The notes under the pieces: generated by a model
The model's input: the letters and a program-made list of their open reading frames with translations, nothing else
What the model was told of the DNA's origin: nothing
The model's database searches: none
Program-made: the position numbers and the translations under genes
Shown: one piece after another, positions 1 to 32,279 of the stretch
Position numbering within the stretch: the first letter of the stretch is position 1
Layout: every line of letters starts with the position of its first letter
Origin: a virus
DNA length: 32,279 nt
Direction: 5' to 3' (one strand)
Virus record (IMG/VR): IMGVR_UViG_3300049003_000120
Coordinates: 1-32,279 of that record

Positions 1-1116
1 ATGTTGGCTCTGTACCGAAGGCACACCTCGAAGTGCGGGCAAACCTCCCGCAGATACCGCCGCTGCCAGTGCCCTATCTGGGTGCAGGGCACGCTTGGCG
101 GTGAAGAAATCCGGAAGTCTCTCGACCTCACATCCTGGGATTCTGCCGAGAACGTTGTCCGGGCTTGGAAGGAAGCGGGAAAAATCGGCGCGGAAGGTAA
201 GCGCGTTGTCACGGTTCACGATGCCGTTCAAAACTACCTGCGCGACGCGGAGACGCGGCTCAAGGCAAGCACGGTTGACCTGTACCGCCGCGGACTGAAG
301 CACCTCCTCGCTTGGACTGAAGCGGAAGGAGTCAAGGCGCTTCCGAACCTCGACCTCGAAAAGCTGCGGAAGTACCGCGAGACTTGGACGTGCCGGCCGG
401 TGACTGCAGCGCGAAGAATCGACCGGCTGAAAATCTTCTTCGGCTTCTGCCTGGATACGGGATGGATTCAGAAGAACCCCGCCAAAGCTCTGAAGCCGCC
501 GGAGGTGCGGACCATCGGAAAGATTCCTTTCACGGAGGAAGAGCTAGACCAAATCTTTGAGGCTTGCGGGAAGCTCATCACGCGGGGAACGTACGGCAGA
601 GAGAACGTGAAGCGGGTGCGGGCGTTCATCTACATACTGCGGTACACCGGGCTCCGAATTTCCGATGCGGCGAGGCTCAAAGTCTCCGACGTGAGCGAGG
701 GGAAGGTTCTGCTTCGAACCGAAAAAACCGGAACGCTCGTGTGGATTCCGATTCCGCAGTTCGTCGTAGATGCTCTCGCCGAAGTTCCGCGAGTCAGCGA
801 GTTCTACTTCCAAACCGGAAGAGCGAAAGGAAAGACGGTTCGCGGAGGTTGGGACCGCGCCATTCGCACGATTCTCAACCTGGCTGATGTGAAGCACGGC
901 TCGGCGCACTCCTTCCGAACATCTTTGGCCGTGGACCTTTTGAACAAGGGAATCCCGATTGAAACCGTGGCGGCTATCCTAGGAAACTCGCCCGCGATAA
1001 TTGCGAAGCACTACGCTCCGTTTGTGAAGTCCAGGCAGGTGGCACTCGAAGCCGCGGTGCGTTCGCTCTGGGTGGAACCGAAACCGAAGTTGAGACTAGT
1101 AAGCACGGGGACCTGA
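1..1116 (+). CDS. int: Tyrosine recombinase (phage integrase)
   Basis: Site-specific recombinase of the phage integrase family, expected to insert and excise the element through a covalent 3'-phosphotyrosine intermediate. An N-terminal Cys-containing segment (C22, C24 in CQCPIWVQG) and a SAM-like core-binding region (about residues 70-165) precede the catalytic domain. Visible catalytic residues are R219 (TGLRIS), K242 (EKTG), H303 and R306 (HSFR) and the nucleophile Y338 (AKHYAP). The usual box II His/Trp is Asn (N329 in LGNS). The N-terminal style resembles Acidobacteriota integrases as I remember them. The gene starts on the first base of the window, so its promoter, and possibly an upstream start, are not visible. 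It is convergent with the methyltransferase gene and ends in a terminator hairpin overlapping its stop codon. No tRNA or att core could be identified beside it. Confidence 0.95.
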   Translation: MLALYRRHTSKCGQTSRRYRRCQCPIWVQGTLGGEEIRKSLDLTSWDSAENVVRAWKEAGKIGAEGKRVVTVHDAVQNYLRDAETRLKASTVDLYRRGLKHLLAWTEAEGVKALPNLDLEKLRKYRETWTCRPVTAARRIDRLKIFFGFCLDTGWIQKNPAKALKPPEVRTIGKIPFTEEELDQIFEACGKLITRGTYGRENVKRVRAFIYILRYTGLRISDAARLKVSDVSEGKVLLRTEKTGTLVWIPIPQFVVDALAEVPRVSEFYFQTGRAKGKTVRGGWDRAIRTILNLADVKHGSAHSFRTSLAVDLLNKGIPIETVAAILGNSPAIIAKHYAPFVKSRQVALEAAVRSLWVEPKPKLRLVSTGT

Positions 1117-1132
1117 AACGGTCCCCTTTTTT
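1107..1132 (+). terminator. Rho-independent terminator of the integrase
   Basis: Perfect 7-bp stem GGGGACC (1107-1113) / GGTCCCC (1120-1126) with a 6-nt loop, followed directly by TTTTTT (1127-1132). The integrase TGA stop (1114-1116) lies in the loop. In the opposite direction no T-run follows, so it should act only on the integrase transcript. Confidence 0.9.
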
Positions 1133-1134
1133 GT

Positions 1135-2847
1135 TCAGAAGAGGCGTTTGTTCTCTTCGTCTTTGGCCTTGGCTCGCGCGGCTCGCTTGATCGTGACGTT
1201 GGTTTGGCGGGGCGCGGGGTAGTCGATGCTTTGGCCGGAAAGCAGCTCTTGGATGGTGAGAATCTGGATTCGAGGATGGTCGGTGCCGTAGTGGGATTTA
1301 TAGAAACCGGCACTCGCGGCTTCCGCTCGCATGAGTTTCGTCGGCTCGTCCATCGCTATCAGAACTCCGAGGTCTGCCTTCTCGCGTTCGACTACTCCTC
1401 GAAGGTCTCGGACGTAAGTTGCGTGGAGCTTCCCGGCCTTGACGGATAGGATGACTTGCTTCGTCTTTCCGCCCAAACCTTCATCGTGGAAGAAGAGCCG
1501 GCCGTCGATGCCCTTGTCCGCGCCCTTCTTCTCATCCACTCTGCGGGCTCCGACAAGTCCCAAAGCCCACCACTGGAATTGATACGGGTCGTCTTTCGCC
1601 AGTTCTTCGGCGTCTTCTACCGTCGTCGGTTCGCCGATAACCTTGTAGGTTTTGGCGATAGGGTCGAGGAAGGCATCGCGTAATCTGCTCTTGATGAGTC
1701 CTATGGCAAGGTGCGTGATGTCGATTCCAAACCAGGAGCGTTCGAGTTTTTGAGCCGCGTAGATTGCGGTCCCGCATCCGCAGAAGGGATCAAGAAGCAC
1801 ATCGCCCTTGTCGCTCGCGAGGGCAACGACTCGTTCCAGAAGTGCTTCAGGCTTCTGCGTGGGGTAGTGCATATCCTGGTCGCCGGACGCCGGCGGGATG
1901 TCGTCCCAAACGTCTTGAAGCGGGATGCCGGGCATCTCGTCGCTGTACTGAACGAGCCGGGGCATTCCAGTGGCGCGGTGGATGAGCTTCCCTTCCTTCG
2001 CAAAGGTGCGGAGGTTGTCTTTTGAATACGCCCAGAATCTGCCTTGGTAGGGTTTGACTGCGAGGTACTCCATGTCCGGGTCGGGTGTCAGGTACTCGTC
2101 TTCGAGGTCGGCTTCCCATTTCGGCTTGTTCTTTCCGGAAACGAAAAGCCGCTTAACGTGCCAGTCGTAGGACACATCTCCGCCCGGTTTGGCGGCGGTG
2201 AGGTCGGTTTCCTTGTAGTAGCGGCCGTCTCTGGTTTTGTGGCGGTACTCGGATTCCAAATACTCCGCGGTGTAGGGGGTGTAGACGGTGTTCCACTTGT
2301 ACACGTTCGTCTTGGAGTAGAAGAAGATGACGTCGTGAATCTTCCCGCAGCGCTTCATTCCTTGTTTAGCGTCGCTGTGGGCGCTCGAACGCTTCCAGAT
2401 GATTTCGTTTCGGAAGTTCGTCGGACCAAACACGGCATCCATAATCATCTTGAGGTAGTGCGAAGCTGTGGGGTCGCAGTGAAGAAAGATGGTTGCGGTA
2501 GATTTCATCACTCGGCGGAGCTCGACGAGGCGCGGCGCCATCATCGCGAGGTACGCCATCATGTCAGTGTCTTTGAGGATGGCGCGGAGCGCAATCATCG
2601 CCTCGGCGATCGCGCCGCCCTGCTCGATGAGCTCTTCGCATGCTCGCTGGGATTCGATGTTCCACTCCCAGGTGTCCTCGAAGGCTTTGATTTGCGCCGC
2701 CGCTCGTTCTCCTGAACGCTCGACGAAGAGGACGTTGTAGTCCCGGTTCGACTGGAAGGGCGGGTCCAGGTAGACGAGATCCACGCTTTCAGCGGGGACG
2801 TGGAGGCGGAGAACGTCCAGGTTGTCGCCGTAGTAGAGGGTGTTCAC
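1135..2847 (-). CDS. DNA methyltransferase (beta-class order) fused to a restriction-nuclease-like domain
   Basis: 570 residues, GTG start. The N-terminal two thirds form an N6-adenine/N4-cytosine methyltransferase: catalytic motif IV DPPF at 28-31 comes before the SAM-binding motif I DPFCGCGT (about 353-360), the beta-class order typical of type III-like and many type II enzymes. The last about 150 residues contain GADKGIDGRLFF (442-453) followed by ILSVKAG (466-472), a D-(x)n-xVK arrangement like the catalytic core of PD-(D/E)XK/Mrr-type nucleases, then VLIAMDEPTK. The protein may therefore modify and cut, or the second domain may only assist recognition. It is the last gene of a four-gene leftward operon; its GTG overlaps the preceding stop by 4 bp (2844-2847). 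The methyltransferase is certain; the nuclease role is inferred from motif spacing. Confidence 0.9.
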   Translation of the reverse strand: MNTLYYGDNLDVLRLHVPAESVDLVYLDPPFQSNRDYNVLFVERSGERAAAQIKAFEDTWEWNIESQRACEELIEQGGAIAEAMIALRAILKDTDMMAYLAMMAPRLVELRRVMKSTATIFLHCDPTASHYLKMIMDAVFGPTNFRNEIIWKRSSAHSDAKQGMKRCGKIHDVIFFYSKTNVYKWNTVYTPYTAEYLESEYRHKTRDGRYYKETDLTAAKPGGDVSYDWHVKRLFVSGKNKPKWEADLEDEYLTPDPDMEYLAVKPYQGRFWAYSKDNLRTFAKEGKLIHRATGMPRLVQYSDEMPGIPLQDVWDDIPPASGDQDMHYPTQKPEALLERVVALASDKGDVLLDPFCGCGTAIYAAQKLERSWFGIDITHLAIGLIKSRLRDAFLDPIAKTYKVIGEPTTVEDAEELAKDDPYQFQWWALGLVGARRVDEKKGADKGIDGRLFFHDEGLGGKTKQVILSVKAGKLHATYVRDLRGVVEREKADLGVLIAMDEPTKLMRAEAASAGFYKSHYGTDHPRIQILTIQELLSGQSIDYPAPRQTNVTIKRAARAKAKDEENKRLF

Positions 2848-3005
2848 TCGTCGATGATACGGGAGGAGAGGTCGAAAACGTCCTCGGTTATCTCGTTCGC
2901 AAATTTCCAGAGGTCGATGAACTCTTCGAAGTCGAGAACCTCTCCCCGCTTCTCGCAGATGTAGGTGTAGTCGAGGATGAGCTGTGCGGCGTCCACGAGC
3001 CGCAT
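2844..3005 (-). CDS. 53-residue acidic protein of the methyltransferase operon
   Basis: Small ORF between the 102-residue protein and the methyltransferase. It starts with ATG three bases after the upstream TAA (TAACATATG) and its TGA overlaps the methyltransferase GTG (GTGA, 2844-2847), so both edges fit translational coupling. The product is acidic and probably helical (LDFEEFIDLWKFANEITEDV), with one Cys and no membrane segment. I do not recognise a family. Its invariant position ahead of the methyltransferase suggests a partner or inhibitor role, which is inference only. Confidence 0.65.
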   Translation of the reverse strand: MRLVDAAQLILDYTYICEKRGEVLDFEEFIDLWKFANEITEDVFDLSSRIIDE

Positions 3006-3008
3006 ATG

Positions 3009-3317
3009 TTACCCCGCCGGCGGCCGATCTTCCTCAAACGCTCGTGCCGCTTCCTCCTCGAACGCGCGGCGACGGGACCTCACCACCCACTCATCCGAGA
3101 AAAGCTCGTACGCGTACTGGTAGGCGTAAGGTCTCAACTCGTCCTGCACCACGTCCATGATGATGCCGAAGATGGTGTCGAAGTGGTCCTTGAGGCGGGG
3201 CTCGGCCATCACGCCTTCCATGACCCTTTCCATGACGCGAATGCAGAGTTCCCCGTGCTCATAAGGTTCCTCGCCGGTCTGCATCGTTTCGCGCGGCGGG
3301 GCTTTCTCATGTCTCAT
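3009..3317 (-). CDS. 102-residue protein of unknown function, methyltransferase operon
   Basis: The ATG at 3317 was chosen because it overlaps the TGA of the XRE gene as ATGA (3314-3317); the longer reading to 3485 would run through the XRE gene out of frame. The protein is mostly helical, with methionine-rich repeats in the middle (IRVMERVMEGVMAEP) and a charged C-terminus rich in Glu and Arg. No family is recognised. Its placement between an XRE regulator and a modification/nuclease gene is reminiscent of accessory genes in restriction-modification cassettes. Confidence 0.7.
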   Translation of the reverse strand: MRHEKAPPRETMQTGEEPYEHGELCIRVMERVMEGVMAEPRLKDHFDTIFGIIMDVVQDELRPYAYQYAYELFSDEWVVRSRRRAFEEEAARAFEEDRPPAG

Positions 3318-3526
3318 TCTTCCTCCAGGTCGAAGAGGTCGGAGGCGGTGATGTTTTCGTGAGTGATTCGTCGGATGGCTGAGGTAATCGCCTTGATGCA
3401 TTTGCGGGTCGGTTCCATCGTTCCCTTCCGGATGCGGAGAAGGTGTTGTCGCGAATACTCCGCTTCGAACGCGATGCGAACGCACTTCAGCTTCCTTGAC
3501 TTGATGAACGTCTCTAGCTTGGTCAC
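3314..3526 (-). CDS. XRE-family helix-turn-helix regulator (leaderless GTG start)
   Basis: 70-residue Cro/CI-like DNA-binding protein; the HTH covers about residues 16-60 (AEYSRQHLLRIRKGTMEPTR as recognition region) and the protein ends in an acidic tail. It is first in the operon leading to the methyltransferase. The GTG start has no Shine-Dalgarno sequence, but a TTGACA-16-TACGGT promoter ends 7 nt before it, so the mRNA should begin at or next to the start codon. Size, leaderless start and downstream methyltransferase match controller (C) proteins of some restriction-modification systems. A lysogeny repressor is the main alternative. It could bind the direct repeats overlapping its own promoter. 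Confidence 0.8.
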   Translation of the reverse strand: MTKLETFIKSRKLKCVRIAFEAEYSRQHLLRIRKGTMEPTRKCIKAITSAIRRITHENITASDLFDLEEE

Positions 3527-3532
3527 GGCGGA

Positions 3533-3572
3533 AACCGTAACTCGGAATCTCGAAGTGTCAACCGCAAACTCG
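3533..3572 (-). promoter_or_regulatory. Direct repeats overlapping P1, candidate operator
   Basis: Two near-identical 12-13-mers in the same orientation: CGAGTTTGCGGTT (3572-3560) overlapping the -35 box and CGAGTTACGGTT (3544-3533) containing the -10 box. Placement on both promoter elements suits an autoregulatory operator for the XRE protein. This is inference from position and similarity. Confidence 0.4.
3534..3561 (-). promoter_or_regulatory. Promoter P1 of the XRE-methyltransferase operon
   Basis: On the minus strand TTGACA (3561-3556), a 16-nt spacer, then TACGGT (3539-3534). Seven bases later comes the GTG of the XRE gene, so transcription would start at the first codon. The same 16-nt spacing recurs in the other promoter candidates of this window. 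Confidence 0.65.
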
Positions 3573-3734
3573 CCTAAGACACGTAAGGGTTCCCTGTTCT
3601 TTCCGAACCAGTAAAAACGCGTCTACGAGAGGCAGAAATAACAGAACAGAGGAAACATCGTCTGAAGGGCAAAAGCGGCTTGTAGGTGGCAAATTACGCA
3701 ATTGCGGACGTTATAGGGGCGGGTGGGATGTGGA
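3573..3734. other. Noncoding spacer between the operon and the terminator
   Basis: No convincing gene on either strand. It holds a perfect 10-bp palindrome CGCAATTGCG (3697-3706) and, on the minus strand, an isolated TATAAC (3715-3710) without a matching -35. The stretch insulates the methyltransferase operon from the long leftward transcript ending at the terminator at 3735-3769. Confidence 0.5.
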
Positions 3735-3769
3735 CGGAAAAAGAAAGCCCCTCGAAACAAATCGAGGGG
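3735..3769 (-). terminator. Rho-independent terminator of the long leftward operon
   Basis: 7-bp stem CCCCTCG (3769-3763 on the minus strand) / CGAGGGG (3754-3748) with an 8-nt loop, followed on the minus strand by CTTTCTTTTTCC. It lies 64 bp past the stop of the last small gene (3833) and closes the leftward transcription of SSB and upstream genes. Confidence 0.8.
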
Positions 3770-3832
3770 TTAATGAGCAGTCAGAGCTTGTCGCTCTCAA
3801 GGGGACTTCACGCGGGTCGCGTTTCCTCCTTT

Positions 3833-4039
3833 CTACGTGGGGCGGAATAGCTTGCATCCGTCGCCTTCGTGACACGAGCCACGGGTGTGGGCCTTCTTTC
3901 CGTGACCGCACTTACAAACGGGTTCAGGGGTAAACGCTGTGCAGGAGCAGAAGTAACAGGGACCGTTAGGATGTTGCTTCGTGTTCATATGCTCCCGCTT
4001 CTGGTGGCGGCAGGTGCAGATGAGCACGAGCCGGGTCAT
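3833..4039 (-). CDS. Small protein with two tandem Cys/His (zinc-binding) modules
   Basis: 68 residues built from two similar halves: CxCRHQKREH...GPCYFCSCTAF and CKCGHGKKAHTRGSC...GCKLF. Each half has a CxC(G/R)H pair, a downstream His and two or more Cys, which predicts one structural zinc per half. The second half matches the CxCGHxxxxH style of small phage and actinobacterial proteins; function is unknown. The start overlaps the SSB stop as ATGA (4036-4039), so the two are coupled. It is the last gene before the terminator. Confidence 0.75.
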   Translation of the reverse strand: MTRLVLICTCRHQKREHMNTKQHPNGPCYFCSCTAFTPEPVCKCGHGKKAHTRGSCHEGDGCKLFRPT

Positions 4040-4428
4040 ACGAGGGCGAGGGGATCGGCCTTCTTACGCGAGCGGGCAGCGCGGGCCGGGGCTTCGGCCT
4101 TCTTGTCGAGGAAGATGACCTGGGACGCGTGGACTTCCGTCTTCCAGCGCTTCTGGCCGGTGTCCTTGTCGTCCCATTCCGAGGTGCGGAGCGAGCCTTC
4201 GATGAGAACGTGCGAACCTTTCTTGAGGTATTGCGCGGCGTTCTCGCCGTTGCCGTTCCAAACGACGACGTTCAGCCAGTTCGTGCGCTCCTGCTTTTCG
4301 CCGGACGCATCTTTCCAGCGGTCCGCGACGGCAAGCGAGAACTTAGTAACGGTGGTAGCGGCTGCGGGCGCGGTTTCGGGGTCCTTGCCGAGGTATCCAG
4401 TGACGATGACTTTGTTGAGACTGAGCAT
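4036..4428 (-). CDS. ssb: Single-stranded DNA-binding protein (SSB), lacking the usual acidic tip
   Basis: 130 residues with the full OB-fold signature: NKVIVTGYLGKDPE near the N-terminus, TNWLNVVVW in the middle, and YLKKGSHVLIEGSLRT followed by KTEVHASQVIFLD. It should coat ssDNA during phage replication or recombination. The C-terminus is basic (RAARSRKKADPLALV) and has no DDxxPF-like tip, the part through which bacterial SSB recruits partner proteins. A different protein at 28068-28517 does carry such a tip. The start has a strong site, GGAGGAG ending just before TCATG. The start of the gene lies inside the 3' part of the preceding open frame. Confidence 0.93.
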   Translation of the reverse strand: MLSLNKVIVTGYLGKDPETAPAAATTVTKFSLAVADRWKDASGEKQERTNWLNVVVWNGNGENAAQYLKKGSHVLIEGSLRTSEWDDKDTGQKRWKTEVHASQVIFLDKKAEAPARAARSRKKADPLALV

Positions 4429-4571
4429 GACTCCTCCTTCGTTTCAGGTCCTTCGATGAATCGGCGCACGATTTCCCGAGCGCCTTTTCGGTAGACAGTG
4501 ACGGCTACGAGGTCTTCGAGATGCCAGATGGCCCAGTAGCGTTTCTTGTAGCGAGAGATTTTGAAATGCAC
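4272..4571 (-). CDS. Small protein overlapping the SSB gene
   Basis: GTG start at 4571 with a good ribosome site (GGAG, 6 nt, GTG in GGAGAAAGGAGTG). The first about 47 residues look like a compact domain (HFKISRYKKRYWAIWH, then LVAVTVYRKGAREIVRRFIEG) of a kind I recall from small phage hypothetical proteins. The frame stays open for about 50 further codons, running out of frame inside SSB and giving a Ser/Pro/Arg-rich tail that looks non-native. Either the overlap is real or the original stop near 4428 has been lost. Function unknown. Confidence 0.55.
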   Translation of the reverse strand: MHFKISRYKKRYWAIWHLEDLVAVTVYRKGAREIVRRFIEGPETKEESCSVSTKSSSLDTSARTPKPRPQPLPPLLSSRLPSRTAGKMRPAKSRSARTG

Positions 4572-4597
4572 TCCTTTCTCCTTTCCCCGAGGTAGGG

Positions 4598-4807
4598 TCA
4601 CATCACGAACGCGACAGCGGGTTCGGAGAGGGTCTTCGGAGCGTTCATCCGTTGAAGCTCCTGGACTGAGGTTGTGATGATGCAGCCGTGATTGCACTTG
4701 GGGCAGTCGGTGTCCAAGAGAATCCGGCCGTCTTCGTCGACCGCAATTCCTTTCGTAATAGCGTTCACTTTGCAGTCGGCGCACTCAAACGCGATGAAGT
4801 CCCGCAT
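4598..4807 (-). CDS. 69-residue zinc-ribbon protein
   Basis: Start placed at ATG 4807 because AAAGGAG stands 6 nt upstream; the ATG 42 bases earlier has no such site. Two Cys pairs, CADC and CPKC, are separated by about 35 residues, a small zinc-ribbon layout, followed by GCIITTSVQELQRM. Role unknown. It heads a short cluster with the next gene and SSB, all with strong Shine-Dalgarno sites, unlike most genes in the window. Confidence 0.7.
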   Translation of the reverse strand: MRDFIAFECADCKVNAITKGIAVDEDGRILLDTDCPKCNHGCIITTSVQELQRMNAPKTLSEPAVAFVM

Positions 4808-4848
4808 ACACGTCTCCTTTCTCGAATTGTTTGGGGCTTCAGAAAGCA

Positions 4849-4913
4849 AAGCACCCCTGTCGATTTTGGCAAGGGTGCTTACCGCACAGGGTGGAAGTGA
4901 GGTCCGCCCTGTG
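4849..4913 (-). terminator. Tandem hairpins after the lysis genes
   Basis: Two stem-loops in the spacer between the holin candidate and the zinc-ribbon gene. The first on the minus strand is CACAGGG (4913-4907) / CCCTGTG (4891-4885), loop 15. The second is AAGCACCC (4880-4873) / GGGTGCTT (4856-4849), loop 16, followed by TGCTTTCTG. The T-run is weak, so termination may be partial, or the site may be an RNA-processing site. Confidence 0.45.
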
Positions 4914-4917
4914 ACCG

Positions 4918-5106
4918 TCAGAGTTGCGGTGTCTGAGTAGCCTTCTCGATGCCGAGAAGAACAGCGGTTAGGAGCGCGGTGGACGCGCCGAAGGCTGTGG
5001 GGTCGGTCTGAAGAAAGTGCACAGCGGCTGAAAGAGCGGCGGTAAGCGCTGCGGCAAGCGTTCCAGCGGCAACAGCTTTAAGAAATCGTTTGAGAGCTGG
5101 GTTCAT
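4918..5106 (-). CDS. Small membrane protein, holin candidate
   Basis: 62 residues with a short basic N-terminus (NPALKRFLKA), one long Ala/Leu-rich hydrophobic stretch (about 11-32) and a second one (about 40-53, STALLTAVLLGIE). It lies 2 bp after the endolysin stop, the classic place for a holin. Size and two possible membrane segments suit a class II-type holin, but there is no diagnostic motif. Confidence 0.55.
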   Translation of the reverse strand: MNPALKRFLKAVAAGTLAAALTAALSAAVHFLQTDPTAFGASTALLTAVLLGIEKATQTPQL

Positions 5107-5108
5107 CG

Positions 5109-6119
5109 TTATGTGAGTGGTATCCCGACCTTTAGTTTTGCGTAGTCGAGGTACATCAGGTAGGCGCCGTTTCGGTGAGCAATCCAGTCGTCGGCTCTGC
5201 CGGCCTTAAAAGCGCGGGCCATGACGCGCACGCACTTCTCAGGGTTAGAGAGCGCTTCGTCTGGGGTTTTAACGTCTTTGTTTGGACCGATGTACCAGCG
5301 TGAGTTCAGCTGGCAGAGGCCGTAGTCGGTCGAGACGATGACGTTGTGCTCGTCGCGGTTGTTGTTGATGGCTCTCGGGTTGAACTGCGATTCGCCGGAG
5401 ATCGTCGCGAACAGTTCCGCCGTGGCGGTGGCAGAGAGTTTCTCCTCCCGGCAGACGCGAAGAACCATGTCAGCAAGCGATTCGCGCTTCGTGAGGGCCG
5501 CGTAGAGTTGCCTAGCAAGGCTCAACGCTTGTCGGAGTAACGAAGGTACGTCAGGGCTCGTTGCGACGCGACGATCAGAAGCGTAGGCGTCGGTCAGGTA
5601 CGGAGCGAAATCGAAAGAGTCATTTGCATCATTCACGTCTGTCCATTCGAGGTGAACGTGTCGGCCGGACACTACGTAGGCGCCGTTTGGATCTTCCACG
5701 AGACGGCAGCGCCGGGCCTGAATGTGGGTATGCGATCCGGTGGAGAACCCGGTGTTGTCGGCGACGGCGAGCGCCGTACCTTCGGAAACGTGGGCGAAAG
5801 TAGAAAGGAGAAGGTGATCGCAGTGAAGAAAGTCGAGCGTGACGTATGCGGTGTTGCCGTCGTCGAAGAGGTACTTGTCGTCAGAAAGAAGCGAGACGAA
5901 GACGCCGCCTCCTTGCGGTTGCCACTGGCCGTTCTCCTTCGTGGCTGAGCGAATGACGGTTCCTGCGAACGGAGCGTAGATGGTCGCGTCGGCGCCGAGA
6001 GCGACGTCGATGCCGTTGTGGCGGTCAAATCCGAATTGGCGATAGACGGGAGGGTTGTAGACGCCCCAAGGTTGGTTAACGACCCACGGCTTGATTGCGC
6101 GCGAAAGAGCAAATCGCAT
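5109..6119 (-). CDS. Endolysin with M23 peptidase and lytic transglycosylase domains
   Basis: 336 residues, cutting both peptide and glycan parts of peptidoglycan. The N-terminal M23/LytM domain has HNGID (zinc ligands H34, D38), the APFAGTVI strand (49-56) and SHTH (H130, H132). The C-terminal lysozyme-like domain has the catalytic Glu in ISGESQFNP (E243) and DYGLCQLNSRWY downstream. ATG 6119 was chosen because it shares a base with the preceding stop (TGATG); the longer reading runs into the upstream gene. No signal peptide is visible, so export would need the holin partner. Both domains in one phage lysin is uncommon but the motifs are clear. Confidence 0.88.
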   Translation of the reverse strand: MRFALSRAIKPWVVNQPWGVYNPPVYRQFGFDRHNGIDVALGADATIYAPFAGTVIRSATKENGQWQPQGGGVFVSLLSDDKYLFDDGNTAYVTLDFLHCDHLLLSTFAHVSEGTALAVADNTGFSTGSHTHIQARRCRLVEDPNGAYVVSGRHVHLEWTDVNDANDSFDFAPYLTDAYASDRRVATSPDVPSLLRQALSLARQLYAALTKRESLADMVLRVCREEKLSATATAELFATISGESQFNPRAINNNRDEHNVIVSTDYGLCQLNSRWYIGPNKDVKTPDEALSNPEKCVRVMARAFKAGRADDWIAHRNGAYLMYLDYAKLKVGIPLT

Positions 6120-6415
6120 CAGTGCGGAATGAAGCGGCTCACCCATTCGACGATGAGTGCGATGGCGCTCGCGATCGCGTAAATCTTCCACCGGTCAGAT
6201 TCGATGATGCGAAGCCGCGTCTCGTGGTCAGCCTGCTTGCCGGTTGCTTCGATTAACTCCGTTCGATCAGCTTTCATGTTTTCTAGGTAGGCGATTTTTC
6301 CGGAGTTGGTTTCGATATAGCGGCGCATCTCTTCTGTGAAGGATCTGAACTCGGTTCGGAGTTCAGTGAACGCCACGATCAGGTCTACGTTGGGGTCTTT
6401 GCGCCTCTGGGCCAT
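6119..6415 (-). CDS. Coiled-coil protein with C-terminal membrane anchor (XhlA/holin-like)
   Basis: 98 residues. Residues about 8-70 form a charged heptad-rich helix, followed by one transmembrane segment near the C-terminus (WKIYAIASAIALIVEWVSRF). This coiled coil plus tail-anchor layout matches haemolysin XhlA-type lysis accessories. It sits directly upstream of the endolysin with a TGATG junction. It may be part of the holin machinery or a spanin-like helper; no specific family motif is seen. Confidence 0.6.
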   Translation of the reverse strand: MAQRRKDPNVDLIVAFTELRTEFRSFTEEMRRYIETNSGKIAYLENMKADRTELIEATGKQADHETRLRIIESDRWKIYAIASAIALIVEWVSRFIPH

Positions 6416-6418
6416 GCG

Positions 6419-7165
6419 TTACTGCCCATTCGGTAGCTTGCGTCGAGGACGCGCGCCGAATTGGAGCGATTCCGGGGCTTCGACGTAGCCGGATGGGGTG
6501 GAGCGGCCGGGAGCGGACGCCAACGCTCGGAGAAGCGCTTCTTGGGGAACTGCTGCGCCGAAGCTGGACGACGAAGGAAGCGAAGACGGACCAGGCGCTG
6601 AGAGTGAAGCGGGAGAGACGGCTGTTCCTGTTCCCGACATGGGAGGCTGGGGCATGACAGTTCCCGGCATCGCAGGTTGAGGCATCGCGGTAGCGGGTTG
6701 CGCTGCGGCGGTGGCAGGCGATGTTGCCATCGGCGCGGAGTTCTGGAGAGGTGACGTTGGAACGAACGCGTTGCCGGTTCTAGCGTTTGAAGGGCTCGCT
6801 CCGCTCATCGGGTTCGTGAGGACACTCGCCGGAACCGTCGTCGAAGAAGACGAGGGTTGCGCTGACGGCGTGTGCGCAATCTGCATTGTCGGTTGGAGAT
6901 GATCAGCGTAGGCGGTCGGGATAGCTCCGGATGGAGCGGAAATCATCGATTGAGTAACGTTGGACTGGTTCGGGAGGAGACCAGTGGCACGTCCGAGACC
7001 TACAGTGGCATTGCCGTTCCATCCCGACTTGCCGGTTAACGCCGAATACGCACCTCCGAGGGTGCGTTCAGCGGTGTTCGCCGCGTGTAGCGCGGATGAA
7101 GCGACGGTCTTGCCGAAGCTCTTGAGCCCACCTACAACGTTTGAGGCGATACCTGATGCATTCAC
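6419..7165 (-). CDS. Ser/Pro/Ala-rich low-complexity protein
   Basis: 248 residues, GTG start overlapping the stop of the previous small membrane gene by 4 bp (GTGA, 7162-7165). A helical N-terminus (VVGGLKSFGKTVASSALHAA) is followed by a long disordered stretch rich in S, P, A, T and M with PQPAMPGTV / PQPPMSGTG repeats, and a basic C-terminus (RPRRKLPNGQ). Context between the ejection-type proteins and lysis genes suggests a minor virion component. No known family is recognised. Confidence 0.6.
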   Translation of the reverse strand: MNASGIASNVVGGLKSFGKTVASSALHAANTAERTLGGAYSALTGKSGWNGNATVGLGRATGLLPNQSNVTQSMISAPSGAIPTAYADHLQPTMQIAHTPSAQPSSSSTTVPASVLTNPMSGASPSNARTGNAFVPTSPLQNSAPMATSPATAAAQPATAMPQPAMPGTVMPQPPMSGTGTAVSPASLSAPGPSSLPSSSSFGAAVPQEALLRALASAPGRSTPSGYVEAPESLQFGARPRRKLPNGQ

Positions 7166-7317
7166 CAGCTATGGCCTTGCTTGGAAACCTGCTTTCCGCC
7201 TTGGACAATGACGAGAACGCTCGCAAGCCAGAGCAGCACGAAGGCTGCTGGCGGAATCGTCGCGGCGTATGCCGTAAGGATTGTGATGAGCGCTGCGCCA
7301 ATGAGAAGAAGTTTCAT
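7162..7317 (-). CDS. 51-residue membrane protein
   Basis: Short ORF with two hydrophobic segments, LLLIGAALITILTAYAATI (3-21) and AAFVLLWLASVLVIVQ (24-39), then a basic tail. It fills the space between the transglycosylase protein and the low-complexity protein and overlaps the latter by GTGA. It could be a holin or a small membrane accessory of DNA entry. No motif decides between these. Confidence 0.6.
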   Translation of the reverse strand: MKLLLIGAALITILTAYAATIPPAAFVLLWLASVLVIVQGGKQVSKQGHSW

Positions 7318-7363
7318 TGTGAGTGTGTGGTTGACGGCCTTTTCTTCATCGTAGCAACTGGGT

Positions 7364-9415
7364 TCATTTCTGCAAGCCAGCCGCCCTGTTGATTACTGTC
7401 TTCGCGGTGGTTCCGCGCGTTGGGAGAACGGCGTTGTAGATCGTATTCAGGTAGCGGTTGCCAGAGCCTGGTAGCGAAGGGCTGGGGAGTTCGCCCGACT
7501 TTGAGAAGTTCTGAAATTTCGACCCGACTGCGGAACGAGCTTTCGTGCCGAGGGTTGCTTTTGCAATCGGTTCGGCGCTCAGCATTCCAGCAATTTCGCC
7601 GGGAACTCCGAAGGTGCTTCCAAGGATGGTCCCGACGCCGCGAGCGGCGAGGCGGCCAAAGAGTCCGAGTTCCGGTCGGCCGGCAGCTTTCGCGAGCAGG
7701 TCCTGGTATTTCAGGGCGAGACCGTACTGCTTGTTGAAGTCGCCGACCTTCTGGCCTGCGACGGTGCCGCCTTCAGATTCAATCGCTTTTTCGACAGCGG
7801 ATTTGTAGATGTGTCCCGCATCTTTCGCAACGTCCCGCGTGGCGTTCGATTTCGTCATGTCGAATCGGGCGTCATGCCACGCGCCGCGCTTCAGATCGTT
7901 CACGGTCGAAACGGGGATGTCGTCGCCGTAGCCGAGCGCCGGGTCGCTGAGGTGAGCTTTGATCTGCTGGACCGCATGTTTCGCGGATTGGTAGTCCTGG
8001 GGACTCGACTTGTAAGCGTCGGGAATCTGATCGAGCTCGTTGAAGAGATCCGTCTTCTTGACGGTCGCTTGGGATTGCTTCAGCGCCTGCTGGAGCTGCG
8101 CTTCGTGGTTGTCGATGACAGTGGCAACTTGGTCGAGGCGTTCTTCGGGAGTACCGACGAGCTTCTGGTCTGCCGCGTAGCGAATGAGCGGGTTGTCGTT
8201 TACGGCGTGAGTGGGAGACTCCTGCACGAGCTTCGTTTTTTGCGTGGGAGTCAGCCGGAGATTCTGCTCCTCGAGACTGGCGGCGGCGTCTCCGGCTTTG
8301 CGTTGAGCGAATCCGCTTCGGAGCGGTGCTCGGAGCGTTTTCCCCGCAAGTGCCACGGGGTCGGTGTACTCGGCAACCTTGCCGGCACCTTCGGCAATCG
8401 TTCTCGCGGTTTGTCCGGCTTCGCCGAGCTTTGCAACATCGGCGACGGTGGCGCCTTCATTCGCAAGGTTTGCAGCGCGCGCCGTATTGAATGCATCCGT
8501 GGCAAGGGCGCCTGTTTTGAGGAGCGAAGAGGCACCTCCCGCGACGGTGGAAAGGTCAGCCAACGTTTCGATCGGATGCGAGTAGAGCGTGTCCTTGATG
8601 TTCTGCCAGCCGCCGTACCGCTCCTTGTAGTGCCGCCCAATTGCATCGGCGTACTTTTCCTGGCCCTGTTGTCCGGGGATGAGTTTTTCGGCAGCACCCA
8701 AGCCGATCTTTCCAAGGTTCGAGATGGTGTCAACGGGGTGAATGATCGTGTTGATGAGGCTATTGAAAAATCCGCCAGCATCGGAGGCAACGTTGTGACC
8801 GAATCCGGCGAGCGTCTTGCCCTCGGGCGCTGGGGCGGTCGGGGCGGTAGAAGACGCTGGAGTTGCGGCTAAGGCTTGGTCGAACGGTTCACCGTATTGA
8901 AAGTGCCGATACCAGGCGTAGCCAGTGCGCGCGTATTTTGGAGTGTCGTAGTTTGCTCCGCCCTTTGAAACGCCGGCATGGGCGCCATCGAAATGGTCGG
9001 GTGAGCCGCTGTTCCAAAGCGAGAGGATTTGGCCGACGTTGTAGCCTTGGTCCTTCCAAGCCTTGATTTGTTTGTAGGCAACCTGATTCTGATTCTCCGG
9101 CGTGGGCGCGGCATTCGGGTCGCCGAGGTGCCGTGCAGCCCATCCCTTCCACGTACTCGGCATGAACTGGTAAGCGCCGATCTCGCCGTCCTTTCCCTTC
9201 GCGTTGAAATTGCCTCCGCTTTCGTTTTGGCGGACGGCTTTGGCTAGGTTGACTACCTGCGGATCGAGACCGCCTCCAGGAGTGGATGCGTCAGGCGTAC
9301 TGGTTGGTGCGGTTGGAGCCGCGACGGGTACGGGAAGAGAGGGAGGAGGCGGCGCAAGACTGCCGAGAACCGGTTGAAGATTTCCGATGAGTGCGGAGCG
9401 ATCGATTTTGGGCAC
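7364..9415 (-). CDS. Virion-associated lytic transglycosylase / ejection-type protein
   Basis: 683 residues, GTG start. After a Pro-rich leader, residues about 50-165 form a lysozyme-like transglycosylase domain: catalytic Glu in RQNESGGNF (E65), GAYQFMPSTWKGWA (80-93) and ILSLWNSGSPDHF. The remainder is long, helical and Gly/Ala-rich with no recognised domain, ending in a hydrophobic Gly-rich region and a basic tail. The layout recalls internal virion proteins such as T7 gp16, where a transglycosylase module precedes a long helical body that opens the envelope during DNA entry. The start region nearly duplicates that of the major capsid gene (both begin GTGCCCAAAATC). Confidence 0.75.
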   Translation of the reverse strand: MPKIDRSALIGNLQPVLGSLAPPPPSLPVPVAAPTAPTSTPDASTPGGGLDPQVVNLAKAVRQNESGGNFNAKGKDGEIGAYQFMPSTWKGWAARHLGDPNAAPTPENQNQVAYKQIKAWKDQGYNVGQILSLWNSGSPDHFDGAHAGVSKGGANYDTPKYARTGYAWYRHFQYGEPFDQALAATPASSTAPTAPAPEGKTLAGFGHNVASDAGGFFNSLINTIIHPVDTISNLGKIGLGAAEKLIPGQQGQEKYADAIGRHYKERYGGWQNIKDTLYSHPIETLADLSTVAGGASSLLKTGALATDAFNTARAANLANEGATVADVAKLGEAGQTARTIAEGAGKVAEYTDPVALAGKTLRAPLRSGFAQRKAGDAAASLEEQNLRLTPTQKTKLVQESPTHAVNDNPLIRYAADQKLVGTPEERLDQVATVIDNHEAQLQQALKQSQATVKKTDLFNELDQIPDAYKSSPQDYQSAKHAVQQIKAHLSDPALGYGDDIPVSTVNDLKRGAWHDARFDMTKSNATRDVAKDAGHIYKSAVEKAIESEGGTVAGQKVGDFNKQYGLALKYQDLLAKAAGRPELGLFGRLAARGVGTILGSTFGVPGEIAGMLSAEPIAKATLGTKARSAVGSKFQNFSKSGELPSPSLPGSGNRYLNTIYNAVLPTRGTTAKTVINRAAGLQK

Positions 9416-11389
9416 CTAAAAAGACCATGGTGAACCACCGCCCGACGTGGCTGGCGGGGTTGAAGGTGTGGGTGGTGTCGGTGACGAAGAGCCGCCGCCC
9501 AGGCGTCCGTTGATTTCTTGGATCTGCTGAGCGAGCGATGCTTTGCGGTTGTCCATGTCTCCCATCAGGACTTTGGCGACGGCCATGATTTGCGGGAGTG
9601 TGTAGTCGCCGCTGATAACGCTGCTCGCTTCGTTGCGTGCTGAGTCGGTGACTGCGGAACTTGCGGCGGGGCTGGAGAGCACCTTCGAAATTTCGGTGAA
9701 TGCGACGACGCGGGCAGCATCGGCTTCGGCTTGAGCTCCGCTTCCCTGGATTACGCGAGCTGCGCCGCGGAAGACGTGGTTCGCGAGTGGTGAGCCGGTG
9801 TCCACCATTCCTTGCGCTTTCTGCAGGAAGGTCTGGAGGTTTGACTTCGCCGTTCGTTCAAACGCGTCCACGGCGTCGGCTGTCTGTTGAATCTGAGCGA
9901 GTGAGCCTTTGTCGGCAGAGTACCCGGCCCATCCGGCGACGACGTTGTTCGGGTCCTGACCGTTTGCCTTGGCCATCTGAGCTGCGCGCTCCAGAATTTG
10001 AGCTTTCATTTGGGGCGAGCCGTTACCAAGGGCGGGCATCTGGCCGGTGCGCATAAATTCGGTGGCGGCGAGATCGAGTCCAGCGGGGGTTAGTTGAGCA
10101 CCGTTCGTAAGTTGAATTGGGTTCCCGGAGGCATCGAGAGAGTAGTAGCCCGTCTGCGGCGATCCGAAGATCTGGTTCTTGGCGCTCTGACTCATGAGGA
10201 GTGACGGCAGGATGCTGAGGGCGCGGGTGCGGTCGTCCTCCCTCGCGGTTGCGGCACTCTTGATCAGGTCAAGGACGCCGGTGCCTTCCTGCTGCTGGTA
10301 CGGCTGTTGGGCTTGAGCGGCAGCGGCGGCTTGCGCGTTTGCGAAGTTAACCCCCGTCCCTGCGAGTGCGGTGTCGAGACCTCCGCTGAAGTAGAGACCG
10401 CGGCTCGCAAAGTCTCCCTTCGTGTCTTCGAGGGCTTTAGTCTTGGCGTCTTCGTACAGCTTGTTCTGCGCGTCGGTCAAAGGCTGCGCGCGTGAAGCAG
10501 GCGTGCCGAAAGCGGCTTCGTAGCTGTTCTTCGCATTTGTCGCAGCGGTGGAGTAGTCGAACGGCGTGTTTGCGGACCCGAGAAGGTTCTGGAGGAAGGT
10601 CGCGTAATCAATGGGCTGCGTCTGAGTGCCGTCCTGCGGAGTCTTGCCGGCGTTCGGGTCGGTCGGCGTTGGATTGTCGGTGTGAGTGCCTGCATTCGGG
10701 TCGGTTTGGGTTCCGGTTGTGGTGGGGGTAGGGCTCGCGGCGGGCGGGTTCTTCAAATAGTTCTGAAGCGCAAGGTTTGCTTGCGCGGACCCAGCTGGCG
10801 CGGAGACACCAGCCTTCTGAAGAAGCGCGGCAACTGGTGCCGATGTGCCGCCGGTCCACTTCTGCCCGGTGACGCGTTCGTAGGTCTGCGCGGGCGTCTC
10901 GGTCGACGACGGCGTAACTGCGGCCGGGGGCCGGGAGATTGAAGCGGGAGTGACCGCCGTGGGCGGCTTCACGGGTGTGGATGCTGCTCCCGATCCGCCG
11001 AGGAAGTTGGAAACGAACGCATTCGATGTACTTGCCGTGGGTACGGTCGAGGCAGCAGTAGCTTTGTTCGGCGACAAGTAGCTTGAGACGAACGCGTTTG
11101 ACGTAGCGGGCGGCTTTGGAGGTACTGGAGCAGGGGGCTTCGCCGGTGTGGGGGCTAGGACGGCCGCAGGGCGAACCGTCGTTCCGGCGGTTGGAACCGT
11201 CGAAGCGGAGGACGGCTTATTGGACGAGAGGTAGCTCGAGACGAACGAGTTCGAGGTTGGAGTAGCGGAAGGTTTGGGCTGAAGAACAGTCGCGGATTGC
11301 GAAGGCGTTTGGGCCGTCGAAGGCTTCGCCGGTGTGGAGGGCTTAAAAACGTTACTGACACCGGAAAGAAGGCTGTTGAGGAAGTTCAC
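9416..11389 (-). CDS. Large repeat-containing structural protein, likely ejection or tail component
   Basis: 657 residues, GTG start. The N-terminal third is Pro/Thr/Ser/Ala-rich and carries three copies of a short motif, SNSFVSSYLS (47-55 region), SNAFVSSYLS (97-106) and SNAFVSNFL (122-130), with spacers that repeat ASTVPTA. The rest is Gln/Ala-rich and helical (FANAQAAAAAQAQQPYQQQ) and ends in PTPPTPSTPP and SPWSF. Size and place next to the transglycosylase protein suggest an internal virion protein or a tail needle/plug. No family recognised. A promoter candidate lies upstream (11414-11446). Its TAG is immediately followed by the GTG of the next gene. Confidence 0.6.
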   Translation of the reverse strand: MNFLNSLLSGVSNVFKPSTPAKPSTAQTPSQSATVLQPKPSATPTSNSFVSSYLSSNKPSSASTVPTAGTTVRPAAVLAPTPAKPPAPVPPKPPATSNAFVSSYLSPNKATAASTVPTASTSNAFVSNFLGGSGAASTPVKPPTAVTPASISRPPAAVTPSSTETPAQTYERVTGQKWTGGTSAPVAALLQKAGVSAPAGSAQANLALQNYLKNPPAASPTPTTTGTQTDPNAGTHTDNPTPTDPNAGKTPQDGTQTQPIDYATFLQNLLGSANTPFDYSTAATNAKNSYEAAFGTPASRAQPLTDAQNKLYEDAKTKALEDTKGDFASRGLYFSGGLDTALAGTGVNFANAQAAAAAQAQQPYQQQEGTGVLDLIKSAATAREDDRTRALSILPSLLMSQSAKNQIFGSPQTGYYSLDASGNPIQLTNGAQLTPAGLDLAATEFMRTGQMPALGNGSPQMKAQILERAAQMAKANGQDPNNVVAGWAGYSADKGSLAQIQQTADAVDAFERTAKSNLQTFLQKAQGMVDTGSPLANHVFRGAARVIQGSGAQAEADAARVVAFTEISKVLSSPAASSAVTDSARNEASSVISGDYTLPQIMAVAKVLMGDMDNRKASLAQQIQEINGRLGGGSSSPTPPTPSTPPATSGGGSPWSF

Positions 11390-11413
11390 CGGGAGTACGC
11401 CCTGGTTGATTTC

Positions 11414-11446
11414 ATTGTAGAGCGATGTATGAGCATTGCAATGTGC
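11414..11446 (-). promoter_or_regulatory. Promoter candidate ahead of the 657-residue structural gene
   Basis: Minus strand: TGCACA (11446-11441 region), -35 TTGCAA (11441-11436), a 16-nt spacer, -10 TACAAT (11419-11414). The 14-mer CTTATGCACATTGC (11451-11438) is identical at the promoter candidate after the terminase gene, and both directly follow a stop codon. Confidence 0.6.
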
Positions 11447-11451
11447 ATAAG

Positions 11452-12813
11452 CTAGATGCTCACAGGAACGGCAACGAGCGCCGTGCCGAGCTTGTAGACG
11501 AAGTAGATGTAGTTGTTGAAGGCGAGCTGGCCGACGAGATCCTCTTCGATGTTCTGCGTACTCGCCTCAGCAAGAGAACCGTTGGCGATACCAAACTTCA
11601 CGATCTGCTTCGCCGCGGAGTTGAAGCCGAGGTAGAACTTCGCATCGAATGCCATCAGCTCGTCTGGCGTTGTAGCGGGATACGCGAACGTATCGACTAC
11701 CGAGTAATCGGACGTTTGAAAGCGAACGACTTTGTCCTTCCACGCGGCGCGCACTTCCTGGTAGACGACGAACTTCGCATCTGTCCCTGTCGCGGTGTCG
11801 CCGCCGGGCAGTCCGAATTTGTTGGCAACGAAGAACCCGCCCGAGTAAACGTTCGAGTTCTGGTAGCCCCAGTCGGGAGTGAAAAAGCCGGAGCCGCTCG
11901 CTGCGCCGCGAACCGAAAGCGCGTACTGCCCCGCAACGTTCACGGCGACGTTCGTATCGAAGTAGATCCACCCCTCGAAGCCCGCAGCCATGGACATTTC
12001 GGAGCTGGTATCGATAGCGACGTTGTCGCGGAACACGCGAAAGGTGATTTTTGCGATGCCGCTGTTGGGGTTCTTGATGTAGACGCCGACTCTCCGGATT
12101 GGACCGGCGGTAGCGTCGGGTGTGAAGACTTGAAAGGTGTAGTTGGGCGTCCCTTCTGAGGCCATCGTCTGCCACGAATCGCGAGAAAGCTGCCGGGTGC
12201 GGATGCGCGTGGTTCCGGGGAGTGAATGGACGAAGTACTGGCCGTCGAAGGTGAGGTTTCGCTGGAACGCCGCAGAGTCGAACGCGAAGTTCGGCGCGGC
12301 GATCTGCGAGAGGTAATTCAGGTCGAAGTCGTAGAACAGAGCGATTGCGGTGTTCGCATCAACGAGGACCATGACCTTGTCGGTGAGGACCGTAATCGAG
12401 AGGACGTTGTCCATCTGAGCCACGCTCGGAAGATTGACTGAAAAGGCGTCCTGATACGGCGAGAGAAGGTTCAGAGTATTGAAACGGCGGAGGGAGTAGT
12501 TTGCGCCATCCCAGGTGACCGCGAAGATGTAGTAGTTCAGAGCCTTGTCGTAGCCGGTGGCGACCTGCACCACCTGCGTGTTGTCGAGGTTGATGTTCAT
12601 CGCCTGAAGGAGCGCATCGTCCCCGAGCTTGTCGCGCGTGATTGCACGCGGCATGACGTTGCCGGACTGCGAGACGACTTCCATGCCGCCGCGAAGGTCA
12701 CGCTCCATGATCGGGCCGTCGGCGAGAAGCGGCGCGTCTTTGTTGCGGAGGAATCGGTCGCTGTTCGTGACCTCCTCCCAGTTCACCTCTTGGTTGTCGC
12801 GGATGAGAGCCAT
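11452..12813 (-). CDS. Virion protein of unknown function, probable tail tip or receptor-binding component
   Basis: 453 residues, beta-rich (repeated patterns such as QVVQVATGYDKALNYYIFAV). It has a likely jelly-roll-like middle segment between about 215 and 310 (VFTPDATAGPIRRVGVYIKN to FFTPDWGYQNSN). It overlaps the upstream tail-hub gene by one base (TGATG at 12811-12815), so both are made together. Position right after the hub gene suits an adsorption or tail accessory protein. No catalytic motif is seen. Confidence 0.6.
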   Translation of the reverse strand: MALIRDNQEVNWEEVTNSDRFLRNKDAPLLADGPIMERDLRGGMEVVSQSGNVMPRAITRDKLGDDALLQAMNINLDNTQVVQVATGYDKALNYYIFAVTWDGANYSLRRFNTLNLLSPYQDAFSVNLPSVAQMDNVLSITVLTDKVMVLVDANTAIALFYDFDLNYLSQIAAPNFAFDSAAFQRNLTFDGQYFVHSLPGTTRIRTRQLSRDSWQTMASEGTPNYTFQVFTPDATAGPIRRVGVYIKNPNSGIAKITFRVFRDNVAIDTSSEMSMAAGFEGWIYFDTNVAVNVAGQYALSVRGAASGSGFFTPDWGYQNSNVYSGGFFVANKFGLPGGDTATGTDAKFVVYQEVRAAWKDKVVRFQTSDYSVVDTFAYPATTPDELMAFDAKFYLGFNSAAKQIVKFGIANGSLAEASTQNIEEDLVGQLAFNNYIYFVYKLGTALVAVPVSI

Positions 12814-14195
12814 CAGACGCCGTTGGTGCGTTTGTCGTGCTCGCCGCCCTTCGAGGGGTCAACGTAGAAAGAAAGCTTTTGAATCGTGCGCATCTCCTTG
12901 TCGGAGACTTCGTGGAAGCGGAACCGGACGTCGCGGCCGAGCTTCCGGTCGGTGAATTGCGTGATCGCTCGCTTCGCCTTGCCTAGCTCCTTGAAGCCTT
13001 GGCCGTCGATTGAATAGTGGACGGTCGGAGGAGATTTCGGCTCGTTCGACATTCTGAGAATCGCCTGCTGAAACTCCGCCTCCTTGATGGGGTCTCCGAA
13101 CTCGATGATGCCGGTCTCGTACTCCATCTCGATGGGCGTTCCGGCGTACGAGTAGCCGCGCGCCCAGGTGTAGGTTTTCCCGGCAGAGGAACCGAGGTAG
13201 ATGTTCTGCAGTTTGTCGGTGCCGATGAAGTCCGACGCGCAAGTAATGGCATGGGCAAGCGTCCGAATCTTCCAGGTATCCTGCAGCGTGTCGTAGACGA
13301 GAACGCAGTTCGTGTAGGTCCGGCCTTCGACGGTGACGTTGCCAATCCAGAGGCAATACTTGTTGCCGTCCTTGAACGCGAAGACTGCGTACGGGTCGGT
13401 CACGGCATCGATGAAATCCTGAACCTTGAGCGAAATGAGTTCGGGGTAGCGAGAAGCGAGCTGGTAGATGCCCTTCCGGCTGAAGAAGTAGACGATGCCG
13501 CCGATGTTCACGATGGAACGGCGGGAGGTGGTGCCGACGTCGAGCGTGACGTAGCGGAGAACGGAAGGGTTGTTCTTCGAGTCCACCTGAAACTCCCAGA
13601 TGGAAAACTCCTTGAAGATCATGAGGGAGTCGAAGACCGGAACCAGAGCCATGTTGCGGTCGCCGTCGTTGTTGTTCACGTCGAAATTGTTGAAGACCGG
13701 CCAGTTCTCCGGGTTGCCCGTCGATGAGTAGTAGACGGTCGAGTAGTTGGGATCCACTCCGGTAACGTAAACGCGGTCCTTGAAGACCGCTGGAATTGAT
13801 CCGTTCGGGGGTGTGCCGCCGAGGTTCGAGAAAGTCGTGCCGTCGAACTTCTTTGGCGGGTCCACGGCGTTGAAACGCATGCCGAGGTTTTTGTACGTGA
13901 CCCAGGACGGAATCACGGTCGTGCTGAGGCCCGTCGCACCGCTGAGGGCTGACCACGCAGTTGTTCCGTTCCACTTGTAGACGATGCCGCCGCTGTCGCG
14001 AAGGAAGTAGCGCGTCGTTGTAGCGGCGATGTTGTAGTACGGGTAAAGCGCCAGGACCGCGTCTGTGGTGGGCGTATCGGCGAAGACTGAATAGCCTTTG
14101 TCTTTCTGAATGGAGCCGATTTGGTCGAGGTTTACGTTTTTCGCGATGCGCGCCTCGGCCATTTTGTTCAGGACCGGAGAAACACGGCGATTCAT
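12813..14195 (-). CDS. Tail hub / stabilisation-type protein (P22 gp10 or T7 gp12 analogue)
   Basis: 460 residues. The start (AEARIAKNVNLDQIGSIQKD, about 13-32) is the kind of N-terminus seen in short-tailed phage hub proteins, which often read 'NVxLxxxGSLxKRxG'. It is followed by beta-propeller-like repeats with paired aromatics (VYVTGVDPNYSTVYYS, IWEFQVDSKNNPSVLRY, GIVYFFSRKGIYQLA). A role as head-tail hub or tail tube in a podovirus-like virion is inferred from this and from the adaptor gene upstream. The assignment is by resemblance, without a decisive motif. Confidence 0.6.
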   Translation of the reverse strand: MNRRVSPVLNKMAEARIAKNVNLDQIGSIQKDKGYSVFADTPTTDAVLALYPYYNIAATTTRYFLRDSGGIVYKWNGTTAWSALSGATGLSTTVIPSWVTYKNLGMRFNAVDPPKKFDGTTFSNLGGTPPNGSIPAVFKDRVYVTGVDPNYSTVYYSSTGNPENWPVFNNFDVNNNDGDRNMALVPVFDSLMIFKEFSIWEFQVDSKNNPSVLRYVTLDVGTTSRRSIVNIGGIVYFFSRKGIYQLASRYPELISLKVQDFIDAVTDPYAVFAFKDGNKYCLWIGNVTVEGRTYTNCVLVYDTLQDTWKIRTLAHAITCASDFIGTDKLQNIYLGSSAGKTYTWARGYSYAGTPIEMEYETGIIEFGDPIKEAEFQQAILRMSNEPKSPPTVHYSIDGQGFKELGKAKRAITQFTDRKLGRDVRFRFHEVSDKEMRTIQKLSFYVDPSKGGEHDKRTNGV

Positions 14196-14255
14196 GCCGC
14201 CGTGGAAGGAAACGAGTTCAATTGGAATGAGTGGGTTCGGCAGTGGTGAGCCTTG

Positions 14256-15437
14256 CTAGCTGGGGAGCGTGAAACCATCCGCAAAATCGGTTTCGAGGCT
14301 GTCTCCGTATTGCGGAATCGTGTCGGGAGTTTCCGGGTAGCGGTTCTTGATGACCGAAAGCATCGTTTTGACCTCGTCCACCCAGAGGTCGCCGTAGTAC
14401 TTCGCCATGTCCATTTGGTGGTCGAACTGGAAGGCTTTCTGAAGCGCGAAATTGACCGGCGTCGTCTCGTAGCCGGTCGGCAGGTCCGGAACATCGTCGT
14501 CATTCGCGAGCTTCGCCGGCATGTACACGTACCTCGGAAGGATTCCGCCGGTTGAAGCGGTCGGCGTCGGCTTCGGGATGAGGTTTGAGCCTTCGAAGTA
14601 GTAGTTCGGGTTCGAGCGCGAGTAGATGGTGTTTGGGAAATCGTAGCTGCCGTCGATCGCGGAAGCGGGAACGTACCGGACACCATCGAACGTGAAGAAG
14701 AGCCGCTTGGCGCGAACGTAGTCGGGCAGGAGCGTCTTCAGGTTGTAGCTCCGCTGGTTGGCGACGAATGAAATGATGCCGCCGTTGCCATCGGTGCCGT
14801 ACTTGACGTACCAATCGATGCCGAGGTCGAGAATCTGTCCCGCTTCCTTCTGGTATCCCTCGTTTAGCCAGCGTGCAACATCGTCGCGGTCGAGGATGCG
14901 GTCAGACTGCTTGCTGAATTCCGTGAAGACGGCAGAGATCATGCCGGCGAGCGTTGCGGCATCGAAGCCCGTCGCGGGAATCTCCGCCGAGTAGCCTGAG
15001 AGACCGCCCGAGATTGAGTTCTTGTAGCGGATTTTGTAGTAATCCGTAGTGGCTCCGGCAGCGTCTTTGTACGTCGTTCCGGCCTGGTCCACGGTCATAT
15101 CGACGGTCGCGAGAATTGAGTAGCTGCCGCCCTTCGCTGTGGCGTGAGAGATCTCAATCTGGTCGAAATCTAGCGCGGTAATCGGAGTGTCGGTGGAGTG
15201 GCTGTACTTCAGCGCTGCCGCAAGAGTGATGACGGTATCGGTCGGTGCCGTGGAAGCGTGAGTCTTGACGATTTCGGCATCCTCCGCGCCGAGTGAGCCG
15301 ACGAGTACGAGCTGATTGACGGTGAAACCCTTCGTGTTGATGACGGAGAGCGTAGTTTCGGCGGCGTTCGCCTGCTGCGCGAGCGAAGTCGCTTCATTCT
15401 GGCTGATGTTTGGATGATTCCAGGAGAGGGAGTTCAT
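14256..15437 (-). CDS. Adaptor-like head-tail connector protein with N-terminal beta domain
   Basis: 393 residues. Residues 1 to about 165 look like two small beta domains (SVINTKGFTVNQLVLVGSLG and a fibronectin/Ig-like YYKIRYKNSISGGLSGYSAE). The C-terminal part starts with a helical connector-type segment (FTEFSKQSDRILDRDDVARW) and continues with SYNLKTLLPDYVRAKRLFF and FALQKAFQFDHQMDMAKYYG, resembling phage adaptor proteins placed under the portal (P22 gp4, T7 gp11 class). Its ATG overlaps the upstream stop (ATGA, 15434-15437). The extra N-terminal domain is unusual for adaptors. Confidence 0.6.
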   Translation of the reverse strand: MNSLSWNHPNISQNEATSLAQQANAAETTLSVINTKGFTVNQLVLVGSLGAEDAEIVKTHASTAPTDTVITLAAALKYSHSTDTPITALDFDQIEISHATAKGGSYSILATVDMTVDQAGTTYKDAAGATTDYYKIRYKNSISGGLSGYSAEIPATGFDAATLAGMISAVFTEFSKQSDRILDRDDVARWLNEGYQKEAGQILDLGIDWYVKYGTDGNGGIISFVANQRSYNLKTLLPDYVRAKRLFFTFDGVRYVPASAIDGSYDFPNTIYSRSNPNYYFEGSNLIPKPTPTASTGGILPRYVYMPAKLANDDDVPDLPTGYETTPVNFALQKAFQFDHQMDMAKYYGDLWVDEVKTMLSVIKNRYPETPDTIPQYGDSLETDFADGFTLPS

Positions 15438-17548
15438 TGGCGTAGCGTTGGACGGTCGTTCTTAGGCGCGCCGTGCGGTGTCGTGGCCTTCGACGAGCCG
15501 TGCAGGTCGGTCGTGGCGCTGGCTCGGAACGCGCTTCGGGGCGAAATGCGATCGATGAGCTTCAGGATGTAGGACAGGCCGGGAATGGCCGTCGCGATGA
15601 TGCTAAGGGTCCTGAAGTAGGTGACTGTTTTAACCATACTACGGACAGCGTAGGCCGTCACTGTGAGTATCTTCTGGATGGTCTTCTGAATGGCGATGGT
15701 CGCGGTTGCCGTGACCGAAAGGGTACGGACGTAGATCGCCACTCGTGAAAGGGTCGCTGACGCGCTACTGGTTACGGACAGGGTGCGGAAGTACGAGGCG
15801 ATGCGGGAGAGAGAGACAGTACCGGTCGCCGTGACGGTGAGGCTTCTGAGCGCGGTCATCACTTTCGAAAGCGTGACTGCCGCCGAGGCAATTACTGCCA
15901 AGGTCTTCACGACAATTCGCACCTTCGCGAGAGAGACGGCAGCTGTCGCTGTGACGGTGAGGGACCTGAGCGCCGTTTTGATCTTGGTGAGCGATGGAAC
16001 GGCGGTCGCAGTCACGGAGAGCGATCTGATTGCTGTCGTGATTTTACTAAGAGTGACTACGGCGGTCGTCGTGACCGTGAGGCTTCTTAAAGCCGTCATG
16101 ACCTTTGACAGAGAGAGGACTGCAGCCGCGGTCACTGAGAGGGTTTTGACGCGAACGAGGTTCTTTAGCAACGACGGAACTGAGGTGGCGGTGACGGCGA
16201 GAGATTTGACGCGAATGAGCGCCTTTACGAGCGACGGCACGGATGTGGCGGTAACGACGAGCGACTTTACGCGGATGAGAACCTTCACGACAGACGGAAC
16301 CGCCGTAGCTGTAACCGACAGACTTCGGAGTGCGGTCATGATCTTCGTGAGGCTGATAACCGAGGTCGCCGTTACGGTTAGAGAGCGGACTGCGGTCTTG
16401 ATGCGGGATAACGAGAGCACGGCCGTCGCGGTGACCGCGAGGCTTTTCACACGGATGAGTGCTTTTGTGAGAGAGACGACGGCAGTCGCGGTCACCGACA
16501 GACTCTGATTGAACGTGGTGCCTACGGGTGCGAGCGCAAAGGCGATGACAACCCATTTCCAGTTCGCACCCGATTCGCTGAAGTTCAGCGTGTAGGTCGA
16601 AGCTCCCATGGCGGCGTTTGAGTCGAAGAAGCCGCCGTTCATGGTGGCATTGCTGGTTGGTACTGTTGTTGTTATTCGCGCTGTTGTTCCAGACCCTGCG
16701 AGAGGGAGGCCGGTGTTGCCGTTTTCGTTCGTGAACGCGAGCGCCCAGGAGTTAGTGTTCGACGCGCTGACCACGACCGATTCCGTAGTGGCAGTGCCGG
16801 TGTTTTGTTTTACGACCGTGCCAATGGGCGAGGTTTGAGCGACGCCGCTGTAGGAAACGCCGTAATGGCCGTTGAAGCCGGCGCTCGATTGCGTGATGGA
16901 GACGACGGCGCTTGAGGTGGTGTTCTGTCCGATGATGTGCATGACATCCGAGTAGCCGCCCGCGCCGGTGAAATTCGAATTTCCTATCGTCTGATTCATC
17001 GCCACGCTGTCGTAGGTCGGCGAGCTGAAGGTGCGCCCGGCATTCAAAGAGTTGTTCCATGCACCGTTGAAGAAAATGCGGTTGGTGCCGGTCGAAGTGA
17101 AGGTGTAGGTCAGCGAGGCGTTCGTGTTATGGGAGCCGTCGGCCGTAGTGCCGACCGCAATGGCCCCTATTCCTGCGAAAATGACCCTGTGCGAGGGTTC
17201 GTAGTTGAAAATAAGGCAGAGGGCGAGTGCGACCGCCGCGAACGTCTGGAGGGCGTAAACGCGCGTGGCGCGGGTTCGAGTTCTCCAGAGGTAAGCGGGA
17301 ACTCCGAGGTAGTGCCGCGCGAAAGCTCGGAAGGTGTAGAAGTGGCGCTGCCGATTGCTTTCGGAATCAATGTAAATCGCCGCTTCGCAGCGAATGCGAT
17401 CCGGCCAAAGCCTTCGACAGATGCGCTGAAAGGTGCCGGCGTTTCTCGGCTCGATGATGAAGAAGTCAAACCACGCCTTCCAATCCCATATGGTGTAGTC
17501 ATCGCACCATCCGTATGCGCTGCCGTTGGATGAGAAGTGAAGTTTCAT
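15434..17548 (-). CDS. 704-residue protein with beta-sandwich domain and sixteen 20-residue repeats
   Basis: Four regions. Residues 1 to about 95 are Trp/Arg-rich and unlike a virion protein, followed by one hydrophobic segment (about 97-114, LQTFAAVALALCLIF). Residues about 125-345 form a beta-sandwich of a type common in environmental phage adhesins (VGTTADGSHNTNASLTYTFT, RIFFNGAW ... WKWVVIAFALAP). Residues 349-666 are 16 tandem units of 20 residues (units 14 and 15 have 19) with consensus [ST]Lx VTATAV xSLxK xxxxxR/K. A basic, Ser/Thr-rich tail of 38 residues ends the protein. The ATG at 17548 is used; TTG one codon earlier is also possible. Likely a fibre or membrane-active tail protein; the repeat function is unknown. 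The gene overlaps the adaptor start by ATGA. Confidence 0.75.
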   Translation of the reverse strand: MKLHFSSNGSAYGWCDDYTIWDWKAWFDFFIIEPRNAGTFQRICRRLWPDRIRCEAAIYIDSESNRQRHFYTFRAFARHYLGVPAYLWRTRTRATRVYALQTFAAVALALCLIFNYEPSHRVIFAGIGAIAVGTTADGSHNTNASLTYTFTSTGTNRIFFNGAWNNSLNAGRTFSSPTYDSVAMNQTIGNSNFTGAGGYSDVMHIIGQNTTSSAVVSITQSSAGFNGHYGVSYSGVAQTSPIGTVVKQNTGTATTESVVVSASNTNSWALAFTNENGNTGLPLAGSGTTARITTTVPTSNATMNGGFFDSNAAMGASTYTLNFSESGANWKWVVIAFALAPVGTTFNQSLSVTATAVVSLTKALIRVKSLAVTATAVLSLSRIKTAVRSLTVTATSVISLTKIMTALRSLSVTATAVPSVVKVLIRVKSLVVTATSVPSLVKALIRVKSLAVTATSVPSLLKNLVRVKTLSVTAAAVLSLSKVMTALRSLTVTTTAVVTLSKITTAIRSLSVTATAVPSLTKIKTALRSLTVTATAAVSLAKVRIVVKTLAVIASAAVTLSKVMTALRSLTVTATGTVSLSRIASYFRTLSVTSSASATLSRVAIYVRTLSVTATATIAIQKTIQKILTVTAYAVRSMVKTVTYFRTLSIIATAIPGLSYILKLIDRISPRSAFRASATTDLHGSSKATTPHGAPKNDRPTLRQ
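15551..16504 (-). repeat. Sixteen in-frame 60-nt tandem repeats
   Basis: 954 bp coding for 16 consecutive 20-residue units. Every unit has [ST]Lx(V/I)(T/I) near its start and usually a basic residue near position 14 and at its end (LTKALIRVK, LSKVMTALR, LVKALIRVK). DNA copies are clearly diverged, especially in the last four units, so the array is old rather than newly amplified and selection appears to act on the protein. Confidence 0.9.
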
Positions 17549-17554
17549 CAAGCT

Positions 17555-17595
17555 GGGAGCGGTCTCCCGCTCAGCCCTGCCCCTGAGGAGGGCAG
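17555..17595. repeat. Intergenic palindromes ahead of the repeat-protein gene
   Basis: Two hairpins in the 60-bp gap: GGGAG (17555-17559) / CTCCC (17564-17568), and CTGCCC (17577-17582) / GGGCAG (17590-17595). No T-run follows. Similar G/C-rich palindromes lie at 18546-18570 and 27215-27236, suggesting a small family of intergenic hairpins. Confidence 0.45.
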
Positions 17596-17608
17596 AGGGA
17601 GAGGGCGA

Positions 17609-17974
17609 TTAGGTCTGCTTGATGTCGATCGTGAACTGGATCTTGTCGCCTGCCGCGAGGACAACTCCGGTGAAGTCTCCCTTCACCCAAAGGTTGCCGG
17701 TCGAGGAAGCGTCGAAGAGCCCGGCGTTCGTGATCGTCGCGCCCGAGACTGAGGTGAGCGTCGCGATATTTCGAAGCGTGTCGTTCGTGACGGTCGTGGT
17801 CTGAACGGTCTGCGTGGAAGCTGCGCGCTCGGCGGCGACTTCTGTGAAGAGGGTCGTATCGGTCGCAGCGGCAGTGCCGGCAGCGGTTCCCCAGCCGATG
17901 TAAGGCGTGGTGAGACCGGTGTTGCACTTCGAGATCATCTGGGCTTTGCCCGTGTTTGTAAGAACTGTGGCCAT
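17609..17974 (-). CDS. Phage structural protein of a common uncharacterised type
   Basis: 121 residues, beta-rich: YIGWGTAAGTAAATDTTLF, then TITNAGLFDASSTGNLWVKG and AAGDKIQFTI. This set of phrases is familiar to me from small proteins in many tailed phages annotated as tail fibre or head decoration proteins. I recall no experimental role. ATG follows the upstream TAA directly (TAAATG), so the genes are adjacent without overlap. CAAGGCTG stands upstream in place of a normal Shine-Dalgarno. Confidence 0.65.
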   Translation of the reverse strand: MATVLTNTGKAQMISKCNTGLTTPYIGWGTAAGTAAATDTTLFTEVAAERAASTQTVQTTTVTNDTLRNIATLTSVSGATITNAGLFDASSTGNLWVKGDFTGVVLAAGDKIQFTIDIKQT

Positions 17975-18277
17975 TTATGGCAGCCTTGAATGCTGAACGA
18001 CCTTTAGTCTGAGGTTGGCGAGCTTGATGCGGGCGTACGAGGCGATCCGGCGGAAGGGGTTGCCCCCGACTAGCGTACCGAGCGGAACGGCCTTGTACAC
18101 GCCGAGGACCTTCTCGTGGAAGCAATGAGGGTCTCTACATGACCGCTCCGTGCATCGGATGGCATCAACCACTTCGCGCTTGCCGAGAGCGGTTCCAAGC
18201 TGATATTCGCGCTGAAAGCGGAGGACGGTCGCGCGCATGGTCATTTTCTGTTTTCCAATTGCTGGAGGGATGTTCAT
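17975..18277 (-). CDS. 100-residue basic protein with three clustered cysteines
   Basis: Basic protein with RCTERSCRDPHCFH in the middle (C42, C47, C52 and nearby His), which could hold a metal, and a C-terminal YARIKLANLRLKVVQHS helix. The ATG at 18277 is used; ATG 11 codons further on (MTMRATV) is an equal candidate, and neither has a Shine-Dalgarno. The upstream frame is open to 18724 but overlaps two genes and is not coding there. Probably a minor head protein, by position only. Confidence 0.55.
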   Translation of the reverse strand: MNIPPAIGKQKMTMRATVLRFQREYQLGTALGKREVVDAIRCTERSCRDPHCFHEKVLGVYKAVPLGTLVGGNPFRRIASYARIKLANLRLKVVQHSRLP

Positions 18278-18285
18278 GAGTAGTG

Positions 18286-18522
18286 CTAGATGATTTTTCG
18301 TCCTTTCGCGTGGGTGTTCCACGCCTCTTTCGCGAGCACTTCGTTCTTGTCGGCAATCGCGCGTGCTCGCTCTCTGGCTATCTCTGCGCGCCTGACCTGA
18401 TTGTGCTCGTTGATTTTTTCGGAAAGTTCGCCGACGACATGCCGATGGGCAGTGCGCGAGAGCCCCTTCTTTTGAAGGTACTCGAGCCGCTTGATGTCGA
18501 AGCTGGTGTCGTTGGTGGACAT
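18286..18522 (-). CDS. 78-residue charged helical protein
   Basis: Strongly charged, almost wholly helical product (LEYLQKKGLSRTAHRHVVGE, then QVRRAEIARERARAIADKNE), with a basic end (AKGRKII). It is followed 8 bp later by the next gene. No family recognised. Placed among capsid accessory genes. Confidence 0.6.
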   Translation of the reverse strand: MSTNDTSFDIKRLEYLQKKGLSRTAHRHVVGELSEKINEHNQVRRAEIARERARAIADKNEVLAKEAWNTHAKGRKII

Positions 18523-18575
18523 GGTTTCGAGGGTGTAGTGCCCTCATCACTCCCCCGGAGGGGAATGGGAGAGCG
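18523..18575. repeat. G/C-rich intergenic hairpin
   Basis: The gap holds ACTCCCCCGGAGGGGAATGG (18549-18568), a short stem TCCCC/GGGGA with further pairing of flanking CCCTC and GAGGG tracts. No T-run. It resembles the palindromes at 17555-17595 and 27215-27236. Confidence 0.4.
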
Positions 18576-19052
18576 CTACGGCAGTGATTCGAGTCCCGGC
18601 AGGTACGGGAACGGGAAATTGAAGTAGGTAACCGTGAGGCTCGCTGCATCGAGCGCGGTAGTGCCGCCGACGTAGTCGGAGCCGGTACCGTTTTCGATGA
18701 GCACTGCGCCGATTGCGACTTCACCGCTTGGAATGACGGGGGCCACGCAGCCGGCCAACGTGCTGACGTTGAAGCCGCCGCTGCGGGCCGTGAGGGTGCC
18801 GTCAGATTGCATGGTGAAGAAGACGATGCCTTTCTTCGCGTCGTTGATCGTTCCGGAGATAGCGGGCATATCGCCTGCTGCCTTCTTCGCGATTACTCCG
18901 TCGAAGATCGCGTAGATCGTGTTGACGGACTTCACGATGGCGGAGGAGCCAGCCTTGATGGCCAACGCGCCGGACGTGAGAGCGAAGTTCGTGAGAGCGC
19001 GCTGAACGCGATCAAACGAGTTCGGGTAATAAGGTTCTTTGGTTCTGGACAT
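18576..19052 (-). CDS. Capsid-accessory protein of unknown function
   Basis: 158 residues, following the major capsid gene. N-terminal helix (SFDRVQRALTNFALTSGALA), then beta-rich segments (YAIFDGVIAKKAAGD; GEVAIGAVLIENGTGSDYVG). Position next to capsid suggests a decoration or head-fibre protein. The start codon is preceded by CACCAAGGCC, the same 10-mer found before the major capsid start. No catalytic motif. Confidence 0.6.
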   Translation of the reverse strand: MSRTKEPYYPNSFDRVQRALTNFALTSGALAIKAGSSAIVKSVNTIYAIFDGVIAKKAAGDMPAISGTINDAKKGIVFFTMQSDGTLTARSGGFNVSTLAGCVAPVIPSGEVAIGAVLIENGTGSDYVGGTTALDAASLTVTYFNFPFPYLPGLESLP

Positions 19053-19079
19053 TTGTGTTCGTGGCCTTGGTGTGCCGGA

Positions 19080-19107
19080 GCGGCGGGCAGTTAGGCGTAC
19101 CCGCCGC
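19080..19107. other. Strong hairpin after the major capsid gene
   Basis: Perfect 8-bp stem GCGGCGGG (19080-19087) / CCCGCCGC (19100-19107) with a 12-nt loop, 14 bp past the capsid stop. There is no T-run on the minus strand, so it is more likely a 3'-end stabiliser or partial attenuator than a terminator. Confidence 0.6.
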
Positions 19108-19120
19108 TTCCGACGCTCGA

Positions 19121-20326
19121 CTAGACGGTGAAGGTGCCGCCGGAAATCGTGAAGTTCCCGCGGGCTTTCCGCAAACCGAGGTTGATGTAGTGCTTCAGGA
19201 AGCCCTCCCAGGTCGCTTTACCCTGGAGCCGGAGGACGTTTCCGGAACCGTCGAGCTCAAGCCACTGCAACGGAGCGAGCTGTGCCTGCGTCATCGTGGA
19301 GAAGTCCACGCCGTAGATCACGCCGTCCGGTGCGTCGTAGTCGAGCACGCAAGCCACGTCGTACCCAGGGCCGTTGAATGCGAGCCCCTTGAAGCCTCCT
19401 TCGAGGTTCACGGAGTTCACAACGCGCTGGATGGACTGGAAGTCTGCAGCGAGCCGACGATACGCCGAGCGGTTCATGAACATGGCGTTCACTTTGCCGT
19501 ACTCGTTCGACTGAAGGATGAGGTCCTCCAGCTTGTATTCGAGCGCGCGTGCGGTCGAATACGTGGTCGGCGTCGAGAACACGGTCGGGACCCACCAAGG
19601 ATTCGTGGTGCGGTCGATCGTTTGGAACGTGTTCGTCGTGTTGCCGATGGCGTCTGCGAGACCGGTCGGTTCAACAGCGATGTCGCCGTCAGGACCGGTT
19701 ACGTAGACTTTGTTCGTGTTGCTCCACGAGCGCGCTGCGGAAAGCGTGAGCTGGGTTGCGCTATCGACACTCGCGATCTGAACCGGAGCGCCGGTGCCGA
19801 TCTTGATGTACTGCCCAGGGGCGAAGTACTTCGTTGCGGGGATGTCGCCGTTCGGTGATGAGGCCGAAAGGATGAGCGTTGTCGAGCTGACGCCTGCGCC
19901 GTTCGCAGTCGTGATTGCGCCGTCGCCGTTTTGCAGGAACATGCGGTTCATCTGCTTTGCGTGCGCGGAACGCATCTGCTCCTCGTTGATGGTCATGAGG
20001 TCGGCGAGAGATTTCGCGGACTCACGAGCCATTTCGAGGTCTTGGTCATCAACCGAGTAGCCGGTGAAGATGTACGTTGGTGCGATCTCCACGCGGGCAG
20101 TCGCGGCATAGCCGGTCGGAAGGGTTGCGCCCTTCGCGACGGCGGCGGTGCCGGAGTGCATCGACTTGATGACGGTGATGATGAACTTGTTGTTCACCTT
20201 CTCTACGCCGACGTTCTTTTTGACGGAGGAGAGAAACGCTGTTTCTTTTGCATACTGGTCCTCGATGTTCGGGGCCAGCATTTGTTTGAGGTAATTTTGT
20301 ACCTCGGTAAATGGGATTTTGGGCAC
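19121..20326 (-). CDS. Major capsid protein
   Basis: 401 residues, GTG start. Assigned from size, position right after the scaffold gene, and fold-like features of HK97/P22-type shells: N-terminal arm (FTEVQNYLKQMLAPNIEDQY), DLEMARESAKSLADLMTINE as the long helix region, an inserted beta domain (about 170-215), and LEYKLEDLILQSNEYGKVNA with YINLGLRKARGNFTISG near the end. Its start region closely matches that of the transglycosylase protein gene. A strong hairpin follows the stop. Confidence 0.82.
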   Translation of the reverse strand: MPKIPFTEVQNYLKQMLAPNIEDQYAKETAFLSSVKKNVGVEKVNNKFIITVIKSMHSGTAAVAKGATLPTGYAATARVEIAPTYIFTGYSVDDQDLEMARESAKSLADLMTINEEQMRSAHAKQMNRMFLQNGDGAITTANGAGVSSTTLILSASSPNGDIPATKYFAPGQYIKIGTGAPVQIASVDSATQLTLSAARSWSNTNKVYVTGPDGDIAVEPTGLADAIGNTTNTFQTIDRTTNPWWVPTVFSTPTTYSTARALEYKLEDLILQSNEYGKVNAMFMNRSAYRRLAADFQSIQRVVNSVNLEGGFKGLAFNGPGYDVACVLDYDAPDGVIYGVDFSTMTQAQLAPLQWLELDGSGNVLRLQGKATWEGFLKHYINLGLRKARGNFTISGGTFTV

Positions 20327-20348
20327 TTAATACGGCCTTGGTGAATTT

Positions 20349-21143
20349 CTATTCGTCTGACGATTTGCTGAAGAAGTTGAGCGCTGCTGCGCGTCGGTCT
20401 TCTTCCGTCTGAGGCCGTTTCGTTTGCGCTGGAGTGGTGCCCTGCGTCTGCGTGCCGCGCTCGGTCCGTGGGACGCGAGCTTTCATTTCCGGGAGCTTGC
20501 CCCAGAAGTCGCCGTGCACGTTCTTGTACGTCTGTTCGAGATCAACGAGGAACTCGCCGTTCTCGCCCTGGACGTACACCATGAGCTGGGGGTTCTGGCT
20601 TACCGCCGTCTTGATCGCTTCGATGTCGAACTTCGGAGCGCCGTTCTTGCCGTCGTACTTGGCCGCGAGGTTGGAAGCCACAGCCTGAAGCTGTCGCTGC
20701 TCAACGTCGGACTGGTACGTTCCGCGTACGCTCTCGATCTCCTGCTTGAGGCTGTCGGCTTCTTGTTTCGTTATGAAGCCGAGTTCCTTCAAGACTTTGA
20801 CCGCCTCTTTGGCTTGAGGGTTGTTCGCGAAGGGATCAGCGGAGGGCTCGCCGTTGTCCTTTCGAGCGACAAGGTTCCCCTGCTCATCGATGACACCATC
20901 CTTCTGCAATTTCGAAAGAACCTGAGACTTACGAGTGAATTCGGGCTGCAACGAGGAGTAATCCCTGTGCGCCTTCTGCCACTCGCGGATTTGTTCGGCA
21001 GTTACCTTCTGCCCGTCGATCTCGAACTCTGTCGGTTGCGCCGCGCCGTTGTCGTCGGGTTGCTGATCGCCCGAGGGCGTATCAGTCCCGACAGGAGCGT
21101 CACCGCCGCCTGGAGTCTGGTCGTCTAAATTTTCTGGGTCCAT
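20349..21143 (-). CDS. Scaffold-like capsid assembly protein
   Basis: 264 residues, acidic and Gln/Glu-rich with a disordered N-terminus (DDQTPGGGDAPVGTDTPSGD), a EFEIDGQKVTAEQIREWQ segment, a central coiled-coil region and a basic C-terminus (KRPQTEEDRRAAALNFFSK) that could bind the capsid protein. Composition and placement immediately before the major capsid gene are typical of scaffolding proteins, which direct shell assembly and then leave. No protease gene is seen nearby. The function is inferred from this pattern. Confidence 0.7.
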   Translation of the reverse strand: MDPENLDDQTPGGGDAPVGTDTPSGDQQPDDNGAAQPTEFEIDGQKVTAEQIREWQKAHRDYSSLQPEFTRKSQVLSKLQKDGVIDEQGNLVARKDNGEPSADPFANNPQAKEAVKVLKELGFITKQEADSLKQEIESVRGTYQSDVEQRQLQAVASNLAAKYDGKNGAPKFDIEAIKTAVSQNPQLMVYVQGENGEFLVDLEQTYKNVHGDFWGKLPEMKARVPRTERGTQTQGTTPAQTKRPQTEEDRRAAALNFFSKSSDE

Positions 21144-21475
21144 AAATAGGGTCGTTTGCTCTGTTCTCTCGTGTCCGCCGACCTTTCCGATTGTGGCTTT
21201 CGCCCCTGATCGGCGCCTTGGTGCGGGAGAGTCCTGGAGCCGGGAGAACGTGTCTCCCGCGACTGCCCACTGAGAAGTGGGGTTTCGTCGGCAAGGCGTC
21301 CGACTATCCCCAACGTTTCACAGCGAGCATGCGCGGAAGTGCGTTACCTGATTTCAGTCTAGAAGGTGCTGGGTCCCTTGTGATGGGGATAACTCAGGAG
21401 AGCAGCGCTTTCGCGCTCACGATCGGCGCGGATTTCTTGATCGACAGCGGAAACGATTTCGCCGGCACGGTCGAT
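21144..21475. other. Noncoding structured stretch between the GroES and scaffold genes
   Basis: 332 bp with no supported gene. On the minus strand it carries CCCACT (21281-21276) / AGTGGG (21271-21266) with tetraloop TCTC, then CGGGAGA (21259-21253) / TCTCCCG (21247-21241) with a 5-nt loop. A second CTCCCGC (21230-21224) could pair with the same GCGGGAG strand, giving two alternative folds. CACCAAGGC follows (21223-21215). It may be a leader or attenuator for the scaffold-capsid genes. No clear promoter was found. Confidence 0.5.
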
Positions 21476-21736
21476 TTAATCGACGACACCGGTGACGTCG
21501 GTTTCATCGACGATGAGACACTTTTTTCCTTCGAGTTCAACTTCATCAGCTGCGTAGCGCTTGAATAAGACTTTGCTTCCGACCTTTAGCGATGCTTCGG
21601 GACCGGCGGCGAGAACGGTGCCCGTCTCTTGGTTGCGGCGGCCGTCCTGACGCGGCGTGAGGATGATGCCGCTTTGCGTCGTTGCCTCGGGCGAGGCGGC
21701 TTCGATGACGAGAAGTGTTCGGAGAGGGGTAATCAT
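21476..21736 (-). CDS. Phage-encoded co-chaperonin, GroES-like
   Basis: 86 residues with a Cpn10 fold signature: N-terminal strand TPLRTLLVIEAASP, mobile-loop tripeptide IIL (I24-I25-L26 in QSGIILTP) that contacts GroEL, then GTVLAAGPEASLKVGSKVLF and the closing KRYAADEVELEGKKCLIVDE with DVTGVV. It should cap host GroEL to fold capsid proteins, as T4 gp31 does. It is coupled to the portal gene (ATGA overlap, 21733-21736) and precedes scaffold and capsid, its likely client genes. Slightly shorter than bacterial GroES (about 95). Confidence 0.85.
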   Translation of the reverse strand: MITPLRTLLVIEAASPEATTQSGIILTPRQDGRRNQETGTVLAAGPEASLKVGSKVLFKRYAADEVELEGKKCLIVDETDVTGVVD

Positions 21737-23586
21737 GCGGTGGGTTGAGGAGCGGGCGGGGTTTGCGGACCGGGAGCGGGCGGCGTCTGGCCGTCTGTCG
21801 GGGCCGGGGTTTGACCGCCCTGTTGCTGAACGAACTGCATGATGATTCCTTGGAGCTGCGGCGGGAGCTGTTGGAACTCCGGCGTATCGGTGATGGACGT
21901 TTTCGCGTTCTGCATCTGGGCGAGGCGCGAAACGATTTCGTCGATGTTCGAGTACTTGTAAGCCTTCAGCACTTCCTCCGGCGGAAGGAGACCGACTTGG
22001 AAGAGCTCCATGGCCGTGTCGCGCTGGCCCTGTCCGGTGAACGCTGCGCCGCTTTCGATTTCAACCTTCACCATGTACTTCGAAGAGACCGGAATGGCCT
22101 GGCTGTCGGGGTTCTGAGCCGCGAGGCTGTTGCTCGCTGAGACGAGCTGGAAAAAGTCCGGCGAGCCGTCGGTCATGTGGTGAATCGTGACGGGATCGGT
22201 GAAGCAGCGGTCTGCCTGGTCGAGCACCTTCTCGGCAATCTCTTCGAGCGTCGAGCTGAGGAGGTCGATCGGCGTCTGGTTGTTCGCGTATTCGATGTTC
22301 TTCAGCATCTCAAGCGCATGCGCGGCTTTCACCCCCGCCGGCACTTTGCCGAACGAGACAACCGAAGTTCCGATCTCGTCCATGAGGTCCTTCAGGATGG
22401 TGAGGGTTTCAACCGACGACTGCGGCGATGCGCCCGGCTGGAGCCACTGCGGTGCGGTGGAACCTTCGTACTCGATGACTTCACCCTGGTCATTCAGGAC
22501 CCGGTTCATCTTGGTCATCTTCGGTTTCAAGAAGCGAGCGACGGCGGTGGTCCGCGCGTAGCCTTCGAGCATCGCGAGCTGAATGTCGATCGCTTGGTTT
22601 AGCGAGATGAGGTCGTAGTAGGGCGAGGACTTGTACAGCAGGCCGTCCAGAGGCTTGTAGGCGACGAACGGGTGCTCCGTCGATTCGGTGTGTTCTTCAC
22701 GAAGGACCTGGCCCTGCGACTCCGTAATGAGGTCCCAGTGGTCACCGTCCTTGATCCAGCACTCTTTGAGAAATGCTCGGGCGATTCGAGGATCTTGAAT
22801 TGCTTGCGCCGAACCTCCGCGTGACGCCTCCTTCAGTTTGATGTCCTTCCAGTCGGAGAGGGACATTTTTGTTTCGGGCTGGAGCTTTGCGGTCGCGGTA
22901 GGGTCGTAGAGGAGCTTTGCCCGCATCTTCGGCTGGCCGGTCTCGTCCATCACCGGCTCGCCGGTCTGAGGGTCGGTTTCCGGCTCCGTTTCGCCGCTCT
23001 CTGCGGTTCGGATGTACTCAAGCGTCCGCGACACCGTCTTGATGATGACGCTCGTTTCTTTGAGGCTCTTGATACCTGGCTCATGCCAAATGTCGTACGG
23101 CTCGTAGGTGTCGATGAAGATGTTGCCCTTCGAGTCCGCGCCGACCTCAGCGTAGCCGACGCCGTACTTGAAACCGTAGCTCACAAGCTCTCGGACGCGG
23201 TCCTTCATGTCCATGAAGTACCAGAGGTCCGAGAACCACTGACTCATCCTGCTCGCGGTGCGGTCGAAGAGCTGCTTTGCCTCCTCGCTCTGCATGTCGT
23301 CGCCCTCGGGCCGCGGGTAGATGTTCCAGCGCGGATCATTCGAGAGAACGATGTTGACGAGGCTCGATACCTGTTTCTTTGCACGAGGAATCGGGCGGAC
23401 TTTGATGCCCTCGAGCTGCCCGAGCTGGTTCATCTGCTTCACGAAGTGGTTGCCCTCGTCGAAGTTGTCGGCGAGATACCAGCGCAGCTCATGTTTTCGG
23501 CGGCTCGCGTTCAGAGACGTAAAAAGCTCCTGAATGAGGGTCGCGGTAGCTGCTGGCTTCGTGGTGTTTTGAGCGTCGGGTTCTAT
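21733..23586 (-). CDS. Portal protein with an apparent ATA start
   Basis: 617 residues if started at 23586. The dodecameric gateway for DNA packaging, identified by a portal-like N-terminus (SRRKHELRWYLADNFDEGNH, then QVSSLVNIVLSNDPRWNIYP), TYEPYDIWHEPG and a Gln/Pro-rich C-terminus. The first ATG/GTG/TTG in frame is GTG at 23442, but this lies inside the conserved N-terminal region. From the TAA at 23599-23601 to that GTG the frame is fully open and contains only rare starts: ATA (23586, with AGGG 7 nt upstream) and ATT. ATA at 23586 is proposed. The same TAA ends the preceding gene in the same frame, so readthrough or a base error are alternatives. Confidence 0.82.
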   Translation of the reverse strand: MEPDAQNTTKPAATATLIQELFTSLNASRRKHELRWYLADNFDEGNHFVKQMNQLGQLEGIKVRPIPRAKKQVSSLVNIVLSNDPRWNIYPRPEGDDMQSEEAKQLFDRTASRMSQWFSDLWYFMDMKDRVRELVSYGFKYGVGYAEVGADSKGNIFIDTYEPYDIWHEPGIKSLKETSVIIKTVSRTLEYIRTAESGETEPETDPQTGEPVMDETGQPKMRAKLLYDPTATAKLQPETKMSLSDWKDIKLKEASRGGSAQAIQDPRIARAFLKECWIKDGDHWDLITESQGQVLREEHTESTEHPFVAYKPLDGLLYKSSPYYDLISLNQAIDIQLAMLEGYARTTAVARFLKPKMTKMNRVLNDQGEVIEYEGSTAPQWLQPGASPQSSVETLTILKDLMDEIGTSVVSFGKVPAGVKAAHALEMLKNIEYANNQTPIDLLSSTLEEIAEKVLDQADRCFTDPVTIHHMTDGSPDFFQLVSASNSLAAQNPDSQAIPVSSKYMVKVEIESGAAFTGQGQRDTAMELFQVGLLPPEEVLKAYKYSNIDEIVSRLAQMQNAKTSITDTPEFQQLPPQLQGIIMQFVQQQGGQTPAPTDGQTPPAPGPQTPPAPQPTA

Positions 23587-23598
23587 CGAAGTGCCCTG

Positions 23599-23865
23599 TT
23601 ACTCCTCCATTTCTCTGTCATCCTGCTCTAACGCGGCTCGCGCCGCTTGAAGCGCCTTCTCGGGGTCGATGTCCTCAAGGGACTTCGGTTGCACATCTGG
23701 AGCGTCTTCCGTGAGTTCGTCGCGGAGCGCCTTCTTTGCCATGACGTAATCGGCCGGAGTCGCCGCTTTGATTTCCAGTGTCAGATCCTCAATCTGCCGC
23801 GCATGCAAGACCTGCTGAATTACGAGCAGCAAGACGAACGCGATGAGAGTGAGGATCTGAAACAT
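23599..23865 (-). CDS. 88-residue membrane-anchored acidic protein
   Basis: Start ATG 23865 lies one base past the preceding TAG; the longer reading (to 23952) would add a Lys/Arg/Pro-rich tract overlapping the previous gene out of frame. An N-terminal transmembrane segment (FQILTLIAFVLLLVIQQVL, 2-20) precedes an acidic, helical tail ending in REMEE. Its stop is in the same frame as the portal, with no other stop codon between. Function unknown. Confidence 0.65.
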   Translation of the reverse strand: MFQILTLIAFVLLLVIQQVLHARQIEDLTLEIKAATPADYVMAKKALRDELTEDAPDVQPKSLEDIDPEKALQAARAALEQDDREMEE

Positions 23866-23866
23866 G

Positions 23867-24079
23867 CTATTTCTTGCCCTTCTTCGGGGCGGTTTCTTCG
23901 GTTGTCTCGGTTTCTGGTTCGGCTGCCGGCGCGTCCTTGTCGGTGTTGCCATTCACTTGGCTCATGACCGGCTTTTCAACCGGGGCGCCACTCGGATGGT
24001 TCACTTCGTTCGGACAGCTGACTGCGTCTGCGGGAACGTTCGCCTCGCAAACGGGGCAGCGTGTTGGTTCAGTTGGCAT
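23867..24079 (-). CDS. 70-residue zinc-binding protein with acidic tail
   Basis: CPVCEANVPADAVSCPNEVNH near the N-terminus gives a Cys3His zinc-binding set; the remainder is disordered and acidic (AAEPETETTEETAP) with a KKGKK end. ATG 24079 is used because the Cys motif starts within eight residues; a GTG-type extension is not needed. It overlaps the stop of the previous gene by 11 bp. Role unknown. Confidence 0.65.
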   Translation of the reverse strand: MPTEPTRCPVCEANVPADAVSCPNEVNHPSGAPVEKPVMSQVNGNTDKDAPAAEPETETTEETAPKKGKK

Positions 24080-24359
24080 TTTCTGGATTCGTTGATGTTT
24101 CTCCGACCTTTTCAATCTGGTTTAAAAATTCGTTCACAACGCCGAGCTGCTGAATGAGTGCGTTCTTCCTGGCGCGGGTCGTTATCAAATCCTGTTCGAG
24201 GTTCGCCTTCTGGGCGTCGTTCGCCGGAAGCAGGTTGAGGCGCTGAAGTGCCGCCTCGTTCACTTCGACCTGAACTAACGCCGCCACTGCCTCGGAATGC
24301 ATGCGTTCGAGGACGCCTTGCCGAATCACTTCGTCACCCGGCCTTGAGTTGTTGTTCAT
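24069..24359 (-). CDS. 96-residue coiled-coil protein
   Basis: Helical, heptad-like product (EAVAALVQVEVNEAALQRLN and LEQDLITTRARKNALIQQLG) with a disordered Asn/Ser end. It follows the terminase gene and a promoter candidate whose -10 ends 6 bases before this ATG, so it could be translated from a leaderless mRNA. No Shine-Dalgarno. Unknown function, presumably linked to head assembly. Confidence 0.6.
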   Translation of the reverse strand: MNNNSRPGDEVIRQGVLERMHSEAVAALVQVEVNEAALQRLNLLPANDAQKANLEQDLITTRARKNALIQQLGVVNEFLNQIEKVGETSTNPENAN

Positions 24360-24365
24360 GCATTG

Positions 24366-24398
24366 AGATTAGCGCGCGTACAGAAACGCGCAATGTGC
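24366..24398 (-). promoter_or_regulatory. Promoter candidate after the terminase gene
   Basis: Minus strand: TGCACA, -35 TTGCGC (24393-24388), a 16-nt spacer, -10 TAATCT (24371-24366), then CAATGC and the ATG of the next gene. The spacer contains the dyad GCGCGT (24391-24386) / ACGCGC (24379-24374), a possible operator. The 14-mer CTTATGCACATTGC (24403-24390) is identical to that at 11451-11438. Confidence 0.55.
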
Positions 24399-24403
24399 AT
24401 AAG

Positions 24404-25834
24404 TTAGCCCCACGCTTCTTCGGATGACTCTCCGTCCGAAATTTGGCGCATGTCGTTCTCCACGGCATCCCACAGCGACTCGCGCGGTGTGAGCGGCTGC
24501 TTCGGTCGATCGGAGCGCGGCGGTCGGCTCATGACCGCGTACCGGCCGTCATCGCCGGCGTGGTCTTCGCCGTCGGTGTCGAGGTCTTCGGTCTTGAACT
24601 GGTCGTAGACGAGCGCGGGAATGGTGCGTATTGCGTTCGTGCAGGTCGAGAAGTACCGGATTGCCGCCACGCGCTTGCCGTCACGTTCGAAGGGCTTCAG
24701 GTACTCACGGAAGACACGCCAGCCGGTGAGGCGGTCGTTGTTGGCCTTCACGAGCTGGATGGAGCGGTGCTGTTCCATCGCGACCTGCTCCATGAGTTCC
24801 GCGCCGGAGAGTTCGGTCTGGCCCGTCTTGTTCCAGATCGCCGGATCGGCGACCCAGTAGCGCACGTCCTCATTCGGCGGCGTCATCTTCAGGATCTCGC
24901 GCGCGAGGTCTTTGAACGTGAGACCGGTCTGGTAGAGCTCACGGTAGGCGGTGATGTTGCCGTCGTAGTCCGCCGCCCACCAGTGGACCGATGACGGTGC
25001 GGAGTAGCCGTAGTCGATGGAGATGAATCGCTCGTAGGACGCCGGGAGCGGGTACGGGGGGCAGGTGTGGATGTCGTTTCTCCACTCGGTGAAGTACTGG
25101 CCTTTGAAGATGTTCCAGTCTCCTTCGACGAACGCCTTCCGCATCTCGGCGGGGAGAGAGTCGAGCTGCCGGAGGTACGCCGGGTCCAGGTGCGGGTTGT
25201 CCTTCGCGAATGCCGGCACGTAAACGAACTCGTCCGCCTCCTGCTCTTCGGGCGGGAAGTCGCGGTCAATCCAGTACTTCTTCACCCAGGCATGGCCGAT
25301 TGAGCCGGGGTTCGTGGCGGCGATGAACTTCCACTCCTCGGCAGGGATGCCGGGCCAGCGAAGGCGGTTTCTGAGGTCGTTGAAAACTTCGAGCTGGTTT
25401 TTGGTCAGCTCGTCGGTGCCGATCGCCGCGAATTCAGCCGACTGGTATTTCGATGTGTCGTCCAGGTTTCTGAAGGCGATGACGCCGGCGCCGTACTCAG
25501 GCTTCAGGATGAAGCAGTTGCCGTAGTCCTTGTGGTCGGGATGGTGCTTACCGAGCCACTCCGGAAACTCGCGGGCAATCTTCGAGAGCTGGCGGTCTTT
25601 GAGGGCCGGGTAGTTCTCGCAGAAGAGCGCCACCGTGACGCCCGTTGCGCCGTAGGCAGCGTGGAAGTACAGCAGCAGTTTGACGAGCGCCCAGCGCAGC
25701 CAGTACGACTTGCCGCCGCCCATCGCGCCGCCGTAGAGGACGTACTTCGCGCCGCGCAGGGCCTTGTTGGCTTCCTTCTGGCGGTCGGTCCACCGAACGA
25801 TGTCGCTGAACCTGACGCGCTCAATCGTCGGCAT
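24404..25834 (-). CDS. terL: Terminase large subunit
   Basis: 476 residues: the packaging motor ATPase plus nuclease. Walker A is GGAMGGGKS (35-43), Walker B acid pair in AIGTDEL (D141, E142), coupling motif AATNP (about 173-177). The RNase H-like nuclease has FISIDYG (D274), VADPAIW (D330) and the acid pair in HAGDDGRY (about D428/D429). ATG 25834 is preferred to TTG one codon earlier. The start overlaps the small subunit stop by 14 bp. Confidence 0.95.
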   Translation of the reverse strand: MPTIERVRFSDIVRWTDRQKEANKALRGAKYVLYGGAMGGGKSYWLRWALVKLLLYFHAAYGATGVTVALFCENYPALKDRQLSKIAREFPEWLGKHHPDHKDYGNCFILKPEYGAGVIAFRNLDDTSKYQSAEFAAIGTDELTKNQLEVFNDLRNRLRWPGIPAEEWKFIAATNPGSIGHAWVKKYWIDRDFPPEEQEADEFVYVPAFAKDNPHLDPAYLRQLDSLPAEMRKAFVEGDWNIFKGQYFTEWRNDIHTCPPYPLPASYERFISIDYGYSAPSSVHWWAADYDGNITAYRELYQTGLTFKDLAREILKMTPPNEDVRYWVADPAIWNKTGQTELSGAELMEQVAMEQHRSIQLVKANNDRLTGWRVFREYLKPFERDGKRVAAIRYFSTCTNAIRTIPALVYDQFKTEDLDTDGEDHAGDDGRYAVMSRPPRSDRPKQPLTPRESLWDAVENDMRQISDGESSEEAWG

Positions 25835-26120
25835 CAAGGACGATGAGTCGCTTCACCTCGTCGACCTTCAGATTCATGTTGTCGGGATAGAGCTTCTTGA
25901 AAATGGCTTCGTCGCGCTCCTTGAGGCCCGCATGAGCGCGGAGGAGAAAGGCTTCACGGATTGAGAGAGGCTTTTGCGCCTCGAATTTCTTGCGCAAGTC
26001 TTCGATGAGCTTCGCGTCGTTGAAGTCCGCCCAGAGCTGTTTGAAATCGGCAAACTCGCGTCCGGCGCCTTTCCTGCCGGACCTTCCCTTCTTGCCGTGA
26101 TTGCCGTTGTTTGTGCGCAT
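25821..26120 (-). CDS. terS: Probable terminase small subunit
   Basis: 99 residues from ATG 26120 (a TTG at 26159 would add 13). A basic Gly-rich N-terminus (NHGKKGRSGRKGAGREF) like an AT-hook/DNA-binding arm is followed by helices (FKQLWADFNDAKLIEDLRKK, SIREAFLLRAHAGLKERDEA). It lies directly before TerL with a 14-bp overlap, the usual place for TerS. No signature motif, so the call rests on position and character. Confidence 0.65.
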   Translation of the reverse strand: MRTNNGNHGKKGRSGRKGAGREFADFKQLWADFNDAKLIEDLRKKFEAQKPLSIREAFLLRAHAGLKERDEAIFKKLYPDNMNLKVDEVKRLIVLDADD

Positions 26121-26151
26121 ACGAATTAAAACGAAAAAATCTTTGGGGTAC

Positions 26152-26313
26152 TTAGTCAAACCGACCGTCGAACGTTGCCTCCCGGAGCTTCCGCATGGCC
26201 TCTCGGTAGCGTTGGTTCTTGTTGTGGAGCGGGTACTTCGGGCGGCGTCCTTTCTTCGAGCGATGGACGCGGTGCGGGTAGCCGGCGGTTCGGATGGACT
26301 TCACGCGAGTCAT
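26152..26313 (-). CDS. 53-residue basic protein
   Basis: Highly basic product (TRVKSIRTAGYPHRVHRSKK) with a helical C-terminus (YREAMRKLREATFDGRFD). It is first after promoter P3, whose -10 ends 18 bases upstream of this ATG. Possibly nucleic-acid binding; no family recognised. Confidence 0.55.
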   Translation of the reverse strand: MTRVKSIRTAGYPHRVHRSKKGRRPKYPLHNKNQRYREAMRKLREATFDGRFD

Positions 26314-26331
26314 GGGCGTCGTGGTTCTTTC

Positions 26332-26364
26332 AGCGTAGAACACCTGCGAAGATGGTCAAGTGCA
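26332..26364 (-). promoter_or_regulatory. Promoter P3 ahead of the terminase cluster
   Basis: Minus strand: TGCAC upstream of TTGACC (26359-26354), 16-nt spacer, TACGCT (26337-26332) followed by GAAAG. Core and downstream bases match P4 (31459-31491). It would drive the basic 53-residue gene and the terminases. Confidence 0.65.
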
Positions 26365-26407
26365 CATCAGGAAGGTGGGCCGGTCTGACGACGTGGAGGC
26401 GCGAACG

Positions 26408-26596
26408 ATGAACGAAATCCAAGGCGGAGCCGTGCAGTGCGGGCGATGCGCGGGTGATGGCAAGTGTGACAATTGCGACGGACGAGGCAGGCGGCACAGC
26501 GGTTCCGAATGCTCGAAATGCTCAGGCAAGGGAACCTGCAACGGGTGCGGTGGTAGCGGCTGGATCGTCATCCCGATCACGATCATTCAGCGGTAG
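26408..26596 (+). CDS. DnaJ-type zinc-finger protein on the opposite strand
   Basis: 62 residues with four CxxC pairs in the DnaJ cysteine-rich style: CGRCAGDGKCDNCDGRG and CSKCSGKGTCNGCGGSG, enough for two zinc ions. No J domain or substrate-binding domain. ATG 26408 has GGAGG 8 nt upstream. It is the only gene besides the integrase on the plus strand; its stop overlaps the stop of the facing gene by 14 bp, and it begins beside P3. Similar CxxCxGxG pairs occur in the proteins at 31824 and 30660. Confidence 0.75.
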   Translation: MNEIQGGAVQCGRCAGDGKCDNCDGRGRRHSGSECSKCSGKGTCNGCGGSGWIVIPITIIQR

Positions 26597-26738
26597 GCGG
26601 ATGCTCCCGCTTCCACTTCTCGCAGAGCGGGTGCGTCTCGCACTTCGAATTGAAGCCTTGGCACGAGCGACGATGCCGCGTCATGTCTTCAACGTCTCGA
26701 TGGCAGGTGCCGCAGTGAAAAAGCGGTCCGGTGGTCAT
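26583..26738 (-). CDS. 51-residue zinc-finger protein
   Basis: FHCGTCHRDVEDMTRHRRSC has a C2H(H)C layout like a C2HC finger, followed by KCETHPLCEKWKREH with two more Cys and His. Start ATG 26738 lies just past the previous stop (26743). Convergent with the DnaJ-type gene. Function unknown; a nucleic-acid-binding role is plausible. Confidence 0.65.
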   Translation of the reverse strand: MTTGPLFHCGTCHRDVEDMTRHRRSCQGFNSKCETHPLCEKWKREHPPTAE

Positions 26739-26742
26739 GGGG

Positions 26743-26928
26743 TCAGAGTATTCGTTCGGCTTCCTTTCGGATGCTGTTGAGTTCCTCCCAGACGTACAAG
26801 CCGTGAGAGGGGATGTAACCGGCACCGCTGTGGCTGGACTCTTCCATCCATTCGCCGATTCGACGGTGCAGCGAAATTAGGAAGCGTTCTTTCCGTGATG
26901 GTCCAAAAAGTCGAGAGCGAAGTGTCAT
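26743..26928 (-). CDS. 61-residue hypothetical protein
   Basis: Basic N-terminus (TLRSRLFGPSRKERFLISLH) and a helical end (YVWEELNSIRKEAERIL). The ATG overlaps the preceding stop as ATGA (26925-26928), supporting the start. No family recognised. Confidence 0.6.
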   Translation of the reverse strand: MTLRSRLFGPSRKERFLISLHRRIGEWMEESSHSGAGYIPSHGLYVWEELNSIRKEAERIL

Positions 26929-27194
26929 GGTTTTTTAGCTTGCCTGTGTCCTTTCGAGGGAGGGGTGGGGAGCCATTCGATGATGGTTCCGTACTCGGGG
27001 TGTCCGTGGATTTCATAGAAGGTCTGGTAGTCCGGCCAAATCGAGTGCGAGCGGTATTGGGTTAGCCAGCGAACGGCGACAGTGCCATCATCGAAGACTA
27101 CGCCTTCGTACTGAGGTTCGTCGGGAGGGTTTGCCGCGCCTTGTTCGTAGTAGGTTTGCGGAGGGCTCGGACGATAGCCGATAAATAGCTTCAT
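26925..27194 (-). CDS. 89-residue early protein of a recurrent phage type
   Basis: Contains GVVFDDGTVAVRWLTQYRSH, then YQTFYEIHGHPEYGTIIEWL, a pattern I recall from small hypothetical proteins (GVVF.DG.VA.RWL ... HGH...I.WL) of actinobacterial and other phages. Beta-rich, soluble, basic end. No assigned function. Overlaps the next gene by ATGA. Confidence 0.65.
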   Translation of the reverse strand: MKLFIGYRPSPPQTYYEQGAANPPDEPQYEGVVFDDGTVAVRWLTQYRSHSIWPDYQTFYEIHGHPEYGTIIEWLPTPPSKGHRQAKKP

Positions 27195-27248
27195 GTCTTA
27201 GTTCTTAGGTTCTTCTCCCTGACTGGGGGAGGGGTATCTGGCCGGCCG
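27195..27248. repeat. Intergenic palindrome between early genes
   Basis: The gap contains TTCTCCCTGACTGGGGGAGG (about 27210-27230), with CTCCC pairing to GGGAG around a short loop. It belongs to the same loose family as the G/C-rich hairpins at 17555-17595 and 18549-18568. No T-run. Confidence 0.4.
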
Positions 27249-27491
27249 TTATGACGATTGCTGCGGTGGGAGCTTCCGAACTCGGGCAATCGGGCGAATG
27301 TCGATTTCGCAGAGCCATTGCTCCGTTTCGTGGCGAAACTCGTAGAGGCGCTTGTTGTGGGCGGCGGATCTACGTGCGTCGATTTCGCTATCCGAGATCC
27401 ATGGCGGCAGCGAGCCGCCCAGCTGGCGAGGATCAATCCAGGTGCCGACGATGCCATAACCTTTGATTGCTTTGATGGGTTTTGTTTTCAC
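27249..27491 (-). CDS. 80-residue hypothetical early protein
   Basis: GTG 27491 is taken as start because it overlaps the upstream stop as GTGA (27488-27491), the rule in this operon; the frame extends 16 codons further upstream to another GTG. Product has IKGYGIVGTWIDPRQLGGSL and a Trp/Cys region (ETEQWLCEIDIRPIARVRK). No family recognised. Confidence 0.6.
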   Translation of the reverse strand: MKTKPIKAIKGYGIVGTWIDPRQLGGSLPPWISDSEIDARRSAAHNKRLYEFRHETEQWLCEIDIRPIARVRKLPPQQSS

Positions 27492-27649
27492 GTTGTAAAT
27501 AGGCTTGGTTGATTTTCCGGCACCTTCTCTCTCCGGCACTTCGAGCAGACCTTGCCACTGGCGCGGAGGTAGACCAGCGACAAGCGGCGCTTTCCGCAGT
27601 TCGCGCAGCTGTACGGATAAATTGCGCGCCGTTTCGCCTTGAGGGTCAT
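27488..27649 (-). CDS. 53-residue zinc-ribbon protein
   Basis: CANCGKRRLSLVYLRASGKV then CSKC: two CxxC pairs 16 residues apart, a compact zinc ribbon with basic ends, so probably nucleic-acid binding. ATG 27649 overlaps the HNH gene stop (ATGA, 27646-27649). Confidence 0.7.
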   Translation of the reverse strand: MTLKAKRRAIYPYSCANCGKRRLSLVYLRASGKVCSKCRREKVPENQPSLFTT

Positions 27650-28068
27650 TGATATTTGGTGAGCTGTTCTTCGAGAAACTTGCGGGAGAGGGTCCAGTCC
27701 TTCCGGGCGTTGCGGATGGTGCGGAGGGCGACGGTCCATTTGATTCCGCGTCGCCCGATGACGGTCCCCATCACATCCGGGTCGCCGGTGCGGTGGTGCC
27801 GGAAGTGGCAGCCGTGGCAGAGGAAGACGAGGTTCTCATGCTCGAACCGCAACCCGGCGCTCTGGGACTTGGGGACGTAGTGGTGCATGACCTGAAACGG
27901 TGAGCCGCACTCCGCCTCGCACATCCGTCCGGCGTACTTGGCTCGATACCAGTCCTGCAACGCCCGGTCTGCCCGCTCTTTCACGCGCTGAAGTGACTGG
28001 AGCTTGACCTTCTTCCACGCCTTCGCGGCGGGAGAGTTAGGCTTCTTCCGCCGGAGGGTGGTGGGCAT
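27646..28068 (-). CDS. HNH-type nuclease, NinG-like
   Basis: 140 residues. A basic helical N-terminus is followed by the zinc-bound HNH core: C50/C54, HH (62-63, MHHYVPKS), N79 in HENLVFL, C84-x2-C87 and HFRHH (88-92). The arrangement HHYV...LRFEHENLVFLCHGC resembles NinG/Rap recombination nucleases and other phage HNH enzymes. Likely to cut branched or double-stranded DNA in recombination. Start shares one base with the upstream stop (TAATG). Confidence 0.82.
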   Translation of the reverse strand: MPTTLRRKKPNSPAAKAWKKVKLQSLQRVKERADRALQDWYRAKYAGRMCEAECGSPFQVMHHYVPKSQSAGLRFEHENLVFLCHGCHFRHHRTGDPDVMGTVIGRRGIKWTVALRTIRNARKDWTLSRKFLEEQLTKYQ

Positions 28069-28517
28069 TAGAACGGTACTTGGTCTTCCTGTGCCGGCTC
28101 TTCGTCAAGGTTGATGACGGGTTCAGATTCTCCGGATTTCACGATGACGCTGTAGCCGTTCGCGTCTTCGGTTCGGTGGTATCCCTCCGGGATGAGGTAC
28201 AGGGGATACTTCTTGCCCGGCAGCTTGTCGATTTCGACGGCGAGCTCGTGGTTCATCCACTGGCGGGAATCTCCGCCGAAGGCAGATACGAGTCCATCAA
28301 TCGTGGCCGAATTGAGAGCCACATTCAGGGGTTCGGCTTCGCCCTGGAACATGACCTTGCAGACATCCTGCTCCTGCGGGTTGCCCTTCTCATCCTTGTA
28401 GGTTGAGGCTTGGGGGTTGGTTTCGGAGACGATCTTCGCGGTCTTGACTCCGTCTTCAAACAGCTTGCTCTTGTTCGCCCACTTACCTCCGATTGTTCGT
28501 TTTGAGTAAATTGCCAT
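28068..28517 (-). CDS. ssDNA-binding-like protein with SSB-type C-terminal tip
   Basis: 149 residues; WANKSKLFEDGVKTAKIVSE, VCKVMFQGEAEPLNVALNSA, HELAVEIDKLPGKKYPLYLI suggest a beta-barrel body. The acidic end EPAQEDQVPF closely resembles the partner-recruiting tip of bacterial SSB (DDDIPF-like). Placed between a wHTH gene and the HNH nuclease within the recombination module. I infer a second ssDNA-binding protein or SSB mimic; the body is not recognisable as a classical OB fold by eye. Confidence 0.6.
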   Translation of the reverse strand: MAIYSKRTIGGKWANKSKLFEDGVKTAKIVSETNPQASTYKDEKGNPQEQDVCKVMFQGEAEPLNVALNSATIDGLVSAFGGDSRQWMNHELAVEIDKLPGKKYPLYLIPEGYHRTEDANGYSVIVKSGESEPVINLDEEPAQEDQVPF

Positions 28518-28535
28518 AGTTAGATTTTTAGTTGG

Positions 28536-28874
28536 TTAGTAGATTCGGTTTGTGTTGGCGACCTTTGAATCAGGGAAGAGTTGGCCGGGCTGCGGAGGAA
28601 CGACTGGCGCGGGAGGAGTGACGAGCTTCCAGACGATGGCTCCCCTTCCGCTCATCGGGTTTGTTCGGCGAAGCTCCGTTTTTTCGAGGCGGTTCGCCTT
28701 CCGCAGTTCCGTGATGCGCCCGGAAATGGTGTGGTCCGGGACATGAAGGATGTTGCCGATTTCGAAGAGAGTGAGCGGGCCGTGCTGCTCGATAACGCTC
28801 AGGACTTTGTAGGCACGTTCGGAGAGGTTGCGTTCAACGAAGCGGCGGGCCTGAAGAGATGTTTCTTGAATCAT
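28536..28874 (-). CDS. Winged helix-turn-helix regulator
   Basis: 112 residues. SERAYKVLSVIEQHGPLTLF, then ILHVPDHTISGRITELRKAN form a MarR/phage-replisome-organiser style winged helix (about residues 18-70), followed by a wing (GRGAIVWKLV) and a Pro-rich tail. It probably binds DNA in early regulation or origin choice. Start overlaps the upstream stop as ATGA (28871-28874). Confidence 0.75.
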   Translation of the reverse strand: MIQETSLQARRFVERNLSERAYKVLSVIEQHGPLTLFEIGNILHVPDHTISGRITELRKANRLEKTELRRTNPMSGRGAIVWKLVTPPAPVVPPQPGQLFPDSKVANTNRIY

Positions 28875-29107
28875 GGAAGTGGGTCGGATCGCTCCTCCCG
28901 GATTTCCGCAGCCGACTTGCCTGCGAACTTCTTTTTCAACGTGTAGAAAGTCTGTTGGGAAATGCCGTAAGACTTGGCGATCTCAAAGGCGCTTTCTCCT
29001 TCCTCGTGGCGGATAAACATGGCTTCGATTGCGTCAGCAGTCAGCTTCGAGCGGCTCTTCTTTCGGGGCTTGCCGTCGCCTTGTTTCGATAGGTTCGTCG
29101 AGCTCAA
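28871..29107 (-). CDS. Helix-turn-helix protein resembling a transposase N-terminal domain
   Basis: 78 residues from TTG 29107, which has GGTGGA five bases upstream; a GTG at 29164 would add 19 residues that look like a shadow of the next gene. The domain LTADAIEAMFIRHEEGESAF, then EIAKSYGISQQTFYTLKKKF matches the HTH found at the start of IS3-family OrfA and related regulators. No transposase catalytic part follows, so a stand-alone regulator is more likely than an IS remnant. Confidence 0.6.
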   Translation of the reverse strand: MSSTNLSKQGDGKPRKKSRSKLTADAIEAMFIRHEEGESAFEIAKSYGISQQTFYTLKKKFAGKSAAEIREERSDPLP

Positions 29108-29192
29108 AAGCTTCCACCGGGTAGAGAACGTCGTCAACGAGAAGGTACGCGATGTCGCCGTCACTGTCCCGCGCGATGTAGTAGGGTTTCAT
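29034..29192 (-). CDS. 52-residue acidic hypothetical protein
   Basis: MKPYYIARDSDGDIAYLLVD, then VLYPVEAFELDEPIETRRRQ: short beta-type product. ATG 29192 overlaps the nuclease stop as ATGA (29189-29192). Its 3' part overlaps the following HTH gene by 74 bp in another frame. No family recognised. Confidence 0.55.
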   Translation of the reverse strand: MKPYYIARDSDGDIAYLLVDDVLYPVEAFELDEPIETRRRQAPKEEPLEADC

Positions 29193-30157
29193 GCTGCTTC
29201 TTCGTTGATTTCGACGACTTCTACCGTCTCCTTCCTGAGCTTCTTTCGCGCCGGCGCGGCTACTTCGACCATGACTTCGTCTCCAGGTTCATCAGCGAGA
29301 GTATCCAGGTCGTGCGGTTCCTCTTCTGGCTTCGCTTCGAGCTTCGGGAGGTTCAGGGAAAGGGAGAGCGGAAAGTCGCGCTGAAGAGGCTTTTCTCCGC
29401 TCGTCTCGTAGGCATGGATTGTCTGCGCCGCGCGGACCAGCTCAAGGTGGCGCTCGATGTCCGTGAACTTGTAGCCCTTCTGCGTCCGGGTATAGCCGAC
29501 TTGAAGAATCGCCTGCCAGTCGTCCTCGCATGCTTCGGCGATCGCGGAGACCTGGATGATGTGCGCGGGGTAGATGTCCTTCGAGGTCTTCACGTCCACG
29601 GTGCCAGTCGTGCCGTCTGATTTGCGGCGCAAGCGGATGTCGCGGGTCGCGGCGAAGTGGAGCAAGCCGCCGGGCTCAGAGTGACGGTCGCCGTTCGCCT
29701 TCGTCTTCGGGACGTCGGGCCAGATAATGTCTTCGGCTTCGAGAATCTCGTACTCTTTGGAGCCTTCCTCATCCCACCAGCGCTTGTAGGTCATGACGGC
29801 GTAGTACTCGTCCGGCGTGAGCTCCTCCGCCTCCCCCGTGATGTTGGAGCGGAACTTGTCGGTCATCGCCACTTCTTCGCCGTTGTTCAGAACCTCGATA
29901 GCCTGGTGGACCTTCGTACCGCGTTCTCCTGCGAGATCGCGGATCTCGTCGGCCTCATTGCCTTTGTTCTTGAGCCACTGTTCGTAGCTCTTCCCTTTCG
30001 GGTAGAACTTACCGAGGTAGGTGATGCTCGGGCGAAACTCGATGGTGGGCAGCCCGGTTTCTTTGTCGGTCGCCTCACGGGTGTACCAGCGGTCGTCGGT
30101 GGTGGTCACGCGGCAGATGCCGCGGGCTTTGTCTACCTGGACTATTTCTTTTTTCAT
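29189..30157 (-). CDS. RecB-type PD-(D/E)XK exonuclease
   Basis: 322 residues. The nuclease core reads GERGTKVHQAIE (H84, E88), YEILEAED (E140/E142), FAATRDIRL (D173) and GTVDVKTSKDIYPAHIIQ (D188, K190, Q202), the motif order of Cas4/RecB-like phage exonucleases. It probably resects DNA ends for recombination together with the ssDNA-binding-like and HNH proteins downstream. The C-terminus is acidic and disordered. ATG overlaps the YopX-like stop (30154-30157). Confidence 0.85.
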   Translation of the reverse strand: MKKEIVQVDKARGICRVTTTDDRWYTREATDKETGLPTIEFRPSITYLGKFYPKGKSYEQWLKNKGNEADEIRDLAGERGTKVHQAIEVLNNGEEVAMTDKFRSNITGEAEELTPDEYYAVMTYKRWWDEEGSKEYEILEAEDIIWPDVPKTKANGDRHSEPGGLLHFAATRDIRLRRKSDGTTGTVDVKTSKDIYPAHIIQVSAIAEACEDDWQAILQVGYTRTQKGYKFTDIERHLELVRAAQTIHAYETSGEKPLQRDFPLSLSLNLPKLEAKPEEEPHDLDTLADEPGDEVMVEVAAPARKKLRKETVEVVEINEEAA

Positions 30158-30540
30158 TTTTCGGAAGAGTTGGTTTCTGCGACGGGAGCGGAGAGAAGTT
30201 CAGGGTTCTGGTGAATGTTGCCGATGACTTCCGCATGTTGTGCGAGTGGTGCAACAGCCTTGTCGAGGCCGTGATGGCGACCAATCCATAGTCCAGCATC
30301 AAGACTCCATGCGATGAGGTATGTGTCAAGAGTGCCGGTGTGTTCTGTCGTGGTATGCGTCCCTAAAACGTCCCCCTCGTAAATCTCCTTGCCGTTCTTG
30401 TCGAGAAGGCCGGTGAATTGCTCGATGATCTTGTCGGGGTCTTGAAGCATTGTGCTGAGGCATTTAATGGTGACGGAGGCGTCGAACATGACTTCCGCGT
30501 AAGAATCCCAAGCTCTAAACTTAATTTGTCTTTGCTGCAT
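30154..30540 (-). CDS. YopX-family protein
   Basis: 128 residues from ATG 30540. RQIKFRAWDSYAEVMFDASV, then FTGLLDKNGKEIYEGDVL and a closing EVIGNIHQNPELL are the standard YopX signature (KFRAWD ... FTGLxDKNGKEIYEGD ... GNIxxNPEL). Very common in phages; biochemical role unknown. A branched RNA structure occupies the space just upstream (30559-30646). Confidence 0.9.
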   Translation of the reverse strand: MQQRQIKFRAWDSYAEVMFDASVTIKCLSTMLQDPDKIIEQFTGLLDKNGKEIYEGDVLGTHTTTEHTGTLDTYLIAWSLDAGLWIGRHHGLDKAVAPLAQHAEVIGNIHQNPELLSAPVAETNSSEK

Positions 30541-30558
30541 GTGATTTGTTGTTGTGGG

Positions 30559-30646
30559 CCTCTTCGCCCGGCAAGGAACCTTCTCAGGAAACCTTGCAGG
30601 CATGCCCGTCCGTTTGACTGAGCGGACACACTGGCGGGCGAAGAGG
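30559..30646 (-). ncRNA. Branched RNA structure (three-way junction) before the YopX-like gene
   Basis: A perfect 12-bp outer stem, CCTCTTCGCCCG (30559-30570) with CGGGCGAAGAGG (30635-30646), encloses two inner hairpins: GCAAGG/CCTTGC (30571-30576, 30592-30597) and GTCCG/CGGAC (30608-30612, 30623-30627). The fold ends 18 bases before the ATG at 30540. No riboswitch class I know fits. It may be a regulatory leader, an RNA-processing site or a replication element. Confidence 0.6.
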
Positions 30647-30659
30647 GAGAATGTTTTTT

Positions 30660-30794
30660 TTAGTCTTCAGGACCGTCGCCGTCGTTTGCTTGGACGCAGT
30701 AGCAGGGACGCGATTCGACTTCATCAGGAGCTACTTGCGTTTCGATGATGCCATCGCCGCCGCAGAACATGCAGTCCGGGATGGGACTTTTCAT
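30660..30794 (-). CDS. 44-residue protein with CxxCxGxG zinc motif
   Basis: PDCMFCGGDGIIETQVA has a DnaJ-like CxxCxGxG pair and RPCYC supplies two further Cys; one structural zinc is likely. The ATG overlaps the preceding stop as ATGA (30791-30794). Acidic end. Function unknown. Confidence 0.65.
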   Translation of the reverse strand: MKSPIPDCMFCGGDGIIETQVAPDEVESRPCYCVQANDGDGPED

Positions 30795-30946
30795 CCGACT
30801 GGATGCGCCCAGATGAAAGCGACTACTGCGATACCGACTGTGAGGACGATGACTGCTGCGGAGAGGAGAGCTTTGTCGAAGCGGGACATTCGGCGTTCCG
30901 GCTTGTAGCTCGTGACCTCTCCGACGAGATATTCAGGGTGTTGCAT
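30791..30946 (-). CDS. 51-residue single-pass membrane protein
   Basis: A basic stretch (SYKPERRMSRFDK) precedes one hydrophobic segment (ALLSAAVIVLTVGIAVVAFIW, 26-46). First gene downstream of promoter P2, about 280 bp away. No family recognised. Confidence 0.6.
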   Translation of the reverse strand: MQHPEYLVGEVTSYKPERRMSRFDKALLSAAVIVLTVGIAVVAFIWAHPVG

Positions 30947-31227
30947 TTTGAGGGGCTAGAGTTGGTTTGTTTTGTCGGCCTTTTGGTAGTTCGCTGGGAG
31001 GGAAGGGAGCGCTGGCTCTTGGCCAATTACCTCACCGGAAGGCTTAGACCTCTCGGACGCTCTGACGCGTAATACTCCTTCCCCTCGCAACGAACTATGG
31101 AGTGTACCGAGCAGACGGTGACAGGTTGGCTTCGAATCAGAAATGCGCGTCCGCATCCCGCTCCCCTGCCCGACACCGCACTGCATCGGGGAGCCGCCAC
31201 ACCGTCTTTGCTTCGAGGTACCCCCTA
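30947..31227. other. Leader region of the P2 transcript
   Basis: 280 bp without a supported gene. It contains a 7-bp hairpin GCTCCCC (31160-31166) / GGGGAGC (31188-31194), and ATGCG (31143-31147 area)/CGCAT pairing. A 76-codon minus frame (30956-31185) is open but has no start signal and a low-complexity, unconvincing product. No tRNA could be folded here. Confidence 0.5.
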
Positions 31228-31259
31228 ACCTTAGCAAGCGTGCAAAAGCTGTCAAGTGC
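31228..31259 (-). promoter_or_regulatory. Promoter P2 of the early operon
   Basis: Minus strand: TGCAC, TTGACA (31255-31250), 16-nt spacer, TAAGGT (31233-31228). It has the same TGCACTTGAC core as P3 and P4, and is the only visible promoter ahead of 30946 to 26925. Confidence 0.7.
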
Positions 31260-31271
31260 AGGGAAGGTGCG

Positions 31272-31451
31272 CTAGCTGTGGATAACCCCAGAGCCTTGGT
31301 TTTCCTTGATTCTGCGGTACGACGGAGATTTGTAGCCCGTCAATAGTTGGTGCACGCGCTGGGGCGAAATGCCCATGAGATGGGCGATCTCGCGATACTT
31401 TTTCCCTTCGGCGTGGAGCCGCCTCGCGTGCTCTTTGCGGGTTTCATTCAT
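31272..31451 (-). CDS. Small helix-turn-helix protein, leaderless
   Basis: 59 residues. KKYREIAHLMGISPQRVHQL is a clear HTH of the sigma-70 region 4/phage regulator type. ATG 31451 lies 7 bases after the P4 -10 box, with no Shine-Dalgarno, so it should be translated from a leaderless mRNA. It is a candidate early regulator, possibly acting on the TGCAC promoters. The open frame extends upstream past the promoter but is not coding there. Confidence 0.7.
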   Translation of the reverse strand: MNETRKEHARRLHAEGKKYREIAHLMGISPQRVHQLLTGYKSPSYRRIKENQGSGVIHS

Positions 31452-31458
31452 GACCTTC

Positions 31459-31491
31459 AGCGTACCGCGCTGGGGCATCGCGTCAAGTGCA
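31459..31491 (-). promoter_or_regulatory. Promoter P4 of the small HTH gene
   Basis: Minus strand: GTGCAC, TTGACG (31486-31481), 16-nt spacer, TACGCT (31464-31459), then GAAGGTC and ATG. The -10 and following GAA match P3. The 7-bp distance to the ATG predicts a leaderless transcript. Confidence 0.7.
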
Positions 31492-31785
31492 CTACTGGAG
31501 CGGAGAGGGTGGTGGTCGTGCGTCGGCGGGCCGCATCTTGCTCTTGCCGGATTCCTGCTCATCGGCTTTTCTCTGTTCGTTTCAACCTACCCTGGCCATT
31601 CCTTCCCGAGCTCTCGCTACTTCTCGTAATCGATTGCCGAATTGCCGAATTGCCGGACTGTCGAACCCTTCTTCAGAGACCATCGCGGTATTCCGCCGGG
31701 GTGTCGAGAGGGGCGGGCAGCCCCTTCGTAGAACCTACTCCTCCTAATCCGGCAATGTCTCCGTTTGCCGAATCACCAAGGGAGC
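31492..31785. other. Noncoding region with tandem 8-mers
   Basis: No supported gene (a 33-codon minus frame at about 31580-31683 has no start signal). It holds three tandem copies of ATTGCCGA/G (31633-31656), an inverted copy CCGGCAAT (31749-31756) and a further direct TGCCGAAT (31766-31773), plus hairpin GGGGC/GCCCC (31710-31724). The pattern suggests iterons of an origin or a cooperative regulator site. Confidence 0.45.
31633..31656 (+). repeat. Three tandem 8-mers (iteron-like)
   Basis: ATTGCCGA, ATTGCCGA, ATTGCCGG head to tail without spacer, with related copies 100 bp away at 31749-31756 (inverted) and 31766-31773. The period of 8 bp is below one helical turn, so a replication role is uncertain. 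Confidence 0.55.
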
Positions 31786-31815
31786 AAAGAAAAACCCCGC
31801 CGGGTGAGGGCGGGG
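31786..31815 (-). terminator. Rho-independent terminator of the rightmost gene
   Basis: Perfect 7-bp stem CCCCGCC (31815-31809 on the minus strand) / GGCGGGG (31801-31795), 7-nt loop, followed by TTTTTCTTT. Directly after the stop of the 151-residue gene, so that gene ends its own transcript. Confidence 0.85.
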
Positions 31816-31823
31816 CGTTTCTT

Positions 31824-32279
31824 CTAGTGCACCGAGAAGCCGCCGCTTTCTGCGCAGAACTCAGCGAACTCGCGGACGTTGTCAGGCTCGAACGGGTAGT
31901 TCGTGGCCCAAGGGCGCCGAGTGCCCTTACCGCTGCAGGCGTTGCACTTCCCGTTGACGAAAGCGTCGTTGCGCGCGCCGGTACCTTTGCAGAACTCGCA
32001 AGGCTCATCGGGCAAAGCTTCCAGCTCTTTGTCGCGCCGCTTCGCGTACCGAGCAACCTCACCGGAGTCGAGAAGCTCGCGCAGCGTCGTCGCGATCTTC
32101 TCGGCTGTTTCTGCGCTCACCTCTTCGCCGTTGTTGTAGAACCACGTCGTCTCGTTCGCCTCGGGAATTGAGACGTTATCGAGGACGTAGGTGGCGAGAG
32201 GACGCCAGTACCAAACGTTATTTCGGAAGTACTCACCGCGCTCGGAACGCGGCGCCTTTCCGTAGACGTCGAAACCCAT
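31824..32279 (-). CDS. Phage protein of a common type with CxxCxGxG zinc pairs
   Basis: 151 residues. The N-terminus (MGFDVYGKAPRSERGEYFRN, then NVWYWRPL) is a phrase I recall from widespread phage hypothetical proteins. Two zinc pairs, CEFCKGTG (about 94-101) and CNACSGKG (about 112-119), are of the DnaJ cysteine-rich type. The C-terminus has YPFEPDNVREFAEFCAESGG. No known activity. The ATG is the last base triplet of the window, so the promoter is not seen. A terminator follows immediately. Confidence 0.75.
   Translation of the reverse strand: MGFDVYGKAPRSERGEYFRNNVWYWRPLATYVLDNVSIPEANETTWFYNNGEEVSAETAEKIATTLRELLDSGEVARYAKRRDKELEALPDEPCEFCKGTGARNDAFVNGKCNACSGKGTRRPWATNYPFEPDNVREFAEFCAESGGFSVH

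Follow-up and report, generated by a model that had tools for sequence, protein, structure and literature searches.

A 20-residue repeat array encoded beside a gp80-type bead gene: the probable rope of a beaded phage fibre

A viral DNA of 32,279 nucleotides (IMG/VR record IMGVR_UViG_3300049003_000120, the whole of which is hereafter called the window) encodes on its minus strand a protein of 704 residues (15434-17548) in which a unit of about 20 residues recurs sixteen times. What does such an array do in a virus? The minus strand of the window reads as the late region of a podovirus, with a P22-like portal (21733-23442), a major capsid protein (19121-20326), an SU10-type adaptor (14256-15437) and a stabilisation-type protein (12813-14195). 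A first-pass annotation, made from the sequence alone, held that the repeats would suit a beta-solenoid or a membrane-inserting stack and overlooked the neighbouring gene of the gp80 bead type, which is the key to their function. Proteins of this repeat type are here called ropes, and their small neighbours beads, after the role that we propose for them.

The array occupies residues 349-666 (15551-16504, minus strand), and its units follow the consensus S-L-[STA]-V-T-A-T-A-V-x-S-L-x-K-h-x-x-x-h-[RK]. Units 1-13 are 20 residues long each, unit 14 has 18 (609-626), and the last two again have 20 (627-646 and 647-666). In the N-terminal half of the unit, L at position 2, V or I at position 4 and T or I at position 5 are found in all sixteen copies, and A at position 6 in 14 of them; in the second half, position 12 is always L, V, I or M, and K or R stands at position 14 in 15/16 and at position 20 in 14/16. 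Mean pairwise identity among the sixteen is 46%, the self-similarity of the protein is maximal at a shift of exactly 20 residues (z 14.5 against shuffles), and the gene has a coding-like GC content by codon position. TRF detects the array in part only, at a 75-77% match. Across the 13 regular units, identity is 53% in nucleotides and 52% in amino acids, and differences at synonymous sites (0.71) are near saturation while those at nonsynonymous sites are about half that (0.37); selection has therefore kept the unit pattern. Thus the coordinates given in the first-pass annotation are exact and the array lies far beyond chance, and its further claims, that basic residues recur near unit positions 14 and 20 and that the DNA has diverged under selection on the pattern, are borne out. 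The open reading frame on the antisense strand at 15783-16508 merely shadows the array.

The gene next to the array shares family and fold with gp80 of the Ralstonia podophage GP4. It lies 60 nucleotides upstream on the same strand (17609-17974), and its 121-residue product matches PF23140, "Podophage GP4 fiber I protein gp80", with an E value of 1.9e-7 and 31.9 bits (curated cut-off 27). The AlphaFold2 model of this bead protein (pLDDT 87.6) matches 8jou_a with a Foldseek probability of 1.0 (E 2.8e-3) and a VIA Z of 7.8 (rmsd 3.3 A over 107 residues), a value under 8 that is moderate taken alone and that agrees with the Pfam sequence match. The entry 8jou, "Fiber I and fiber-tail-adaptor of phage GP4", holds ten gp80 chains. 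In the 60-nucleotide gap between the bead and rope genes (17549-17608, minus strand), two possible hairpins lie just ahead of the rope start (-28.6 kcal/mol), with a folding not stronger than that of shuffles (z -1.2, not significant). These hairpins are a possible means of making more bead than rope.

Neither phage records nor viral contigs gave a match to the repeat protein or its domains in direct searches, a failure probably due in part to the masking of low-complexity repeats by BLAST. The profile of phrog_2028, a family of unknown function, matches the repeat region (E 2.6e-7 to 1e-6) over part of its length, at profile positions 47-207 (161 of 453). Relatives were recovered instead with degenerate DNA patterns modelled on the unit, whose matches were then scored with a profile, and ropes of the same type were obtained in this way from phage contigs and from one bacterial MAG. 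Their pooled unit reads [ST]-L-x-[AV]-T-A-x-[GA]-x-[AVP]-x-L-x-[KRT], again with a period of 20, and comes after differing N-terminal domains, which by eye are beta-rich sandwich-like, LamG-like or DUF2341-like. Several of these ropes end in a basic tail, others in short KYP repeats. A second short repeat is seen at the end of the ropes of L065, L096 and L158 (type KYPENEATYEDKYPE) and of L013 (type KYPSKPGSYTEKYPS).

Although these patterns were built on the repeat only, they led back to the bead. Eleven further distinct contigs carried this type of rope together with enough upstream sequence, and a clear bead homologue was present upstream on the same strand in ten of them (L011, L065, L067, L086, L087, L125, L126, L133, L134 and L144); the eleventh, L081, has a 148-residue upstream protein with a weak match to the bead profile (E 0.14). 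Ten bead proteins were scanned; each matches PF23140 with an E value no higher than 0.005, and five exceed the family cut-off. When the 22 window proteins were compared by phmmer with the open reading frames of the relatives, the small upstream bead gene was the only one in common besides the repeat gene; capsid, portal and adaptor are not common to the relatives that carry the pair. With the capsid protein as query, no viral contig was matched, only distant Microbacterium and Arthrobacter phages, in whose annotated gene order the bead-rope pair is not found and in which the bead profile has no match. In L133 the interval between bead and rope (1354-1840) holds a gene whose glycine/aspartate repeats look RTX-like by eye and which may be another fibre part.

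A looser repeat pattern fetched 120 loci, some of them near-duplicates, so that the nominal p-value was given no weight. A bead gene was found in 38 of the 120. The repeat was on the same strand as the bead gene in 35 of these 38 loci and downstream of it in 29, but the same-strand count is weak by itself because the late genes of a phage are usually co-directional. Loci with and without a bead gene were not told apart when the fetched set was divided by periodicity (30/91 versus 8/29, Fisher p 0.65). Each group is a mixture of genuine ropes, shadows on the antisense strand and repeats that are unrelated, so the division is uninformative; in its place, use was made of where the repeat lies with respect to the bead gene and of the next-gene test described below. 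Bead type and the composition type of the rope are weakly correlated (Mantel r 0.12, p 0.007).

The converse sample consisted of cultured or complete phages picked by bead similarity alone, in which the next annotated gene was inspected. A period of 18-22 at z>=2.9 was found in the gene after the bead in 10 of 19 phages, compared with 2 of the 69 upstream control genes taken from these phages (Fisher p 1e-6). The z cut-off in this test was chosen after the data had been seen and several of the phages are related, and the association is strong but not final. In MW202615 and MW202496 the rope lies slightly further downstream of the bead; in the former (L163), the public record places at 5774-7585 an antisense open reading frame, and what it covers on the opposite strand is very probably a rope gene of about 1000 residues. 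Psychrobacillus phage PVJ1 and Sporosarcina phage Lietuvens have, after the bead, a baseplate protein that opens with about five rope-like units (by eye; L173 5402-6427 and L175 5403-6326, located after baseplate J). It is annotated as DUF2313 in Lietuvens and as portal in PVJ1. In mycobacteriophage CELFI, where the putative pair is gp22/gp23, the annotation reads only "minor tail protein". No rope was visible near the bead in five sampled phages, ctXG6705, ACP17, Moby, Octadecabacter DB2 and Mvi-JY20. Octadecabacter Antarctic DB virus 2 has two consecutive bead-like genes (L178, 4852-5635; the second by eye), with no visible rope.

These relatives also bear on the remainder of the window protein. 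Ahead of the repeats lies a beta-rich domain (residues ~124-345, 16514-17179, minus strand), in which strands are modelled by AlphaFold2 at a pLDDT of ~30; it is analogous to the N-terminal domains of other ropes, and its sequence has no match among the fetched loci. The first-pass annotation considered such a combination odd for a virion protein. It is not, because a sandwich or lectin-like domain joined to similar repeats recurs in many phages. Other ropes begin directly at their N-terminal domain, unlike the window protein with its apparent additional residues 1-123 (17180-17548, minus strand; pLDDT ~30), for which no relative was present in any fetched locus. The membrane segment once placed here corresponds to a hydrophobic stretch at ~98-115 that is short and has no counterpart in relatives, which makes it a weak candidate. 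At its other end the protein has a basic tail (residues 667-704, 15437-15550, minus strand), as other ropes do.

Each GP4 fiber I, in the account of Zheng et al. (2023), reportedly consists of five gp80 dimers joined by an elongated rope protein. Since the gene adjoining the array encodes a relative of gp80, and since this pair of genes is met again in many phages that are otherwise unrelated, we consider that the sixteen repeats are probably the bead-binding rope of a GP4-like, beads-on-a-string fibre, to which we give a probability of roughly two in three. Under this rope reading, each unit of about 20 residues would be extended and strand-forming and would dock one bead subunit, possibly through a strand added to the bead sheet. 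The string of units would thread the beads into a chain on the virion, with fibre length set by the number of units. The unit counts of GP4 relatives come close to the ten gp80 chains in 8jou, which suggests one unit per bead subunit; with one-to-one binding, the sixteen units of the window could take as many as 16 bead subunits (8 dimers). The N-terminal domain may anchor or cap the fibre, or may bind the host.

Alternatively, the repeats might fold by themselves into a shaft resembling a beta-solenoid, which would hold the N-terminal domain away from the virion, and the bead would be a separate part of the tail or fibre. Repetitive beta shafts are common in phage fibres, and the AlphaFold2 monomer model of the repeat protein is regular, with two short beta strands in each unit and a pLDDT of ~50-85 in the repeats (~30 elsewhere). 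The strand-like first half of the unit, as read in the first pass, is upheld. On a self-standing solenoid the model speaks neither for nor against, as it is weak overall (pLDDT 46.8, pTM 0.43) and has no match in the PDB at E<0.001; a search of BFVD gave nothing conclusive. A chain folding upon a partner and a solenoid predicted with little confidence would fit the model equally well, and it is evidence for neither. Moreover, the sandwich precedes the repeats, so that the repeats would trail behind it, and a shaft of this kind leaves the joint travel of bead and repeat genes in unrelated phages unexplained. We therefore regard the solenoid as unlikely.

It is also conceivable that the two genes are merely inherited side by side in a recombination-prone late-gene neighbourhood, their products never touching. 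Fibre genes do cluster and move as cassettes, and some bead homologues are without ropes. Yet the bead-rope association appears in both search directions, and the spacing of the repeat holds at 18-20 despite widely varying types of rope sequence, which renders mere neighbourhood improbable. Still less probable is insertion into, or perforation of, a membrane by the stacked repeats during infection. The units of the window are indeed hydrophobic, basic and free of acidic residues (K+R 0.14, D+E 0), but ropes that accompany the other bead subtype are rich in Gly, Ser, Ala and Thr, are often acidic and keep the identical 20-residue spacing; what is conserved is therefore not the hydrophobic character. 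Searches of Pfam, PHROGs and NCBIfam found no related family with membrane activity, and the membrane-inserting stack of the first reading found no support. Last and least credible is a leucine-rich-repeat protein of the bacterial SspH/IpaH kind, built of 20-residue units: the weak SspH2 matches (E ~0.001), which together with the spacing speak for it, arise from evenly spaced Leu in a biased sequence, the units have no LxxLxLxxN signature and a conserved Asn at no position, and the model predicts two strands per unit, not one.

The rope reading proposes a function for phage repeat proteins of a type that is common yet has no name, together with a rule for finding their partner, namely a gp80-type bead gene just upstream. 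If it is true, the number of repeats encodes the length of the fibre. The phages concerned suggest that GP4-style fibres are spread among podoviruses, siphoviruses and myoviruses with many different hosts, mycobacteriophages such as CELFI among them. A broader proposition, which we hold with about as much doubt as confidence, is that bead-on-rope fibres form a widespread class, in which ropes of many unrelated sequence types have in common a docking unit at intervals of 18-20 residues and all thread beads of a single gp80-fold family, unit count acts as a ruler of fibre length freely tuned by gain and loss of repeats, and terminal domains are interchangeable.

To our knowledge, only one structure of a GP4-style fibre exists to date. 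The likeness of the window to that structure (fiber I of GP4, 8jou; Zheng et al. 2023, J Mol Biol 435:168258) lies in its bead, which belongs to the gp80 family by Pfam and by fold. In the GP4 relatives BcepMigl, JC1, Itty13 and POI1126, a gene with repeats of ~20 residues follows directly downstream of the bead gene, in the same order as in the window, and this next gene scores z 2.9-6.7 at a period of 20-22. Counted by eye, there are 10-11 units in JC1_54, Itty13 and POI1126_16 and ~7 in BcepMigl gp57, compared with 16 in the window. The window rope differs further in its hydrophobic, basic unit LxVTATAVxSLxK and in its large N-terminal extension and beta-rich domain. That the rope of GP4 itself has units of ~20 residues is assumed from its relatives, and the relatives of this putative rope match no PDB chain sequence. 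In JC1, the bead gp53 is present in purified virions by mass spectrometry (PMC9144972), and the putative rope gp54 is absent from the mass-spectrometry list of virion proteins (PMC9144972).

Other known systems are more remote. The fold of the bead is shared by baseplate arm proteins, namely the arm segment of phi812 (9fko), A511 gp105 (6hhk) and T4 gp8 (1n7z), at Z 6.5-9.9, but these differ from it in sequence (9-14% identity) and in location in the virion. The Anabaena myophage A-1(L) has a bead-chain neck fibre, gp80-gp81-gp82, modelled as head-to-tail self-assembled trimers of gp81 (PMC10966104). It resembles the fibre proposed here in being beaded, with beads made from a small protein of the same operon, and differs from it in that no rope is described and that its "gp80" is the terminal module, a coincidence of numbering (PMC10966104). 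We infer that the window repeat protein works like a rope of the GP4 type, a claim of function and not of homology to the GP4 rope sequence.
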